Origin: Lutimonas zeaxanthinifaciens
Lineage (GTDB): Bacteria > Bacteroidota > Bacteroidia > Flavobacteriales > Flavobacteriaceae
Direction: 5' to 3'
Assembly (NCBI RefSeq): GCF_030503675.1
Contig: NZ_CP129964.1
Span: 1,550,001 to 1,614,000 of the forward strand
DNA length: 64,000 bases
Shown here: positions 1 to 64,000 of the stretch, piece after piece
Position numbering within the stretch: the stretch's first letter is position 1
How the letters are laid out: the number at the start of each line of letters is the position of its first letter
Notes under the pieces: model-generated
What the model saw: only the letters and a program-made list of their open reading frames with translations
Database searches by the model: none
What the model was told of the DNA's origin: nothing
Translations under genes and position numbers: made by a program

Positions 1-212
1 AAGAAATCAGGTTGTCACTAGAAAAAGATAATATTGAATCTCGACCTCTTTGGAAGCCAATGCATTTGCAGCCTGTTTTTAAAGGGTTCCCTGTTTACTC
101 TGATGGTACGTCTGAAGATTTTTTTAATAGAGGGCTTTGCCTTCCAAGTGGTTCAAATTTGACAACTAATGAATTAAATAGAGTTGTTTCAAAATTAAAG
201 TCGACACTTTAA
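1..212 (+). CDS. DegT/DnrJ/EryC1-type PLP-dependent sugar aminotransferase, C-terminal fragment
   Basis: Only the last ~70 codons lie in the window; the frame is open to the left edge (first complete codon at 3), so the true start is outside. The tail carries the family's C-terminal signature: ESRPLWKPMHLQPVF followed by GLCLPSGSNLT, which in DegT-family sugar aminotransferases (for example PglE-like enzymes) lines the nucleotide-sugar and PLP site. These enzymes transfer an amino group from glutamate to a UDP- or dTDP-keto-sugar in the cytoplasm. The UDP-GlcNAc 4,6-dehydratase at 1531 makes exactly the kind of 4-keto sugar that a PglE-like enzyme uses, so a role in a bacillosamine-like amino sugar for surface glycan is a fair inference. 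An internal TTG at 12 is not a credible start. Confidence 0.85.
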   Translation, partial: EIRLSLEKDNIESRPLWKPMHLQPVFKGFPVYSDGTSEDFFNRGLCLPSGSNLTTNELNRVVSKLKSTL

Positions 213-251
213 AGAATAGATTCTAAATTCGAAATTCAAGAAAATAAAATA

Positions 252-280
252 AACCCTAAGCGAAAGGACTACTTAGGGTT
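252..280. repeat. Perfect 9-bp inverted repeat between aminotransferase and wecB
   Basis: AACCCTAAG (252-260) and CTTAGGGTT (272-280) are exact reverse complements around an 11-base loop. On the + strand no T-run follows. On the minus strand the hairpin is followed by a T-rich stretch (complement of 241-250), so it would suit a minus-strand terminator, although no minus-strand gene ends here. It may be an RNA structure, a processing site or a protein-binding site in the leader of wecB. Confidence 0.5.
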
Positions 281-302
281 GGCAAGCATAATTAAAAATA
301 TT

Positions 303-1379
303 ATGAAACTAGATATCATAGCCGGAGCAAGACCTAACTTTATGAAAATAGCTCCAATTATTGAGGCATTAGAGAAGGCGTCTGACCAAATTCAATATCG
401 ACTTATCCATACAGGACAGCATTATGACAAGAAAATGTCCGGTAATTTTTTCGAACAATTGGGTATCCCGGAACCTGACATAAATCTTGAAGTGGGGTCA
501 GGAACACAAGCCCAACAGACTGGTAGGATAATGGAGCGATATGAAGCCTTGTTACTAAAAGAACCTTGTGATTGGATGTTGTGTGTAGGAGATGTAACAT
601 CAACAATGGCCTGTAGCATCGCAGCTAAAAAATTAAAACTAGGCGTCATTCATGTAGAAGAAGGAATTAGATCAAATGATTTGACAATGCCTGAGGAAAT
701 CAATCGAATAGTTACGGACTCAATAACTGATATTTTTTATACAACCAGCGAAGTGGCCAATGAGAATTTACGAAAATTGGGCCATGAGGAATCAAAGATC
801 AGGTATGTTGGTAATACTATGATAGATACGTTATTAAAAAATATGCCTCGCTTTATTCGGCCTGCAGCTTGGGATGATCATGACTTAAAGGAAAAAGGAT
901 ACTTTGTTATGACACTTCATCGTCCTGCAAATGTCGATAAAGAAACAAAACTGAAAAAACTAATTGATGAGATTGTCGAAGGATCCAATGGAATGCCAAT
1001 TATATTTCCGGTTCATCCCAGGACCGCTAAGATTCTTAAAAGCTTAGGAATCAAAGCTGAGAATCTTCATATGATTGAACCTCTTGGCTATCTTGAATTT
1101 AACTACTTAGTTCAGCATTCTTTTGCTGTAGTTACAGATTCAGGAGGGATAACAGAAGAAACAACGGTTATGAAGGTACCTTGTATGACTTTAAGAGATA
1201 ATACCGAACGTCCTGAGACGATAACAATTGGAACCAATGAATTGGTAGGAACCAACCCACAAAATGTGGCACCATATATGAATAAACTTCATAAAGGAGA
1301 ATGGAAAATTGGAGATATACCTTATCTATGGGATGGTAAGACCGCTGTTCGAATTGTAGATGATCTTTTAACTCTATAA
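303..1379 (+). CDS. wecB: UDP-N-acetylglucosamine 2-epimerase (non-hydrolysing)
   Basis: Cytoplasmic enzyme interconverting UDP-GlcNAc and UDP-ManNAc for surface polysaccharide. The 358-residue product matches the usual family length. GT-B-fold motifs are visible: GARPNFMKIAPI (7-18), GDVTS (96-100), HVEEG (117-121), PEE (130-132), the HRPAN segment (206-210) at the position of the catalytic His region, HPR (238-240), and SGG followed by EE (280-286) that bind the UDP. The ATG at 303 is chosen because the protein then begins directly with the Rossmann strand; a TTG 24 bases upstream overlaps the 252-280 hairpin and is unlikely. HVEEG differs from the usual HVEAG by one residue. A related hydrolysing epimerase acting on UDP-diacetylbacillosamine is an alternative given the neighbours. 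It sits 90 bases after the aminotransferase and ends at a strong terminator. Confidence 0.9.
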   Translation: MKLDIIAGARPNFMKIAPIIEALEKASDQIQYRLIHTGQHYDKKMSGNFFEQLGIPEPDINLEVGSGTQAQQTGRIMERYEALLLKEPCDWMLCVGDVTSTMACSIAAKKLKLGVIHVEEGIRSNDLTMPEEINRIVTDSITDIFYTTSEVANENLRKLGHEESKIRYVGNTMIDTLLKNMPRFIRPAAWDDHDLKEKGYFVMTLHRPANVDKETKLKKLIDEIVEGSNGMPIIFPVHPRTAKILKSLGIKAENLHMIEPLGYLEFNYLVQHSFAVVTDSGGITEETTVMKVPCMTLRDNTERPETITIGTNELVGTNPQNVAPYMNKLHKGEWKIGDIPYLWDGKTAVRIVDDLLTL

Positions 1380-1394
1380 AAAATCCTTTAAATC

Positions 1395-1431
1395 AAAGAC
1401 CATTTATGAATCCTGAAATGGTCTTTTTTTT
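1395..1431 (+). terminator. Rho-independent terminator after wecB
   Basis: An 11-bp perfect stem, AAAGACCATTT (1395-1405) with AAATGGTCTTT (1416-1426), has a 10-base loop and runs into eight or more T residues. It separates wecB from the dehydratase gene, which has its own promoter. Confidence 0.9.
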
Positions 1432-1494
1432 GAAATCTAACCGTTTTCCATCAAAATTAATTCTACCCTAAAACAATGAAACAATTTTGTTCCT

Positions 1495-1502
1495 TATATT
1501 TG
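1495..1502 (+). promoter_or_regulatory. Putative -7 promoter box for the 4,6-dehydratase gene
   Basis: TATATTTG fits the Bacteroidota -7 consensus TAnnTTTG and lies 28 bases before the ATG at 1531, downstream of the wecB terminator. No TTG is found at the expected -33 spacing, so the call rests on one box plus position. Confidence 0.45.
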
Positions 1503-1530
1503 TACTTTACAAACAAATAGCTTAACCCCC

Positions 1531-3441
1531 ATGACCAAATCTATTTTCAACAATGCAACTTATACCTCTCGATGGATCGTTTTGATGATCGATTTATCCT
1601 TAAGTATGCAGGCGTTCTTCTTAGCCTACTTGATTCGATTTAATTTCTCTCTTCAGTTCGGTGCATTTGATTTTACAAAGCAATTACCATTAGTTGGAAT
1701 GGCATCTCTTTTGGGATTTTTGACCGTCGGTTCGTTCAAGGGAATTGTCAGGCATACGGGAACCAAGGATGCCATTAATGTATTCTGGGCCTCAACGGTT
1801 GTTGCTGCTATTTTATTTACATCCGCTTTGGTAATCAGGAATTTTAATGTTTATCAGGTTTATTCAATTCCACTATCCATAATTTCTGTTCATTATTTAT
1901 TGAACATTGTCATCTTAATTGCAAGTCGATTCATCTTCAAATACTTGTTTGATCGAATCGCGTCAAACTATCAGAAACCAAAGAATGTTTTGATTTATGG
2001 GGCGGGTGAATCAGGATTAATTACATATACGACCTTAAGCAACAGTATTTCTAATAAATATAAGATTGTGGGTTTTTTAGATGATGCTCCTCTGAAGATC
2101 GGTAAGCAGTTTAACAGAATTAGAATTTACGATCCTAAATCTATTGATAGTAATTTTATTCAGAAACATGATATAAAAGAAATCATTGTTTCAATTCAAA
2201 AAATAAAGCCGTTTGAGTTATTTGAAAAAGTCGATAATCTTACGAATTTACCCGTAACTATCAAAATCGTACCTCCGGTTCAGCAATGGATTGATGGAGA
2301 GTTAAACGTGGGGCAGATCAAGGAGGTAAAGATTGAGGATCTTTTGGAAAGAACTCCGATCAAGATCAATAATCCTGTACTGCGCAAGGAACTGGATGCC
2401 AAGGTTGTTTTGGTTACCGGAGCTGCGGGTTCCATTGGGAGCGAGATCGCGGAACAGATCAGTAGATATACCTATAAACACCTGATCCTTTTAGATCAGG
2501 CTGAGTCGGCACTTTATGACCTTCAGCAAAAATTTGTTAGAGAAGAGGTTGAAAATTTTTCCATAGAATTGGCTGACATTCGAAACCAAGAAAGGATTGA
2601 ATCATTATTTGAGAATAAAAGCATTGATTTGATTTTTCATGCCGCAGCCTATAAACACGTCCCTTTGATGGAGGACAATCCTTATGAAGCGGTTCGAGTA
2701 AACGTTTATGGTTCGAGTTTGTTGATGAAAAATGCAATTAAGCATAATGTTCAGAAATTCATTATGGTTTCTACAGATAAAGCGGTTAACCCAACGAATG
2801 TCATGGGTGCAACCAAACGTGTGGCGGAACTTTATGCCAATTGTTTGAATACACAAGGCAAGACTAAATTTGTAACTACGAGATTTGGTAATGTGCTGGG
2901 TTCAAACGGTTCTGTAATTCCATTGTTTAAAAGACAGATTGAAAAGGGTGGTCCACTGACGGTAACCCATGAGAGTATTACACGTTTCTTTATGACGATT
3001 CCCGAGGCTTGTCAACTTGTGTTAGAGGCAGGAGTTATGGGTAATGGAGGAGAGATTTATGTTTTTGACATGGGTGAGTCCGTAAAGATTTTTGATCTGG
3101 CTAAAAAGATGATTCATTTAAGTGGGCGTAAATACCCGGAAGATATTGATATTAAAATTACGGGCCTTCGTCCTGGTGAAAAGTTATACGAGGAATTATT
3201 ATCAAACGAAGAGAACACGATCCCTACCTACAACGAAAAGATAATGATCGCCAAAACAGATAATATTAATGTGGATCATATCAAAGCTAAGATTGATTCC
3301 CTGATTTCTGAGCTGAGTATTGACCACTTACGATTGGTAAAAAAGATGAAGGCCATTGTTCCTGAATATATTTCAAATAATTCTGAATTCGAGGAATTAG
3401 ATGATGTTCAGGTGAAGGTAAAAAAATTGAAGATTAGCTAG
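1531..3441 (+). CDS. Membrane-bound UDP-GlcNAc 4,6-dehydratase (PglF/WbpM/CapD family)
   Basis: 636 residues, the usual length of the large membrane form. About four hydrophobic N-terminal helices (roughly residues 15-135) are followed by a CoA-binding-like Rossmann domain with GAGESG (about 157-162), then the catalytic short-chain dehydrogenase domain with GAAGSIG (about 297-303), STDKAV (from S414) and NVMGATKR. In this last motif Met-425 replaces the Tyr of the usual YxxxK pair while Lys-429 is kept; this Met-for-Tyr change is known for the WbpM/PglF group, so it is not damage. The enzyme makes the UDP-4-keto-6-deoxy sugar that the upstream aminotransferase type would use. Downstream lies the convergent lnb gene with a 71-base gap and no clear terminator. 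Substrate is inferred from the family. Confidence 0.9.
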   Translation: MTKSIFNNATYTSRWIVLMIDLSLSMQAFFLAYLIRFNFSLQFGAFDFTKQLPLVGMASLLGFLTVGSFKGIVRHTGTKDAINVFWASTVVAAILFTSALVIRNFNVYQVYSIPLSIISVHYLLNIVILIASRFIFKYLFDRIASNYQKPKNVLIYGAGESGLITYTTLSNSISNKYKIVGFLDDAPLKIGKQFNRIRIYDPKSIDSNFIQKHDIKEIIVSIQKIKPFELFEKVDNLTNLPVTIKIVPPVQQWIDGELNVGQIKEVKIEDLLERTPIKINNPVLRKELDAKVVLVTGAAGSIGSEIAEQISRYTYKHLILLDQAESALYDLQQKFVREEVENFSIELADIRNQERIESLFENKSIDLIFHAAAYKHVPLMEDNPYEAVRVNVYGSSLLMKNAIKHNVQKFIMVSTDKAVNPTNVMGATKRVAELYANCLNTQGKTKFVTTRFGNVLGSNGSVIPLFKRQIEKGGPLTVTHESITRFFMTIPEACQLVLEAGVMGNGGEIYVFDMGESVKIFDLAKKMIHLSGRKYPEDIDIKITGLRPGEKLYEELLSNEENTIPTYNEKIMIAKTDNINVDHIKAKIDSLISELSIDHLRLVKKMKAIVPEYISNNSEFEELDDVQVKVKKLKIS

Positions 3442-3512
3442 ATATTTTTTACAATCAAAGGTTTTAAACCATCTTTTTTTGGTTCCACAGAAACCTAATG
3501 TATTAAGAGTTA

Positions 3513-4715
3513 TTATTTTAAAGGGATTGATTTACACTCCCTCCTAAACCCAAGCCATAAGAAAATATACCTTACATATAGCCCCAGCATCAAAGGAATC
3601 AAGGCGTAGTGAAATACTTGGACTTGAAAAATCCATAAAATTACCATAATATCAAGGAACAATAACAATGTCAGCATATAATACTGACTGATTTTCGCAT
3701 TCCTATTCATTAAAAAAAGAAAAATCAAATTCGGGGCAAAGGCCCATAAAATGTTGAAATTATTGGCTGTAGCTGAATGATCTGTTGCAAACCATAACAG
3801 TAGCAAGACAATCCCGACACTTCCTGTAAATGCAAAAATCAATACATCCAAAACCTTGGACCTTTTTTCCCTTTTATAATCCCAATAGGTAACCACAATT
3901 AAAATAATCGCAGCTAATGAAAGTACCATAAATGGTGTAACCCCCCTTTCAACCGGCTCCCCTTCATAACTCAACAAAATATCTTCGGTTCTCCTCACAA
4001 TGGGTTCCACTATAGGATCCACTCCTGTCTCAACTTCCTTTTTAATTTCAACCTCTTTAAAAGCCGCAAAAACATAGTCGGGCAGAAACATATAATCTTT
4101 TGAACTGGCTTTTCGGTCAATATCTGCACCCAAAGCAAGGTCAATGCCAAAGTCAGCCCAGGGCTGGTGCCCCATATAAAGTTCGATCAGATCGCGATGG
4201 CTTAAATCTTCCTTGTCAAAATTCGCTTTAAAGACGAGTTTATCCCCGAGAACATCTTCGAGAACATCGTATAGTTTGGTGGAACAATTGTCATAGAAAA
4301 AGTCATACTTGTAAGATCGATTTTCAGGTAATGTGTTTTCTTCCACAAAATTGAATACCTGTTGTACCTGCTCCCGACTTAAATCGAGCACCTGTCCCTT
4401 TACCCAGCGATTTTCCCTATGATAACTTCTCAAAAAATTACCAAAATTATAGGCCCGTAGCTGATACAGCAGTTTGCCACGTGAAAACTTCAAATAGAAA
4501 TTTGGGGTATCAAAATCAAAGGTACCGTAGTTATAGACTCTGTCAATTTTATTTTCAAGATCAAGTACTCGAAAGGCGCTGTGGCCAAAACTTGCATATA
4601 ATTCATTCGTTCCCGGGCCACAGGTGATCACACTTATTTCTGCCTTTGAAGAAAGTTCTATCCGTTGGGAAAAACAGGATGCTGATATTAGAACAAAAAG
4701 AAGTAACTTTTTCAA
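3513..4715 (-). CDS. lnb: Lipoprotein N-acyltransferase of the Lnb type (former DUF4105)
   Basis: 400 residues: a signal peptide, a periplasmic domain of about 240 residues formerly called DUF4105, and five predicted C-terminal membrane helices (about 265-395). The soluble domain has GHSAFRV (His-45) and DNCSTK (Cys-144), matching the His/Cys arrangement of permuted NlpC/P60-like thiol enzymes. This architecture is that of Lnb, the Bacteroidota enzyme reported to N-acylate the terminal cysteine of lipoproteins in place of Lnt. The start is TTG at 4715: the frame upstream reaches a TAG at 4752-4754 with no ATG, and the signal peptide MKKLLLF begins exactly here. Its target class is abundant in this window. 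The function is by family; catalytic roles of His-45 and Cys-144 are inferred. Confidence 0.82.
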   Translation of the reverse strand: MKKLLLFVLISASCFSQRIELSSKAEISVITCGPGTNELYASFGHSAFRVLDLENKIDRVYNYGTFDFDTPNFYLKFSRGKLLYQLRAYNFGNFLRSYHRENRWVKGQVLDLSREQVQQVFNFVEENTLPENRSYKYDFFYDNCSTKLYDVLEDVLGDKLVFKANFDKEDLSHRDLIELYMGHQPWADFGIDLALGADIDRKASSKDYMFLPDYVFAAFKEVEIKKEVETGVDPIVEPIVRRTEDILLSYEGEPVERGVTPFMVLSLAAIILIVVTYWDYKREKRSKVLDVLIFAFTGSVGIVLLLLWFATDHSATANNFNILWAFAPNLIFLFLMNRNAKISQYYMLTLLLFLDIMVILWIFQVQVFHYALIPLMLGLYVRYIFLWLGFRRECKSIPLK

Positions 4716-4746
4716 ACAAAGAAGTTTAAATTGAAAATATATTCTA

Positions 4747-4754
4747 CAAAGCTA
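4747..4754 (-). promoter_or_regulatory. Putative -7 promoter box for lnb
   Basis: On the minus strand 4754-4747 reads TAGCTTTG, a full TAnnTTTG match, 31 bases before the TTG start of lnb. No TTG occurs at the optimal -33 spacing. Confidence 0.4.
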
Positions 4755-4901
4755 AAAAATCTATTTGCAAAGAGCTAATCCTAATTTTATTGATTTGTTT
4801 ATAACGATATACATAATATATTAATGATTTCTTCGTTTTGAAAATACCTTATAAAGGGTATTTCATAGAAAAATTTAAAAAATTATATTTACACTGGTTC
4901 T

Positions 4902-4909
4902 TAGGTTTG
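4902..4909 (+). promoter_or_regulatory. Putative -7 promoter box for the LRR lipoprotein gene
   Basis: TAGGTTTG matches TAnnTTTG and ends 26 bases before the ATG at 4936. A small 7-bp hairpin (AAATACC 4842-4848 with GGTATTT 4857-4863) lies upstream; its role is unknown. Confidence 0.4.
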
Positions 4910-4935
4910 AATATTGTGAAAAAATTAAGGAAATT

Positions 4936-5886
4936 ATGAAAAATGTTAAATATTATATAGTTTTTTTGTTGATATTATCAATATCTTGTACTGAAGAGGA
5001 AGAATTTACGTCTGTGAATAAAGATCTAGATAATAAAAATAAAAAAGGGAAAATTGAAATTTGTCATTATGACAAAGAAACTGAACAATACCAGACCCTT
5101 AACGTCAATGGAAATGCTTTGGAGGCACATTTAGCCCACGGTGATGTAGAAGGAAATTGTGATCAGAGTGTCGTTATCTGTAAAGATGATGAAACAATTA
5201 GAGTTAAGAAAACGGAACTTGAAAATTATGAACCTTTTGATTTAGGGAGTTGTGAAGCACCTGGTTCTGAATATACTTATATACCAGATGACAATTTTGA
5301 AAAATATTTGATAGATAATAATTTTGATGATGAACCTGATAATTTGGTACTTACAGGGAATATAATTTCAATTGGGAGATTAGAGATTCGAAGCTTAGGA
5401 ATAGATGACTTAACGGGTATCCAGGATTTTTTAAACTTAAAATCTTTGTATGTTGATGGTAATAATTTAAGTGAATTAAATTTATCTTCAAATCTATTAT
5501 TGACAAATTTGTACTGTCAGTACAATCAATTAATGAATTTAGATTTAAGCAGTAACAAAAATCTAAAACTACTTTATTGTTTTAATAATGGAATGAAGGT
5601 ATTAGATCTTCCTGATACGTCAACCTTATCAGACGTTTCATGTTATAGAAATAACTTGGAAAGTTTAAATTTGAGTCAATTAAAAGGTCTGAAATATATT
5701 CTATGTTTTGAAAATAATTTAAATGAGTTAAATTTGAAGTCAGGAAAGAATACCTCAATAATATCGTTTGCTTCAAAGAACAACCCGAATTTAACATGTA
5801 TTCAAGTGGATAATATAGAGTATTCCATTGAGAACTGGACAAGGGTTGATGATTCTTCATTCTTCTCAGAGAATTGCAATTACTAG
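4936..5886 (+). CDS. Leucine-rich-repeat lipoprotein with a CH..H.HGD.G.C module
   Basis: 316 residues. A signal peptide ends in LSISC (Cys-18), a probable lipobox, so the protein is probably membrane-anchored, perhaps on the surface. Residues about 40-75 hold a small module with ICHYD, AHLAHGD and GNC, a motif seen in many exported Bacteroidota proteins; its conserved Cys and His suggest metal binding, which is inference. Residues about 140-290 contain about five leucine-rich repeats of roughly 21 residues (pattern LYCQYNQLMNLDLS), ending in the cap CIQVDN ... W ... FFSENC common to flavobacterial LRR proteins. There is no C-terminal type IX sorting domain. The gene is clearly more A+T-rich than its neighbours, suggesting a lineage-specific or acquired gene. 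Specific function unknown. Confidence 0.75.
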   Translation: MKNVKYYIVFLLILSISCTEEEEFTSVNKDLDNKNKKGKIEICHYDKETEQYQTLNVNGNALEAHLAHGDVEGNCDQSVVICKDDETIRVKKTELENYEPFDLGSCEAPGSEYTYIPDDNFEKYLIDNNFDDEPDNLVLTGNIISIGRLEIRSLGIDDLTGIQDFLNLKSLYVDGNNLSELNLSSNLLLTNLYCQYNQLMNLDLSSNKNLKLLYCFNNGMKVLDLPDTSTLSDVSCYRNNLESLNLSQLKGLKYILCFENNLNELNLKSGKNTSIISFASKNNPNLTCIQVDNIEYSIENWTRVDDSSFFSENCNY

Positions 5887-5987
5887 ATTAGATTATATAA
5901 TTAAATTTTAACTTTTATTCTTTTTAATTAAGTAGTTATTTTTTTCATGTCTGGATATTTATAAATTATTCATTTTAAGATTTTCAT

Positions 5988-7061
5988 CTATCTAAAATAA
6001 GATATATCCACCTTAATTGAGAATATGTTCGAATATAAGGTGCCACTCGCTGCACCGATATTGGCGAGAGCATAATCCAGCTGTATTCCTTTGTAACGAA
6101 ATCCAACTCCAAAATTGGGTTCAACGCTTGACGATCTGTTCCCTTCAAAATCGGTAAAATACTGAAAGTTGTTGACTCCTACACGTAGATAAGCCATTTT
6201 TAAATAGTCAAACTGCAGTCCAACTCCCGGGTCAATACTAAGAGCAGAAGACGAGATAATATCATTGGTTTCTGAAAATCGCATATTCAGATCAATCTCT
6301 GTAAGGATATTAAAATCCCTGAACGCTACAAAAGATTTGGCTACGCCAAACTGTACTTTCGGTTTAGTAAGTTCAAGGGTTTCAGGTGCCTCCTGGTTTT
6401 CTCCGGGAATGGCGTTTTGTATTTTATCGAATTCTTCCTGGTCGATGGTCCAGGCGTTAAAGGTGGTTGTAATGTCCCGTACCATGACTCCAAACCGCCA
6501 TTCTGTTTCGGTCTGAAACTGTAAGGAAGCGTCAATGCCAAAACCCCAGGAAGAAGCAAAATCACCGATCTTGCGATGCACGATTTTCGTATTTACGCCA
6601 AGATTTAGTCCTTGTACCGGTAGCCTGCGGGCATATGCCACATTAAAAGCATAATCGGCAGCTGAAAAGAGGCTAATGTTGTCATAATTGATGTTTCCCT
6701 GGCTATCGATAAGTTCTGTGGTATTCAAAATATCGTCTACCCCAAAACGAATAAAGGCAACGGCAAACGTGCTGACATCATTGATTGGTTTGGCAAAGGC
6801 GGCATAGTCATATTTTCCGATTCCCTGAAAATACTCGGCATGCATTAATGCTCCCTGAATGTCATCAACTTTTGTGAGCCCAGCCGGGTTCCAGTAAATC
6901 GAATTCACATCTCCGCTTGAAGCAATTACCGCTTTTCCCATGCCAAAAGCAGCCGCATCTACTCCCAGGTTCAGGAACTCATTGGAAAAACTCCTGAATG
7001 CCTGTCCATGGCTCAGTGATGAGAGTAAAACGATAAGAAATACACCTTTTTTCAATTTCAA
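5988..7061 (-). CDS. PorV/PorQ-family outer-membrane beta-barrel protein
   Basis: 357 residues with a signal peptide and a FadL-like barrel. The N-terminal segment FLNLGVDAAAFGMGKAVIAS followed by SIYWNPAGL is the hallmark of the PorV/PorQ (UPF0164) family. Members include the PorV shuttle and PorQ of the type IX secretion system; this single gene cannot be assigned to either, and many family members have no known role. The start is TTG: a TAG stands at 7065-7067 and the first in-frame candidates are TTG at 7061 and TTG at 7055; the next ATG would remove the signal peptide. A near-promoter TAGCTTTTG (one base longer than consensus) overlaps this start. No other type IX gene is adjacent. Confidence 0.8.
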   Translation of the reverse strand: MKLKKGVFLIVLLSSLSHGQAFRSFSNEFLNLGVDAAAFGMGKAVIASSGDVNSIYWNPAGLTKVDDIQGALMHAEYFQGIGKYDYAAFAKPINDVSTFAVAFIRFGVDDILNTTELIDSQGNINYDNISLFSAADYAFNVAYARRLPVQGLNLGVNTKIVHRKIGDFASSWGFGIDASLQFQTETEWRFGVMVRDITTTFNAWTIDQEEFDKIQNAIPGENQEAPETLELTKPKVQFGVAKSFVAFRDFNILTEIDLNMRFSETNDIISSSALSIDPGVGLQFDYLKMAYLRVGVNNFQYFTDFEGNRSSSVEPNFGVGFRYKGIQLDYALANIGAASGTLYSNIFSIKVDISYFR

Positions 7062-7197
7062 AAGCTAGAGTATGAAAACATTGATTTCACTATGCAATGA
7101 TACAATGAATTAAGGAGTAAATGAAATTAGTTGAGGACGATTTAAAGGCTTTAAGGAGATGGGGGAGGACCATGAATTCAAAGAGAAAAAGTCACAT

Positions 7198-8193
7198 TCA
7201 GAATTGTGCTCCGAAGCCTTCTCTATAAAATCTTCCAAAAAAATCCATGATTCGCCTTTCCAGCCAAAAACCGCTTCCGTTTTTAAAGGTGGAGTTATAG
7301 CCCACATGGCCACCGTATCGGGTCACTTCCAGCTTAAAGTTCCTATTATTTTTGGCTTCCTTAACCGGAATGCAGGTATCCGACAAAAACGGGTCATCTG
7401 CAGCAGTAATTAGCAAACTGGGAATTCTGATACTTTCCAAAAACTGGTTGGAGCTGTTCTGCTTCCAGTAATCGTTTGCATCTTTAAACCCATTAACTGG
7501 TGCCGTAAAAAAGTTGTCAAAGTCCAGAAAGTTGGCTGAATTCAGAATGGCTTTGGTATTCAGGTCATGATCTGGAAACTGTTCCATTTTAATTCGGGTT
7601 TTCTTTTTCAAAGAGATCAGGAATCGCTGCATATATACCATGTTCCAGAATTTTGCAATTGCCTCAGAAGAACCTTTCAGGTCGCAGGGAACAGATACGC
7701 CGACTCCTGCATTTAATTTACCAGAGTAGTCATCACGTTCCTCACCCAGGTATTTCAACAAAAGGTTGCCACCTAAACTATAGCCAACAGCAAAGTACGA
7801 TTTGTATGATTTGTGAGTGTCCAAATGGCCAAGAATCTCTGCAAAATCATCTGTTTTTCCGCTGTGATAAGAGTAAAGCAAACGATTTGTTTCCCCGCTG
7901 CAACCCCTTAAATTAACCGCTAACACATCATAGCCGGAAAGGTTGGCCACCTGGGTCATTGCCGTAACATACTTCGAACCTGAACTTCCCTCAAGCCCAT
8001 GAATAATGATCACAAGTTTATCGGAGCCAACACGGGAAAAATCCAGATCCATAAAATCATCGTCGGAGGTCTCCATTCTTTCCCGCTGAAAGCCAACTTC
8101 TATTTTGTGGAACAACGTCCTGTAAATGGTATTCAGATGCTTGCTCTTGAACAGAAGATGAGGATTATATGTTGACTCAGAAACTAAAGCCAT
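7198..8193 (-). CDS. YheT-family alpha/beta hydrolase
   Basis: 331 residues, cytoplasmic. The oxyanion segment HGLEGSSGS (65-73), NLRGCSGE (94-101), nucleophile elbow GYSLGGN with Ser-139, acidic residue in AADDPF (Asp-266 or Asp-267) and His-296 in GGHVGY give a full catalytic triad in YheT (YMC/ABHD1-like) order. Physiological substrate is not known; esters or lipids are likely. It follows rmuC by 8 bases on the same strand, so the two are probably co-transcribed. The 136 bases between its stop and the PorV/PorQ gene contain nothing I can identify. Confidence 0.85.
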   Translation of the reverse strand: MALVSESTYNPHLLFKSKHLNTIYRTLFHKIEVGFQRERMETSDDDFMDLDFSRVGSDKLVIIIHGLEGSSGSKYVTAMTQVANLSGYDVLAVNLRGCSGETNRLLYSYHSGKTDDFAEILGHLDTHKSYKSYFAVGYSLGGNLLLKYLGEERDDYSGKLNAGVGVSVPCDLKGSSEAIAKFWNMVYMQRFLISLKKKTRIKMEQFPDHDLNTKAILNSANFLDFDNFFTAPVNGFKDANDYWKQNSSNQFLESIRIPSLLITAADDPFLSDTCIPVKEAKNNRNFKLEVTRYGGHVGYNSTFKNGSGFWLERRIMDFFGRFYREGFGAQF

Positions 8194-8201
8194 CTTTGCA
8201 T

Positions 8202-9521
8202 CTAATTTTCTTCTGCCCTTTCAAGAAGGCTGGGAGGGAGGGCCTTTTTCGTTTTGGCACCAAGCTTTTTAAGGTTTTCAACTCGGGTGATCAGATTGCC
8301 TTTTCCTTCACTTAACTTATTCATGGCAGCCTTATAGCCTTCCTGAGAGGCATTGATCTGTTTTCCAACCTTGATCAGATCCTGTACCAGACCTTCGAAT
8401 TTGTCGTATAAGGCTCCGGCCTGCCTGGCAATCTCCATGACATTCCTCTTTTGATCTTCCTGCTTCCAGATTGAAGCCACAGTGGTTAAGGTTGCCAAAA
8501 GGGTAGAAGTGGACACCATGACCACATTTTTGTCAAGTGCCTGAATATAAAGTTCCTGATCCTCCTGCAGGGCAATCATCAAGGCCGGTTCAATCGGCAC
8601 ATACATGATCACATAATCCGGGCTGTTGATCCCGTAAAGATCCGTGTAATTTTTACTGCCCAGTTCTTTGATATGCTTTTGGATGCTCTGGACATGACTC
8701 TTGAGGCTTGTCTTTTCAGCAATCTCATTTTCTGCATTAAAAAATCGTTCATATCCGGTAAGAGAAACCTTGGAGTCAATGATTAAATGCTTGTTATCCG
8801 GCAGGTTAATGATCAGATCAGGCTTTTTTAAACGAGAATCCTCATCCCGATAGCCATCCTGGGTTGAAAAATGGACATCCTTCTGCAGGCCCGCTTTTTC
8901 CAAGATGGTTTCCAGCTGGAATTCTCCCCAGTCGCCCTGTTTTTTGGAATCTCCTTTTAAGGCCCTGGTAAGGTTGACCGCATCCTTGCTCATTTGCTCG
9001 TTCAATTCCTTTAAACCAAGTATCTGTTGCCGCAGCGCCGACTGTTTTTCAATACTTTCCTTATGGGTGTCCTCAACTTTTTTCTCAAAGGTTTTGATCT
9101 TTTCCTGAAGCGGGTTCAGGATCTGCTCCATATTTTCTTTGTTGCGCTGCGTAAATTTGTTTGATTTCTCTTCCAGGATCTTATTGGCCAGTATTTCAAA
9201 GTCTTTTGAAAATTTCTCCTGCAGTTTTGCAATATCTTCCTGTTGAGCTTCCAGTTTTTCTCCAGCATTTTCAAGGGCGGCATTTTTTTTAACCAGCTCC
9301 ATCTGGACCTGTTGGTTCTCCCTTCTTGAAATTTCAAGTTGTTGTTGCAGCTCATTAATCTCAGTTTCCTTTTCCGATTTTTCCTTGTCCATCAGGGTCA
9401 TCTTACTTTCAAGCGCCGCCGTTGTTTTTTCAAACTTGAGTTTGCTTATGACATAGGTAATAACAACCGCCAGGACAAGGACGATTCCCAAAATGATATA
9501 TAGCATGAAATCTGACATCAA
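8202..9521 (-). CDS. rmuC: DNA recombination protein RmuC
   Basis: 439 residues. One N-terminal membrane helix (about 5-25) is followed by a long coiled coil (about 30-150) and the RmuC nuclease-like domain (about 170-400). The latter shows GDWGEFQLETIL, KPDLIINLPDNKHLIIDSKV and YVIMYVPIEPAL, with the acidic and DSK residues of the PD-(D/E)XK-like fold. RmuC limits recombination at inverted repeats and has been tied to phage restriction; the details are not settled. First of a two-gene leftward unit with the YheT hydrolase. The start has two ATG codons in a row (9521 and 9518). Confidence 0.9.
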   Translation of the reverse strand: MMSDFMLYIILGIVLVLAVVITYVISKLKFEKTTAALESKMTLMDKEKSEKETEINELQQQLEISRRENQQVQMELVKKNAALENAGEKLEAQQEDIAKLQEKFSKDFEILANKILEEKSNKFTQRNKENMEQILNPLQEKIKTFEKKVEDTHKESIEKQSALRQQILGLKELNEQMSKDAVNLTRALKGDSKKQGDWGEFQLETILEKAGLQKDVHFSTQDGYRDEDSRLKKPDLIINLPDNKHLIIDSKVSLTGYERFFNAENEIAEKTSLKSHVQSIQKHIKELGSKNYTDLYGINSPDYVIMYVPIEPALMIALQEDQELYIQALDKNVVMVSTSTLLATLTTVASIWKQEDQKRNVMEIARQAGALYDKFEGLVQDLIKVGKQINASQEGYKAAMNKLSEGKGNLITRVENLKKLGAKTKKALPPSLLERAEEN

Positions 9522-9596
9522 TAATTCTATTTTAAAAAATCAGTATATTGGAATTAATTACGATATTACGAAAAATTTCAACCCAATAGAGCTGAT

Positions 9597-10166
9597 ATGA
9601 AAAGTATTTCAAGGTTTATTCTATTTAAACTTTTTGGATGGAAAATCCTCAATGGTTTTCCCAGAGAACTTGATAAATATATTATCATAGCGGCACCACA
9701 TACTTCCAACTGGGATTTCCCAATCGGCGTTCTGGTCAAGTTTGCCGAGGGTCTTCCTATTAAATTCATCGGAAAACACACCTTGTTTAAACCCCCGTTT
9801 GGTTTTTTTTTCAGGGCACTGGGCGGAACCCCGGTAGACAGGACCAAGAGCAAGAATATGGTCCAGAGCCTTATCGATATCTTTAATTCAGAGGATCATT
9901 TCATTTTTGCCCTTTCTCCTGAGGGAACACGGAAAAAGGTTTCAACCTGGAAGACCGGTTTTTATCACGTTGCCCAAGGGGCCAATATTCCTGTTGTTAT
10001 GGCAACTTTGGATTTTGGAAAAAAACAGGTGCTAATTAATGAGCCTTATACCCTGACCAATGACATGGAAAAGGATTTCTTATATTTTCATGAGTTTTTT
10101 AAAGATGTTCAAGGAAAAATTCCTGAAAACTTCGATCCGGATTTTCATCTGAACCTTAAACGTTAG
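9597..10166 (+). CDS. Lysophospholipid acyltransferase-family protein (PlsC-like)
   Basis: 189 residues. Motif I HTSNWD (His-35, Asp-40) fits the H(X)4D catalytic pair of glycerophosphate acyltransferases; FRALGGTPVDR gives motif II and SPEGTR (107-112) motif III. Members acylate 1-acylglycerol-3-phosphate or other lyso-lipids at the inner membrane. This short version resembles a subgroup common in Bacteroidota whose substrate is not defined, so it is not called plsC. It is divergent from rmuC, and its 3' end overlaps the convergent potassium-channel gene by 11 bases. Confidence 0.85.
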   Translation: MKSISRFILFKLFGWKILNGFPRELDKYIIIAAPHTSNWDFPIGVLVKFAEGLPIKFIGKHTLFKPPFGFFFRALGGTPVDRTKSKNMVQSLIDIFNSEDHFIFALSPEGTRKKVSTWKTGFYHVAQGANIPVVMATLDFGKKQVLINEPYTLTNDMEKDFLYFHEFFKDVQGKIPENFDPDFHLNLKR

Positions 10167-10836
10167 GCTTTTTCTTCTGCATAAATTTTGCAATATTAAT
10201 GGCAATGATGACACTTAAAAAAAGCTGTCCCGAGATGACCATCATCAGAGCAAGCGCCTGAGCTTTTTGAGTGATAGGGATCATGTCTCCATAACCAAGG
10301 GTGGTCATGGTGACAAAGCTGTAATAAATAAACGTGTAAAGGTCAAAAACGATATCGGCAGAATGAGAATAGGAATTTGGATATATATATTCCAGTCCCG
10401 CAGATAAGAAACCTCCAATGAGCCCTATGATCAAATAACCTGTAATTGAAACAAGGATCAGATTTTTTGTATCTCCTTGTAAAGACATCGCCTCTTTAAG
10501 GACAAGGGTAAACGCATGAATGACCATATAAGAGATCCCAAGCTGCCCTATATAGTTTAAAATATCACTTTCTAAAAAAGCATCAATTATGACCAGAATA
10601 AAGGTTATATAACCAATAAATCGGGAGCTTTTTACCTTTCTGATTATCAGATAACAAGCTATGAGGATCATTAAAAAATCAAGTTTGATAAAACTGTCAG
10701 TAAAATTGGGTAATTCAGTAAGAAAAGGAGGTAAAAACACCAATATTATAATGGAAACCAAGAGGAGGTGAATCTTATGGGTATCCGCAAAATGGGTTAT
10801 ATTACTTCTTAACTTATCTATCATAATCTTGACCAC
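10156..10836 (-). CDS. Two-pore-type potassium channel protein (ion_trans_2)
   Basis: 226 residues with about six hydrophobic segments. The last third holds the pore: helix-FVTMTTLGYGDMIPIT-helix, with the K+ selectivity filter TLGYGD at 179-184. There is no C-terminal RCK/TrkA-N domain, so ligand gating is not evident. The role, potassium flux across the inner membrane, is by family. The ATG is 9 bases after the gcvT stop, implying co-transcription with gcvT, though the functional link is unclear. The gene end overlaps the acyltransferase gene on the other strand. Confidence 0.85.
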   Translation of the reverse strand: MVKIMIDKLRSNITHFADTHKIHLLLVSIIILVFLPPFLTELPNFTDSFIKLDFLMILIACYLIIRKVKSSRFIGYITFILVIIDAFLESDILNYIGQLGISYMVIHAFTLVLKEAMSLQGDTKNLILVSITGYLIIGLIGGFLSAGLEYIYPNSYSHSADIVFDLYTFIYYSFVTMTTLGYGDMIPITQKAQALALMMVISGQLFLSVIIAINIAKFMQKKKPNV

Positions 10837-10845
10837 TTGACATAA

Positions 10846-11928
10846 TTACTGCTTATAAAAAGGCAATTTTACTACGGTTGCGGGAAGGGACTTTTTCCTA
10901 ACCTCGATATAAATTTTGCTACCAAATTTGGTGTGTCCCGTGTTGACATACCCCAATCCAATTCCTTTTTTGAGACTTGGACTCATTGTGCCTGAGGTAA
11001 CGGTTCCAATTTTGTTCCCATCTTCATCCAGAATAGTATAACCTTGTCTGGGTATCCCCCTTGCATCCAGTTCGAAGGCCCTCAGACGTCGGGTAACCCC
11101 ATCCTCCTTCTGTTTCAAAAGCCCATCCTTGTTGACAAAATCTTTTGTGAATTTAGTGATCCATCCTAAACCGGCTTCAATAGGAGAAGTTGTGTCATCA
11201 ATATCATTTCCATAAAGGCAATATCCCATTTCGAGCCTTAGCGTATCCCTTGCAGCCAGCCCTATCGGTTTGATGCCAAAGTCCTTACCAGCTTCAAATA
11301 CTTTGTTCCAAACCTGTTCCACTTCATCATTCTTGCAATAAATCTCAAATCCTCCGCTTCCAGTATATCCTGTGGCAGAAATAATCACATGATCGATGCC
11401 TGCAAAGTCTGCCACTTTAAATTTATAAAAAGGTATTTCGGCCAGGTCCACAGATGAAAGGGACTGCATGGCTTCAACGGCTTTGGGCCCCTGAATGGCG
11501 AGTAAAGAGTAGTTGTCAGAAACATTTCTCATTTCCGCATGATTACCGTTATGAGAGGCGATCCAGTTCCAGTCCTTTTCTATATTGGAGGCATTCACCA
11601 CAAGCAGGTAGGTATGCTCTTTAACCCTGTAGATGATCAGGTCATCAACAATTCCACCTTTTTCATTAGGCATACAACTGTATTGGGCATCGCCAATTTC
11701 CAGTTTTGAAGCATCATTGGAGCTGATTCTCTGTATCAGTTCCAGTGCATTTTCTCCTTCAATCAAAAATTCTCCCATATGAGATACATCGAATACTCCG
11801 ACAGAATTTCTAACAGTTTCATGTTCAACGTTAATTCCTTCATATTGAACGGGCATGTTATAACCAGCAAAAGGAACCATTTTCGCTCCAAGTGATTCGT
11901 GAACATGTGTGAGTGCAGTATTTTTCAT
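10846..11928 (-). CDS. gcvT: Glycine cleavage system T protein (aminomethyltransferase)
   Basis: 360 residues, the usual length. It transfers the methylene group from aminomethyl-lipoyl-GcvH to tetrahydrofolate, releasing ammonia. Visible signatures are [15 protein letters not shown], the folate-site region [39 protein letters not shown] and [21 protein letters not shown]. gcvH and gcvP are not in the window, which is common in Flavobacteriia where the gcv genes are scattered. The 120-base divergent region to the peptidase gene was checked for a glycine riboswitch and none is recognisable; a weak TACTTTAG lies upstream. Confidence 0.95.
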
Positions 11929-12049
11929 GATGGATTATTTTATGCTAAAGTATAAAATCTGTATGGATTGGATAAAACTTTTTCACCGTAAATACGCTAA
12001 GGTGACTTGAGCAAATTTTTATATCTTTCGACTTCTAAATCTGATCCCC

Positions 12050-13522
12050 ATGAAAACAAAGGTAATTTTAAGTTTTTTTCTTTTCATAATTTTTCAAAGT
12101 TCGCATAGTCAGGAAAATACGCCTACTGATTATATGTCTTCCGATTTTCATAAATCAAGAAGAGAAGCTTTAAGGGCCAGTATGCCCCCAAACAGCGTAG
12201 CGGTGTTTTTTGCAAACCCCATACGAAACCGTTCGAATGATGTAGACTTTATTTATCATCAGGACCCGAATTTTTATTATTTATCAGGTTTAAAAGAACC
12301 TCATTCGGTATTGGTCATCTATTCCGAGGACCAGGTAGAAGACGGAAAAACATTTAATGAGGCTCTTTATGTTTATGAGAGAGGTGCACGATATAAAATT
12401 TATAACGGGCCGGGTGTAGGGGTAAAAGGAGCCATTGAAGATCTTGGATTTACTAATGTTTATCCGGGCAAAGCCTTTATTGAAGATCCCATTGATTTTT
12501 CGAAGTTCGAGAAGGTGATGTTCAGAAAGTTTGAAAATGACGTTCGGCAAAAAGGATGGGAGCAACCTAATCTGTACGCTTTGATAGAGCAGTTCAAAAC
12601 AAGTATCAACAGTATTCCTATGCCTGAAGGAAAAGAACTTGATTCGGATAAGGAATCTGCCCAATCAGTAGTGGATAACAAGACCTTAAGAACCTTGATG
12701 GCAAATTTGAGAGAAGTAAAAACCGATGAAGAATTGAAGCTGATCAAAAAGGCGGTTGAAATTTCCTGTGTGGGCCAGATTGAAGTAATGAAAGCCATGC
12801 ATCCCGGGATGTCTGAAACCGAAACACAGGGTATCCATGAGATGGTGTTTAAAAAATACGGTTCTGAATATGAAGGGTATCCATCCATAGTGGGGGCAGG
12901 AAATAACAGTTGTGTGCTGCATTATATAGACAACAATAAATTAGAGGCCGGCAATGATTTGATATTAATGGACCTGGGCGCCGAATACAGAGGATATACT
13001 GCTGACGTCACCAGAACGATTCCTGCGAGTGGAAAATTTACTGTAGAACAAAAGCTTATATATGATCTCGTTTATGAGGCACAGGAAGCAGGTATGGCAG
13101 CTATGGTCATTGGTAATGATGCCAGAAAAGTAGACGCAGCTGCAAGGGAAGTCGTTTACAAAGGGCTTCTGGAGTTGGGAATTACTGATTCTTTGGCACA
13201 GGGAAGACTGTATTTCCCGCACGGCACTTCACATCATATTGGACTTGATGTTCATGATCTGAATAATCGTGGAGCATTTAAGGAAAACATGATTCTCACG
13301 GTGGAACCAGGAATCTATATTCCGGATGGAAGTCCCTGTGACGAAAAATGGTGGAAAATAGGTGTGAGAATTGAAGACGATGTTTTAATCACGAAAAACG
13401 GACCCGTAAACTATTCGGCTCTTGCGCCGAGAAAATCTGAAGAGATCGAAAAAATGATGGAACAGGAAAGTGTTTTCAATCATTTTCACCTGCCTGATCT
13501 GGACAGCGAAGAGGGTAAATAG
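12050..13522 (+). CDS. Secreted M24B metallopeptidase (Xaa-Pro aminopeptidase family)
   Basis: 490 residues with a signal peptide ending near SHSQ (about 20), so periplasmic or outer-surface. An N-terminal creatinase-like domain precedes the pita-bread catalytic domain. All five metal ligands are present with family spacing: Asp-308 in LMDLGAEY, Asp-319 in TADVTR, His-395 in HGTSHHIG, Glu-419 in TVEPGIY and Glu-442 in RIEDDV. It removes N-terminal residues preceding proline. The export signal marks a Bacteroidota subfamily distinct from cytoplasmic PepP. It ends 2 bases before the convergent M1 peptidase gene. Confidence 0.9.
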   Translation: MKTKVILSFFLFIIFQSSHSQENTPTDYMSSDFHKSRREALRASMPPNSVAVFFANPIRNRSNDVDFIYHQDPNFYYLSGLKEPHSVLVIYSEDQVEDGKTFNEALYVYERGARYKIYNGPGVGVKGAIEDLGFTNVYPGKAFIEDPIDFSKFEKVMFRKFENDVRQKGWEQPNLYALIEQFKTSINSIPMPEGKELDSDKESAQSVVDNKTLRTLMANLREVKTDEELKLIKKAVEISCVGQIEVMKAMHPGMSETETQGIHEMVFKKYGSEYEGYPSIVGAGNNSCVLHYIDNNKLEAGNDLILMDLGAEYRGYTADVTRTIPASGKFTVEQKLIYDLVYEAQEAGMAAMVIGNDARKVDAAAREVVYKGLLELGITDSLAQGRLYFPHGTSHHIGLDVHDLNNRGAFKENMILTVEPGIYIPDGSPCDEKWWKIGVRIEDDVLITKNGPVNYSALAPRKSEEIEKMMEQESVFNHFHLPDLDSEEGK

Positions 13523-13524
13523 GA

Positions 13525-15153
13525 TTATTTAATGTTTTTTTCAAAATCGATATAGAAATTCGGATCCATGCTTACTTTTGAATCTGGATCTGGTAAAACC
13601 TGTTTTTGCCATTCCTTTCCGGGCCTGATCCAGACCTCTTTCTTGTCAATTATCATTTTTACGAGAATGTTGAAATTATCGACCGTATTTTTGAACCTGT
13701 AACTCATTTCTCCATTCTTAATTTTGCACTGTAACAACGGGACCTTGACTGTATTCAGGTATTGATCAAAGAAACCTTCAAGCTCAAGAGAAGTTTTATC
13801 CATGATGTAGTTTTCGAGCTGCTTACTGCTCAGGGTTTGATGGTAAAAGTCCTTATTGATATCTCTCAACAAGGTTCTGAATTTCTCATCATCATCAATG
13901 ACCTGACGTAAGGTATGTATCATGGCTGCCCCTTTAGGGTACATATCACCCGAACCTCTTTGATTGACCTTATAGATTCCGGTTACCGGGCTGTTATTCA
14001 TTATTCGATCCCTGAAGCCGATCAAATATTCATTGCCTGCCTCTGTTCCAAAATGATAATCCAGATACAATACTTCGCTGTAAGTGGTAAAACCTTCATG
14101 GATCCACATATCTGCCACATCATAGTTGGTCAAACTATTGGCAAACCATTCATGGCCCGACTCGTGAATAATAATAAAGTCAAACTTTAGACCCTGACCC
14201 GTAAGACTCAGATCACCACCTAAATAACCGTTTTCATAATTGTTTCCGTACGTGACTGAACTTTGGTGTTCCATCCCCAAATAAGGAGTTTCCACCAGCT
14301 TAAATCCGTCTTCATAAAAGGGGTAAGGGCCAAACCAATGTTCAAAGGCCTGAAGCATCATTGGAACCTGCTTAAATTGTTTTTTTGCTTTTTTCAGATT
14401 GTAGGAAAGTACATAATAATCAAGATCCAGTTCACCCTTTTCACCGGCATAGGTTTCAGAGAAATGTACATAATCTGCGATATTCATGTTGATTCCATAA
14501 CCATTGATAGGATTCACCACTTCCCAAGTAAAACTTTTTGATTTACCTGAATCTTTCTCTTCAATCAGCCTTCCGTTGGCCACAGCAGTTAATGATGAGG
14601 GAACCGTTACTTTAAATCGCACCCCTTTATCAGGTTCATCATAGGGTATATCTTTAGATGGAAACCAAGAGCTGGATCCTATAAGTTGGTTGGCATTGGC
14701 TATAAACGGGTTCTTGTTCTTATCTGTTTTCCATACAAAGCCACCGTCCCATGGGGGATTTGAAGATTCCGGAGGAATGCCTTCAAAAACAACCTCAATT
14801 TTTTCTATACTGCCTTTTTTTTGGGGTTTTGTCAGGTTAACAAAATAAGCTGAATACTCTTTTTTATAGATAAGAAATTCTCCATCCTGAGTGATACTTT
14901 TTATGCGCATCGGATTCTGCAGATCAAGATGCAGAACGCCTTTTTCTTCAAGAACTTTGTAGGTGATGGTATTTTTTCCTAAAATTGATTTTTTCGCAAT
15001 ATCAACGGCCACATCAAGATCATAATGCATCAGGTCCCACCAGGCTCTCTCATCAGTGATGCTGCCGCGCAAGCTGTCTTTTCGGCTAAATTCCTGAGAT
15101 AAAAGGCTAAAGGGGATAAGGATCAAGAGTAGAAAGAAATTCTTTTTCATCAC
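13525..15153 (-). CDS. Exported M1-family metallopeptidase (aminopeptidase N-like)
   Basis: 542 residues: signal peptide, N-terminal beta-sandwich, and thermolysin-like catalytic domain. The zinc site is HESGH (330-334) plus Glu-353 in WIHEGFTTY. The exopeptidase motif, usually GAMEN or GGMEN, reads GMEH (293-296); the Glu that binds the free N-terminus is kept but the Asn is His. The C-terminal helical domain of classical aminopeptidase N is absent, as in many Bacteroidota M1 proteins. Likely role is peptide degradation in the periplasm or at the surface. Two ATG codons (15153, 15150) precede the signal peptide. Confidence 0.9.
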   Translation of the reverse strand: MMKKNFFLLLILIPFSLLSQEFSRKDSLRGSITDERAWWDLMHYDLDVAVDIAKKSILGKNTITYKVLEEKGVLHLDLQNPMRIKSITQDGEFLIYKKEYSAYFVNLTKPQKKGSIEKIEVVFEGIPPESSNPPWDGGFVWKTDKNKNPFIANANQLIGSSSWFPSKDIPYDEPDKGVRFKVTVPSSLTAVANGRLIEEKDSGKSKSFTWEVVNPINGYGINMNIADYVHFSETYAGEKGELDLDYYVLSYNLKKAKKQFKQVPMMLQAFEHWFGPYPFYEDGFKLVETPYLGMEHQSSVTYGNNYENGYLGGDLSLTGQGLKFDFIIIHESGHEWFANSLTNYDVADMWIHEGFTTYSEVLYLDYHFGTEAGNEYLIGFRDRIMNNSPVTGIYKVNQRGSGDMYPKGAAMIHTLRQVIDDDEKFRTLLRDINKDFYHQTLSSKQLENYIMDKTSLELEGFFDQYLNTVKVPLLQCKIKNGEMSYRFKNTVDNFNILVKMIIDKKEVWIRPGKEWQKQVLPDPDSKVSMDPNFYIDFEKNIK

Positions 15154-15198
15154 TTTTTATTTATGAAGTATAAATATAGGAAATTAAATGTCCATGAG

Positions 15199-15230
15199 TT
15201 TGTCAGGGTTTTCCCTTTTAAATAAATTTG
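15199..15230 (+). promoter_or_regulatory. Promoter of the Omp85-like gene (TTTG-N20-TAAATTTG)
   Basis: TTTG at 15199-15202 and TAAATTTG at 15223-15230 are 20 bases apart, a good fit to the Bacteroidota promoter. Only four bases separate the -7 box from the ATG at 15235, so the transcript should start at or next to the start codon. Confidence 0.7.
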
Positions 15231-15234
15231 AGTC

Positions 15235-16395
15235 ATGAAAAAATTGCTGACCCTCACTTTACTTATCTGTATAACTACGTATTCAATTCAGGCTCAGAAT
15301 AATTCAGTTGATGGCACACCGGATGCCAACAAGGATACCGTACAGTCTTCGATTAACAAAGATGGAACTAAAAAGAAGTTTAAGAAGGTCATCATACCCA
15401 CCATAACTTATAATAATAGCTTTGGGGCCATTTTTGGATTTATGGCTTCTGGGTTTTATAAACTCAACGGGGCTGATTCTATTTCTCCGGAGTCGAGTTC
15501 CGCTTTAATCGGAGCATATTCCACCAATGATACCTGGTATTTGGTACAAGCCAATAAGTTCTATTTTAAAGAGGATAAGTTTAGATCAAAACTTATAGGA
15601 GGTCTGGGTTCTGTAAATTTTCAAACCTATTTGGATTGGGGGGATATCATAGGGTCACTACCACCCAATATTATTCCGATTCCTCCACCTGGAGATGGAT
15701 TCTTTATCGATTACAATACACAGTTTCAATTTATATATCTCGATTTTTTGGTCCGAACCTACAAGCGTTTGTATTTAGGAGGAAATCTGGTTTATTCCCA
15801 TTCACTTACTGAATTTGGCTTACCAGGTGACCCCAAGGAAGACCTGGATTTATTTGGTTTCGGATTCTCTTCTGAGTATGACACAAGAGATAATCAGTTT
15901 ATGCCGTTAAATGGCTTCAACGGAAAATTTAACACGATGACCTTTTTGGAAAGTTTGGGAAGCAGTTCAAATTATACCAATATCAATCTCGAATATAACA
16001 AGTATTTCCCACAGGGGGAGCGGAATACAATACTACTCCGCTTATACGGACAGGCGGCCGTTGGGGATGTTCCTTTTGCCGGTCAGAACGTAGTGGGACG
16101 GGATGATCTTCGTGGATATTCAAACGGGAAATACAGAGCGAACCAGGTCTATGATATTCAGTCTGAATACCGTCATTGGTTTGCCAAAAGATGGGGGTAC
16201 GTGGCCTTTGGAGGGGTTGCAACTGCGATAAATGATGCTAGTGACCTGTCATTTGATAACCTCTTGCCTGCCGTAGGAGGGGGAATTAGGTTTCTCGCCA
16301 TTCCAAGCTCGAAGATAAGTGTTGGAATGGATGTAGCGGTCGGAAAAGATGACTGGGGTCTGTATTTCAGAATCGGAGAGGCCTTTACACGCTAA
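15235..16395 (+). CDS. BamA/TamA (Omp85)-family outer-membrane protein without POTRA domains
   Basis: 386 residues with a signal peptide cleaved near IQAQ (21). After a short linker the whole protein is barrel-like, with alternating aromatic strands. The Omp85 signature appears as GRDDLRGYSNGKYRANQ followed by the final strands; it contains the RGY motif of strand-6 loop in the bacterial surface antigen (D15) family. No POTRA repeats precede it, so it is not the essential BamA; it resembles stand-alone surface-antigen barrels whose substrates are unknown. Its promoter lies directly before the ATG. It converges on thrC with 20 bases between stops and no visible terminator. Confidence 0.82.
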   Translation: MKKLLTLTLLICITTYSIQAQNNSVDGTPDANKDTVQSSINKDGTKKKFKKVIIPTITYNNSFGAIFGFMASGFYKLNGADSISPESSSALIGAYSTNDTWYLVQANKFYFKEDKFRSKLIGGLGSVNFQTYLDWGDIIGSLPPNIIPIPPPGDGFFIDYNTQFQFIYLDFLVRTYKRLYLGGNLVYSHSLTEFGLPGDPKEDLDLFGFGFSSEYDTRDNQFMPLNGFNGKFNTMTFLESLGSSSNYTNINLEYNKYFPQGERNTILLRLYGQAAVGDVPFAGQNVVGRDDLRGYSNGKYRANQVYDIQSEYRHWFAKRWGYVAFGGVATAINDASDLSFDNLLPAVGGGIRFLAIPSSKISVGMDVAVGKDDWGLYFRIGEAFTR

Positions 16396-16415
16396 AAGAC
16401 TCCATATTAGCCTGA

Positions 16416-17714
16416 TCAATCTACCTTTAGCAAAAAATCCTTTAATTCAGCATAGGATGATATGAACCGCGCTTCTTTTTTCTTATCCATAACACTTTTT
16501 ATTTGAGGAGGATAGGCTATTTTTTTATTGATGACCGGCTCTACCACGTCCAGGAACTTAACTGGATGGGCAGTTTCAAGAAATATTCCCGTTGCACCGG
16601 GGTTCGATTCCAGGTATTTTTTAAGCCCAAGATAGCCCACAGCGCCATGCGGATCCATAATATATCCTGTTTCCTGATAAACCTTGAGCATGGCAGCCCT
16701 GGTTTCATCATCGGTAAAGGAATAGGAGGAAAGGTTCTCTTTGATCAGCTCAAAGTCATTTTTGTAAATTTCTCTGATGCGAATAAAGTTGCTTGGATCG
16801 CCAACATCCATGGCATTGGAAATCGTTGCTACAGAGCGTAGCGGGATATATTCTCCCTTTGCCATAAAATTCGGAACCACTCTGTTGGCATTGGTTGAGG
16901 CAATGAATTGTGAAACAGGTAGGCCAAGCTGTTGTGCCATAATACCGGCACAGATGTTGCCAAAATTTCCGCTGGGTGTTGAAAACACGAGTGGTTTCGA
17001 TCTGTCTTTTAGCTGTTTGTAGGCAAATGCAAAATAAAACATCTGAGGCAGCCATCTGGCGACATTTATCGAGTTGGCCGAGGTCAATTGAATTTCATCA
17101 GTTATCTCCTTGTCAAGAAAGGCCTCTTTAACCAGAGCCTGACAATCGTCAAATGTTCCGTCTACTTCAAGAGCTTTTATGTTCTGACCCAGGGTTGTGA
17201 GCTGTTTCTCCTGAACTTCACTAACTTTACCGCTGGGGTAAAGAATAACCACATTGACTCCCTTTACACCAAGAAAGCCACTTGCCACGGCTCCTCCGGT
17301 ATCACCAGAGGTGGCCACAAGCACCGTAACCTCGTTGGATTGCTCTTTATTAAAGTAAGAAAGACATCTTGCCATAAACCTGCCTCCAACATCCTTAAAG
17401 GCCATGGTGGGGCCGTGGAATAGTTCAAGGCTGAATATATTTTCTTCTACTTTTTCCAAGGGGAAATCGAAGCAAAGAGTATCCTCAATGATATTTTTCA
17501 GGTCAGCCTCCGGAATTTCTCCGTCTATAAACGGATTGATCATCTCAAAAGCAAGTTCATTAGGCGCGTATTGATCGATGTTTTTAAAAACCTCATTAAG
17601 TCTGGCAGGTATGATTTCAGGAAAATACAAGCCCTTGTCCGGGGCAATTCCTTTTATCACAGCTTCTTTAAATCCTACTTTTGGGGCCTTACCATGTAAA
17701 CTGAAAAATTGCAT
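16416..17714 (-). CDS. thrC: Threonine synthase
   Basis: 432 residues. PLP enzyme converting O-phosphohomoserine to threonine, the last step of the pathway. The PLP lysine is Lys-107 in MAFKDVGGRF, and the phosphate-binding segment ATSGDTGGAVASGF and the SANSINVARWLPQ region are typical. Its ATG overlaps the thrB stop by one base (TAATG), pointing to translational coupling. It is the last gene of thrA-thrB-thrC. Confidence 0.96.
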   Translation of the reverse strand: MQFFSLHGKAPKVGFKEAVIKGIAPDKGLYFPEIIPARLNEVFKNIDQYAPNELAFEMINPFIDGEIPEADLKNIIEDTLCFDFPLEKVEENIFSLELFHGPTMAFKDVGGRFMARCLSYFNKEQSNEVTVLVATSGDTGGAVASGFLGVKGVNVVILYPSGKVSEVQEKQLTTLGQNIKALEVDGTFDDCQALVKEAFLDKEITDEIQLTSANSINVARWLPQMFYFAFAYKQLKDRSKPLVFSTPSGNFGNICAGIMAQQLGLPVSQFIASTNANRVVPNFMAKGEYIPLRSVATISNAMDVGDPSNFIRIREIYKNDFELIKENLSSYSFTDDETRAAMLKVYQETGYIMDPHGAVGYLGLKKYLESNPGATGIFLETAHPVKFLDVVEPVINKKIAYPPQIKSVMDKKKEARFISSYAELKDFLLKVD

Positions 17715-18649
17715 TATTGTCTCTTTACTATTTTTACTCCCTCAACGTTTATTTTTGATGTATAGATGTGATAGGGAATTTTGGTTTTATTATAAACTTT
17801 ATCAACTACAATACTCACTTTATGAGCTGTTTGTTCATCTTTACTAAAAGTGAATATTGAAGGTCCTGATCCTGAGATACCACCTCCAAGCGCTCCGGCT
17901 TCAACGGCATTTTTAATGACATTATCAAATTCCGGGATCAACTTTGAACGATGTGGTTCAACGATATAATCGTTTAAGGAATCCGCAAATAAATGCGCAT
18001 CATTGGTATGGAGAGCATGAATCAGCGCTCCAACATTTGCCCATTGCTTTATGGCACTTTTTAACTTTACCGTTTGAGGTAAAATATCCCTTGAAACCGA
18101 GGTTTTGATTTCAATTTGGGGATGGATGATAGTCGCGTATAAACCTTCAATTGAAGGAAGTTCTATCACTTTTATCGGATCGTCAGATTTAACCAGGGTA
18201 AATCCCCCAAGAAGGGCGGGAGCCACATTGTCTGCAATGGGGGCCCCACAGGCCGCTCTCTCTCCTTCAGCTGCGTAGGGTATAAGCTGATGGCTTGAAA
18301 ACGGATTTCCCAATAATTCATTCGCCGCAAATACGGCCCCGGCCGCACTTGCGGCACTACTTCCCACGCCACTACCTGGCTTGATGTTTTTATAAATATC
18401 AATTTCAATACCAAAACCGGGAGCCTCTTTTAAATCTTTCAGCATTTCAATGACCGCAACACTCGCCACATTCTTTTCGGCTTCCATCGGTAATTTCTCA
18501 CCAATGATTTTTCCTATTCTGACTCCTGGCTCATCCGTTTTGCGAAGTACCATTTTATCCCCTATAGAATCCAGGCAACATCCCAGAACATCAAAACCGC
18601 AGGAAACATTGGCGATGGTAGCCGGAGAAAATATTTCAATTTCTTTCAT
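17714..18649 (-). CDS. thrB: Homoserine kinase
   Basis: 311 residues, GHMP kinase family. It phosphorylates homoserine with ATP to give the substrate of ThrC. The ATP-binding motif PGSGVGSSAAS lies at 91-101, and the C-terminal GALGGGISGSGPSIFTF is the third GHMP motif. Located 8 bases after thrA and overlapping thrC by one base. Confidence 0.96.
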   Translation of the reverse strand: MKEIEIFSPATIANVSCGFDVLGCCLDSIGDKMVLRKTDEPGVRIGKIIGEKLPMEAEKNVASVAVIEMLKDLKEAPGFGIEIDIYKNIKPGSGVGSSAASAAGAVFAANELLGNPFSSHQLIPYAAEGERAACGAPIADNVAPALLGGFTLVKSDDPIKVIELPSIEGLYATIIHPQIEIKTSVSRDILPQTVKLKSAIKQWANVGALIHALHTNDAHLFADSLNDYIVEPHRSKLIPEFDNVIKNAVEAGALGGGISGSGPSIFTFSKDEQTAHKVSIVVDKVYNKTKIPYHIYTSKINVEGVKIVKRQ

Positions 18650-18657
18650 GCCTGATT

Positions 18658-21102
18658 TTATTTATTTCCAGTTCTGATGATATCACCAAAAATTCCTGAA
18701 GCAGTCACATCTGCACCTGCTCCGGCTCCTTTAATGATCAGCGGTTGATCCTTGTATCTATTGGTGTAGAATAAAACAATATTATCCTTTCCGTCCAAAT
18801 TGTAAAATGGATGGTCCTTTGGAATATGCTGAAGCCCAACAGAGGCTTTTCCATCTTTATAACTAGCCACGTACTTTAATCGGCAGTTTTCGTTTTCAGC
18901 AGCTTGCCTTAGCTTATTGAAATGATCCGATTCAGACACAAGGGTCTCCAGAAATTCAGGTACAGTAACAGCATCTAGTGAAGCTTGCGGAAGAAAAGAT
19001 TCATTCTTGATGTCTTCCAATTCACTGTGCAATCCGCTCTCCCTCATTAAAATAAGAATCTTTCTCATCACATCCACTCCGCTCAGGTCTATTCTTGGAT
19101 CGGGTTCGGTATACCCTTCTATTCCTGCCTGATCCACAACTTCCGCAAAAGATTTTTCTGCATTGAAATGATTAAATACAAAATTCAGACTTCCTGACAA
19201 GACTGCCTGTATTTCCGTGATTTCATCCCCCGAAGCGATCAGGTTATTCAGGGTGTCAATAATCGGTAACCCTGCACCCACATTGGTTTCGAACAAGAAA
19301 GGGGCATTGTATTTTCTCGATAAGTATTTCAGGTGTTGATAATTGTCAAAAGCCGAAGAGCAGGCAATTTTGTTGCAGGCTACAACAGCGATGCTATCGG
19401 AAAGACAGCTTGCGTATAATTCGGGTACCTGGTCATTTGCCGTATTATCAACAAAGACACTGTTTCGTAAATTCAGGCCTTTCATTTTTCCGATAAATTC
19501 TTCAAGATCTGCTTTTTCACCTTTTTGATCCAATTGATCCGTCCAGTTATTAAGGTCTATACCTTCAATCTCAAATAGCATTTTTCTCGAATTACTGATT
19601 GCAACAACACGTAATTGTAAATGCTGTTTCTCTAATAGGTAGTCCGACTGCAATTTTATTTGCTCTAAGAGCTTGCCGCCTACATTTCCGATTCCAACTA
19701 CAAATAGATTGATCTGTTTGATCTGATCTTCAAAAAAGGCTGCATGCAAAGTGTTTAATGCTTTTTTAACATCATTCTCACTGATCACAGCCGAAATATT
19801 TTTTTCGGTAGACCCTTGTGCAATAGCGCGAATATTTACATTGTTAGCTCCCAGTTCAGAGAACATTCTGCCACTGATTCCCTGATGTGATTTCATATGA
19901 TCTCCCACAAGGGCAATGATTGCGAGTTCGGTTTCAATGATCAGCGGGTTGACCTTATGCTGAAATATTTCAAATTCAAATTCTTTATCAACTGATTTTT
20001 TTGCCAGAATGCTTTCACCTCTGTCTATAGCGATACAAATGGAATGCTCACTAGAGGCCTGAGTAATGAATTTCACATTGATTCCATTTTTTGCCAGGGC
20101 TCCGAATAAACGCTCTGAAATTCCGGGCACACCAACCATACCATTTCCTTCAAGGGTTAACAGGGCGATGTCTTCAATATGGCTAATTCCTTTTACGGTG
20201 GATCCGGATACCAGGGATTTTTTAGTAATCAAAGTACCCTTATCCTTTGCAGAAAGTGTGTTCTTGATCAAAATTGGTATTCTTTTATCAAGAACGGGCT
20301 GAACGGTGGGAGGGTAGAGTACTTTGGCACCAAAATGAGAAAGCTCCATGGCTTCCTGATACGAAATTTCCTCTATAGGATATGCTTGCCTCACCAATTT
20401 TGGATTTGCCGTATACATCCCGCTCACATCCGTCCAAATTTCCAGAATATTCGCGTCTGCAGCATTGGCAATGATAGCTGCGGTATAATCTGATCCGCCC
20501 CTTCCAAGCGTTGTTGTTTCATTTAATTCATTTGAGGAGATAAATCCCGGAAATAAAAAAACATCTACTGAATCATTACTCAATTCATTTTTCAGGCTTT
20601 TTTGAGTAAGCTCAAAATCCACTTCAGCATTTAAATACTGATCATCCGTTTTAATAACGTCGCGACTATCAATTAAAGCGGCGTTTACATTATTCTGAAG
20701 CATGGCCTGATGGATAATGAAAGAAGACATTATTTCTCCCAGACTCACAATTCTAGCCGAGGTTTTATCCGAAAGATCACTCAGCAGGGATATACTATGC
20801 AGAATTTCTTTGAGCTGATTTAACTTTTTGGCAACTTCAGCTTTGCAATTTGTTTGATTGTAATGTGGGAAAAGGTTTTCTATGGCCTCAAAATGTCTTT
20901 TTTCAATCTGATCCACGATATCCTCATACATTAAATCATTCTTAAGGGCAAGGTCAGAAGCCTCAATAAGCAGGTTGGTAACCCCACCAAGCGCTGAAAC
21001 CACTATGGCAGTTTGTTCTTTCTTTTCTTTAACTATCTGGATTACTTTTTTTATGTTCTCAGCGGAGCCTACTGAAGTTCCACCGAATTTCGCAACTATC
21101 AT
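18658..21102 (-). CDS. thrA: Bifunctional aspartate kinase / homoserine dehydrogenase
   Basis: 814 residues. The N-terminal aspartokinase domain starts with KFGGTSVGS (5-13) and carries GRGGSDYTA; tandem ACT domains follow (about 310-460), where threonine feedback would act; the homoserine dehydrogenase domain begins with the nucleotide site GIGNVGG (about 468-474) and contains FLFETNVGAGLPIIDTL. It catalyses the first and third steps of the threonine branch. It is preceded by a 107-base untranslated stretch and a threonine-rich leader ORF at 21210-21284. Length and fusion order match the E. coli ThrA type. Confidence 0.97.
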   Translation of the reverse strand: MIVAKFGGTSVGSAENIKKVIQIVKEKKEQTAIVVSALGGVTNLLIEASDLALKNDLMYEDIVDQIEKRHFEAIENLFPHYNQTNCKAEVAKKLNQLKEILHSISLLSDLSDKTSARIVSLGEIMSSFIIHQAMLQNNVNAALIDSRDVIKTDDQYLNAEVDFELTQKSLKNELSNDSVDVFLFPGFISSNELNETTTLGRGGSDYTAAIIANAADANILEIWTDVSGMYTANPKLVRQAYPIEEISYQEAMELSHFGAKVLYPPTVQPVLDKRIPILIKNTLSAKDKGTLITKKSLVSGSTVKGISHIEDIALLTLEGNGMVGVPGISERLFGALAKNGINVKFITQASSEHSICIAIDRGESILAKKSVDKEFEFEIFQHKVNPLIIETELAIIALVGDHMKSHQGISGRMFSELGANNVNIRAIAQGSTEKNISAVISENDVKKALNTLHAAFFEDQIKQINLFVVGIGNVGGKLLEQIKLQSDYLLEKQHLQLRVVAISNSRKMLFEIEGIDLNNWTDQLDQKGEKADLEEFIGKMKGLNLRNSVFVDNTANDQVPELYASCLSDSIAVVACNKIACSSAFDNYQHLKYLSRKYNAPFLFETNVGAGLPIIDTLNNLIASGDEITEIQAVLSGSLNFVFNHFNAEKSFAEVVDQAGIEGYTEPDPRIDLSGVDVMRKILILMRESGLHSELEDIKNESFLPQASLDAVTVPEFLETLVSESDHFNKLRQAAENENCRLKYVASYKDGKASVGLQHIPKDHPFYNLDGKDNIVLFYTNRYKDQPLIIKGAGAGADVTASGIFGDIIRTGNK

Positions 21103-21172
21103 CGTTTTGAATTTTTATTCTTGAAATGTACTTTTTTGTTGTTAAGAATCTTGATTTACTCTTGTAAAAAGT

Positions 21173-21221
21173 TTCTTATAGGGACGTAGTAATATATGCA
21201 AAACAACCCCTAAAGGGTGTT
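21173..21221 (-). promoter_or_regulatory. Candidate alternative RNA pairings in the thr leader
   Basis: The last Thr-Leu codons supply ACCC (21218-21215), which can pair with GGG (21210-21208) just after the stop; adding AACA with TGTT gives a 7-bp stem with a 2-base bulge. The same segment, TAGGGG (21212-21207), can instead pair with TCCCTA further on (21184-21179), six pairs including one G-U, with a 22-base loop. The two pairings exclude each other, as expected of an attenuator switch. Neither ends cleanly in a T-run; a five-T stretch follows only later (about 21169-21165). Confidence 0.35.
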
Positions 21222-21284
21222 AGTGAACGTAGCTGTTGTTGTATTACAGCGAAATGAAGAAATTAAGTTGACTATTTTTTGCAT
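21210..21284 (-). CDS. thrL: thr operon leader peptide (24 codons, six Thr)
   Basis: Read leftwards from ATG at 21284, the ORF starts MQKIVNLISSF and ends NTTTATFTNTL before TAG at 21212-21210. Six of the last eleven codons are Thr, using ACA three times and ACG, ACT and ACC once each, and there are two Ile codons (ATA, ATT). It lies upstream of thrA, same strand, with a TATATTTG box just before it. This is the layout of a ribosome-mediated attenuator sensing threonyl-tRNA, as for E. coli thrL; the peptide itself shows no relation to the E. coli one beyond composition. The terminator half is not clear (see the separate entry). The call is inference from composition and position, but chance seems unlikely. 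Confidence 0.82.
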   Translation of the reverse strand: MQKIVNLISSFRCNTTTATFTNTL

Positions 21285-21291
21285 GATGAGG

Positions 21292-21299
21292 CAAATATA
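21292..21299 (-). promoter_or_regulatory. -7 promoter box of the thr operon
   Basis: Minus-strand 21299-21292 reads TATATTTG, a full consensus match, seven bases before the leader ATG at 21284. The -33 region is A/T-rich without a clear TTG. The rest of the 450-base gap between thrA and the HdeD-like gene (about 21300-21553) is A+T-rich with no ORF or stable hairpin that I can support. Confidence 0.6.
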
Positions 21300-21553
21300 T
21301 ATTTCTTTTTTTAATTGATAAAGAATATTACATTTTTTTTGAGAAAAGAAGGTGTTCAAAAAAATAGATTGAATTATTCGCATGATTTAAGGGATTGGTT
21401 TAGTAATCCCGTTTTGTGAATAAAAGGAAAACAAACGACTTTATAATCGAGGTTATAGTAGCTGTTCCATTTGAAATCACAAAAAAATGACTCATAAAGA
21501 GTTAATTTTGAAAGGATTGAATTATATTTAAGCAAACCTTTAAAATATTTATT

Positions 21554-22144
21554 ATGTCAAACCTTATCTCGAAAGTATCCGGTACAGTTAAAAACTGGTG
21601 GGTCTTTCTCATTATTGGAATTTTATTGATCCTAAGTGCCTACTGGATGTTTTCTACACCTGTTGAGAGTTTTGTTGGACTGGCAACCTTTTTTAGTGCA
21701 TTAATATTTGTCAGTGGATTGTTCAGTGTCTTTTTTGCACTTACCAACAAAGATGATATCGATAACTTCGGTCTCTATCTGGCCAGTGGTATCCTGGATG
21801 TCATTATCGGTTTTATTCTTCTCAAATACCCGGGAATCACAGTAGTGCTCTTTTCTATGTTCATCGGTTTCTGGCTCTTATTTAGAGGATTTTATATGAT
21901 TTCAGCCTCCTTTAAAATTAAAAAAGTTGGAGTTGACAACTGGGGATGGGTACTTTTCTTTGGTGTTCTAGTCGTGATTTTTGCCATGATGTCGATCATC
22001 AACCCTTTGATTGGTGCGGCTTATCTTGTTTATACATTGGCTTTTACCCTGGTTTTACTGGGCATTGCCAATATCATGCTTTCTATGAGGCTCCGTAAAG
22101 TGAAATCCGGAGTTAAGGACCTAAAGGAGAAACTGCAGGGTTAG
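21554..22144 (+). CDS. HdeD/DUF308-family membrane protein
   Basis: 196 residues with six hydrophobic helices arranged as three pairs; the segments beginning WWVFLIIGILLILSAYWMF, YLASGILDVIIGFILL and WGWVLFFGVLVVIFAMM show the repeated two-helix unit of the HdeD/DUF308 family. In E. coli HdeD supports acid resistance at high density; the role here is not known. It is divergent from the thr operon and ends at a strong two-way terminator shared with clpC. A near-consensus TATATTTA lies at 21523-21530. Confidence 0.8.
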   Translation: MSNLISKVSGTVKNWWVFLIIGILLILSAYWMFSTPVESFVGLATFFSALIFVSGLFSVFFALTNKDDIDNFGLYLASGILDVIIGFILLKYPGITVVLFSMFIGFWLLFRGFYMISASFKIKKVGVDNWGWVLFFGVLVVIFAMMSIINPLIGAAYLVYTLAFTLVLLGIANIMLSMRLRKVKSGVKDLKEKLQG

Positions 22145-22151
22145 CAGTTTA

Positions 22152-22199
22152 AATTAATAATAAAAAAGGGAGGTTAGCAGCCTCCCTTTATTATTAATT
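22152..22199. terminator. Long bidirectional terminator between hdeD-like gene and clpC
   Basis: Arms 22152-22173 and 22181-22199 are reverse complements over 19 bases, with only a 3-A bulge in the left arm. The core GGGAGG/CCTCCC is flanked by A-runs on one side and T-rich sequence on the other, so the hairpin can stop transcription in both directions between two convergent genes. Confidence 0.9.
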
Positions 22200-22248
22200 C
22201 CTCTGTAATCTTTCAATTGATTTTTGGAATTTAAGAAATAATACAGAA

Positions 22249-24783
22249 TTACTTCGATTCCTTTTCCTTGTCAATTTTGATCTGAAGCTCATTTTTCTTT
22301 TTGTCCAGATCCATGAAAATGGTATCGTTCTCACCTAAATTGGCATTAACAATCTCTTCGGCAAGAGCATCTTCAATGTATTTTTGAATCGCTCTTTTCA
22401 AAGGCCTTGCTCCGTACTGTTTGTCAAATCCTTTGTCAACAATGAAATCTTTCGCGGCCTCACTTAGTTCAAGTTTATAACCCAGATCAGAAATTCTTGA
22501 CAACAATTTGGCCAATTCAATATCGATAATGGCATGAATATCTTTCCTTTCAAGGGCATTGAATACGATCACGTCATCAATTCTGTTCAGGAATTCAGGC
22601 GCAAAACTCTTTTTTAAGGCATTTTGGATAATGCTTTTGGCATTGGCATCCGCTTGTTCCTTCTTGGCAGCCGTACCAAACCCAACACCTTGCCCGAAGT
22701 CCTTAAGCTGCCTTGAACCAATATTGGAAGTCATAATGATGATCGTGTGCCTGAAATCAATTTTGCGACCAAGGCTGTCCGTGATATAGCCGTCATCAAG
22801 AATCTGCAAGAGCATGTTAAACACATCAGGATGCGCTTTTTCAATTTCATCGAGTAAAACCACTGCATAAGGCTTACGTCTCACTTTTTCAGTCAGCTGG
22901 CCACCTTCCTCGTAACCAACATAACCAGGAGGAGCACCGATCAGCCTTGAAATGGCAAATTTCTCCATGTATTCACTCATATCAATACGCACCAGGGCAT
23001 CGGGTGAATCAAACAATTGGGTAGCCAATACTTTGGCCAACTGCGTTTTACCCACACCGGTCTGACCGAGGAAAATAAAGGATCCAATGGGTTTGTTAGG
23101 GTCTTTAAGGCCCACTCTGTTTCTTTGGATGGCCTTGACAACCTTCATCACAGCCTCGTCCTGTCCGATAACCTTACCTTTTATCAATTCAGGAAGGTCT
23201 TTCAGTCGTTTGCTTTCCGCTTCGGCGATTCTGTTAACAGGTATACCAGTCATCATACTGACAACTTCGGCAACATTATCTTCGGTCACCGTTTCTTTGT
23301 GGAGTTTGGATTGTTCTTCCCAGTCCTGCTGAGCAGTTTCCAGTTCCTTTTCCGTTCTTTTTTCATCATCACGCAGCTTTGCAGCCTCCTCATACTTTTG
23401 ACTCTTTACCACGTCATTTTTATGTTCCCTGATGTCCTCAAGTTTCTTTTCGAGCTCAAGTACTGTTTTGGGAACCACAATATTCGTGATATGGATCCTC
23501 GACCCCGCCTCATCCAGAGCATCGATAGCCTTATCCGGCAAGTATCGGTCCGTCATGTATCGGTTGGTCAAAGTCACACAGGCCTTAATGGCTTCCGGTG
23601 TAAAGACCACATTATGATGATCTTCATATTTATTTTTTATGTTTTCAAGAATCTGAATGGTTTCCTCAACACTTGTCGGCTCCACCATCACTTTTTGAAA
23701 TCTCCGCTCAAGAGCACCATCCTTTTCGATGTTCTGTCTGAATTCATCCAGAGTTGTAGCACCGATACATTGAATTTCACCTCGGGCTAAAGCAGGTTTG
23801 AACATGTTAGAAGCGTCAAGAGAGCCTGTTGCTCCACCAGCACCAACGATGGTGTGAATTTCATCTATAAAAAGTATGATATCATCATTCTTCTCAAGCT
23901 CATTCATCAGGGCCTTCATTCGTTCCTCGAACTGTCCACGGTATTTTGTGCCTGCCACTAAGCTTGCAAGATCCAGCGATACAATTCGCTTATTAAAGAG
24001 GATCCTGGATACTTTTTTCTGAATGATGCGCAACGCAAGCCCTTCTGCGATCGCAGACTTACCTACACCAGGCTCACCAATCAGAATCGGGTTGTTTTTC
24101 TTTCTTCGACTTAAAATTTGGGAGATTCGTTCTATTTCTCGCTTTCGCCCGACTACGGGATCAAGTTTGCCGGCTTCAGCCAGCAGCGTTAAATCTCTAC
24201 CGAAATTATCGAGAACCGGGGTTTTAGATTTTTTGGCCACGTTACTTTTTGATCCCTGATAGGGATTCTTTTTTGGTTCGTTAAAATCTTCCGGAGGTGT
24301 TTCTGCCACCGGGCTTTCTGTGATATCCTCTTCTTTACTTCCTGCAAACAATTCCTGAAACACTTCTTTAACGTCTTCGTAAAACACATCAAAGTTGTGC
24401 AGGACTTTTGTAGTTGGGTCATTTTCATTTCGCAAGATACACAGCAATAGATGCGCCGTGCTGATGGCATCACTTTTAAAAAGTTTTGCTTCAAGAAAAG
24501 TTGTCTTCAAGGCTTTTTCTGCCTGTTTTGTAAGGTGAAGACTTTTTTTATCGTTAACTCCTGATGAAGAGGAACCCACTTCATGAAGTAATTCTATTTT
24601 TTTTCTCAGCGCTGAAAAATTGAGTTCGAAGGTGTTCAGTATGTCATAGGCTTCGCCTTTTCCTTTGCGTAAAATGCCAAGCATCAAGTGTTCAGTACCT
24701 ATAAAATCATGTCCCAGTCTCAACGCTTCTTCCTTGCTATAGGCAATCACATCCTTTACTTTTGGTGAAAAATTATCGTCCAT
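22249..24783 (-). CDS. clpC: ATP-dependent Clp protease ATP-binding subunit ClpC
   Basis: 844 residues. Clp-N double repeat (about 1-150) with FIGTEHLMLGIL, first AAA+ module with Walker A GEPGVGKS (about 230) and Walker B ILFIDEIHT, a middle region with the UVR-like KYEEAAKLRDDEK, and second AAA+ module with GQTGVGKT (about 570), VVLLDEIEKAH and arginine-finger segment. The UVR-like middle domain separates ClpC from ClpA and ClpB. It unfolds protein substrates for ClpP in the cytoplasm. Single gene; a TAAATTTA near-consensus -7 box lies shortly upstream. The acidic, low-complexity stretch around 150-185 is a linker. Confidence 0.95.
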   Translation of the reverse strand: MDDNFSPKVKDVIAYSKEEALRLGHDFIGTEHLMLGILRKGKGEAYDILNTFELNFSALRKKIELLHEVGSSSSGVNDKKSLHLTKQAEKALKTTFLEAKLFKSDAISTAHLLLCILRNENDPTTKVLHNFDVFYEDVKEVFQELFAGSKEEDITESPVAETPPEDFNEPKKNPYQGSKSNVAKKSKTPVLDNFGRDLTLLAEAGKLDPVVGRKREIERISQILSRRKKNNPILIGEPGVGKSAIAEGLALRIIQKKVSRILFNKRIVSLDLASLVAGTKYRGQFEERMKALMNELEKNDDIILFIDEIHTIVGAGGATGSLDASNMFKPALARGEIQCIGATTLDEFRQNIEKDGALERRFQKVMVEPTSVEETIQILENIKNKYEDHHNVVFTPEAIKACVTLTNRYMTDRYLPDKAIDALDEAGSRIHITNIVVPKTVLELEKKLEDIREHKNDVVKSQKYEEAAKLRDDEKRTEKELETAQQDWEEQSKLHKETVTEDNVAEVVSMMTGIPVNRIAEAESKRLKDLPELIKGKVIGQDEAVMKVVKAIQRNRVGLKDPNKPIGSFIFLGQTGVGKTQLAKVLATQLFDSPDALVRIDMSEYMEKFAISRLIGAPPGYVGYEEGGQLTEKVRRKPYAVVLLDEIEKAHPDVFNMLLQILDDGYITDSLGRKIDFRHTIIIMTSNIGSRQLKDFGQGVGFGTAAKKEQADANAKSIIQNALKKSFAPEFLNRIDDVIVFNALERKDIHAIIDIELAKLLSRISDLGYKLELSEAAKDFIVDKGFDKQYGARPLKRAIQKYIEDALAEEIVNANLGENDTIFMDLDKKKNELQIKIDKEKESK

Positions 24784-25007
24784 TTGCTTGTTGTTTATGA
24801 TGTAAATTTAGTAGATTTTTTAACTAATTCATTACAAAAGTTATCAGCAACTACTAAGTTCATACTAAGTTACTAAAATTCAGTGAAATAATTCGAAGCA
24901 ATTGTTAATAACTAATCTCAATAAAAATCCCTCTGGGTCTCCCTAAAAATAAGAATAATTGTATATTGCTCCAGCTAAAAAAATACGATTAAAAACGGTA
25001 ATTAAAT

Positions 25008-27521
25008 ATGGCGGAACAAGATAAAATTATTCCAATTAATATTGAGGAGGAAATGAAATCAGCCTACATCGATTATTCGATGTCTGTAATTGTTTCAAGA
25101 GCCCTTCCTGATGTGAGAGATGGTTTAAAACCAGTGCACAGAAGGGTTTTATTCGGGATGCATGAATTGGGTATCAAAGCCACAGGAGCACACAAGAAAT
25201 CGGCAAGGGTAGTCGGGGAGGTTTTAGGTAAGTATCACCCCCATGGCGATACTTCAGTTTACGATGCCATGGTGAGAATGGCACAGGACTGGAGCATGCG
25301 TTATGAGTTGGTTGATGGCCAGGGTAACTTTGGTTCACCTGATGGAGACAGCCCTGCGGCAATGCGTTATACTGAGGTAAGAATGAGAAAGATTTCAGAA
25401 GAGATGCTTGCCGATATAGAAAAAGATACGGTTGACCATCGCCTGAACTTTGATGATACCTTGCAGGAACCAACGGTACTGCCAACCAGGATTCCGAGTT
25501 TGCTTGTCAATGGTGCATCGGGGATCGCAGTGGGTATGGCCACAAACATGGCCCCTCACAACCTGAGTGAAGTTGTGGATGGTACAGTTGCCTATATCGA
25601 TAATCGTGACATAGAAGTAGAAGAACTTATTCAATATATAAAAGCACCTGATTTTCCGACAGGAGGAACCATTTACGGCTATGAAGGTGTAAAGCAGGCG
25701 TTTCTTACCGGTCGTGGAAGAGTTGTTATGCGTGCAAAGGCAAATTTTGAAGAAGTTAACGGAAGAGAGTGCATTATCGTAACCGAATTGCCTTATCAGG
25801 TGAATGGTTCTGAGCTTTTAAAGAAAACGGTCGATTTGATCAATGATCACAAAATTGACGGAATTGCATCCATAAGAGATGAGACCAGCAGAAAGGGAAG
25901 AAGGCTGGTTTATGTTTTAAAAAGAGATGCCATCCCTAACATTGTTCTCAATAAACTTTATAAATATACTGCACTTCAAACTTCCTTCAGTGTAAATAAC
26001 ATTGCACTGGTTAATGGAAAACCTGAGGTTCTGAATTTAAAGGATCTTATCGTTCACTTTGTCGATCACAGGCATGAAGTGGTTGTACGAAGAACCAAGT
26101 TTGAACTGGAAAAGGCAGAAGCCAGGGCTCATATTCTAGAAGGACTTATTATCGCTAGTGATAATATCGATGAGGTGATCAAATTGATCAGGGCTTCGGG
26201 GAATGCGGATGAAGCGAGAGAAAAATTGATGGAGCGTTTTGAACTGACTGAGATTCAGGCAAAGGCTATCGTAGAGATGAGGCTAAGACAGTTAACGGGT
26301 CTGGAGCAGGATAAGTTAAGAGCTGAATACGAAGATATCATGAAATTGATTGAAGATCTTAAAGACATCCTGGATAGTGAGCCAAGAAGAATGGAGATCA
26401 TCAAGAATGAATTGCTCGAGATTAAGGAAAAGTATGGTGATGAAAGAAGATCTGTAATTGAATATGCAGGAGGGGAACTCAATATTGAGGATATGATCCC
26501 GAATTCACAGGTTGTCGTTACCATTTCTCATGCCGGATATATAAAACGTACAGATCTTTCTGAATATAAAACGCAGAATAGAGGAGGTAGAGGACAAAAA
26601 GGTGTTGCGACAAGAAATGAAGATTTCCTTGAGCATCTTTTCGTGGCCACTAACCATCAGTACATGCTGTTCTTTACTCAAAAAGGAAAAGTCTTCTGGA
26701 TGCGGGTTTACGAAATCCCGGAAGGCAATAAAACCTCGAAAGGAAGAGCGATTCAAAACCTTATCAATATTGAAAATGACGATAAGGTGAAGGCATTTGT
26801 AGTTACTCAGGATCTGAAGGACGAAGAATACGTCAATAATAATTATGTGGTTATGGTGACCAAGAAAGGTCAAACCAAAAAGACTTCACTTGAGCAGTAT
26901 TCAAGGCCTAGGACAAATGGTATCAACGCGATCACGATCAAAGAGGGTGATGAACTTCTTGAAGCGAAGCTGACCAATGGTGCCAGTCAAATCATGATTG
27001 CTGCCAAATCGGGTAAATCAATACGATTTGAGGAAAGTAAGACGAGGCCGATGGGTAGAAATGCTTCAGGAGTAAGGGGAATTACCTTGAGAGATGAAAA
27101 GGATGAGGTAGTAGGAATGGTATCCATTCAGGACGACGCGAGCGATATTCTGGTGGTTTCGGAAAAAGGATTTGGTAAACGTTCAAAACTCGATGACTAC
27201 AGAATTACAAATCGTGGTGGTAAAGGTGTTAAAACCATTAATATCACGGACAAGACCGGGGAACTGGTCGCGATAAAAAATGTAGTAGACGACGATGATC
27301 TGATGATCATCAATAAATCCGGTATTACAATTCGATTGAGCGTAGCGGACCTAAGAGTTATGGGACGAGCCACTCAAGGAGTAAAACTCATCAATATTAA
27401 GGACAATGATTCAATTGCTGCCGTCGCAAAAGTGAAGCGGGAAGAGTCAGATGTTGATGAAATGGAGGAAGGAGAAATAAAAACTGATGAAAATCATAAT
27501 AATAACGAGCAAAATGATTAA
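25008..27521 (+). CDS. gyrA: DNA gyrase subunit A
   Basis: 837 residues. Catalytic Tyr-121 lies in MRYTEVRM. The winged-helix/tower region is followed by the C-terminal beta-pinwheel, which contains the GyrA box as [11 protein letters not shown]; this box distinguishes GyrA from ParC. The quinolone region reads HGDTSVYDA, with Thr-82 and Asp-86 at the positions of E. coli Ser-83 and Asp-87; Thr is the normal residue in Flavobacterium, so this is not a resistance change. The C-terminus ends in an acidic, Asn-rich tail. It is divergent from clpC across 224 bases in which I see no clear element, and is followed by the TPR gene. Confidence 0.97.
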
Positions 27522-27526
27522 TTTTG
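27519..27526 (+). promoter_or_regulatory. Putative -7 box for the TPR gene, overlapping the gyrA stop
   Basis: TAATTTTG matches TAnnTTTG and its first three bases are the gyrA stop codon. It lies 40 bases before the TPR-gene ATG, so that gene may be expressed separately from gyrA as well as by read-through. No -33 TTG. Confidence 0.4.
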
Positions 27527-27566
27527 CACGCTAAATAATTCAATAACAAAATATTAAAATATTAAA

Positions 27567-28832
27567 ATGAAAAATCAACTCTTGTTACTGGTGGCTCTTT
27601 TTATGTGTACGGTAACATTCGCTCAAAAGGATGAAATTAAGGCTGCTGAAAAAGCCATCAAAAAAGATGATTATGCCACAGCAAAAGCACAGGTTCAAAG
27701 TGCTGAGTCTTTGATTGCAAACGCTGATGACAAAACAAAAGCTAAGTTTTACTACCTTAAAGGAGAAACCTACGCAGGTTTGGCAAAAACTGACCCTTCT
27801 GCAGAGAACTATGATCAGGCGGCATCTGCTTTTAATGCCTTGTTTGATGTAGAGGAGAATTTAGGCTCAAATAAGTACACAACCCTGGCAGAACCTACAT
27901 TGAATACAATGATCTCTGAGGTTTCGGCAAAAGGAATCAAGTCTTACCAGGATAAAAACTACGAAGCTGCTAAAACTGAATTGCACCAGGTTTACAGCTT
28001 AAGCCCAAGGGATACGGTTTATTTGGAATACGCTGCGAATGCAGCATATATGGCAAAAGACTTTGATCTTGCATTGGAATACTTTACCAGTTTGAAAGAT
28101 TTGGGATATACCGGAATTGCCACAGAATATACGGCTGTAAATGTGGAAACAGGTGAAAGAGAAAATATGGGTACCAAAGCTCAAATGGATCTTATGGTTA
28201 AAGCGGGTTCTTACTCGGATCCAAAAGAGGAAACATCAGAATCCAAGCAACCAACGATCATCAAGAACATTGCTTTTGTTCATGTTGAAAAAGGTGATAC
28301 AGAAAAAGCAATTGCTGCGGTAAAAGACGCCAGAGAAGTTGCACCGGAAGATGTTGCTCTTATTCTAACAGAGGCAAACCTTCAGATCAAACTGGGTAAC
28401 AAAGATGAGTTTGCAAACCTTATGAGCCAGGCCATTGAATTGGATCCTACGAACCCAACTTTGTACTTCAACCTTGGTGTTATCGCCGGAGAGCAGGGAG
28501 AGAGTGAAAAATCGAAAGAGTACTACAATAAGGCCATTGAATTGGATCCTGAATATGTTGATGCTTACATTAACCTTGGTTCTGCAATGTTAGAGGATGA
28601 CAAGGTGTTGGTTGAAGAAATGAATAAAAGCCTGAATGATTTTGACAAATATGATGAGATCAAGGCAAAACAGGTGGCATTGTATAAAGAAGTTATTCCT
28701 GTTTATGAGAAAGCATACAGCTTAAGGCCAAACGATTTGGATACGATCAGAACTTTGATGAGCTTGTATGAAAATACAGAAATGGACGATAAGTTCCAGA
28801 CTATGAAAGAGAAATATGATTCAATGAAATAA
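27567..28832 (+). CDS. Exported tetratricopeptide-repeat protein
   Basis: 421 residues with a signal peptide ending near TFAQ (about 19). Helical TPR units cover most of the mature protein; the clearest are IIKNIAFVHVEKGDTEKAIAAV, then PTLYFNLGVIAGEQGESEKSK and EYVDAYINLGSAML, with the linker AIELDP occurring twice. TPRs mediate protein-protein contact, here probably in the periplasm; no enzymatic motif is present. It lies 45 bases after gyrA and ends at a perfect palindromic terminator. Specific role unknown. Confidence 0.85.
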   Translation: MKNQLLLLVALFMCTVTFAQKDEIKAAEKAIKKDDYATAKAQVQSAESLIANADDKTKAKFYYLKGETYAGLAKTDPSAENYDQAASAFNALFDVEENLGSNKYTTLAEPTLNTMISEVSAKGIKSYQDKNYEAAKTELHQVYSLSPRDTVYLEYAANAAYMAKDFDLALEYFTSLKDLGYTGIATEYTAVNVETGERENMGTKAQMDLMVKAGSYSDPKEETSESKQPTIIKNIAFVHVEKGDTEKAIAAVKDAREVAPEDVALILTEANLQIKLGNKDEFANLMSQAIELDPTNPTLYFNLGVIAGEQGESEKSKEYYNKAIELDPEYVDAYINLGSAMLEDDKVLVEEMNKSLNDFDKYDEIKAKQVALYKEVIPVYEKAYSLRPNDLDTIRTLMSLYENTEMDDKFQTMKEKYDSMK

Positions 28833-28848
28833 GAATTAAAGTCCTTTG

Positions 28849-28886
28849 AAAAAAAGCTATTGCAGATCTGCAATAGCTTTTTTTTT
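28849..28886. terminator. Bidirectional terminator, near-perfect palindrome
   Basis: AGCTATTGCAGA and TCTGCAATAGCT (28855-28878) abut as a perfect palindrome, with an A-run before and eight or more T residues after. It stops both the rightward TPR gene and the leftward beta-propeller gene that ends at 28892. Confidence 0.9.
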
Positions 28887-28891
28887 AACTC

Positions 28892-29773
28892 TTAGTCACT
28901 GAGACTATAGGTGTAGATGTTTCCACCAAAAAGGCCTTTAAAATTTTCATCTGCTATGACAAGAGTAGAATCATTATAAAATGTAATAGCTTCTTTTTGA
29001 GTGATCAATCCCAGGTCTATTTCTTTTAATTCACCTGAGAAAAAATCATCATTCCTCCAATTTTTGAAAAGCCATATCTTATTTGAGCCCAACAGGGCAA
29101 GTTTCTTACGATTCGGGCTTAATGCCGCTCCGGTAATCCAACACTGGTACTTTCCTGCCTGACAGGTTTTAAAACTACTTACTTTTTGTGCTTTCTGATT
29201 TGAAGCATAATCTTCCATCCTGTAGAGATTTGTCAATCCATCAAAGGGTTTTGTACGGTTCTTGGTGAATAAATATAACCGTCCCTTATAAAAGACAAAG
29301 GCTTCCAGATCAAAATTCATTAAACTGTCTTTTTGATTACCCAAATTCTGGTCTCTGAATTTAAACCGGATAATTTCTGCTTCGGTTTGTGCTGTTTTAA
29401 GATCAATAGGGTTCTCTATCTTGTAAATGGTCAGATCCCTTCGATCGTTTTTGTTATTTCCGAAATCGCCTATAAAGAAATGCCCGAAGTCATCTTGGGT
29501 AAGATCTTCCCAGTCAATGTTTTTTGCGTTGATAATGTCCACGGACCTTACGAGTTTGCCCAAAGAATCTATTTGATGTATTTCCGTGCTGTTTCCGCTG
29601 TCGTTGATGGCCCATAAGTTCCCGTGTTTGTCGAATTCAATTCCTGAAATTTCTCCCAGTTTTTCATCCACAGATAAAAGCTTGTTACTGTAGTTCAGGT
29701 ATACTTTCCAAATAATGATGCTGAGAACTATAAGAGATGCAATTAAAAATCGATGTCGTTTTTTTATTTTCAT
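28892..29773 (-). CDS. Predicted membrane-anchored beta-propeller protein
   Basis: 293 residues. One N-terminal hydrophobic helix (about 8-26) acts as anchor or uncleaved signal. The rest is beta-rich with propeller-like strands: LGEISGIEFDKHGNLWAIND, NIDWEDLTQDDFGHFFIGDF, NFDLEAFVFYKGRLYLFTK and AITFYNDSTLVIADE. The pattern resembles SdiA-regulated/phytase-like six-bladed propellers of Bacteroidota. No catalytic motif can be named, and the function is unknown. It is followed by the shared terminator at 28849-28886 and preceded by the NlpC/P60 gene 43 bases away on the same strand. Confidence 0.7.
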   Translation of the reverse strand: MKIKKRHRFLIASLIVLSIIIWKVYLNYSNKLLSVDEKLGEISGIEFDKHGNLWAINDSGNSTEIHQIDSLGKLVRSVDIINAKNIDWEDLTQDDFGHFFIGDFGNNKNDRRDLTIYKIENPIDLKTAQTEAEIIRFKFRDQNLGNQKDSLMNFDLEAFVFYKGRLYLFTKNRTKPFDGLTNLYRMEDYASNQKAQKVSSFKTCQAGKYQCWITGAALSPNRKKLALLGSNKIWLFKNWRNDDFFSGELKEIDLGLITQKEAITFYNDSTLVIADENFKGLFGGNIYTYSLSD

Positions 29774-29816
29774 AATTGTAGCGGCGGGTTGCTAAATTTA
29801 CCAAAATAAAATTTAG

Positions 29817-30587
29817 TCAAAAAAGTTGTTTCATTACCCTAAGTTTATGGGTATGCCTGTTTGTATCGACGTTATATATACCACTGGAATCGATTCTGTC
29901 GATTCTCACTTTACCATGGCAATGGATGATGTGATTATTGGCCAGCAGAATTCCACAATGTATGATCTCACCTTCTTCATTGTCAAAAAATGCAAGGTCT
30001 CCAGGTTCGCATTCTTCAATAAAACTAAGAACTTCTCCCTGGCTTGCCTGTTGATGTGCATCCCTAAAAAGCTGGTATCCGTTAATTCTATAAACCATTT
30101 GTGTAAACCCGGAACAATCTAAACCAAAAGGAGTTCTTCCACCCCATAAATAGGGTGAATTAAGAAATTTGTACGCCGTGTGAACCAAATTTGATTTTGA
30201 TTTACTTCCATGAATTACTTCACCATCAAACTCCAGTTTTTCCTCGTTCATGATAAACTGTCCCGAATCATATTGCGGAAGTACCGCACCAAGGGTTAGA
30301 ATCTGAAGCTGGTTTTTATGATCATTAAAATAAGTGACCATTTCATTTGAAAAATATTTTTTGCTTTCAGAGATATTTTTGAACCGATCGTGTTCAAGCG
30401 AGCTAACCTGATCTTTTGGCACCCAGCCCTCATAAAAATCGTAATCCATATGTATTTTCACCCAATCCGAATCCTCAATAATGACCTGAAAAACTTCACC
30501 GAATAACATCTGTGAAACCATTTCACTTTGATGTGAAGGTTCCTTTCTGATCGCTATACAATTGAGATGACAAATTCCGAATTCCAT
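29817..30587 (-). CDS. C40-family NlpC/P60 peptidoglycan endopeptidase with SH3 domains
   Basis: 256 residues. Two bacterial SH3-like regions (about 1-65 and 80-125, with DWVKIHM and GWVPKDQVSSL) precede an NlpC/P60 domain. Catalytic residues are Cys-158 in LDCSGF, His-210 in IIHCGIL and His-222; YLWGGRTPFGLDCSG and EPGDLAFF are family hallmarks. This layout is that of gamma-D-glutamyl-L-diamino acid endopeptidases (dipeptidyl-peptidase VI, YkfC-like), which trim muropeptides. No signal peptide is evident, favouring a cytoplasmic recycling role. It lies between thiolase (33 bases) and the propeller gene, all leftward. Confidence 0.88.
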   Translation of the reverse strand: MEFGICHLNCIAIRKEPSHQSEMVSQMLFGEVFQVIIEDSDWVKIHMDYDFYEGWVPKDQVSSLEHDRFKNISESKKYFSNEMVTYFNDHKNQLQILTLGAVLPQYDSGQFIMNEEKLEFDGEVIHGSKSKSNLVHTAYKFLNSPYLWGGRTPFGLDCSGFTQMVYRINGYQLFRDAHQQASQGEVLSFIEECEPGDLAFFDNEEGEIIHCGILLANNHIIHCHGKVRIDRIDSSGIYNVDTNRHTHKLRVMKQLF

Positions 30588-30620
30588 GCAGGCACTTTAA
30601 ATAAAACTTTGCTCTACAGA

Positions 30621-31796
30621 TTAGGCTAAACTGATCACCATGGCACTGGCACCACCACCACCGTTACAAATTCCGGCAGCACCGTTTTTACCGTTATTCT
30701 GTCTTAAGACATGGATGAGGGTGACGATGATCCTTGCGCCCGAACATCCAAGGGGATGGCCTAAAGAAACCGCTCCACCATGAACATTAACTTTCGAGGG
30801 ATCGAGATTAAGAAGTTTAATATTAGCCAGTCCCACAACTGAGAAGGCTTCGTTCAATTCATAAAAATCAACCTGATCCTGGCTTATTCCTGCTTTATCC
30901 AACGCTTTGGGTAAAGCTTTGGCAGGTGCCGTTGTGAACCACTCCGGTTCCTGAGAAGCATCTGCATATCCGTTAATGACCGCCATAGGTTTCAATCCGA
31001 GTTCATCCGCTTTCTGTCTGCTCATGATCACCAAAGCTGCCGCCCCGTCATTTAATGTGGAAGCATTCGCCGCAGTAACTGTTCCTTCCTTGCTAAATGC
31101 AGGCCTGAGATTAGGAACTTTTTCCATTTTAATGTTCTTAAATTCTTCATCTTCAGACAGAATAACTGGTTCTCCTCTTCGCTGTGGTATTTCAACCGGG
31201 ATCACTTCTTCTTTAAACTTACCCGAACTCCAGGCATCAGCAGATCGTTTATAGGATTCTATGGCGAAGTTATCCTGATCCTCACGGCTGAATTCATATT
31301 TTTCCGCACATGCATCTCCGCATGTCCCCATGTGTTTTCCATCATATACATTGACAAGCCCATCTTTTAAAAGCCCGTCTTCTATTTGAATATTTCCAAA
31401 TTTCTGACCTTTTCTTCCATTCATATAATGCGGAATACTGCTCATATTTTCCATTCCACCGGCAACTACTATTTCAGCGTCACCGCATTTTACAGCCTGA
31501 GCGGCAAAGGCAATCGACTTCATTCCTGAGGCACAGACCTTATTGACCGTGGTACATGGAACGGTGTCAGGAATCCCGGCATATAAAGCTGCTTGTTTTG
31601 CAGGTGCCTGGCCCAATCCGGCCTGGACAACATTGCCCATGAACACTTCATCGATCATTTTAGGATCAAGATTGATCTTATTGAGGGCCCCTTTAATGGC
31701 GGCGGCTCCAAGTCGAGTTGCTGAAACTTCGGAAAGACTACCTAAAAAACTTCCGATTGGGGTACGTACAGCTGATACAATGACAACTTCTTTCAT
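30621..31796 (-). CDS. Acetyl-CoA C-acyltransferase (thiolase)
   Basis: 391 residues, standard thiolase length. The active-site residues are all present: Cys-88 in NKVCASGMKS, His-347 in GHPLGCSG and Cys-377 in CNGGGGAS. It either cleaves 3-ketoacyl-CoA or condenses two acetyl-CoA; the sequence is closest in feel to acetyl-CoA acetyltransferase, but the degradative form cannot be excluded, so no symbol is given. No other beta-oxidation gene is adjacent. It is divergent from the pgpH-like gene. Confidence 0.93.
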   Translation of the reverse strand: MKEVVIVSAVRTPIGSFLGSLSEVSATRLGAAAIKGALNKINLDPKMIDEVFMGNVVQAGLGQAPAKQAALYAGIPDTVPCTTVNKVCASGMKSIAFAAQAVKCGDAEIVVAGGMENMSSIPHYMNGRKGQKFGNIQIEDGLLKDGLVNVYDGKHMGTCGDACAEKYEFSREDQDNFAIESYKRSADAWSSGKFKEEVIPVEIPQRRGEPVILSEDEEFKNIKMEKVPNLRPAFSKEGTVTAANASTLNDGAAALVIMSRQKADELGLKPMAVINGYADASQEPEWFTTAPAKALPKALDKAGISQDQVDFYELNEAFSVVGLANIKLLNLDPSKVNVHGGAVSLGHPLGCSGARIIVTLIHVLRQNNGKNGAAGICNGGGGASAMVISLA

Positions 31797-31975
31797 TTTT
31801 TTAAAGACTTTTTTTATATGCTTAATAGTGAATTACCCTGGGGTATCGTGTATATGCGAAAGTAAATAATTTTAATGAGATTATTCGATATTACCTAAAA
31901 TATAAGCTGTTGCCAAAAAGACCTTTTATTAAGTTATAAGTTACTTAAATAATGCAGTTTTGAAGTATTATTTTT

Positions 31976-31983
31976 TACATTTG
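31976..31983 (+). promoter_or_regulatory. -7 promoter box of the pgpH-like gene, sets its start
   Basis: TACATTTG matches TAnnTTTG and lies 18 bases before the ATG at 32002. A TTTTG occurs 13 bases upstream, closer than usual. Since the box lies downstream of the alternative TTG start at 31960, the longer reading of the gene is unlikely. Confidence 0.55.
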
Positions 31984-32001
31984 GGTACGAAATCGATTTG
32001 T

Positions 32002-34059
32002 ATGAAAGATGTTTTAAATAAATATTATCAAAATCACTCGTTGGTATATAAAATTATACTGTTTATCGTAATGACTGTTACGATTGTTTACCTGTTCCCA
32101 AAAGGAGGACAATTTCCATACGATATTCAAAAGGGAAAACCCTGGCAATATAAAAATTTATATGCTCCATTTGACTTTGCTATTCTTAAGACGGATGAAG
32201 ATGTTGGGAAGGAAATAGAAGAAATTGAAGCGAATAAAAAATTGTTCTTTACCATAAGAGAAGGAATCTATGAAAAAGTTGAAGAACAATATCTATCTAA
32301 AATCCTATTGATTCAGGAAGACTCTGCTGCAGCCGGATTAGGAAAAAACAGAATCAGAAATTTTGGCCTTGGATTTTTAAAGAAAGTATACAAGACAGGA
32401 TTTCTGAATAAATCGGATAATGAAAAGGTCATTAAGAATACGATCATAACCCTTCGGAAAGGAAATGAAGCGGAGGATATTCTCTCTGACAAATTGTTCA
32501 CTACTGAAATGCTGGTTCCGGAGCTTCAGAAGTATTTTGATAAAACACGTTATCAGAAGTTGGAACAAAACTTCACCACCTTATTTTTTGATATTCTCGA
32601 ACCTAATATCTTTTACGATGAAGAATTTACGCAAAAAGTAATTGATGAAGAGGTGCGTGGAATCACGATCAATAAGGGCCTTGTAACTGATGGAGAAAGG
32701 ATTATCGCCAAAGGAGATGTGGTTGAAGGTGAAAAATATGAAATACTTATTTCTTTGAAGAGTGAATATGATTCACAACTTTGGAGCAAGTCAAATTACA
32801 ACTGGATCGTGTTTGGGTATACAGTGCTCGTTGCTTTGGTGCTATTAATGCTCATGTTATTTCTTCAGCGCTACCGAAAAAACATCTGGGAGAACAATAC
32901 CAAGCTGACCTTTATCTTTTTTAACGTGATTCTTATAGTCTTCCTGGTTACGATTGTTCAGAAGTACTGGGTGGATTATATTTATGTTGTTCCGGTTATT
33001 ATTCTGCCAATTATTTTTAAGGCTTTCTTTGATGCCAGGCTCGGCCTTTTCGCACATGTCATCACAGTATTGATTCTTGGGTTCATCGTACCCAATAGTT
33101 TTGAGTTTATTTTTCTTCAGATCATTGCCGGTATTGTAACTATTTTAACAGTTTCCGAACTACACAGGAGAGCGAATTTGTTTTTTTCGATCATTAAGAT
33201 CACAGGTGTTTATATTTTAGCTTACCTCGCATTTTCGATCATACAGGAAGGGAATGCAGAGCAGTTAAAGCTTTCTTATTTTGTGATGTTTGCGCTGAAC
33301 GGTGTGCTGTCGTTTCTTTCTTTATTCCTGATTTTGATCTATGAAAAGACTTTTAATTTAGTTTCGGATGTATCCTTGCTGGAATTGTCCAACACCAATT
33401 CAAAACTGCTTAGAGAACTCAATGAAAAAGCGCCGGGAACATTTCAACATTCTATGCAGGTAGCAAATCTGGCAGAGGCCTCCGCCAATGAAATTGGAGC
33501 TAATGCGATGTTGGTCCGAACAGGGGCCTTGTATCATGATATAGGGAAAATGGTAAACCCTATGTACTTTATAGAAAACCAAAGCACCAATGTGAACCCA
33601 CACAATGAACTGCCTCCCTATGATTCAGCGGATATCATTATTGGACATGTCTTAAAGGGCATTGAAATTGCCAAAAAGAACAGGCTGCCGGATCGTATCA
33701 TTGATTTTATACGCACCCATCACGGTACGACTATGGTCTATTACTTTTACAGGAAACAAAATGATATTACTCCTGATCAGGTTGATGAAAAAGATTTTAC
33801 TTATCCAGGGCCCATTCCTTTTTCTAAAGAGACCGCCATCCTTATGATGTGTGATGCCTGTGAGGCGGCTTCCAAAAGTATCAAGGAACCAACGGCTATA
33901 TTGATCGATGAACTTGTTGAGAAGGTGATCAATGGCCAGATGAGCCAGGGGCAGTATATGAATTCAGATATTACCTTCAAGGAAATTCAGACCATAAAAA
34001 AAGTAATCAAAAAGAAACTTCATAATATCTATCATCTCAGGATAGAATACCCTGAATAA
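32002..34059 (+). CDS. 7TM-HD (PgpH/YqfF-family) phosphohydrolase, likely c-di-AMP phosphodiesterase
   Basis: 685 residues. An N-terminal helix (about 15-33) is followed by a large extracytoplasmic 7TM-HD extracellular domain (about 40-260), about seven membrane helices (about 265-470) and a cytoplasmic HD domain. The HD motif is complete: His-483 in FQHSMQVANL and His-512/Asp-513 in LYHDIGKM, followed by HHGTT. Family members such as Listeria PgpH hydrolyse c-di-AMP. The start at 32002 is preferred over TTG at 31960 because the latter would lie upstream of the promoter. The stop lies in a 14-base tandem duplication. Single-gene function by family. Confidence 0.87.
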   Translation: MKDVLNKYYQNHSLVYKIILFIVMTVTIVYLFPKGGQFPYDIQKGKPWQYKNLYAPFDFAILKTDEDVGKEIEEIEANKKLFFTIREGIYEKVEEQYLSKILLIQEDSAAAGLGKNRIRNFGLGFLKKVYKTGFLNKSDNEKVIKNTIITLRKGNEAEDILSDKLFTTEMLVPELQKYFDKTRYQKLEQNFTTLFFDILEPNIFYDEEFTQKVIDEEVRGITINKGLVTDGERIIAKGDVVEGEKYEILISLKSEYDSQLWSKSNYNWIVFGYTVLVALVLLMLMLFLQRYRKNIWENNTKLTFIFFNVILIVFLVTIVQKYWVDYIYVVPVIILPIIFKAFFDARLGLFAHVITVLILGFIVPNSFEFIFLQIIAGIVTILTVSELHRRANLFFSIIKITGVYILAYLAFSIIQEGNAEQLKLSYFVMFALNGVLSFLSLFLILIYEKTFNLVSDVSLLELSNTNSKLLRELNEKAPGTFQHSMQVANLAEASANEIGANAMLVRTGALYHDIGKMVNPMYFIENQSTNVNPHNELPPYDSADIIIGHVLKGIEIAKKNRLPDRIIDFIRTHHGTTMVYYFYRKQNDITPDQVDEKDFTYPGPIPFSKETAILMMCDACEAASKSIKEPTAILIDELVEKVINGQMSQGQYMNSDITFKEIQTIKKVIKKKLHNIYHLRIEYPE

Positions 34060-34081
34060 TCATCAAAGAATAATCATCAAA
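34054..34081 (+). repeat. Two perfect tandem copies of a 14-base unit
   Basis: GAATAATCATCAAA occurs at 34054-34067 and again at 34068-34081. The first copy includes the stop codon of the pgpH-like gene (TAA 34057-34059), so a second in-line unit with the same TAA follows directly. It looks like a slippage duplication. Confidence 0.85.
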
Positions 34082-34095
34082 TAAATTGTCTTTTT

Positions 34096-35586
34096 ATGAA
34101 ATGTAAAGGATCGATCTTAATATTCCTTTTGGGAACAATTTCTCTGTGGAGCCAGGAGCTCATGATTCCAAAAGACACAGTAATTAAGACCAAACATAGC
34201 ACCACGATCAGAGGTCAGAAAATAAACTACACCGCTCAGACAGGAATGCAGCCTGTCTGGGATGAACAAGGAAAGGCAATCGCCACTTTGCATTATACCT
34301 ATTACAAAAGAGATTCAGAGGGGAAGCCTGCTAACAGGCCATTGCTGATTTCTTTTAACGGGGGGCCAGGGTCTGCTTCCTTATGGATGCATATGGCCTA
34401 CACTGGCCCTAAACTTTTGCGTCTGGATGATGAGGGTTACCCGGTTCAACCTTATGGAATTGAGGATAATGAACATTCTGTTTTGGATATTGCTGATATT
34501 GTTTACGTGAATCCTGTCAATACCGGATATTCAAGAACAATTCCGCTAAAAGGTGAGGAAGTAAAGCGAGATAAATTTTTTGGTGTCAACGCAGATATAA
34601 AATATCTGGCGGGATGGTTAACCACCTTCGTAAACAGAAATAATCGCTGGTTGTCTCCAAAGTTCCTGATCGGGGAAAGTTATGGGGGTACTCGTGTTTC
34701 TGGACTGGCGCATGAGCTGCAGCAGAGCCAATGGATGTATCTGAATGGAGTGATTTTGGTTTCTCCGGCGGATTACAAATTCTTTAATTCAGACCCTGCC
34801 ATTTCATCAGCCTTGAATTTACCTTATTTTACCGCGTCTTCATGGTTTCATAAAATTTTACCTCCATCTTTACAAGAGAAAGATCTTTTAGAAATTCTAC
34901 CTGAATCAGAGCAGTTTGCACTGAATCAATTAATGCCAGCGATGGCAAAAGGAGGGAGCCTGTCTTTCGAGGAGAAAACTGAAATCGCAAAGGAAATATC
35001 AAAGTATTCGGGACTGGAAATGAAGACCATACTGGATCATAATTTAAATGTTCCAAAAGACTTTTACTGGAAAGAATTATTGAGAGACAGAGAGGGGTAT
35101 ACCATTGGTAGGCTGGATTCCAGATACAAAGGAATCGATAAAATGCTGGCAGGAAGCAAACCTGATTATAATGCTGCCATAGTTTCATGGAATCACGCAT
35201 TTACACCTGCGATCAACCATTACATGAGGAATTATTTAAAGTTTGAAACAGATATCAAATACAATGTTTTTGGACCTGTTCATCCCTGGGACAGACGCGA
35301 CAACAACACAAGGGAAAATTTACGTAAAGCCATGGCGAACAATCCTTATTTGAACCTTCTTTTTCAATCCGGATATTATGATGGGGCCACAACCTATTTC
35401 AGTGCCAAATATACGATGTGGCAGTTGGACCGTGCGGGCAAATTACAGGATCGTATGGATTTTAAAGGGTACAGGAGCGGGCATATGATGTATTTAAGAA
35501 ACGAGGATCTTAAAACTGCCAATGAAGATCTGAGAGCGTTTATCAAGAAATCCACGGAAGAGAATAAACCAGCAAAATACGATTAG
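34096..35586 (+). CDS. Exported S10-family serine carboxypeptidase-like protein
   Basis: 496 residues with a signal peptide (cleavage near LWSQ, about 20). Alpha/beta-hydrolase core: NGGPGSASLW (oxyanion region), nucleophile Ser-195 in GESYGGTR, acidic residue in QSGYYDGATTY and His in YRSGHMMY. These match the S10 peptidase family, which removes C-terminal residues from peptides. It follows the pgpH-like gene by 36 bases, possibly by read-through. The role is likely peptide scavenging in the periplasm. Confidence 0.88.
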   Translation: MKCKGSILIFLLGTISLWSQELMIPKDTVIKTKHSTTIRGQKINYTAQTGMQPVWDEQGKAIATLHYTYYKRDSEGKPANRPLLISFNGGPGSASLWMHMAYTGPKLLRLDDEGYPVQPYGIEDNEHSVLDIADIVYVNPVNTGYSRTIPLKGEEVKRDKFFGVNADIKYLAGWLTTFVNRNNRWLSPKFLIGESYGGTRVSGLAHELQQSQWMYLNGVILVSPADYKFFNSDPAISSALNLPYFTASSWFHKILPPSLQEKDLLEILPESEQFALNQLMPAMAKGGSLSFEEKTEIAKEISKYSGLEMKTILDHNLNVPKDFYWKELLRDREGYTIGRLDSRYKGIDKMLAGSKPDYNAAIVSWNHAFTPAINHYMRNYLKFETDIKYNVFGPVHPWDRRDNNTRENLRKAMANNPYLNLLFQSGYYDGATTYFSAKYTMWQLDRAGKLQDRMDFKGYRSGHMMYLRNEDLKTANEDLRAFIKKSTEENKPAKYD

Positions 35587-35602
35587 AATAGTACAGGTCT
35601 GG

Positions 35603-35624
35603 ATCAGAATCAGAATCAGAATCA
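35603..35624 (+). repeat. Short tandem repeat, ATCAGA x 3.7
   Basis: Three full copies of ATCAGA plus ATCA sit in the 85-base gap between the S10 and DUF885 genes. Too short for a known element; perhaps a slippage site. Confidence 0.7.
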
Positions 35625-35671
35625 ATTTATGGTCTCTTTTTTTTATATTTAGGCTTCCTAATAAATTATTC

Positions 35672-37471
35672 ATGACTCAAAAAGCACTGATTTTATTGAT
35701 TTTCATCGCCTTCATCGCAGGTTGTAAAAAGGAATCTCATCAAAAGCAGATAAAAAACCCTGATGAAGTTAAGGCAGAGCTGACAGCTTTGTTAGAAGAT
35801 TATTATGCAGAAAGCATGAGATTGGACCCATTGATGGCAACGAGCAACGGAATATATACATATAATGACCAGTTCCCAGATTACTTATCCAAAAGTTATA
35901 AGGATAGCATGATTTCCTTTAACAAGAGGTATCTTAAAAGAGCCGAGGAAATAGAAAGCAGCTATCTTTCACAAACCGATTCTGTGAGTAAAGCAGTAAT
36001 GATCTGGAAGTTGAACATGGAGCTGAACAGGTTAAAATTCAGAATTGAGTTGTTTCCATTGGATCAGCTTTCAGGTAAGAACCTACTGATGGGGAAATTC
36101 GCAACGGGTTCAAGCGCTCAGCCATTTAAAACGGTTGAGGATTATGAGAATTGGTTAAAGCGTTTGGATGGATTTGTTCTTTGGTTGGACGCTGCTGAGC
36201 AAAGAATGAAAGAAGGAGCAAGTATTCGCTATATCCTGCCAAGTTCTTTGATCTTAAAAGTTGTCCCTCAGTTAAAGGCAATGACCGAGGATCAGGTTGA
36301 AGAACATTTGTTTTATTCTCCCGTCAGGAACTTCCCTACTACATTTTCAGAGGAGGATAAGGAACGATTAACAGAGGCTTATTCTGCTATGATCGAGGAA
36401 AAATTGATTCCGGCTTTTAAATCTTTATATGACTATGTCAGTGTGGAATATCTGGAGCAAGGCAGAAATTCAAGTGGCATCGATGCCATACCTAATGGAA
36501 AAGAATTTTATGAATTTACAATTTTGAACTACACGACCACAGATCTTTCAGCTGAGGAAATTCATCAAATAGGTCTAGATGAAGTTGCAAGGATCTATGC
36601 CGAAATGGAAAATGTCAAAGAGGAAGTTGGATTTGAAGGTAGTATGACTGCTTTTTTCGATCACATCAGAACAAGCGAAAAATTGATGCCATTTAAATCA
36701 ACAGATCAGGTGATCAACAATTTTAATCGGATTCATAAAGCCATGAAACCGAATTTAAAGAAATTGTTTTTTGAGGCTCCAAAAACAAAGTTTGAAGTAA
36801 AAAGGACAGAAGCTTTCAGAGAGGCATCTGCAAGTGCACAATACAATCAGGGATCTCTGGAGGAAGGTCGAGCGGGTATATTTTATGTGCCGATTCCGGA
36901 TGCATCTAAATACAATACTTTCTATGATGAATCACTTTTTCTTCATGAAGCTATTCCCGGCCATCATTATCAGATCGCTTTAACACAGGAGAATGATTCG
37001 CTTCCGGATTTTCGAAAAAACTTATGGTTCAGCGCCTATGGGGAAGGTTGGGCGCTATACACCGAATCATTAGGTAAGGAGTTGGGCTTGTATAAAGATC
37101 CCTATCAGTATTTCGGGATGCTCAACGCAGAGATGCACAGAGCCATCAGACTCGTTGTAGACACGGGGTTGCATTCTAAAGGATGGACAAGAGAGCAGGC
37201 CATTCAATATTCCATGGATCATGAAGCGCTGACCAAAAACCGAATTACAAGTGAAGTGGAGCGGTATATGGCTCGGCCCGGACAGGCACTTTCATACAAA
37301 ATTGGGCAGCTAAAAATTATCGAATTAAGAAAAAGGGCAGAGGAAAATTTAGGAGAAAAGTTTGATGTGAGGGCCTTTCATCATGAAATCCTCAAAACAG
37401 GATGTATCCCCCTTTCAATTTTGGAGGAGCAGATTGAACTTTGGGTACGGTCTCAACAAGAAGCTAACTAA
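35672..37471 (+). CDS. DUF885-family lipoprotein, predicted zinc metallopeptidase
   Basis: 599 residues. Lipobox FIAGC places the mature N-terminus at Cys-18. The DUF885 domain fills the rest. Its metal-site motif HEAIPGHH starts at His-425, and EGWALYTESLGKELG follows about 50 residues later, giving the second Glu expected of a gluzincin-type site. Family members are thought to be carboxypeptidase-like, but few are characterised. Together with the S10, M24B and M1 enzymes it forms a set of exported peptidases in this region. TATATTTAG shortly upstream is one base off the -7 consensus. Confidence 0.85.
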   Translation: MTQKALILLIFIAFIAGCKKESHQKQIKNPDEVKAELTALLEDYYAESMRLDPLMATSNGIYTYNDQFPDYLSKSYKDSMISFNKRYLKRAEEIESSYLSQTDSVSKAVMIWKLNMELNRLKFRIELFPLDQLSGKNLLMGKFATGSSAQPFKTVEDYENWLKRLDGFVLWLDAAEQRMKEGASIRYILPSSLILKVVPQLKAMTEDQVEEHLFYSPVRNFPTTFSEEDKERLTEAYSAMIEEKLIPAFKSLYDYVSVEYLEQGRNSSGIDAIPNGKEFYEFTILNYTTTDLSAEEIHQIGLDEVARIYAEMENVKEEVGFEGSMTAFFDHIRTSEKLMPFKSTDQVINNFNRIHKAMKPNLKKLFFEAPKTKFEVKRTEAFREASASAQYNQGSLEEGRAGIFYVPIPDASKYNTFYDESLFLHEAIPGHHYQIALTQENDSLPDFRKNLWFSAYGEGWALYTESLGKELGLYKDPYQYFGMLNAEMHRAIRLVVDTGLHSKGWTREQAIQYSMDHEALTKNRITSEVERYMARPGQALSYKIGQLKIIELRKRAEENLGEKFDVRAFHHEILKTGCIPLSILEEQIELWVRSQQEAN

Positions 37472-37634
37472 CTCAAATTTAAGGTAATAAATTTTCTTAA
37501 ATTCAGTAATTGTCCAATATTTTTCGATTTTTGACGTTAATAAATTGACGTTGGGAATAAGATTCTAAGGATCTTTTGATTATTAACGGTTTTTTTATAA
37601 TTTTCGGCGTCTTTAAAACAATAACAAAATTTAT

Positions 37635-38828
37635 ATGAAAAGGAGTGTTAATATTAAGTATTTCCTACTTATTATTTTCTTTGTTTTTAACAGTTTTAGT
37701 GTTTCAACATCCATTCGTGACCTTAATCACGGGGATATTAACACGGAAGAAAGGCTGAATAAAGACGTACCTCTGGTTTTTTATTCCGAAGAAACTACTG
37801 CTCGGGTGAATAAGAAACTTGACTCCCTTTTTACACGATACAACAAAAGATATGATTTTCATGGTTCGGTTATTGTTGCTAAAAAAGGCAAAGTAATCTT
37901 TAAGGATCATTACGGATATGCAGATTTTAAAAACAGATCCAAGATTGATGACTCCTCTATTTTTCAACTTGCTTCGGTGAGCAAACAGTTTACGGCAGCA
38001 GCGGTGCTGATATTATACGAAGAAGGCAAATTAGAACTTGACGACAAAGTAACCCGGTTTTATCCTGACTTTCCTTACCCTGAAGTGACCATCAGACAAC
38101 TTTTAAATCATACCTCGGGCTTACCAAAATATTTTTGGCTTGCTGAACATAAATGGGATAAAGAATACGTTCCGTCCAATAAAGAAATGATGAAGATGAT
38201 GAGCGAACACGATGTACAGCGTTTTTTTAGTCCCGGAGCTAATTTTGATTATTCAAATACAGGATATTTTGTATTGGCCTCTGTGGTAGAGAAGGTGACC
38301 GGATCAACATTCGGAGAATTTGTACAGGATCATATTTTTGATCCACTTTTCATGAACAACACCTTTGTTTATCGCTACGAGAAGGACGAATTGAAAGAAG
38401 GCCAACTCAATGGATACAGGGTGTACAGAAGAAGATGGCATGCTAAAATAGGAGGTACTGTCAATGACGGAATTGTCGGAGACAAAAATGTATATTCAAC
38501 CACTGAAGACATGATGAAATGGGTTCAGGGGCTTAACTCGGGCAAGATCATTTCAAAGAAAACTTTAGAGGAAATGTATACTCGTGGTGAAACTAAATAC
38601 AAAAGAAAAGTACCATACGGTTTTGGTTTTAGAATAAAGGAGGATGATCGTGGAAAAGTGGTCTATCACAATGGAAAATGGAACGGATTCAGCACTTCAT
38701 TAATGCAATATACTGATGAGGACCTTGTGGTTATCACACTTGAGCATTCCAATTACAACTCCATGAAAACCCTAAATCAGAAGATCAAGAAGATTGTTGA
38801 TCAGAATTTTAACTTACCTGTCGAGTAA
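37635..38828 (+). CDS. Exported serine hydrolase of the beta-lactamase/penicillin-binding (class C-like) family
   Basis: 397 residues with a signal peptide. The SxxK motif is SVSK (Ser-114, Lys-117), the second motif is YSN with Tyr-206, and a HNGKWNG segment near residue 352 takes the place of the KTG/HxG box. This is the layout of class C-like serine hydrolases (AmpC, D-aminopeptidase, EstB types), most of which are not beta-lactamases. A true substrate, ester or D-amino-acid peptide, cannot be told. It stands alone between DUF885 and the convergent lysA; the 163-base upstream gap is A+T-rich with a weak TAATTTTC. Confidence 0.85.
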   Translation: MKRSVNIKYFLLIIFFVFNSFSVSTSIRDLNHGDINTEERLNKDVPLVFYSEETTARVNKKLDSLFTRYNKRYDFHGSVIVAKKGKVIFKDHYGYADFKNRSKIDDSSIFQLASVSKQFTAAAVLILYEEGKLELDDKVTRFYPDFPYPEVTIRQLLNHTSGLPKYFWLAEHKWDKEYVPSNKEMMKMMSEHDVQRFFSPGANFDYSNTGYFVLASVVEKVTGSTFGEFVQDHIFDPLFMNNTFVYRYEKDELKEGQLNGYRVYRRRWHAKIGGTVNDGIVGDKNVYSTTEDMMKWVQGLNSGKIISKKTLEEMYTRGETKYKRKVPYGFGFRIKEDDRGKVVYHNGKWNGFSTSLMQYTDEDLVVITLEHSNYNSMKTLNQKIKKIVDQNFNLPVE

Positions 38829-38845
38829 CTTATTTTTTTACTTTA

Positions 38846-40057
38846 TTAAACTGGAAGCGAAACAGCAATCTGCTTGTTGAGTATATCTTCAATGGTCTCG
38901 CGTTCCCTAATTAGATAGTCTTTTCCTTTATTTACCAATACCTCAGCCGGCCTGTATCTGGAATTATAATTTGAAGCCATTGAATAGCAATAGGCACCCG
39001 CGTTTTTAAAACTCAAAATATCACCTTCTTTGATCTCACTGATTTGCCTGTTTGTACCAAATGTATCGGTCTCACAGATATAACCCACAACCGTGTAAAA
39101 CCTTTTTTTACCCTTGGAATTTGAGAGGTTTTCAATATGGTGATAGGAGTCATAGAACATGGGCCTGATCAAATGATTTAACCCGGAATCAATTCCGGCG
39201 AAAACGGTTGAAGTAGTTTGTTTTACTACATTGACGTTTACTAGAAACTGTCCGGCTTCACTTACCAGAAACTTACCGGGTTCAAACATTAATGTCAAAT
39301 CCTTACCTGTTTCTGCACAAAAATCATTGAATCTTTTCGATAATTTTTCGCCAAGTTCTTCAATGTCTGTTTGAATATCACCCTCTTTATAAGGAACCTT
39401 AAAACCCGAACCAAAATCAATATATTCAAGATCTTTGAAAGATGCGGCTACGTTAAACAATATTTCAGTAGCCCTTAAAAAGGCATCAATATCATAAATG
39501 TCTGATCCTGTATGCATATGAACTCCATTGATCATCATTCCGGTGTTTTCTACCACTCGGTGTATATGTGGTAACTGATGTATTGAAATTCCGAACTTGG
39601 AATCAATATGACCCACTGATATCTTTTTGTTTCCGCCGGCCATTACATGTGGGTTCATGCGAATACAGACAGGCACTTCCGGATGTTTCTGACCGAACTG
39701 CTCCAGAATTGAAATATTGTCAATGTTGATCTGCACACCAAGTTCCATGGCCTGCTCAATCTCATCCAAAGAGACTCCGTTGGGTGTGAAAATTATATTC
39801 TTTGGATCAAATCCTGCTTTTAAACCCAGCTGAACTTCCTGAACTGAAACTGTATCCAACCCGGAATTCAAGGATCGAAACAATTTCAATACGCTGATAT
39901 TCGAAAGGGCTTTTGCGGCGTAATTTATTTTTAAATTCTGAACCGAAGAAAATGCATTGGAAAGCCGGTTGTATTGCGATATTATTTTTTCTGCATCATA
40001 TACATACAAAGGGCTTTCGTATTTTTTCGTTAAGGAGATCAAAAATTTATTGGTCAT
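38846..40057 (-). CDS. lysA: Diaminopimelate decarboxylase
   Basis: 403 residues, fold-III PLP enzyme making L-lysine from meso-diaminopimelate. PLP Lys-49 lies in NYAAKALSN; HVGGG-type phosphate region is replaced by the family's HTGSDIYD and FGSGFKVPY; Cys in GYICETDTF and the GAYCYSMASNYNSR tail are active-site segments from the second subunit. It has its own strong promoter and no partner in an operon. Confidence 0.95.
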   Translation of the reverse strand: MTNKFLISLTKKYESPLYVYDAEKIISQYNRLSNAFSSVQNLKINYAAKALSNISVLKLFRSLNSGLDTVSVQEVQLGLKAGFDPKNIIFTPNGVSLDEIEQAMELGVQINIDNISILEQFGQKHPEVPVCIRMNPHVMAGGNKKISVGHIDSKFGISIHQLPHIHRVVENTGMMINGVHMHTGSDIYDIDAFLRATEILFNVAASFKDLEYIDFGSGFKVPYKEGDIQTDIEELGEKLSKRFNDFCAETGKDLTLMFEPGKFLVSEAGQFLVNVNVVKQTTSTVFAGIDSGLNHLIRPMFYDSYHHIENLSNSKGKKRFYTVVGYICETDTFGTNRQISEIKEGDILSFKNAGAYCYSMASNYNSRYRPAEVLVNKGKDYLIRERETIEDILNKQIAVSLPV

Positions 40058-40076
40058 GACTTAAGTTTTATCAGGG

Positions 40077-40105
40077 CAAAAGTAGCACACTGATACTATT
40101 TTCAA
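40077..40105 (-). promoter_or_regulatory. lysA promoter (TTG-N18-TACTTTTG)
   Basis: On the minus strand TTG (40105-40103) is followed after 18 bases by TACTTTTG (40084-40077), a full match to the Bacteroidota promoter. It lies 19 bases before the lysA ATG. Confidence 0.75.
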
Positions 40106-40156
40106 AATTTTTGAAAAATAATAACAGAATGCCTCAATTCGTGAAATTTTAATTGA

Positions 40157-41386
40157 TTAGTATTTTTTTGCCGTCAGCTCAGCAATTTTTACGATGACCT
40201 CGGTCGCTTTGATCATTGATTCTATAGGAACATATTCATATCGTCCGTGAAAATTATGTCCACCTGCGAAGATATTTGGACAGGGAAGCCCCATGTACGA
40301 AAGTTGTGACCCATCTGTTCCTCCTCGAATTGCTTTGATCAAAGGATCAATACCAAGATCCTTCATTGCTTCTTCGGCAATGTCAACAATATGAATGACC
40401 GGCTCAACCTTTTCGCGCATATTGAAATACTGGTCTTTTATTTCTACTTCGATTGCCTGAGATCCATGTTTTTCATTGATGGCTCTCGCAGCCTCTAGCA
40501 TAACATTTTTGCGCTTCTCGAATAAAGCCTTGTCGTGGTCCCTGATGATATATTCCAAGGTTGTTTTTTCGACTTCTCCCTGCATGTCTGCCAGGTGAAA
40601 AAATCCTTCATAGCCTTCTGTCTCCTGAGGGATTTCATTTTTTGGCAGCGCATTGATAAAGTCAGCAGCGATTAACATGGAATTGATCATTTTACCTTTT
40701 GCGTAGCCTGGATGAACAATTTTCCCATGGATAGTGACCACTGCTCCTGCCGCGTTAAAATTTTCATATTCCAATTCTCCTACCTGGCTGCCATCCATGG
40801 TATAGGCCCATTCAGCGCCAAATTTCTTCACGTCAAATTTATGAGCCCCTCTTCCTATTTCTTCGTCCGGAGTAAATCCAATTCGGATCGATCCATGCTT
40901 AATTTCAGGATGGGCTATCAAATATTCCATGGCCGTAACGATCTCTGTAACTCCTGCCTTGTCATCTGCCCCCAATAGAGTAGTGCCGTCGGTGGTGATC
41001 AGCGTCTGGCCTTTATACAATAACAAATCTTCAAAATAGGAAGGGGATAGAACGATATTCTCTTCCTTATTCAAAATTAAATCTTCTCCTTGATAATTTT
41101 TATGGATCTGCGGCTTTACACCTGTAGCAGTGTAATCCGGACTGGTATCAAAATGAGCTATAAAGCCTATGGTAGGGACCTCATGATCTACGTTTGAAGG
41201 TAAGGTAGCCATGATATAAGCGTTTTCATCTATACTTACATCCTCGAGCTTTAGGTCTTTCAGTTCCTGAACAAGATAATTGGCAAGTGCCCACTGTTTT
41301 TCGGTGCTTGGTGTTGCATTACTTTTCGGATCTGACTGTGTGTCATAACTGACATATTTTAAAAAACGTTCTGTGATATTCTTCAT
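40157..41386 (-). CDS. pepT: Peptidase T (tripeptide aminopeptidase)
   Basis: 409 residues, M20B family, cytoplasmic zinc enzyme releasing N-terminal residues from tripeptides. Metal-site motifs are in order: [53 protein letters not shown] and, near the end, [27 protein letters not shown]. Length fits the family. Single gene with its own promoter. Confidence 0.96.
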
Positions 41387-41401
41387 GGTCTAATGTTTCA
41401 T

Positions 41402-41429
41402 CAAATGTAATTAATCTCAACTAGAACAA
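41402..41429 (-). promoter_or_regulatory. pepT promoter (TTG-N17-TACATTTG)
   Basis: Minus-strand TTG (41429-41427) and TACATTTG (41409-41402) are 17 bases apart; the -7 box ends 15 bases before the pepT ATG. The promoter abuts the terminator of the upstream gene. Confidence 0.65.
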
Positions 41430-41430
41430 T

Positions 41431-41462
41431 AAAAAAAGATTGCCTTGAAGACAATCTTTTTT
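41431..41462 (-). terminator. Terminator after the two-domain lipoprotein gene
   Basis: CAATCTTTTTT (41452-41462) and its reverse complement AAAAAAGATTG form an 11-bp stem with a 9-base loop. Read leftwards the second arm ends in a T-run (complement of the A-run at 41431-41437). It insulates pepT from the gene ending at 41484. Confidence 0.85.
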
Positions 41463-41483
41463 ACTTTATTTGATTCTGGAATA

Positions 41484-42665
41484 TCAGGGGGTTAAAGCCT
41501 CAGGACAAACTTTAACATGTGCAATGAAATAGGATTCAGGATCCCATTCGATCCAGGTTGCAGAAAAACTTTTTTTGTTCAATCCTGTTAGATTTATATC
41601 AAAGGCATCAGGGGATAAAGTTGACTGACCTCTTTCATCCAGTGGATATTTATTGCTTCCAAAATATAGGTTTACATCGGTTAATGACAGATCCGCATTA
41701 CTTAAAACAATATCCACTTTGGCGTACAGTTTACCGTCACCTCCCTGAACATTTAGCTTCATTTCACCAATAAGGATGCTGTTTGAAGTGTCGCATTGGA
41801 AGGCGCTCGCATATAAAGGATATGTGTAATTAACGCCCCCGGGAACATAATGTTGAGAATTTTCATAAACCAAATTCGTCCATCCCCATTGTCCAAAATC
41901 TTCAAGCAGGCATGTTGATTGAGCATTGCTTGAATAGGCATAAGCGTCCATGCATCCCTCATCGGAATTTGTATCCGTACCAGTGTTTCCGGTGTTTCCG
42001 TCAATTCCTCCAATTGTTGTGTCATTATCGCTGCTTGTGCTGTTTCCTTCATTCTCTTCATCTTCGCAATCAACGGATTCATAGTTTATGATCCACCCCC
42101 AACGATTTCCATCAAATTCAATTTGACCTTTTCCAAAGGCTGTTTCATTGGCTTTTGTGTTATCACCATCTCTTTTAACAACTACGGCATGTGCAATAAT
42201 GGATACTTCTTCTCCAATTTTGTTGATTGGATGGGTATATACATATTCATGTACGTAGTCGTGAGTAGCCTGATAGGTAAACCTGCCAATCTGAGGATTG
42301 CCACTGTTGGTAAATGGGGCGCCACCTATATCACCAATAAATAAATGGGTTTCTTGCAACAACCATTCACTTTCAGTGATTTCATAACTGACGTAAATAT
42401 AGTTTTCATCATTGGAAACATAAACAGTACCAACCTCAATATGCTGTCCGGCCATCAAAGGAAAATCGATAGGATCCTCACAGCTTTGAGACTCCACGTC
42501 TTCTTTGGTCATTAAGGTTGTTTGTGGTTCTTGGTTAACATTCTTGCTTAAAGATGATGAACCGTTGATCGAGTTTAAGGAATCAATTTGATCTTCCGAA
42601 TTGCATGAAATAAATGAAACGAACAAAAGAGCCAAACCAATTACAATACTTTTTTTCTTTTTCAT
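41484..42665 (-). CDS. Uncharacterised two-domain lipoprotein
   Basis: 393 residues. Lipobox FISC (Cys about 21). Domain one (about 65-205) has HIEVGTVYVSNDENYIYVSY, then W-LLQETHLFIG and GNPQIGRFTYQATHD, and ends SIIAHAVV; this beta-rich pattern recurs in Bacteroidota surface lipoproteins. A linker rich in Ser, Asn, Thr, Asp and Gly (about 213-245) leads to domain two (about 246-393), with WGWTNLVYENSQHY, YPLYASAFQCDTSN, LYAKVDIVLSNADLSL and a C-terminal HVKVCPEAL. The two domains look like variations of one theme (motif V.I...D..L....LYFG). No function is known. It heads no operon visible; its own terminator follows. Confidence 0.65.
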   Translation of the reverse strand: MKKKKSIVIGLALLFVSFISCNSEDQIDSLNSINGSSSLSKNVNQEPQTTLMTKEDVESQSCEDPIDFPLMAGQHIEVGTVYVSNDENYIYVSYEITESEWLLQETHLFIGDIGGAPFTNSGNPQIGRFTYQATHDYVHEYVYTHPINKIGEEVSIIAHAVVVKRDGDNTKANETAFGKGQIEFDGNRWGWIINYESVDCEDEENEGNSTSSDNDTTIGGIDGNTGNTGTDTNSDEGCMDAYAYSSNAQSTCLLEDFGQWGWTNLVYENSQHYVPGGVNYTYPLYASAFQCDTSNSILIGEMKLNVQGGDGKLYAKVDIVLSNADLSLTDVNLYFGSNKYPLDERGQSTLSPDAFDINLTGLNKKSFSATWIEWDPESYFIAHVKVCPEALTP

Positions 42666-42747
42666 AGCGTTGTATTATAATAATTAGTTGAGCAGAACAG
42701 GGGAAGATTCTTATCAACTTAAATAACGCTATTTTTGGGGGAATATT

Positions 42748-43314
42748 TTATTCCTGAAATGAAATTTCATTAAAAATACTGAAGGAGGCACAAATTCGTT
42801 CCGAAACGAATTCATCACCATAAATTTTAGAAGTAAATGTATAGTATTCATCAACTTTATGTTGCACATAAACTTCCAGATAGTGCCAGCTTAAATCTTC
42901 ACTTTTTCCTGTTGCAATATGATAATAGGCCGGCTGCCCCAGATATTCTCCAAACCCTGATTTAACCGGAATCAATTTTAAGTTTCTGCTGGCATTTTCA
43001 GCAACCCTCACCTCAAAATCCTTATTAAGTACCAATTCGCCCTGATGCCAGGCAATATCAAGAATGAAGGTTTCTCTTAAGTGTTTGGTGGTATCCGCGG
43101 TATAAAGTGCCGATTGATATTCGTCGTAGTAAAGCTCAGTTTTCCAGTTACTTGGAACATCAATTTCAAAATGGTTCAAAACATCTTTATAGGTCTTGGT
43201 TTGTGTGTAGCTTCTTGGTGTATTACATTCAAACTCTTTTTCAAACTTACTTTGTTCACAGGATGTGATCAAAAGGATTAGCGCGAGGTATATGACATTA
43301 AAAAAATATTTCAT
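42748..43314 (-). CDS. Small lipoprotein of unknown function
   Basis: 188 residues with a lipobox LITSC (Cys about 19). The mature part holds YKDVLNHFEIDVPSNWKTELYYD, a phrase common in PsbP/DUF1795-like folds that often begin with a short amphipathic helix and IPxxW, followed by beta strands. It is 3 bases after the upstream gene at 43318, so the two are co-transcribed. No catalytic residues can be proposed. Confidence 0.65.
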   Translation of the reverse strand: MKYFFNVIYLALILLITSCEQSKFEKEFECNTPRSYTQTKTYKDVLNHFEIDVPSNWKTELYYDEYQSALYTADTTKHLRETFILDIAWHQGELVLNKDFEVRVAENASRNLKLIPVKSGFGEYLGQPAYYHIATGKSEDLSWHYLEVYVQHKVDEYYTFTSKIYGDEFVSERICASFSIFNEISFQE

Positions 43315-43317
43315 GGA

Positions 43318-44355
43318 TTACTTTATTTTTATCTTGACAATTTCTTCATGCCCGGAGAGCCAGATTTCATCAGATCCGGAAAAACGAAGACTATAATATC
43401 CTGTATCGTGAATTTTGTTCCAATTTTCACCCGCATCCTGACTGAAGTAAAGGCCTTCAGTCGATACAGCAACTATTTTTTTTCCATTACTTCCGGGAAC
43501 GTACTGTACGCAACTAATATAACCCGGAGAATCCGAATCAATTAACTTCCAGCTATGGCCACCATCAGAGCTACGGGCTTTTGCATTTATGCCGTTCTTT
43601 TTTTCTTCCCAGTTACCACCCATTATGATACCGTTATTCTCATCATAAAAATCTGAGGTGAATATACCAGTCATTTTACCACCTTGAATTATTGGGGTTT
43701 CCTTGACGTCCCATGATCCTCCTTTATCACCCGATATTAATACTCTTGCTTTAGTGCCGCCGGTAACAATCCAGACTTTGTTATTGACAGCAGAAATATT
43801 CGTGTTACTTGCAGCGAAGGCAGCTTCCCCTTCAAACACTTCTGGAAGTTCTGAGCATTCTGTTTTTTGCCAGGTATTTCCTGCATCCGAAGTTCTAATT
43901 ACAGAAAGACAATCCTCAACAGGATCTCCCATGGCAATCCCATTATTTTCATCTATAAACAACATGGAATCATAAAAAACTTTTTCATGCACTTCTTTAT
44001 AGACCAATTCGCGAGAGCCCAAAGGTTTATTGGGATCAATTTTATATAATAAAGCCGGACTCTCGATACTCAGAATAAATATATGTTTACCGTTAAAGGC
44101 AATGGCTCGGAATTGAGGAAATCTTCCCTCAAAACTAATCGAATCCATTTCGATTTTATCATTTTTGATTCTACCGTATTTTCCATTAGAACCTGCAAAC
44201 CACAGTGTATTTTCATCCATAACCTGTATCGCCCTTATGCTTACATTTGGCAGATCAAAACTGTTTAGGGTGGATACCTGAGGACCAACCTGTGCATTCA
44301 GACAAAATACAGAAAAAAGAAAAGAAATAAGTAATACCTTTATAGTACGCATCAT
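43318..44355 (-). CDS. Exported YCF48/BNR-repeat beta-propeller protein
   Basis: 345 residues with a signal peptide (cleavage near LNAQ, about 22). Several BNR/Asp-box-like units appear: SVIRTSDAGNTWQKTE, VLISGDKGGSWDVKE, AKARSSDGGHSWKLID and GLYFSQDAGENWNKIH, in the S-x-D-x-G-x-T/S-W pattern. The family includes the Ycf48 photosystem assembly factor and many exported Bacteroidota proteins; sialidase activity is not implied because no Arg triad can be seen. First gene of a unit with the lipoprotein ending at 42748. Has its own promoter. Confidence 0.8.
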   Translation of the reverse strand: MMRTIKVLLISFLFSVFCLNAQVGPQVSTLNSFDLPNVSIRAIQVMDENTLWFAGSNGKYGRIKNDKIEMDSISFEGRFPQFRAIAFNGKHIFILSIESPALLYKIDPNKPLGSRELVYKEVHEKVFYDSMLFIDENNGIAMGDPVEDCLSVIRTSDAGNTWQKTECSELPEVFEGEAAFAASNTNISAVNNKVWIVTGGTKARVLISGDKGGSWDVKETPIIQGGKMTGIFTSDFYDENNGIIMGGNWEEKKNGINAKARSSDGGHSWKLIDSDSPGYISCVQYVPGSNGKKIVAVSTEGLYFSQDAGENWNKIHDTGYYSLRFSGSDEIWLSGHEEIVKIKIK

Positions 44356-44374
44356 TTGGAGGCTAAGATTTTTC

Positions 44375-44403
44375 CAAAAGTAATTTTTTTATATTTATCT
44401 CAA
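44375..44403 (-). promoter_or_regulatory. Promoter of the BNR-propeller gene (TTG-N18-TACTTTTG)
   Basis: Minus-strand TTG (44403-44401) and TACTTTTG (44382-44375) are 18 bases apart and lie 19 bases before the ATG at 44355. Confidence 0.7.
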
Positions 44404-44420
44404 CATAATAAATCAAATAA

Positions 44421-45302
44421 ATGAGGGCATTGGTTATTTCAGGAGGGGGGAGCAAAGGTGCTTTCGCGGGAGGTGTCGCTCAATATTTGATCGATGAAAA
44501 GGAAAAACAGTATGATTTGTTTTTGGGGACTTCAACGGGAAGTTTAATGCTGACACATCTTGCTCTTGGAAAAACCCTGGAACTTCAGCATATTTATTCT
44601 AATGTTGACCAGGATTCAATCTTCAGTATTTGTCCCTTCAAGATCAAAAAGTACAAAGGGCATACGCTGGTCGGAATCAATCATTTCAATACAATTAGAA
44701 GCTTTATTAAGGGCAGTAAGACCTTTGGTGAAAGCAAACATCTTAAAAAGCTGATTGATAGTCACATTTCAGATGATTACCTGAAGGCTGTGAAGGAATC
44801 GGGGAAAAAACTTATGATCACAGTTTCGAACCTGACTCTGAACCAAGTTGAATTTAAAGACCTTAAAGACCATTCATTTGATGATTTCCGTGATTTTATG
44901 TGGGCTTCGAGCAATTTTGTTCCCTTTATGAGCTTACTGGTCAAGGATAATTATGAATATGCCGATGGCGGTTTTGCGAATATGGTCCCCATAAGAGAGG
45001 CGATAAGGCAAGGAGCTACTGAGATTGATGCTATAGTCCTGGAAACTGAAGTGACACAGCTTAACCGATTACCTTCTAAAAATCCTTTTTCTTTGATCAC
45101 GAATCTGTTCAATTATATGCAGATACATATTGAAAAACACAACATTTCAATTGGTAAATTAGCCGCAGAGAACAGGCATGTCAAACTCAACATATATTAC
45201 ACGCCGATGGTCTTGACAACAAATAGCCTCGTTTTTCAAAAGGAAGATATGCGTAAGTGGTGGAAATCAGGCTTTGATTACGCACACAACAAACTGAAAT
45301 AA
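44421..45302 (+). CDS. Patatin-like phospholipase
   Basis: 293 residues, cytoplasmic. The oxyanion loop is GGGSKGAFAGG (8-18), the nucleophile Ser-38 lies in GTSTGS (the G-x-S-x-G elbow), and the catalytic Asp-182 is in ADGGFANMVPIREA. This Ser/Asp dyad defines the patatin family, which hydrolyses acyl chains of lipids. No signal peptide. It stands between the BNR-propeller gene (divergent) and the his leader, and is not obviously linked to either. Confidence 0.9.
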   Translation: MRALVISGGGSKGAFAGGVAQYLIDEKEKQYDLFLGTSTGSLMLTHLALGKTLELQHIYSNVDQDSIFSICPFKIKKYKGHTLVGINHFNTIRSFIKGSKTFGESKHLKKLIDSHISDDYLKAVKESGKKLMITVSNLTLNQVEFKDLKDHSFDDFRDFMWASSNFVPFMSLLVKDNYEYADGGFANMVPIREAIRQGATEIDAIVLETEVTQLNRLPSKNPFSLITNLFNYMQIHIEKHNISIGKLAAENRHVKLNIYYTPMVLTTNSLVFQKEDMRKWWKSGFDYAHNKLK

Positions 45303-45343
45303 ATTATTTTAACCTTAGTCATGGAATTTTTAAAATATATGTT

Positions 45344-45351
45344 TACATTTG
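45344..45351 (+). promoter_or_regulatory. -7 promoter box of the his operon
   Basis: TACATTTG matches TAnnTTTG and lies 17 bases before the leader-peptide ATG at 45369. No TTG is at the -33 position. Confidence 0.55.
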
Positions 45352-45368
45352 TGGCATATTTTAAAAAA

Positions 45369-45425
45369 ATGAAAAGAATAGCTTTACATCACCATCATAT
45401 TCATACTTGCACTCAGGCGAGATGA
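45369..45425 (+). CDS. hisL: his operon leader peptide (18 codons, five His)
   Basis: The ORF starts ATG at 45369, reads MKRIALHHHHIHTCTQAR and stops with TGA at 45423-45425. Four consecutive His codons (45387-45398) plus one more (45402-45404) lie upstream of hisG on the same strand. The terminator at 45456-45486 and the competing pairing described with it complete a classical attenuator in which the ribosome senses charged His-tRNA. The coding run and its position leave little doubt about function, although expression is not tested. Confidence 0.92.
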   Translation: MKRIALHHHHIHTCTQAR

Positions 45426-45486
45426 TAATGTTGTGATTAAAAGTCAAAATATTAGAACCCGTTTGAGCATTCAGGCGGGTTTTTTT
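45412..45486 (+). promoter_or_regulatory. his attenuator: antiterminator versus terminator
   Basis: Terminator: 45456-45466 pairs with 45471-45481 (11 bp including two G-U pairs, loop GCAT) and runs into seven T residues (45480-45486). Antiterminator: CTCAGGCG (45412-45419), the end of the leader ORF, pairs over 8 bases with CGTTTGAG (45460-45467), which is the terminator's own left arm. The leader copies TCAGGCG of the terminator's right arm exactly (45413-45419 and 45471-45477). A ribosome stalled on the His run leaves 45412-45419 free, so the antiterminator forms; one reaching the stop covers it, and the terminator forms. Confidence 0.88.
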
Positions 45487-45522
45487 ATGACCTCAAGTGA
45501 TGCTTGAACATAAATTTTAAAC

Positions 45523-46383
45523 ATGGAAAGATTAAAAATAGCAATACAAAAATCAGGGAGACTCAATGAAGATTCCTTGAAAATTCTAAAAGAAAGCGGG
45601 ATTTCTGTCAGTAACGGATTAGACCAGTTAAGGGCCACCGTATCCAATTTCCCAATGGAAATTCTCTATTTACGAAATAGTGACATTCCTCAGTATTTAA
45701 TAGACGGAGTCGTTGATATTGCTATCATTGGTGAAAATTTGCTGGTGGAGAAGGATCAGGGATCAATAAAAGTTTTGGAGAAGCTCTCATTTTCAAAATG
45801 CAGGGTTTCACTGGCGGTCCCAAAGACTTTTGAATACAATAATATCAAAGACCTAGCAGGAAAAAAAATTGCCACTTCGTATCCAAATACCCTCAATAAA
45901 TATTTAAAATCGGAAGGAATTGATGCCGAATTACACCAGATATCTGGTTCCGTAGAAATTGCTCCAAATATTGGGCTTGCAGATGCGATTTGTGATATTG
46001 TAAGCAGCGGAAGCACCTTGTTTAAAAACAATTTAAAAGAAGTAGAAGTTATTGGAAGGTCTGAGGCTGTATTGGCAGTTTCTCCTGAAATATCCGAATC
46101 AAAAAAGGAAATTCTTGATAAACTTCGATTTAGGTTACAGTCGGTATTAAAGGCAAGAAATTTTCGGTATATTTTAATGAACGTACCTGATGGACAAATA
46201 CAAAAGGTAATTTCGATTCTGCCGGGTATGAGGAGCCCAACGGTACTTCCCTTGGCGGAAAAGGGCTGGAGTTCTATTCACACGGTTATCGAGAAGAATA
46301 AATTCTGGGAGGTTATTGATGAACTTCAGGATCTCGGTGCGGAAGGTATCCTTGTAGCTCCTATCGAAAAAATGGTAATTTAA
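45523..46383 (+). CDS. hisG: ATP phosphoribosyltransferase, long form
   Basis: 286 residues. First step of histidine synthesis, joining ATP and PRPP; the feedback-regulated enzyme. LKIAIQKSGRL, the PRPP loop DIVSSGSTLFKNNL, and a C-terminal ACT-like regulatory domain (about 210-286, SILPGMRSPTVLPLAEKGWSS) mark the long, HisZ-independent form. First structural gene of the operon, 36 bases after the attenuator terminator. Confidence 0.97.
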   Translation: MERLKIAIQKSGRLNEDSLKILKESGISVSNGLDQLRATVSNFPMEILYLRNSDIPQYLIDGVVDIAIIGENLLVEKDQGSIKVLEKLSFSKCRVSLAVPKTFEYNNIKDLAGKKIATSYPNTLNKYLKSEGIDAELHQISGSVEIAPNIGLADAICDIVSSGSTLFKNNLKEVEVIGRSEAVLAVSPEISESKKEILDKLRFRLQSVLKARNFRYILMNVPDGQIQKVISILPGMRSPTVLPLAEKGWSSIHTVIEKNKFWEVIDELQDLGAEGILVAPIEKMVI

Positions 46384-46387
46384 AACG

Positions 46388-47686
46388 ATGATGATGAAGA
46401 TATTGGAAAACCCTTTAAGAGAGGATTGGGAAAAGATCTTGAAGAGGCCCACTCAGACTTATGCAGATATCGAGCCACTTGTGACTGAAATTTTTGAAAA
46501 TATCAGCGAGAATGGAGATGAAGCGGTGAAGAAATATACCGCGAAATTTGACCGTGCAAAATTGAATGAATTAAGGGTAAGCTCTTTAGAAATCGATGAA
46601 GCAAAAAATGCACTTGATGATTCCCTGAAACAGGCGATAAATCTGGCTAAAAAAAATATTGAGGCTTTTCACGCTTCACAGCAATCTTCCGTTCAAAAAA
46701 TTGAATCCACACCAGGTGTTGTTTGCTGGCAGGAAAAAAGAGCCATAGAGAAGGTGGGATTATATATTCCAGGAGGTACTGCGCCGTTATTTTCAACGAT
46801 CCTGATGCTGGCTGTTCCGGCCTCTATTGCCGGTTGCGAAGAAGTGGTTATGTGCACTCCCTGCAATGATAAAGGCAAGGTGCATCCTGCTGTTTTATAT
46901 ACCGCTGATCTTTGCGGGGTTACCAGGATCTTTAAGGTTGGAGGCATACAGGCGATTGCAGGAATGACCCTGGGAACGGAAAGTATACCAAAAGTGTATA
47001 AAATATTTGGCCCGGGAAATCAGTTTGTAACTGTTGCCAAACAAATGGCCATGAAATACGGTGTTGGTATCGATTTGCCAGCGGGGCCGAGTGAATTACT
47101 GGTATATGCAGATAAATCTTCAACCGCAAGTTTTATGGCTGCCGATTTGCTTTCACAGGCTGAACACGGAGCCGATAGCCAGGTTATTCTGGTGAGTAAT
47201 TCACTTGAAAAACTTGGAGAAATAAGAACTGAAATTTACGAACAACTTAAGCAACTTCCCAGAATAGAAATCGCTGCCAAAGCCATTGAAAATTCAAAAC
47301 TGATCTATTGCAATGATAAAAAAACAGCCATAGATCTCATAAATTTCTACGCTCCTGAGCATTTGATCTTAAGCCTTGAGGATACGACCAGTGTAATACC
47401 CTTGATCATAAATGCAGGGTCGGTATTTGTTGGAGATTACAGTCCTGAAAGTGCAGGTGACTATGCCTCGGGGACCAACCACACTTTGCCCACCAATGGG
47501 TTCGCTAAAAATTATAGTGGGGTAAATCTCGATGCCTTTCAGAAAGCCGTTAGCTTTCAGGAAATTTCGAAAGCTGGAATCAGGAATATTGGTTCAGCCA
47601 TTGAAAAAATGGCTGAAGCGGAAGGATTGTTTGCGCATCAGAATGCGGTTACATTAAGACTGGCTGCTTTAAAAGAGACGAAATGA
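46388..47686 (+). CDS. hisD: Histidinol dehydrogenase
   Basis: 432 residues, zinc- and NAD-dependent four-electron oxidation of histidinol to histidine. Family motifs include YIPGGTAPLFSTILMLAVPA, FKVGGIQAIAGMTLGTESIPKV, LPAGPSELLV, DLLSQAEHGADSQVILVS and APEHLIL. Three ATG codons in a row (46388, 46391, 46394) start the gene, 4 bases after hisG. Confidence 0.96.
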   Translation: MMMKILENPLREDWEKILKRPTQTYADIEPLVTEIFENISENGDEAVKKYTAKFDRAKLNELRVSSLEIDEAKNALDDSLKQAINLAKKNIEAFHASQQSSVQKIESTPGVVCWQEKRAIEKVGLYIPGGTAPLFSTILMLAVPASIAGCEEVVMCTPCNDKGKVHPAVLYTADLCGVTRIFKVGGIQAIAGMTLGTESIPKVYKIFGPGNQFVTVAKQMAMKYGVGIDLPAGPSELLVYADKSSTASFMAADLLSQAEHGADSQVILVSNSLEKLGEIRTEIYEQLKQLPRIEIAAKAIENSKLIYCNDKKTAIDLINFYAPEHLILSLEDTTSVIPLIINAGSVFVGDYSPESAGDYASGTNHTLPTNGFAKNYSGVNLDAFQKAVSFQEISKAGIRNIGSAIEKMAEAEGLFAHQNAVTLRLAALKETK

Positions 47687-47691
47687 TTTAA

Positions 47692-48750
47692 ATGATGAAT
47701 AGAAACAAAATGGACATAATGAATTTTGCCCGGCCCTCGGTAAAGAACCTTAAACCCTATGCGTCAGCGAAGGATGAGTTTAAGGATTTTGATCAGGAAC
47801 TTATTTATCTGGATGCCAATGAAAACCCCTATGAGAATGGTTTGAATCGTTATCCTGACCCGCATCAATCAGTATTAAAACAACGTATTTCGGAGTTAAA
47901 GGGAGTACCTGTTGAGCGGATATTATTAGGAAATGGAAGCGATGAGATTCTTGATATGATCTTTAGGGTGTTTTTTGAACCCGGATCGGATAATATTATT
48001 ATAAATACGCCAACTTTTGGAATGTTCAAAGTACTATGCGGAGTTAACAACGTCAACTTTAAAGAGGTATCCCTGACGGAAGATTTTCAATTGGATCCGG
48101 AAAAGATTTCGGCTGCTATCGATAAAAACACCAAGGCAATTTTTATATGCTCTCCAAACAATCCGACAGGAAATTCAATGAAAATGGAGGATATTAAAGA
48201 GCTTCTTTCAAAGGATTTGCTTGTGATCATTGACGAGGCTTATATCGATTTTTCAGGAAATATCAGCTGGAATCAGGAATTGGAAAATTATAAGAATCTG
48301 ATCGTAACACAGACTTTTTCAAAAGCTTATGGGCTGGCAGGAATTAGGCTGGGGGTTTGTTATGCTGATCCTGAGGTGATCACCTTACTTAAAAAGGTGA
48401 AAATGCCATATAATATTAATATTCTGACACAGAAAACGGCTTTGAAACAACTCGAAGATGAGCGGGTTACGAAACAGGAAGTCGCAGAAATTATTGAAAA
48501 CAGAAAGAAATTAGAAACAGAATTGTCCAAGATAGGTCTGGTAAGAAAGATCTACCCTTCAGATAGTAATTTTCTGTTGATAAAAGTGGATGACGCCGAT
48601 AAAAGATATAAAGAACTGATCGGTCAGGACCTGGTCATAAGGAATCGAAGCAAAGAGCCTTTATGTGAAAATTGTTTGAGAGTAACGGTAGGTACCCCTG
48701 CTGAGAACAAGGCATTGATTAAAAGTTTAATTTATTTAGATACAAAATAA
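47692..48750 (+). CDS. hisC: Histidinol-phosphate aminotransferase
   Basis: 352 residues, class I/II PLP aminotransferase making histidinol phosphate. [21 protein letters not shown] and [10 protein letters not shown] are family signatures, and the PLP lysine lies in [16 protein letters not shown]. The ATG at 47692 is 5 bases after hisD; ATG codons at 47695 and 47710 are also possible, the last giving a start closer to most HisC proteins. Confidence 0.95.
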
Positions 48751-48760
48751 CAAAGAACTT

Positions 48761-49894
48761 ATGAAGAGAGTATTATTTATAGACAGGGACGGTACGATGA
48801 TCCGGGAACCTGAGGATGAGCAAATAGACAGTTTTGATAAACTTGTTTTCTATCCTAAATGCTTGAACTATTTGTCACGAATTGCGGAGGAACTGGATTT
48901 TGAACTTGTGATGGTTACCAATCAGGACGGCCTGGGAACTGAAGTGTATCCTGAGCACACCTTTTATCCTGTTCATAATTTCATCATGGAAACCTTTGCC
49001 AATGAAGGGGTTGTGTTTTCCGAGGTATTTATTGATCGGACTTTTCCGAAAGATAATTCTCCAAACAGAAAACCCAAGACAGGTTTGTTGGGTCAGTACT
49101 TTTCTGAAGACTATGATTTGAAAAATTCCTTTGTTATTGGCGATCGAATGACGGATATGGAGCTGGCGAAAAATTTAAAGGCCCAGGGAATATTTATTAA
49201 TAACCAGACCAACCTCGGATTTAATGAAACGGCTGCTTCGGATGAAGAAATATCAAAACATATCAGTCTTGAAACGGAAAGCTGGAAAGAGATCTATGAG
49301 TTTTTAAAGCTGAAGGCCCGTAGTGCTGAAATTAAGAGAAAGACCAAAGAAACCGATATTTATGTAAAACTGAATCTAGACGGTAAAGGGGAGAGTAAGA
49401 TCAATACGGGAATTGGATTTTTTGATCATATGCTTGATCAGATAGCCAGACACGGAAATATGGACCTTGAAATTCGGGTTAATGGCGACCTTGAAGTAGA
49501 TGAACACCACACAATGGAAGATACGGCCATTGTTTTAGGTGAGGCTTTCGCTGAAGCGCTAAGCGATAAAAGGGGCATGGAAAGATATGGTTTTACCTTG
49601 CCCATGGATGATTGTCTTGCCCAGGTGGCCATTGATTTTGGAGGAAGAAACTGGCTGGTCTGGGAAGCTGAATTTAAGAGGGAAATGATAGGGGATATGC
49701 CAACGGAAATGTTCTATCACTTTTTTAAATCCTTTACAGATGGTGCCAGGGCAAATTTGAACATAAAAGCAGAAGGGAAAAATGAGCATCATAAAATAGA
49801 GGCTATTTTCAAGGCATTTGCAAAGGCCATTAAAGTTGCCGTGAAAAGAGATGTAGATAAAATGATATTACCAAGTACTAAAGGACTTTTATAA
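48761..49894 (+). CDS. hisB: Bifunctional histidinol-phosphatase / imidazoleglycerol-phosphate dehydratase
   Basis: 377 residues. N-terminal HAD phosphatase (about 1-165) with the nucleophile motif [10 protein letters not shown] (8-10 first Asp) and [14 protein letters not shown]-terminal dehydratase (about 190-377) has the two metal-binding His motifs DEHHTMED and NEHHKIEA. The two activities catalyse steps 7 and 9. The same fusion exists in E. coli and is common in Bacteroidota, so it is not an assembly artefact. Confidence 0.96.
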
Positions 49895-49895
49895 G

Positions 49896-50480
49896 ATGAA
49901 TATTGTTATTATTGACTATGGAGCAGGTAATGTGAAGTCCGTGCAGTTTGCCTTGGAACGATTAGGTTATCAGGCTGAATGCACAAATGAGGCCGATAAA
50001 ATTCTTCGTGCTGACAAAGTTATATTTCCGGGTGTTGGTGAAGCAAAAAGTGCCATGAAGGAACTGCAAAGGTTTGGCCTGGATAAGATCATCCCGGAAT
50101 TGAAACAACCGGTCCTTGGAATTTGTCTTGGAATGCAGCTGATGTGTGAGCATTCTGAAGAGAATGATACGGATTGTTTGGGGATATTTCCCGTTGAAGT
50201 AAAGAAGTTCGATGAAACCTTCAAGGTTCCTCATATTGGATGGAATCAGATTCAAAACTTGAAAGGCCACCTTTTTGATGGGGTGGAAAGAGGTGAATAT
50301 GTGTATTATGTACATAGTTTTTATGTTCCAGAAAACCCGTTCTCAATAGCCGATACAGAATACGGTATCAGTTATTCCGGCGCTATCCAAAAGGACAATT
50401 TTTATGCCTGTCAGTTTCATCCGGAGAAAAGTGGGGACGTGGGAGAAAATATTTTAAAGAATTTTATTAAAGCAGTATGA
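49896..50480 (+). CDS. hisH: Imidazole glycerol phosphate synthase, glutaminase subunit
   Basis: 194 residues, class I glutamine amidotransferase. Nucleophile Cys lies in GICLGMQLM, catalytic His and Glu in CQFHPEKSG. It supplies ammonia to HisF. The ATG follows the hisB stop by 1 base and its stop overlaps the hisA start (ATGA), indicating coupling. Confidence 0.96.
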
Positions 50481-51217
50481 CGATGAGAATTATTCCTGCC
50501 ATAGATATTATTGAAGGTAAATGCGTAAGACTTTCCAAAGGAGATTACAACACGAAGAAAATTTATAATGAAGATCCTTTGGAGGTAGCTAAAACATTTG
50601 AGGATGTAGGGATACAACATCTTCACCTTGTCGATCTCGACGGAGCCAAAAGCAAACATATTGTAAATTATAAGGTCTTGGAAACGATTGCCTCAAGAAC
50701 ACACTTAAAAATTGATTTTGGAGGAGGCTTAAAATCTGATGATGATCTCCGTATTGCCTTTGACAGTGGTGCCTCTCAAATAACAGGAGGAAGCATCGCT
50801 GTTAAAACCCCGGAAATCTTCGAGTCATGGATCAAGCGCTATGGCAATAACAAGATCATTCTCGGAGCGGATGCGCAGGATGAAAAAGTGGCTATTTCAG
50901 GATGGATGGAATCCTCAAATAAGGAACTAATTCCTTTTATAAGAGATTATTACAAAAAAGGAATATCTTATGTGATCTGTACGGATATTTCCAAGGATGG
51001 TATGCTGGAAGGCCCTTCATTTGAATTGTATCAAAGAATCTTGCAAGAGGTTCCGGATATTAAATTGATCGCATCCGGAGGAATATCACATTTTGACGAA
51101 CTGGCAAAACTGGCAGAAGCAGGTTGTGAGGGAACCATCATCGGCAAAGCGATTTACGAAAAACGTATAAGCCTGAAACAATTGGAAGGATTTATACTTA
51201 ATCAATCATCTAATTAA
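50477..51217 (+). CDS. hisA: ProFAR isomerase
   Basis: 246 residues, (beta-alpha)8 barrel isomerising ProFAR to PRFAR. Catalytic Asp at the start ([19 protein letters not shown]) and in TDISKDGML; phosphate-binding GGGL and [10 protein letters not shown] are in place. A second ATG at 50483 is possible. Confidence 0.96.
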
Positions 51218-51226
51218 TATGCATAT

Positions 51227-51982
51227 ATGGTAAGTAAAAGAATTATACCCTGTCTGGATATTAAGGATGGACGGACCGTAAAAGGTGTAAATTTTGTGGG
51301 TCTTCAGGATGCAGGAGATCCCGTGGAACTGGCTGATCGTTATTCAAAGGAAGGAGCTGATGAGCTCGTATTTTTGGATATTACCGCTACAAAAGAAAAA
51401 AGAAAGACTCTGTTGGAACTTGTAGAAAAAGTAGCAAGAAAAGTCAATATTCCGTTTACGGTTGGAGGAGGGATCTCGAGTATTGAAGACGTGAATCTTT
51501 TGCTGAGAGCCGGTGCAGATAAGATTTCCATCAATTCTTCGGCGGTTAAAAACCCTGAATTGATCAGACAATTAGCTAATAAATTTGGGAGTCAATGCAT
51601 TGTCCTTGCCGTTGATGCCAAATTGATCAAAGGAAAGTGGAAGGTTTTTCTGGTAGGAGGCCGGGTTGAGACAGAATTGGATCTTTTTGACTGGGTGAAA
51701 CAAGGTGTTGAATTGGGTGCAGGAGAAATATTGTTTACATCAATGGATCATGACGGTACGAAGAATGGTTTTGCAAATGAGACCTTAAAAAAACTTTCAG
51801 AACTGGTCAATGTACCTATTATAGCTAGTGGAGGAGCGGGAAATGTTCAGCATTTTTGTGATACTTTTAAAGAGGGAATGGCGGACGCTGCCCTGGCTGC
51901 CAGTGTTTTTCACTACAAAGAAATAGAAATTAAAGAATTAAAATCAACGCTTGACACTCAAGGAATTAACGTAAGGTTATGA
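51227..51982 (+). CDS. hisF: Imidazole glycerol phosphate synthase, cyclase subunit
   Basis: 251 residues, barrel homologous to HisA. Catalytic Asp residues lie in [17 protein letters not shown] and [18 protein letters not shown] and ASGGAGN bind phosphates. With HisH it forms IGP and AICAR. Its stop overlaps the hisIE start by 4 bases. Confidence 0.97.
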
Positions 51983-52572
51983 AAATAAATTTTGATAAAA
52001 AAACAGAGCTGGTTCCTGCCATTGTACAGGATGCAAGAACAAAAAATGTCCTTATGCTGGGTTATATGAATCAGGAAGCTTTTGACAGAACGATTGCCAC
52101 AAAAAAAGTAACTTTTTTTAGTAGAAGTAAACAACGCCTATGGACCAAAGGTGAAGAAAGTGGTAATTTTCTTCATTTAGAAGGAATCAAAAATGACTGC
52201 GACGGGGACAGTCTGCTTGTGAGTGTAAGCCCTGAAGGGCCAACTTGCCACAAAGGTACTGACACCTGCTGGGCCGAAACCAATTCGTCACAGTTTGGAT
52301 TTCTTAGTACCCTTGAGAATGTTATCAAAAGCAGAAGAGAAAACCCTTCTGAGAAATCCTATGTAGCCTCTCTTTTCGAAAAAGGAATAAATAAAATTGC
52401 CCAAAAAGTGGGAGAGGAGGCAGTTGAAGTCGTTATTGAAGCAAAAGACAATGACGAGAAATTATTTTTGGACGAATCTGCGGATTTGCTTTTTCATTAT
52501 TTGATTTTACTGCAGGCCAAAGGATATACTCTGAAGGATATAGAGCAGGTTTTGATCAACAGACATAAATAA
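51979..52572 (+). CDS. hisI: Bifunctional phosphoribosyl-AMP cyclohydrolase / phosphoribosyl-ATP pyrophosphatase
   Basis: 197 residues. N-terminal HisI domain with [19 protein letters not shown] and the zinc motif CDGDSLL...[13 protein letters not shown]-terminal HisE (about 105-197) has [15 protein letters not shown] and a helical [13 protein letters not shown]. It performs steps 2 and 3; the fused form is usual in Bacteroidota. Confidence 0.95.
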
Positions 52573-52583
52573 AATATTAGCCT

Positions 52584-52991
52584 ATGATTCCCGCGGATTC
52601 AGTTTCTTATTCCTATACCCAAATAGTAGACCAATCTCATTTGGATGATCTCATGCACGTCAATAATGTGGTGTATTTGAAATGGGTCAATGATATTTCT
52701 GAAAAACATTGGGATATACTGGCTGGCAAGGAGTTGAAAAGCAAATATTTCTGGGTTGTATTAAGGCATGAACTGGATTATTTTCGCGAGGCTAAATTAG
52801 ATGATGAACTTATTATTTCTACCTGGGTGGGTCAATCTCAAGGGGTCAAATCAGTGAGGCATGTGGAAATACATAAAAAAGATACACTTTTGTTAAAAGC
52901 TGCTTCTACCTGGTGTCTTATTGATGCCAAGACACAAAGGCCCACAAGGATAAAAAATGATATTCTAAGAATACTGGAACCTGAAAAATAG
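52584..52991 (+). CDS. Hotdog-fold acyl-CoA thioesterase (4HBT family)
   Basis: 135 residues, single hotdog domain. HVNNVVYLKWVND near residue 27 is the 4HBT motif in which Asn or Asp near the start aids catalysis; ...ELDYFREAKLDDELIISTWV completes the core strand. It sits 11 bases after hisIE and is probably co-transcribed with the his operon, though its link to histidine synthesis is unclear. Substrate not known. Confidence 0.82.
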   Translation: MIPADSVSYSYTQIVDQSHLDDLMHVNNVVYLKWVNDISEKHWDILAGKELKSKYFWVVLRHELDYFREAKLDDELIISTWVGQSQGVKSVRHVEIHKKDTLLLKAASTWCLIDAKTQRPTRIKNDILRILEPEK

Positions 52992-52999
52992 GTTATATG

Positions 53000-53818
53000 T
53001 TAGCTGTCGCCTCTTTCTTTGGCTTTAATCAGTTCCTTAAGAATTAATTCGACACCGGAATCATTGTTGCTTTTGGTTCTGAATTTTGCCGCCTTTTTTA
53101 CGTTGTCATGAGCGTTTTCCATGGCATAACTGAAAAATGCCTGATCGATCATTTCAAGGTCATTGTTAAAATCTCCAAAAACCATTGTTTCTTCTTTGGA
53201 GACACCCATTGTGTCCTGAAGCAGTTTTACGGCTCTTCCTTTGTTTGCACCCGGATCAGAAATATCAACCCAGTTACTTCCTGAAATTTTGATTTGATAT
53301 GAATCTTCTAAGTGTTTTACAACCGGATAAATATATCTTTCAGAGCTTTCAAAATGATATACAGCCACTTTAAAAACCTGATCATCAGGTAAATTAGTAA
53401 GGTCCTCAACTACAGTATATCGGGTATAATACTCTTTTAAAATAGTTGTAAAACGAGGTTCATTTTGATCTATATAGGCGGAATTTTTACCGCAAACCAC
53501 GTAATAAAGGCCTTCAGAGGCTTTTAATACGGGTAATAAATCCTTGACCCGATCAGCCGTAAGATGAATAGACCCGAGTTCCTTATTTCCTTGTCTGATG
53601 TATCCTCCGTTTTCAGCAACAATGGTGATTTGTTCCGAGATTTGACTTAATTTTTCATGGATACTCGTGTATTGTCTTCCACTGGCAGCTACAAAATGAA
53701 CCTTGTGGGCCTGAAGTGCATCAAAAAGCTTGAAAAACTCGAGGCTTACCTCACTTTTTGAATTCAACAAGGTGCCATCCATATCCGAAACCACCAATTT
53801 TACCCTTGAAAGATCCAT
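53000..53818 (-). CDS. Cof-type HAD-superfamily hydrolase
   Basis: 272 residues. Motif I VSDMDGTLLNS (nucleophile Asp-11), the cap of the Cof (class IIB) type, Lys region NKGRAVKLL and motif IV GDFNNDLEMI. Family members act on sugar phosphates and related compounds; the substrate cannot be told. It converges on the thioesterase gene. Confidence 0.88.
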   Translation of the reverse strand: MDLSRVKLVVSDMDGTLLNSKSEVSLEFFKLFDALQAHKVHFVAASGRQYTSIHEKLSQISEQITIVAENGGYIRQGNKELGSIHLTADRVKDLLPVLKASEGLYYVVCGKNSAYIDQNEPRFTTILKEYYTRYTVVEDLTNLPDDQVFKVAVYHFESSERYIYPVVKHLEDSYQIKISGSNWVDISDPGANKGRAVKLLQDTMGVSKEETMVFGDFNNDLEMIDQAFFSYAMENAHDNVKKAAKFRTKSNNDSGVELILKELIKAKERGDS

Positions 53819-53975
53819 AGAGACAAATAAAAAATTATGAGCGTAAAAATAATCTTATTGGTTGATTTACACTTGGTAATCCCCATTTTTTTTGGGTTAA
53901 TTTTTTAAAATTAGAAGGTGCGTCCTCAAATAAATTATTATTAAGCCAAATACACTGACAATCAAAATAAAGGAT

Positions 53976-53983
53976 TACTTTTG
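53976..53983 (+). promoter_or_regulatory. -7 promoter box of typA
   Basis: TACTTTTG matches TAnnTTTG. A CTG (53955-53957), one base from TTG, stands 18 bases upstream. The ATG at 53997 lies 13 bases after the box. Confidence 0.6.
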
Positions 53984-53996
53984 CACTTTCTAAAAA

Positions 53997-55772
53997 ATGT
54001 ATATGCAATCAATCAGAAACATAGCAATTATTGCTCACGTTGACCATGGTAAAACAACTTTGGTAGATAAAATAATTGATCAGGCCAAGATTCTTGACCA
54101 AAGAAAGGAAAGAACTGATCTTCTTTTGGATAATAATGACCTTGAGAGAGAAAGAGGCATCACAATTTTATCGAAGAATGTTTCCGTGAACTACAAGGGG
54201 ATCAAGATCAACGTGATCGATACTCCGGGACACGCCGATTTTGGTGGTGAAGTAGAGCGGGTATTAAAAATGGCAGATGGGGTATTGTTACTGGTTGATG
54301 CTTTTGAGGGGCCCATGCCACAGACAAGGTTTGTATTAAGCAAGGCTCTAGAACTTGGTTTAATGCCTATCGTTGTTGTTAATAAAGTTGACAAAGAAAA
54401 CTGTACACCTGATTTAGTTCATGAAAAAGTGTTCGACCTGATGTTTGCTTTGGATGCCACTGAGGAGCAGTTAGAGTTCAATACCATTTATGGTTCGGCT
54501 AAAAACGGCTGGATGAATACAGACTGGAAGGAGGAAACCGACAATATCATTCCGCTTCTTGACGCCATTATTGAAAATATTCCGGAAGCTCCTTATAGAG
54601 AGGGCTCTCCGCAGATGCAGATCACCTCGCTTGATTATTCATCATTTACAGGAAGAATAGCTATTGGAAGAGTTTTTAGAGGGGATTTGGAAGAAGGCAA
54701 GGATTATTCTTTGTGCAAGGCTGATGGATCTGTAAAAAAAGTAAGAATTAAAGAGCTTCATACTTTTGAAGGATTGGGCAAAGCGAAAACCGCAAAAGTA
54801 AGAAGTGGGGATATTTGTGCCATAACCGGTATCGAAGGATTTGAGATCGGTGATACCATAGCAGATATGGAAGCTCCTGAGGCCCTGCCAAGAATTGAGG
54901 TGGATAAACCTACTATGAGCATGTTGTTTACGATCAATAATTCTCCTTTCTTCGGTAAAGAAGGAAAGTTTGTGACCTCACGTCATTTAAGGGACAGGCT
55001 CTTTAAAGAAACCGAAAAGAACCTGGCTTTACGGGTAGAGGAGACGGATACAGAAGATAAATTTATCGTATACGGTAGAGGTATCCTGCATTTGTCCGTA
55101 CTTATTGAAACCATGAGAAGAGAAGGGTACGAGCTTCAGGTAGGCCGCCCAAAGGTGATTTTAAAAGATATTGACGGGGTAAAAAGTGAGCCTTTTGAAA
55201 CTTTGGTGATCGATGTTCCTGAGGAGTTGGCCAGTAAGGCTATAAACCTTGTTACCTTAAGAAAAGGAGACCTTCATGTGATGGAACCTAAGGGGGACCT
55301 TCAGCACCTTGAATTTGATATTCCTTCAAGAGGTTTGATCGGTTTGAGGAATAAAATTTTGACGGCTACTCAAGGGGAATCTATAATCAACCACAGGTTG
55401 AGAGGTTATGACGCTTATAAGGGAGATTTTAGTGAAGTTTCAAACGGGGCCATCGTGTCTTCTGAAGCTGGTAAGGCAACGGCTTATGCAATAGACCGAT
55501 TACAGGACAGGGGAAAGTTTTTTATTGACCCTAATGAAGAGATATACAAAGGACAGGTAGTTGGAGAGAACAGCAGACAAGAAGATATGGGGGTGAATTT
55601 GATCAAAGGAAAAAAGCTGACCAACGTGAGGTCATCCGGTGCAGATGATGCAGCAAAGATCTTTCCTAAAATCGATTTTTCACTTGAAGAATGCATGGAA
55701 TATATTCGAGACGATGAATATCTTGAAATCACTCCGCTCAGCTTAAGAATGAGGAAAATTGAATTCAGATAA
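53997..55772 (+). CDS. typA: Ribosome-associated GTPase TypA/BipA
   Basis: 591 residues, translational GTPase. G motifs: [10 protein letters not shown] (G1), RGITI (G2), DTPGHADF (G3), NKVDK (G4) and GSAK (G5); then domain II, EF-G-like domains III and V, and the BipA-specific C-terminal domain with LRMRKIEF. It assists 50S ribosome assembly, notably at low temperature. ATG at 54003 is an alternative start (MQSIRNIA). Confidence 0.96.
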
Positions 55773-55881
55773 ACGAAACTTTTTAAAAATATGATGGCAT
55801 GAGTTTTGCATCACTAATATTTTGTTAAATATCTTAGCCTTCTTATTCGAAAATTATTAAAATTGTAAATTGCGCGACAAA

Positions 55882-56727
55882 ATGATGAAAATGAAATTGA
55901 ACTATTTATTTGTGGTATTGCTGGGAATAGCGATTTATGCCTGTAGTGACGATGATGATCCAAAAGCACCGGATCACGACCCAGTGGCTCAGGCCCTGAT
56001 AGACGATGCAATTTTGGTTGAGTTTCTTCAAACGCATTACCTAACCGAAGAAATGGAAATCGATACGATTACCAATGGAGAAACACCTTTATATGATATC
56101 GTAAGTGTTGATGAGATTGAATACAATGATATTGATTACAAAATGTACTATTATGTAAATCAGGAAGGAACCGGTGTTCAGGCGAGCAGAAATGATTCTG
56201 TACAGGTATTATACAGAGGTTTTATGCTTGACAGTACAAAGTTTGATGAAAACACCAATTACACGACAAATAAATCCTGGTTTCATCTGCCCCAGACCAT
56301 TCCGGGGTTCAGATATGGGGTGAGCTATTACAAAGAAGGAGAAAAGGTGATTTATCCGGACGAGTCTTTTGGTTATGAAAATACGGGAAACGGAGTGTTT
56401 TTTATGCCTTCAGGCCTTGGATATGCCTATATCGGATCGATTTCAATTCCTCCGAACACACCGATCTATTATTTTATTGATCTTGGTAAAGTAATTTTTG
56501 CGGATGCCGATGGAGATTTTGTTTCGAATAACGATGAGGACGTAGATGGAGACGGAGATGTTGTTAATGACGATACGGATGGTGACGGAGTTCCTGATTA
56601 TCGTGATATTGATGACGATAATGATGGAACACCCACATTTTTGGAGGACACCAATGAAGACGGAGATCCGAGAAACGATGATACTGACGGAGACGGAATC
56701 CCCAACTATTTAGATGCTGATAGTTGA
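55882..56727 (+). CDS. FKBP-type peptidyl-prolyl isomerase lipoprotein with Ca-binding tail
   Basis: 281 residues from ATG at 55882 (a TTG at 55870 is less likely). Lipobox [10 protein letters not shown] gives the lipidated Cys about 21; an Asp-rich stretch follows. The FKBP domain (about 110-220) has [19 protein letters not shown] and [13 protein letters not shown]. After it, about 60 residues carry four or five DxDGDG-type repeats ([24 protein letters not shown]), which resemble thrombospondin type 3/calcium-binding repeats. FKBP lipoproteins of the GldI group work in Bacteroidota envelope biogenesis; identity with GldI is not claimed. Followed by a two-way terminator. Confidence 0.83.
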
Positions 56728-56736
56728 TCGATATAA

Positions 56737-56767
56737 AAAAAAGGTTGTGAGATTCACAACCTTTTTT
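56737..56767. terminator. Bidirectional terminator between FKBP gene and cysteine desulfurase
   Basis: AAAAAAGGTTGTGA (56737-56750) and TCACAACCTTTTTT (56754-56767) form a 14-bp stem with a 3-base loop, with A-run before and T-run after, serving two convergent genes. Confidence 0.92.
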
Positions 56768-56792
56768 ATTTTCCAATGATTTCTTCTTATTT

Positions 56793-57926
56793 TCATGTCA
56801 GTGAAACCAGTGCTTCTATAACCTGATCCACTTCTTTTCTGGTATTGAATTTACTGAATGAGAAACGAACAGAAGTAAGTTTTGCGTCCTCTTCACTAAG
56901 TATGGCTCCGAGCACATGCGATCCCTTACTGCTACCACTTTGACAGGCACTGCCTCCTGATGCCGCGATTCCTTTAAGGTCAAGGTTAAATAATAACATA
57001 GGGATTTCTCTCGGGAACCTTACATTTAAAATATGAAAGGCAGATCTATCCGGGTTTTCAGACAGACCGTTGAATTCAATTCCGGGAATATTATTTCTCA
57101 GTGCTTCAATAAAATATTGCTTGAGGTCTGAAATATACAATCTATCCTCTTCAAAATGATCCAATGCCAGGGAAAGCGCTTTGGAAAGCCCTACAATGCT
57201 GTGTGTATTCTCGGTACCTGCCCGTAGTCCCATTTCCTGTTCCCCTCCATGGAGCATCGGTTCAAACTTGTATTCTTTATTGATGATAGCAAATCCCACC
57301 CCCTTGGGGCCATGAAATTTATGTGCACTTGCGGCAATGAAATCAATGGGAATTCCTTTAAGGTCAATAGGAACATGTCCGATTCCCTGAACCGTATCTG
57401 AATGAAAAAGAGTATTGGTTTTTTTACATATCTCAGAAACCCGTGATGCATCCAGAATATTTCCCAGTTCATTGTTGACCAGCATCAGGCTGACGAGTGT
57501 TTTTGTATCTCCCGAATTTAAAAGATTTTCCAATTCACCGTGATCAATTTCCCCCTGTGGGTTTACCGAGAGGTAAATGATCTCAATATCGAACTCTTTA
57601 CCCAGTGCTTCAATGGTGTGCAATACGGCATGATGCTCCAAGGGAGAACTTATTATTCTCTTTACCCCAAGCTCCTTTACCGCATTGTATAATACCATAT
57701 TGTCGGCCTCACTTCCTCCGGCTGTAAATACTACTTCTGAGGCCGAGCAATTGAAATAGGAAGCAATTTTTTTCCTTGCCGTTTCTAGCTCGGCCTTTGC
57801 TTTTCTTCCAAATCCATGCGAAGAAGAAGGATTGCCAAAATTGTCCGTCATATGCTCAGCCATTGCCCTGATCACATTTGGGTCAAGGGGCGTGGTGGCT
57901 GCATTGTCAAAATAAATTTTTTGCAT
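56793..57926 (-). CDS. Cysteine desulfurase (NifS/IscS-like)
   Basis: 377 residues, class V PLP enzyme. PLP Lys-203 lies in SAHKFHGPKG, and the sulfur-carrying Cys-328 is in GGSACQSGSSKGSHVL; the short loop with this Cys fits class I (IscS/NifS) enzymes. It makes persulfide from cysteine for Fe-S clusters or thiolated tRNA. No isc or suf partners are adjacent, so the acceptor is not known. The start lies 4 bases after a -7 box. Confidence 0.93.
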   Translation of the reverse strand: MQKIYFDNAATTPLDPNVIRAMAEHMTDNFGNPSSSHGFGRKAKAELETARKKIASYFNCSASEVVFTAGGSEADNMVLYNAVKELGVKRIISSPLEHHAVLHTIEALGKEFDIEIIYLSVNPQGEIDHGELENLLNSGDTKTLVSLMLVNNELGNILDASRVSEICKKTNTLFHSDTVQGIGHVPIDLKGIPIDFIAASAHKFHGPKGVGFAIINKEYKFEPMLHGGEQEMGLRAGTENTHSIVGLSKALSLALDHFEEDRLYISDLKQYFIEALRNNIPGIEFNGLSENPDRSAFHILNVRFPREIPMLLFNLDLKGIAASGGSACQSGSSKGSHVLGAILSEEDAKLTSVRFSFSKFNTRKEVDQVIEALVSLT

Positions 57927-57930
57927 GTGA

Positions 57931-57938
57931 CAAAAGTA
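57931..57938 (-). promoter_or_regulatory. -7 box directly before the cysteine desulfurase start
   Basis: Minus-strand TACTTTTG (57938-57931) stands only four bases before the ATG at 57926, so the transcript would begin at or within a base or two of the start codon. A TTG occurs 13 bases upstream, closer than usual. Confidence 0.55.
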
Positions 57939-57981
57939 ATTATTTTATTAGCAATACTATTTTAAAATCCGCATAAAACCT

Positions 57982-57989
57982 TACTTTTG
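57982..57989 (+). promoter_or_regulatory. -7 box for the lipoprotein gene at 58038
   Basis: TACTTTTG matches TAnnTTTG, 48 bases before the ATG. A TTT, one base from TTG, lies 18 bases upstream. It is divergent from the desulfurase promoter 43 bases away. Confidence 0.55.
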
Positions 57990-58037
57990 TGCATCTTTTA
58001 GATGGTAATTGTTTGTTGAAATTTGACTTTTCTAAGT

Positions 58038-58556
58038 ATGAAGAAGTTGTTTTTGTTGGTTGTACTTACCTTGGTTTATTCGTGTAATGACGGAGATTTG
58101 GATATTTCAAGTTTTGAATTTGAAGATGAAGTAAATATTTGTGGTACGAATAAATATACCCTTTTCAGGCTAAGTACCAATGAACAGAGAGAAGCTTTGA
58201 TTGTCACTTTAACAGATCTTCAGATCAGGAAGGATGAAGATCCGGTTCTACCTGTTAATGTTAGCGAAAATGGAGATTATACAGTTACTTACAGGCTTTT
58301 TGACGATCAGTTAACCGATAGTTATTTCTGCGCTTCGGTACCGCCGGTTGAACCCGGAGTTTTGAAGGACTGGAGAGGAGTTTCAGGAACTATTTTTGTG
58401 GTCAATGAACCGGTTTATGATACGGACGGAGAAACCATTACGGGCTGGAAGCATTATGTGGTGCTTAATGATGTAGTATTGAGGGTAGATGACCAGGAAC
58501 TTAAACTTGACGAAACTTTTGTTTACGGAACCGTTGAAACCGGACCTGCTTCTTAA
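58038..58556 (+). CDS. Small lipoprotein of unknown function
   Basis: 172 residues from ATG at 58038; a TTG at 58023 would add five residues before the signal peptide and is unlikely. Lipobox LVYSC (Cys about 16). The mature part is rich in beta strands with a pair of Cys (ICGT and YFCAS), and ends DETFVYGTVETG. No family is recognised. It overlaps the end of the convergent Smr gene by 4 bases. Confidence 0.65.
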   Translation: MKKLFLLVVLTLVYSCNDGDLDISSFEFEDEVNICGTNKYTLFRLSTNEQREALIVTLTDLQIRKDEDPVLPVNVSENGDYTVTYRLFDDQLTDSYFCASVPPVEPGVLKDWRGVSGTIFVVNEPVYDTDGETITGWKHYVVLNDVVLRVDDQELKLDETFVYGTVETGPAS

Positions 58557-59095
58557 TTTTTGTTCCTGTTTTGAAAGAGAATGACTTCAGTAGCACCTTG
58601 TCCATATTCGGAGTAGGAGGCATCATGATAAATCACAGGATATTTACTCAGTAAATTGATCAGCTCTTTTTTGAGTACGCCTGCACCCCTTCCATGAATA
58701 AAAATTATTTTTTGATGTTTTTTCGCAAGGCTTGATTCTAGGGTTTTTCTTGCAGTCTCCAGTTGAAGTGACAATTTTTCAAAGTTACTCATCCCTTTTT
58801 CTGAATCGATAAGTTCATGTATATGCAGGTCTACTTCTGTGATCAGTTCCCCTTTTTTTGATTTGCTTTTTGGCTTTTTCCTGGCAGGCTCAACAGGGCT
58901 TTCAGGTTCAAGAGTCTCAATCATATTTTTCCACTCTTTCCTGGCGACGAGCTCATGATACAGAAATTTGTAGTGAAAACCATCTGCGCTGCAAATCGTA
59001 ACAGTTTCCGCATCGATTTGGACAATTTCGCCTTCCAGTGTATCATTAACTACACTCACCTTATCTCCAATTTTAAACGGAACCTTAAATTTCAT
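58553..59095 (-). CDS. Smr-domain protein (MutS2-like C-terminal domain)
   Basis: 180 residues from ATG at 59095; a GTG at 59146 would add 17 residues but lies upstream of the -7 box at 59101-59108, so the shorter start is chosen. An N-terminal SH3-like region (MKFKVPFKIGDKVSVVND) is followed by a Lys-rich linker and an Smr domain with EVDLHIHEL and FIHGRGAGVLKKEL. Smr domains are nucleases or nucleic-acid binders; HGRGAG is the catalytic region. The role is probably DNA or RNA processing. Confidence 0.8.
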   Translation of the reverse strand: MKFKVPFKIGDKVSVVNDTLEGEIVQIDAETVTICSADGFHYKFLYHELVARKEWKNMIETLEPESPVEPARKKPKSKSKKGELITEVDLHIHELIDSEKGMSNFEKLSLQLETARKTLESSLAKKHQKIIFIHGRGAGVLKKELINLLSKYPVIYHDASYSEYGQGATEVILFQNRNKN

Positions 59096-59100
59096 ATCAG

Positions 59101-59108
59101 CAAATATA
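59101..59108 (-). promoter_or_regulatory. -7 box directly before the Smr-protein start
   Basis: Minus-strand TATATTTG (59108-59101) ends five bases before the ATG at 59095. It supports that start and suggests a leaderless transcript. Confidence 0.5.
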
Positions 59109-59153
59109 TACTTAAAAAATCGTATTTTAGATCGCTCTTCAAACACTAGCTAC

Positions 59154-59438
59154 ATGGGATTTATTACTTTCCTTGAAGAAAATATGCTTTCTTGTCAATG
59201 GAAGGAAATTGGTATGGAATGCGCAGGCTGCGGATTTCAGCGTTCGATTATTTTTCTTCTGAAGGGAGAGTTCGTGAATGCTTTCCTGATTTATCCAGCT
59301 ATCTACACCTTACTGATTATGTTCGTCTATCTTGGCCTGCATCTTAGGTTAAATTTTCAAAAGGGACACCTGATCCTGAAATGGCTTTTTGTTTTGAATG
59401 CGGCAATCATACTTTTCAATTACTTTCTTAAATTTTGA
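59154..59438 (+). CDS. DUF2752 membrane protein
   Basis: 94 residues. The CAGCGFQRS motif near residue 24 followed by two membrane helices (about 40-58 and 73-90) is the DUF2752 pattern. Function unknown. Forms a small unit with the next gene, 4 bases on. Confidence 0.75.
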   Translation: MGFITFLEENMLSCQWKEIGMECAGCGFQRSIIFLLKGEFVNAFLIYPAIYTLLIMFVYLGLHLRLNFQKGHLILKWLFVLNAAIILFNYFLKF

Positions 59439-59442
59439 TATC

Positions 59443-59763
59443 ATGTACAAAGAAAAATTACCTTACTCAAGAAGCGCCTTAATTCTGGGAATCAGTTCGA
59501 TTATAACCGCATGCTGTTGCTGGGGATTAATAGGAGTCATTCTTGGAATTATAGGTCTTACCAATGCAAATAAGGCAATTCAAATCCATGAGGAAGATCC
59601 CAATGCTTTTGACGGAATAAATAATGCACAGACAGGTAAGACGACTTCCATAATTGGTATTATCATTGGTATTTTATTAATGATATGGCATATTTATACC
59701 TTTAGTACAGGAGATTACGAGATTCTGTTTGAGGAGTATAACAATATGTTGGATGAGTATTGA
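59443..59763 (+). CDS. CCC-motif membrane protein
   Basis: 106 residues from ATG at 59443 (4 bases after the DUF2752 stop; an ATG at 59398 overlaps that gene and is unlikely). Two membrane helices (about 10-35 and 65-82); the first contains the CCCW cluster that names a small Bacteroidota family usually beside DUF2752. Function unknown; the pairing of Cys-rich small membrane proteins suggests they act together. Confidence 0.72.
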   Translation: MYKEKLPYSRSALILGISSIITACCCWGLIGVILGIIGLTNANKAIQIHEEDPNAFDGINNAQTGKTTSIIGIIIGILLMIWHIYTFSTGDYEILFEEYNNMLDEY

Positions 59764-59806
59764 TTATAAAGTATAAAATCATGAATTATTTATCTAATTT
59801 TACGGC

Positions 59807-60454
59807 ATGATAATAAATGATTCTAACAGACATAAAGGCCTGAGAAATCAGTTGGTTTCAACGATCAAGCGCAAAGGGATTAAAGATAAAATGGTACTGG
59901 ATGCTATTGCTAAAGTGCCGAGGCATCTTTTTATGGATTCGGGATTTGTCGATTTTGCCTATCAGGACAAACCCTTTCCCATTGGTGCAGATCAAACCAT
60001 TTCACAGCCCTATACGGTGGCTTTCCAAACGGAACTACTGGAAGTCAAACCTGGGCAAAAAATACTTGAAATTGGTACCGGGTCAGGTTACCAGACCGCG
60101 GTACTTATTGAATTGAAAGCACAGGTTTACAGTATAGAAAGACAAAAGGAACTTTACACTAAGGTGAAGAAGTTCCTGCCTAAGGTTGGTTATGTACCCA
60201 AGAAGATTGTTTTTGGAGATGGCTATAAGGGACTTCCTGAAGATGCTCCATTTGACGGAATAATTGTAACGGCCGGGGCACCCTATGTACCCAAAGAACT
60301 ATTGGGACAATTAAAAATAGGGGGAAAGCTGGTGATTCCGGTTGGCGATGATATTCAGGTGATGACTGTTTTTACAAGAACCGGTGAAAAGAAATTTGAA
60401 AAACTGGAGTACGGTGATTTTAGATTTGTACCGATGTTGAAAGAAAAAAATTAA
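59807..60454 (+). CDS. pcm: Protein-L-isoaspartate O-methyltransferase
   Basis: 215 residues. SAM-binding motif EIGTGSGYQTAVL, the substrate loop IGADQTISQPYTVAF and GDGYKGLPEDAPFDGIIVTAGAP. It repairs isoaspartyl residues in damaged proteins, in the cytoplasm. 14 bases before the sulfurtransferase gene. Confidence 0.94.
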   Translation: MIINDSNRHKGLRNQLVSTIKRKGIKDKMVLDAIAKVPRHLFMDSGFVDFAYQDKPFPIGADQTISQPYTVAFQTELLEVKPGQKILEIGTGSGYQTAVLIELKAQVYSIERQKELYTKVKKFLPKVGYVPKKIVFGDGYKGLPEDAPFDGIIVTAGAPYVPKELLGQLKIGGKLVIPVGDDIQVMTVFTRTGEKKFEKLEYGDFRFVPMLKEKN

Positions 60455-60468
60455 ACATCTTTTTAATT

Positions 60469-61317
60469 ATGTCTGAAATTCAGATTAAAACTCCATTGGT
60501 GGAAACGGATTGGTTGCGCAGTAATTTGAATGCATCAAACCTTGTGATTCTGGATGCAACCTTGCCTAAGGCTGTTCAGGGAAATACTGTTGAGTTGCCA
60601 CAAGTACAAATTACAGGAGCACGATTTTTTGATATTAAAAATGAATTCAGCGATGTTCATGCAACTTATCCTAATACCTGGCCTGGTGAAAAGGCGTTTG
60701 TAGAAGCGGCAAGAAGGCTTGGAATCAACCAGAAGTCAGCAATCGTGGTTTATGATGATCATGGGATCTATTCAAGCGCAAGGGCATGGTGGATGTTCCG
60801 CGCGATGGGGCATCATAATGTTGCTGTGTTAAATGGGGGACTTCCGGCCTGGATATCTATGGGTGGAATCACGGAACCAAAGGTGAGGAGCGAGTTTGAT
60901 GAAGGCGATTTTGACGGTAAATTCAACAACGATTTTATTATTGATCATAAAAAAGTGTTTAAAAACCTGCATGATGACAAGCAATTGGTTCTTGATGCCA
61001 GGGCAAAAGATCGTTTTCTGGGTGTGGTGGAGGAACCAAGAAAAGGATTACGAAGCGGACATATTCCTGGTTCCGAGAGTTTGCCTTACACGGATCTTTT
61101 AACGGATGGCACTATGCGTGATGCGAAAGAGCTGAGCAGCTTATTTTCTAAGTTTCCCAAAAAAGAAAAAGGCCTCATATTTTCTTGTGGTTCCGGAATA
61201 ACAGCCTGTGCATTAGCTTTAGGGGCTGAATTAAGCGGATTAAAGAATATATCGGTCTATGACGGGTCCTGGACAGAGTGGGGCAGTATGGACGATTTGC
61301 CCATTGAAAAGGGATAA
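60469..61317 (+). CDS. Sulfurtransferase, two rhodanese domains (MST-like)
   Basis: 282 residues. N-terminal inactive and C-terminal active rhodanese domain; active Cys-240 lies in SCGSGITA, the CGSGxT loop of 3-mercaptopyruvate sulfurtransferases rather than CRxGxR of thiosulfate enzymes. WPGEKAF, VVYDDHGIYSSARAWWMF and NGGLPAW are typical. Likely cytoplasmic cysteine-sulfur metabolism; it may relate functionally to the desulfurase at 56793. Confidence 0.9.
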   Translation: MSEIQIKTPLVETDWLRSNLNASNLVILDATLPKAVQGNTVELPQVQITGARFFDIKNEFSDVHATYPNTWPGEKAFVEAARRLGINQKSAIVVYDDHGIYSSARAWWMFRAMGHHNVAVLNGGLPAWISMGGITEPKVRSEFDEGDFDGKFNNDFIIDHKKVFKNLHDDKQLVLDARAKDRFLGVVEEPRKGLRSGHIPGSESLPYTDLLTDGTMRDAKELSSLFSKFPKKEKGLIFSCGSGITACALALGAELSGLKNISVYDGSWTEWGSMDDLPIEKG

Positions 61318-61338
61318 TGATCTAATTGCCTGAAACTT

Positions 61339-62196
61339 TTATATGGCTTTTAAACTGAGATCCATATTGCTTATCGAATGCGTAATTGCTCCTGAGGAAA
61401 TATAATCCACACCGCATTCTGCATATTTTCTTGCCGTTTGAAGTGTTATTCCACCCGAAGATTCCGTTTCACATTGCCCGGCAATGAGTTTGACCGCTTT
61501 TTCTGTGTCCTCGTAATTAAAATTATCAATGAGGATCCGGTGAATGCCATCGTGATCAAGTATGGATTCTATTTCCTCTAAACTCCTGGCTTCCACTATA
61601 ATCTTAAGATCCAGATTATTCTCCTTAAGGTAATTTTTAGTCTTTTTAATGGCCCTGTGCACTCCGCCGGCAAAATCAATATGATTGTCTTTTAGCATGA
61701 TCATGTCATACAATGCGAATCGATGATTCACACCCCCACCAATTTTAACTGCCCATTTCTCGATGGCTCTGATGCCAGGAGTTGTTTTTCTTGTATCAAG
61801 TATTTTGGTTCGGGTACCTTTTAGGAGATCAACAAATTTCTTGGTTTTGGTGGCAATTGCACTCATTCGCTGCATGGCATTTAAAACCAGTCTTTCAGCC
61901 TTTAAAATCGATTGAGAACTTCCCGTCACAAAAAACACAATATCTCCCTCATTAACCAGGGTTCCGTCATCGATAAAGGTTTCAACTTTTAAATCAGGGT
62001 CTACCTCCCTAAAAATCATCTTAGCAAATTCCACCCCGGCAATGATCCCATTCTCCTTTACAAGCAGTTTCGCTTTGCCCTTGGCATCTTTTGGAATACA
62101 GGCAAGTGAACTATGATCACCTTCACCAATATCTTCACGAATACCATTTTTAATAATTCCCTGAAGCTCAATAGACATCTGTTCTTTACTGATCAT
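61339..62196 (-). CDS. nadC: Nicotinate-nucleotide pyrophosphorylase (quinolinate phosphoribosyltransferase)
   Basis: 285 residues from ATG at 62196; a longer reading to 62295 runs through the promoter and into the divergent rlmH start, so it is rejected. NAD synthesis from quinolinate and PRPP. RTKILDTRKTTPGIR, GGGVNHRFALYDMIMLKDNH and IDNFNYEDTEKAV are signature segments. nadA and nadB are not in the window. Confidence 0.95.
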   Translation of the reverse strand: MISKEQMSIELQGIIKNGIREDIGEGDHSSLACIPKDAKGKAKLLVKENGIIAGVEFAKMIFREVDPDLKVETFIDDGTLVNEGDIVFFVTGSSQSILKAERLVLNAMQRMSAIATKTKKFVDLLKGTRTKILDTRKTTPGIRAIEKWAVKIGGGVNHRFALYDMIMLKDNHIDFAGGVHRAIKKTKNYLKENNLDLKIIVEARSLEEIESILDHDGIHRILIDNFNYEDTEKAVKLIAGQCETESSGGITLQTARKYAECGVDYISSGAITHSISNMDLSLKAI

Positions 62197-62215
62197 ATGT
62201 TTCGATTTATCATTA

Positions 62216-62246
62216 CAAAAATAAGTCTTTATATTTACCGAAACAA
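62216..62246 (-). promoter_or_regulatory. nadC promoter (TTG-N20-TATTTTTG)
   Basis: Minus-strand TTG (62246-62244) is followed after 20 bases by TATTTTTG (62223-62216), 19 bases before the nadC ATG. This also fixes the nadC start downstream of it. Confidence 0.7.
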
Positions 62247-62254
62247 TGGATTGA

Positions 62255-62728
62255 ATGAAAATCAAATTACTGGTCATAGGCAAAACGGATGACAAAAATC
62301 TACAGGTTTTAATTCAGAAGTATGAGCAGAGATTAAAGCACTATATCAAATTTGACCTGGAAATTATACCCGATATTAAGAACATCAAAAAGATGTCTGA
62401 AAAGGATCAAAAGGATAAAGAAGGTCAGTTGATACTTAAAAAGATAGCTCCGGGAGATCAGTTATGGCTTTTGGATGAAAAAGGGGAGATGTTCAGATCG
62501 GTGGAATTTTCACGATTCCTTCAAAAGAAAATGAATACAGGAGTAAAAAGATTTGTTCTTGTCATAGGAGGCCCTTATGGGTTCTCAGAAGCAGTTTACA
62601 ATAAATCGACGGGCAAGATATCCTTGTCAAAAATGACCTTTTCGCATCAAATGATCCGCTTATTTGCTGTTGAACAATTGTACAGAGCTTTTAGTATTTT
62701 AAAAAATGAGCCGTATCATCATGAATAA
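62255..62728 (+). CDS. rlmH: 23S rRNA pseudouridine-1915 N3-methyltransferase
   Basis: 157 residues, the usual size. SPOUT-fold features LWLLDEKGE, LVIGGPYGFSEAVYN and the C-terminal SLSKMTFSHQMIRLFAVEQLYRAF and NEPYHHE end. It methylates helix 69 of the large subunit. Divergent from nadC with 58 bases between starts. Confidence 0.96.
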   Translation: MKIKLLVIGKTDDKNLQVLIQKYEQRLKHYIKFDLEIIPDIKNIKKMSEKDQKDKEGQLILKKIAPGDQLWLLDEKGEMFRSVEFSRFLQKKMNTGVKRFVLVIGGPYGFSEAVYNKSTGKISLSKMTFSHQMIRLFAVEQLYRAFSILKNEPYHHE

Positions 62729-62767
62729 AACAACAATTGAATTATTTAAAGTTAGTCCCGGAACAGA

Positions 62768-63643
62768 ATGACAGGTTTTTTTGCAATTTTAGATGATATC
62801 GCAGCATTAATGGATGATGTGGCATTAATGGCAAAATTTGCTACAAAAAAAACAGCGGGTGTATTGGGAGATGATCTGGCTGTAGGTGCCGAAAAAGCGT
62901 CAAGTTTTCGTGCATCAAGAGAGTTGCCCGTGCTTTGGGCAATTACAAAAGGATCTTTTATCAACAAACTGATCATTCTTCCCTTCGCATTTTTATTAAG
63001 TGCCTATGCACCACAATTTATTGTTCCCCTATTACTTATTGGAGGAATTTATTTAAGTTTTGAAGGGGTGGAAAAAATCATACATACTTTTTTTCATAAA
63101 AAACATGAAAAAAAGGTAAAGGTTCAGTTTCAAAGTGAAGAGGAATTACTGGAAGTTGAAAAAGCAAAGATTAAAAATACCATTCTTACCGACTTTATTT
63201 TGTCTTTGGAAATCATTATGATCGCCTTAGGAACTGTAACTAACGAACCACTTATTGAACAGATTCTTGTTGTTTCCATTGTGGCAATTATAGCGACCCT
63301 TGGTGTTTACGGAATTGTTGCATTAATGGTGAGAATGGATGATGCCGGTATGAGATTGATCCAATTGGCAAGAGGTAAAAGTCAATTCATAAAATCATCT
63401 TTTGTGATTATCGGAAAGGGTTTGGTGTATTCACTTCCTAAATTGATCAAGTTACTTGCGATCATTGGAACCATAGCTATGTTACTAGTGGGAGGTGGCA
63501 TGTTCGTGCACAATATTCAGGAAATTCATGATGTCTTACACGCATTACCTATGATCGTTTCTGAGCTTTTGGTTGGGTTGTTAGTAGGTTTTATGGCCTT
63601 TCTTCTTGTTGAGGGTTTTAAGAAATTGAAAAAAGGGAAGTAA
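62768..63643 (+). CDS. DUF808-family membrane protein
   Basis: 291 residues. The opening segment FFAILDDIAALMDDVALM and the TKKTAGVLGDDLAVGAEKA region are the DUF808 (YedI) hallmark; six or more membrane helices follow. Function not known. The DDIAALMDD acidic stretch is conserved in the family. 40 bases after rlmH. Confidence 0.88.
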   Translation: MTGFFAILDDIAALMDDVALMAKFATKKTAGVLGDDLAVGAEKASSFRASRELPVLWAITKGSFINKLIILPFAFLLSAYAPQFIVPLLLIGGIYLSFEGVEKIIHTFFHKKHEKKVKVQFQSEEELLEVEKAKIKNTILTDFILSLEIIMIALGTVTNEPLIEQILVVSIVAIIATLGVYGIVALMVRMDDAGMRLIQLARGKSQFIKSSFVIIGKGLVYSLPKLIKLLAIIGTIAMLLVGGGMFVHNIQEIHDVLHALPMIVSELLVGLLVGFMAFLLVEGFKKLKKGK

Positions 63644-63781
63644 CGGAAACGGATCAGTATTTAATCCGATAGACAATTTAAAGTTTTCAAAATGATCCTA
63701 TTGAATTCAGATTGTTTTGTTGGATTATTCTATTTCTGCAACGGGACAATTATTTTTGTTAAATTTACTGAAAAGGATCAG

Positions 63782-64000
63782 ATGTCGAGTTTTAAATTTA
63801 TTATTGCAAGAAAATATAATACTGCTTTTATGGGCTTACTAAGCCAATTGATACTATTTATTTTGTTAATTTTTTCAAGTTCATGCCGGTTCGATGAAAA
63901 CAAGGATCAAATTGAATCTTTGAACTGGACAGACCGTCAAATCAATTATAAACTACCTGATTCTATGCAGACTGGAACATCTTATCTTTCGGTTTATTCT
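63782..64000 (+). CDS. DUF3124-like lipoprotein, 5' part only
   Basis: The ORF is open to the window edge. Two starts are possible: ATG at 63782 or ATG at 63830; the second (MGLLSQLILFILLIFSSSC) gives a normal signal peptide with a lipobox SSSC and is preferred. The mature part reads LPDSMQTGTSYLSVYS, the phrase at the start of the DUF3124 domain in Bacteroidota lipoproteins. Function unknown; the rest lies outside. Confidence 0.65.
   Translation, partial: MSSFKFIIARKYNTAFMGLLSQLILFILLIFSSSCRFDENKDQIESLNWTDRQINYKLPDSMQTGTSYLSVYS

Follow-up and report, generated by a model that had tools for sequence, protein, structure and literature searches.

A threonine codon-rich leader ORF before thrABC in Flavobacteriaceae, a probable amino acid sensor without a strong intrinsic terminator

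The thrABC operon of Lutimonas zeaxanthinifaciens is preceded by a short ORF that ends in a run of threonine codons and that probably acts, as in many flavobacteria, as a threonine gauge operating without the usual stop signal. We analyzed this leader in a window of 64,000 nucleotides (the whole stretch of DNA under study) and in the regions upstream of thrA in relatives. As judged from sequence comparison, the sensing logic of the thr leader is ordinary, and its unusual trait is the missing terminator, which the his and ilv leaders have. In the explanation that we rate best, and that we consider fairly probable, the translated ORF would sense threonine, and probably isoleucine, before thrABC and would act through a non-canonical output, most likely Rho. 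The comparisons strongly favor the Thr/Ile gauge and weakly favor early termination by Rho as its output.

The features of the locus are collected in Table 1. With the codons ATG CAA AAA ATA GTC AAC TTA ATT TCT TCA TTT CGC TGT AAT ACA ACA ACA GCT ACG TTC ACT AAC ACC CTT TAG, the window ORF encodes a peptide with the C-terminal end NTTTATFTNTL and with six Thr and two Ile residues, and it uses all four Thr codons (ACA three times, ACG, ACT and ACC) as well as the Ile codons ATA and ATT. The first-pass annotation had described the ORF in this way and had placed it just upstream of thrA, on the same strand and behind a box. Both statements hold on the sequence, with 107 nt between the leader stop and the thrA ATG (21102, minus strand) and with the box TATATTTG ending 7 nt 5' of the leader ATG. 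Its assignment of the downstream genes was borne out by NCBIfam models, which give the order thrA-thrB-thrC; by ThrA, the closest named relative is Lutimonas saemankumensis (91% identical). The leader frame stays open farther upstream and would yield 57 amino acids from an ATG at 21383; we prefer the 24-codon start because it follows the promoter-like box. Bacteroidota make little use of Shine-Dalgarno sequences and have a sigma box of their own. With the box placed at -12 to -5, as a passage on Flavobacterium psychrophilum gives it (PMC9723704), transcription is predicted to start about 3 nt before the window leader ATG, on a near-leaderless transcript. On the plus strand, a terminator-like hairpin GGGATTGGTTTAGTAATCCC followed by GTTTTGTGAA occupies positions 21391-21410 of the intergenic region.

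Table 1. Features of the thr and his leader regions in the window (position 1 is the first nucleotide of the window)
Feature	Position	Strand	Basis or remark
thr leader ORF MQKIVNLISSFRCNTTTATFTNTL, stop TAG included	21210..21284	minus	24 codons + TAG
TATATTTG, match to Bacteroidota -7 box TAnnTTTG	21292..21299	minus	sequence
Hairpin P (GCTGT..ACAGC) within the ORF, in overlap with the codons ACA ACA ACA	21232..21250	minus	folds; swap test
Hairpin A (AACACCC-TTTA-GGGGTTGTT)	21202..21221	minus	folds
Element B GCATATATTACTACGTCCC, conserved, unpaired in local folds	21181..21199	minus	sequence and folds
Hairpin C, AT-rich, without U-tract (0 T of 8)	21143..21178	minus	swap test, alignment
thrA, bifunctional aspartate kinase/homoserine dehydrogenase I	18658..21102	minus	NCBIfam NF006959, 1036.1 bits, cut-off 726
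thrB, homoserine kinase	17714..18649	minus	TIGR00191, 228.6 bits, cut-off 168.25
thrC, threonine synthase	16416..17714	minus	TIGR00260, 298.7 bits, cut-off 167.1
his promoter-like box TACATTTG	45344	plus	17 nt before his leader
his leader MKRIALHHHHIHTCTQAR before hisG	45369-45425	plus	classical his attenuator
his terminator GAACCCGTTTGAGCATTCAGGCGGGTTTTTTT	45455-45486	plus	

The regions upstream of thrA were taken from 80 loci of a genome collection and from genomes of the family and the phylum. Matches were found in 294 of 299 family genomes and 109 of 148 phylum genomes; the regions used are the best matches plus 80 chosen places, hand-picked from the match lists, and do not form a random sample. 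L005 (incomplete) and L082-L084 (other aspartokinases) were excluded in assembling 218 upstream regions; the set used comprises 216 regions, 213 of them distinct. Among these 213, the best short ORF contained at least six Thr in its last 18 codons, six being the window leader's own value, in 63 cases in sense direction, one in antisense direction and 0.6 after shuffling (mean of five rounds); at least four Thr were reached in 116, nine and 13.0 cases, respectively. A chance origin of the Thr-rich ORF is excluded. Conservation supports the claim of the first-pass annotation that a Thr/Ile leader precedes thrABC in Bacteroidota, with otherwise different peptides.

Besides Flavobacteriaceae, some related families have the leader, and the distant families sampled have it rarely or not at all. 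In the phylum sample (69 regions, at least four Thr), it was found in 10 of 12 regions from the window's family (f1), so that two Flavobacteriaceae miss it, and in 1/1, 5/5, 3/4 and 4/4 regions of families f2, f3, f4 and f8. Counts were lower in f21 (5/13) and f14 (1/6), and no such leader was seen in f5 (0/2), f9 (0/1), f26 (0/4) and 12 other families (0/17). It is also missing at nine of the ten loci titled Winogradskyella.

For a closer comparison, we used the 115 of 213 regions with an ACCC..GGG core; dropping L219 and L030 as unrelated left 113, and removal of near-duplicates left 105, among which L050 and L165 were kept despite doubtful leaders. In the last 12 codons of these 105 leaders, Thr accounts for 41.2% (519/1260) and Ile for 19.9%, against 8.1% and 9.7% when the same bases are shuffled. 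Since the core that defines this set fixes the last Thr codon as ACC, we also computed the Thr share without that codon, which is 35.8% (414/1155); the Thr codons other than this final ACC are of all four types. In the other two frames, of 1155 codons each, Thr makes up 1.4% and 0.3%, and 47 and 13 codons are stops. Among the relatives compared, the codon run is conserved while the remaining peptide drifts between clades. The leader thus shows what marks the broad class of ribosome-mediated leader-peptide regulators, a codon-rich ORF upstream on the same strand and a conserved run within a drifting peptide.

A promoter-like TAnnTTTG box precedes the leader start by 4-44 nt in 85 of the 105 leaders (4-11 nt in 31, 13-25 nt in 53 and 44 nt in one); these distances are biased, as ATG was taken over GTG or TTG, which were included, and as the chosen start was the one whose spacing from the box came closest to 12 nt. 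In 11 leaders the box lies exactly 4 nt before the start, where the ORF would open at the first base of the transcript. A second promoter-like TAnnTTTG was noticed by eye downstream of element B in part of one clade only. The leader peptide peTrpL is leaderless. Known cases of leaderless leader peptides exist elsewhere (PMC7298713), and a passage of PMC6847099 gives leaders of more than 10 nt for 87% of predicted transcripts in F. johnsoniae.

Local folds of the 105 leaders place hairpin P in the first half of the ORF, followed by the little-structured Thr run, hairpin A at the ORF end, unpaired element B, hairpin C and thrA. The order ORF, hairpin A over the ORF end, B, usually C and then thrA recurs, on this folding, in relatives. 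In the window, the 5' arm of predicted hairpin A contains the last Thr codon, ACC, and the loop, with its 3' edge, contains the stop TAG; across the core set, hairpin A takes the form ACCC-loop-GGG(G)T. In family f8, its arms are exchanged (ACGGG..CCCGT) in three of four leaders, the fourth having GGG..CCC, and the stop codon falls within the loop in all four; the exchanged arms together with the stop in the loop lend support to hairpin A as such. Element B follows roughly the group pattern YATATNNTNC. Hairpin C was not found in 10 of the 105 leaders. Relatives also have a hairpin upstream of the Thr cluster, often within an outer helix, O, of which the window gives no clear sign. L017 and L089 carry an extra stretch between hairpin C and thrA, with a common GCATGTGAC motif and without Rfam match.

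In a swap test, which sets pairing within species against pairing of windows swapped between species (601 window pairs, 105 sequences), helix C reached a z of -6.0, outer helix O -4.6 and P -3.8. An alignment of a 19-member clade contains both-sided changes in four of seven pairs of C, three of seven of P, one of six of O and none of six of A. In this clade, none of 500 shuffles reaches the whole structure in the number of paired cells, in the number of cells changed on both sides or in the covariation score. The excess is weak for the number of pairs with both-sided change, which 41 of 500 shuffles reach, and is absent for further pair types, where 371 of 500 do so; slid versions of the structure score 4-10, against 8 for the structure itself. 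RNAalifold recovered hairpin A alone from the same clade, without covariation, and the fold z-scores of pieces of the window leader are modest (-0.6 to -2.3). A pairing of the leader start (ATGCAAAA) with TTTTGCAT, 3' of hairpin A, was seen in the window fold and by eye in L001 and L002, and was discarded as it was not seen in L003 or L007.

We also searched for hairpin A with element B elsewhere, using a sequence model of 59 leaders (reference set of 102, excluding L050, L165 and L113; L017 omitted). Among 99 genomes of the class, it gave five matches at E < 1e-4, each of which precedes an aspartokinase gene; three of the five come from genomes already in the comparison. Of the weaker matches, that at 2.7e-4 does not precede an aspartokinase gene, that at 9e-4 does, and six that were inspected (L282-L287) do not; 39 of the 99 genomes contain some match at E up to 0.1. 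Under strict filters, the element was not convincingly located at any second site in the 99 genomes. A degenerate DNA pattern combining A and B matched in 8 of 60 genomes, and four of these eight matches fall at thrA places of the match lists.

In the same flavobacteria, the his and ilv attenuators resemble the thr leader in carrying a run of codons for the amino acid of the pathway in a short ORF, and the his leader of the window also has a TAnnTTTG box in front; they differ in that a strong terminator with a U-tract mostly stands before the gene. Comparable his leaders with terminators occur in the other flavobacteria examined. We compared 11 of the 13 f1 genomes, leaving aside G131, which lacks the thr leader, and G019. 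A hairpin with U-tract precedes hisG in 11/11 (-14.3 to -16.8 kcal/mol) and ilvD in 10/11 (-9.1 to -22.0 kcal/mol; the exception is G109, with -3.9), whereas the segment from hairpin A to thrA contains no terminator at or below -8 kcal/mol in any of these genomes (best -6.3; G109 attains -8.3 if the whole 200 nt are scanned). In larger sets, this threshold is reached by 15 of 19 his, 14 of 20 ilv and 5 of 105 thr leaders, and by none of 105 thr leaders after mononucleotide shuffling; the his and ilv figures cover 19 of 20 his places, one lacking an ATG, and 20 of 23 ilv places, three extra ilvD-family copies being excluded. A strong intrinsic terminator between leader and thrA, the mark of a classical attenuator, is therefore absent in 100 of the 105 leaders, including that of the window, where the best hairpin has -3.6 kcal/mol. 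A mutually exclusive antiterminator helix was not found by the swap and shuffle tests. Upstream of ilvD in the window's own genome, an Ile/Val-rich leader is followed by a strong terminator (-11.4).

In family f3, the thr leaders end in classical terminators of -16.0 to -21.6 in 5/5 cases. Peptides of the same kind thus do serve ordinary attenuators nearby, and one family couples a similar sensing peptide to a terminator, which the window's family does not do. The f3 leaders (L190, L191, L193, L194 and L196) are Thr-rich, lie upstream of thrA and represent the ordinary attenuator form of the same regulation. A leader-plus-terminator form was also seen upstream of thrA at L200, from the more distant family f14, where leader MISTIKNMTTTTTMHLPFRLPGK is followed by the hairpin GACCCCGC-AGTAA-GCGGGGTT and TTTTATTGTA.

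Based on these results, we suggest that scarcity of charged tRNA-Thr or tRNA-Ile would stall the ribosome at the last ORF codons, where it would cover the 5' arm of hairpin A and keep A open. This step is suggested by the codon run, by the position of A over the last Thr and stop codons and by the location before thrABC. When charged tRNA is plentiful, the ribosome would reach the stop codon in or beside hairpin A and depart, and A would close. Less certain is what follows: closed A may cause the transcript to be lost before thrA without an intrinsic terminator, most likely via Rho acting on the untranslated, G-poor and YC-rich segment of B and C. The genome contains a Rho gene. From hairpin A to the thrA ATG, 98 sequences (those of the 105 leaders admitted to distance-limited tests) have 17.2% C, 7.1% G and 0.097 YC per nt, compared with 15.4% C, 18.0% G and 0.072 YC per nt in 97 control upstream regions. 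Low G and raised YC would suit a stretch for Rho loading. The Rho reading is one of composition, and his leaders also have C over G (+0.044); the corresponding segment of the window is less extreme (16 C and 9 G of 100). We saw no alternative helix that would link hairpin A with B or C, and a pairing of the A arm with B as switch or antiterminator was rejected, being weaker than with shuffled B.

The missing terminator would also fit translational attenuation, in which a complete transcript is made and translation of the leader changes how the thrA start is folded or how accessible it is, in the manner of antibiotic-induced erm leaders. The 3' arm of A and element B are indeed complementary to thrA codons 6-9, ranking 11-12 and 16 among 975 offsets when 73 full genes are scanned and beating shuffles with z of -7.5 and -6.0, but this shuffle test favors G-runs. 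The swap test for this complementarity gave a z of -2.8, which can be chance since 589 window pairs were tested. As a further hint of covariation, the A arm and the third position of a Gly codon vary together in 63 of 105 leaders, where 52.3 are expected (p 0.0025 by shuffling, relatedness ignored). Blocking the leader of the window raises the modelled accessibility at the start of thrA from 0.38 to 0.41-0.47. Over 98 sequences, however, blocking the leader leaves the predicted accessibility unchanged (mean change 0.001-0.005); pairing of the freed A arm with thrA would repress in starvation, which is the wrong sense; and the CCCGT arm in three of the four f8 leaders is unable to pair with the thrA codons. 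We consider this mechanism unlikely and the complementarity a weak lead, and the same three observations are the reason for our weak preference for Rho as output.

It is distinctly unlikely, in our estimate, that A or C is a cryptic intrinsic terminator that ends transcription in AT-rich bacteria without a good U-tract, which would amount to ordinary attenuation. A pattern scan scored window hairpin A with its tail TGTTTTGC as terminator-like, the five thr leaders at or below -8 kcal/mol have no counterpart among the shuffled ones, 13 of 105 C hairpins have at least five T in the next eight bases, and f8 leader L201 has a short hairpin with U-tract (-5.0). Yet the scanned window hairpin is weak, the tail after hairpin C averages 2.4 T of 8 (2.7 omitting the 10 hairpin-less sequences), and neither his nor ilv in the same genomes is weak in this way, ilv of G109 excepted. 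Quite improbable is an arrangement without early termination, in which the transcript is shielded from decay by a stalled ribosome, or in which B or the hairpins serve as a protein-binding site. The conservation of B and its lack of pairing in folds are what a binding site would show, but the thr leaders searched matched no Rfam family. It is highly improbable that the ORF codes for a functional small protein or that the open frame arose by chance. One flavobacterial clade shares an MNHLxQN start, but this start doubles as the 5' strand of helix O, the peptides differ between clades outside the Thr/Ile run, the window ORF has no NCBIfam match, and the sense, antisense and shuffled counts above rule out chance.

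We tentatively propose, with a little less than even confidence, a terminator-less thr attenuator in Flavobacteriaceae and relatives. In it, the ribosome would gate a hairpin that holds the last regulatory and stop codons, and the output would run via a conserved C/U-rich element; as f3 uses a terminator, the output device may have been exchanged and the sensing logic kept.

The enterobacterial thr operon carries Thr and Ile codons in a short leader ORF before thrABC. The first-pass annotation had recognized this leader-peptide logic in the window, and its view is supported for the Thr/Ile ORF before thrABC, but not for the enterobacterial logic in full, given the missing strong terminator; the flavobacterial leader further differs in its peptide and in the hairpin over its stop codon. 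The enterobacterial thrL leader is the Rfam family Thr_leader (RF00506), which gave no match at the gathering score, nor up to E = 10, around the window leader. For the window and 17 loci, Rfam revealed no known RNA family at the thr leader, and one tRNA elsewhere in L130. Rho-dependent leader-peptide switches, such as the topAI uORF and tnaC of E. coli and mgtL of Salmonella, are alike in that the fate of transcription depends, with no intrinsic terminator involved, on a ribosome stalled on a short ORF; unlike the thr leader, they do not belong to thr biosynthesis operons, and a role of Rho at the thr leader is a candidate one. A comparative attenuation survey by Lopatovskaya et al. (2010) may list Bacteroidetes cases and could anticipate the peptide. 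The topAI uORF is the subject of PMC12121999. The Bacteroid-trp RNA (RF01692), listed in a passage of PMC2864571, is a candidate cis-regulatory leader in Bacteroidetes as well, but refers to trp by name and has no match at the thr leaders.

The first-pass annotation was about right in calling such a leader not commonly described for the phylum. A search of titles and abstract openings returned no thr leader in Bacteroidota and no description of this element. One sentence of a flavobacterial transcriptome study speaks of "strong clues" for leader-peptide attenuation before amino-acid operons (PMC9723704); passages of this study report 64 structured 5' regions, with pheA and hisG among the 5' elements conserved in the family, and "threonine" and "thrA" are absent from its main text, as distinct from its supplements. 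Leader-peptide-like sORFs in Bacteroides appear in a passage of PMC7366714.

With this leader, control of thr by a leader peptide would reach into part of a phylum that is large and understudied. The thr leader also offers a clean contrast within one genome, with strong terminators at the his and ilv leaders and none at the thr leader. It may also help to interpret unexplained structured 5' regions of the flavobacterial transcriptome (PMC9723704). If Rho, or a protein that reads element B, is the output, the leader would be a convenient natural system for the coupling of translation and early transcription in Bacteroidota.
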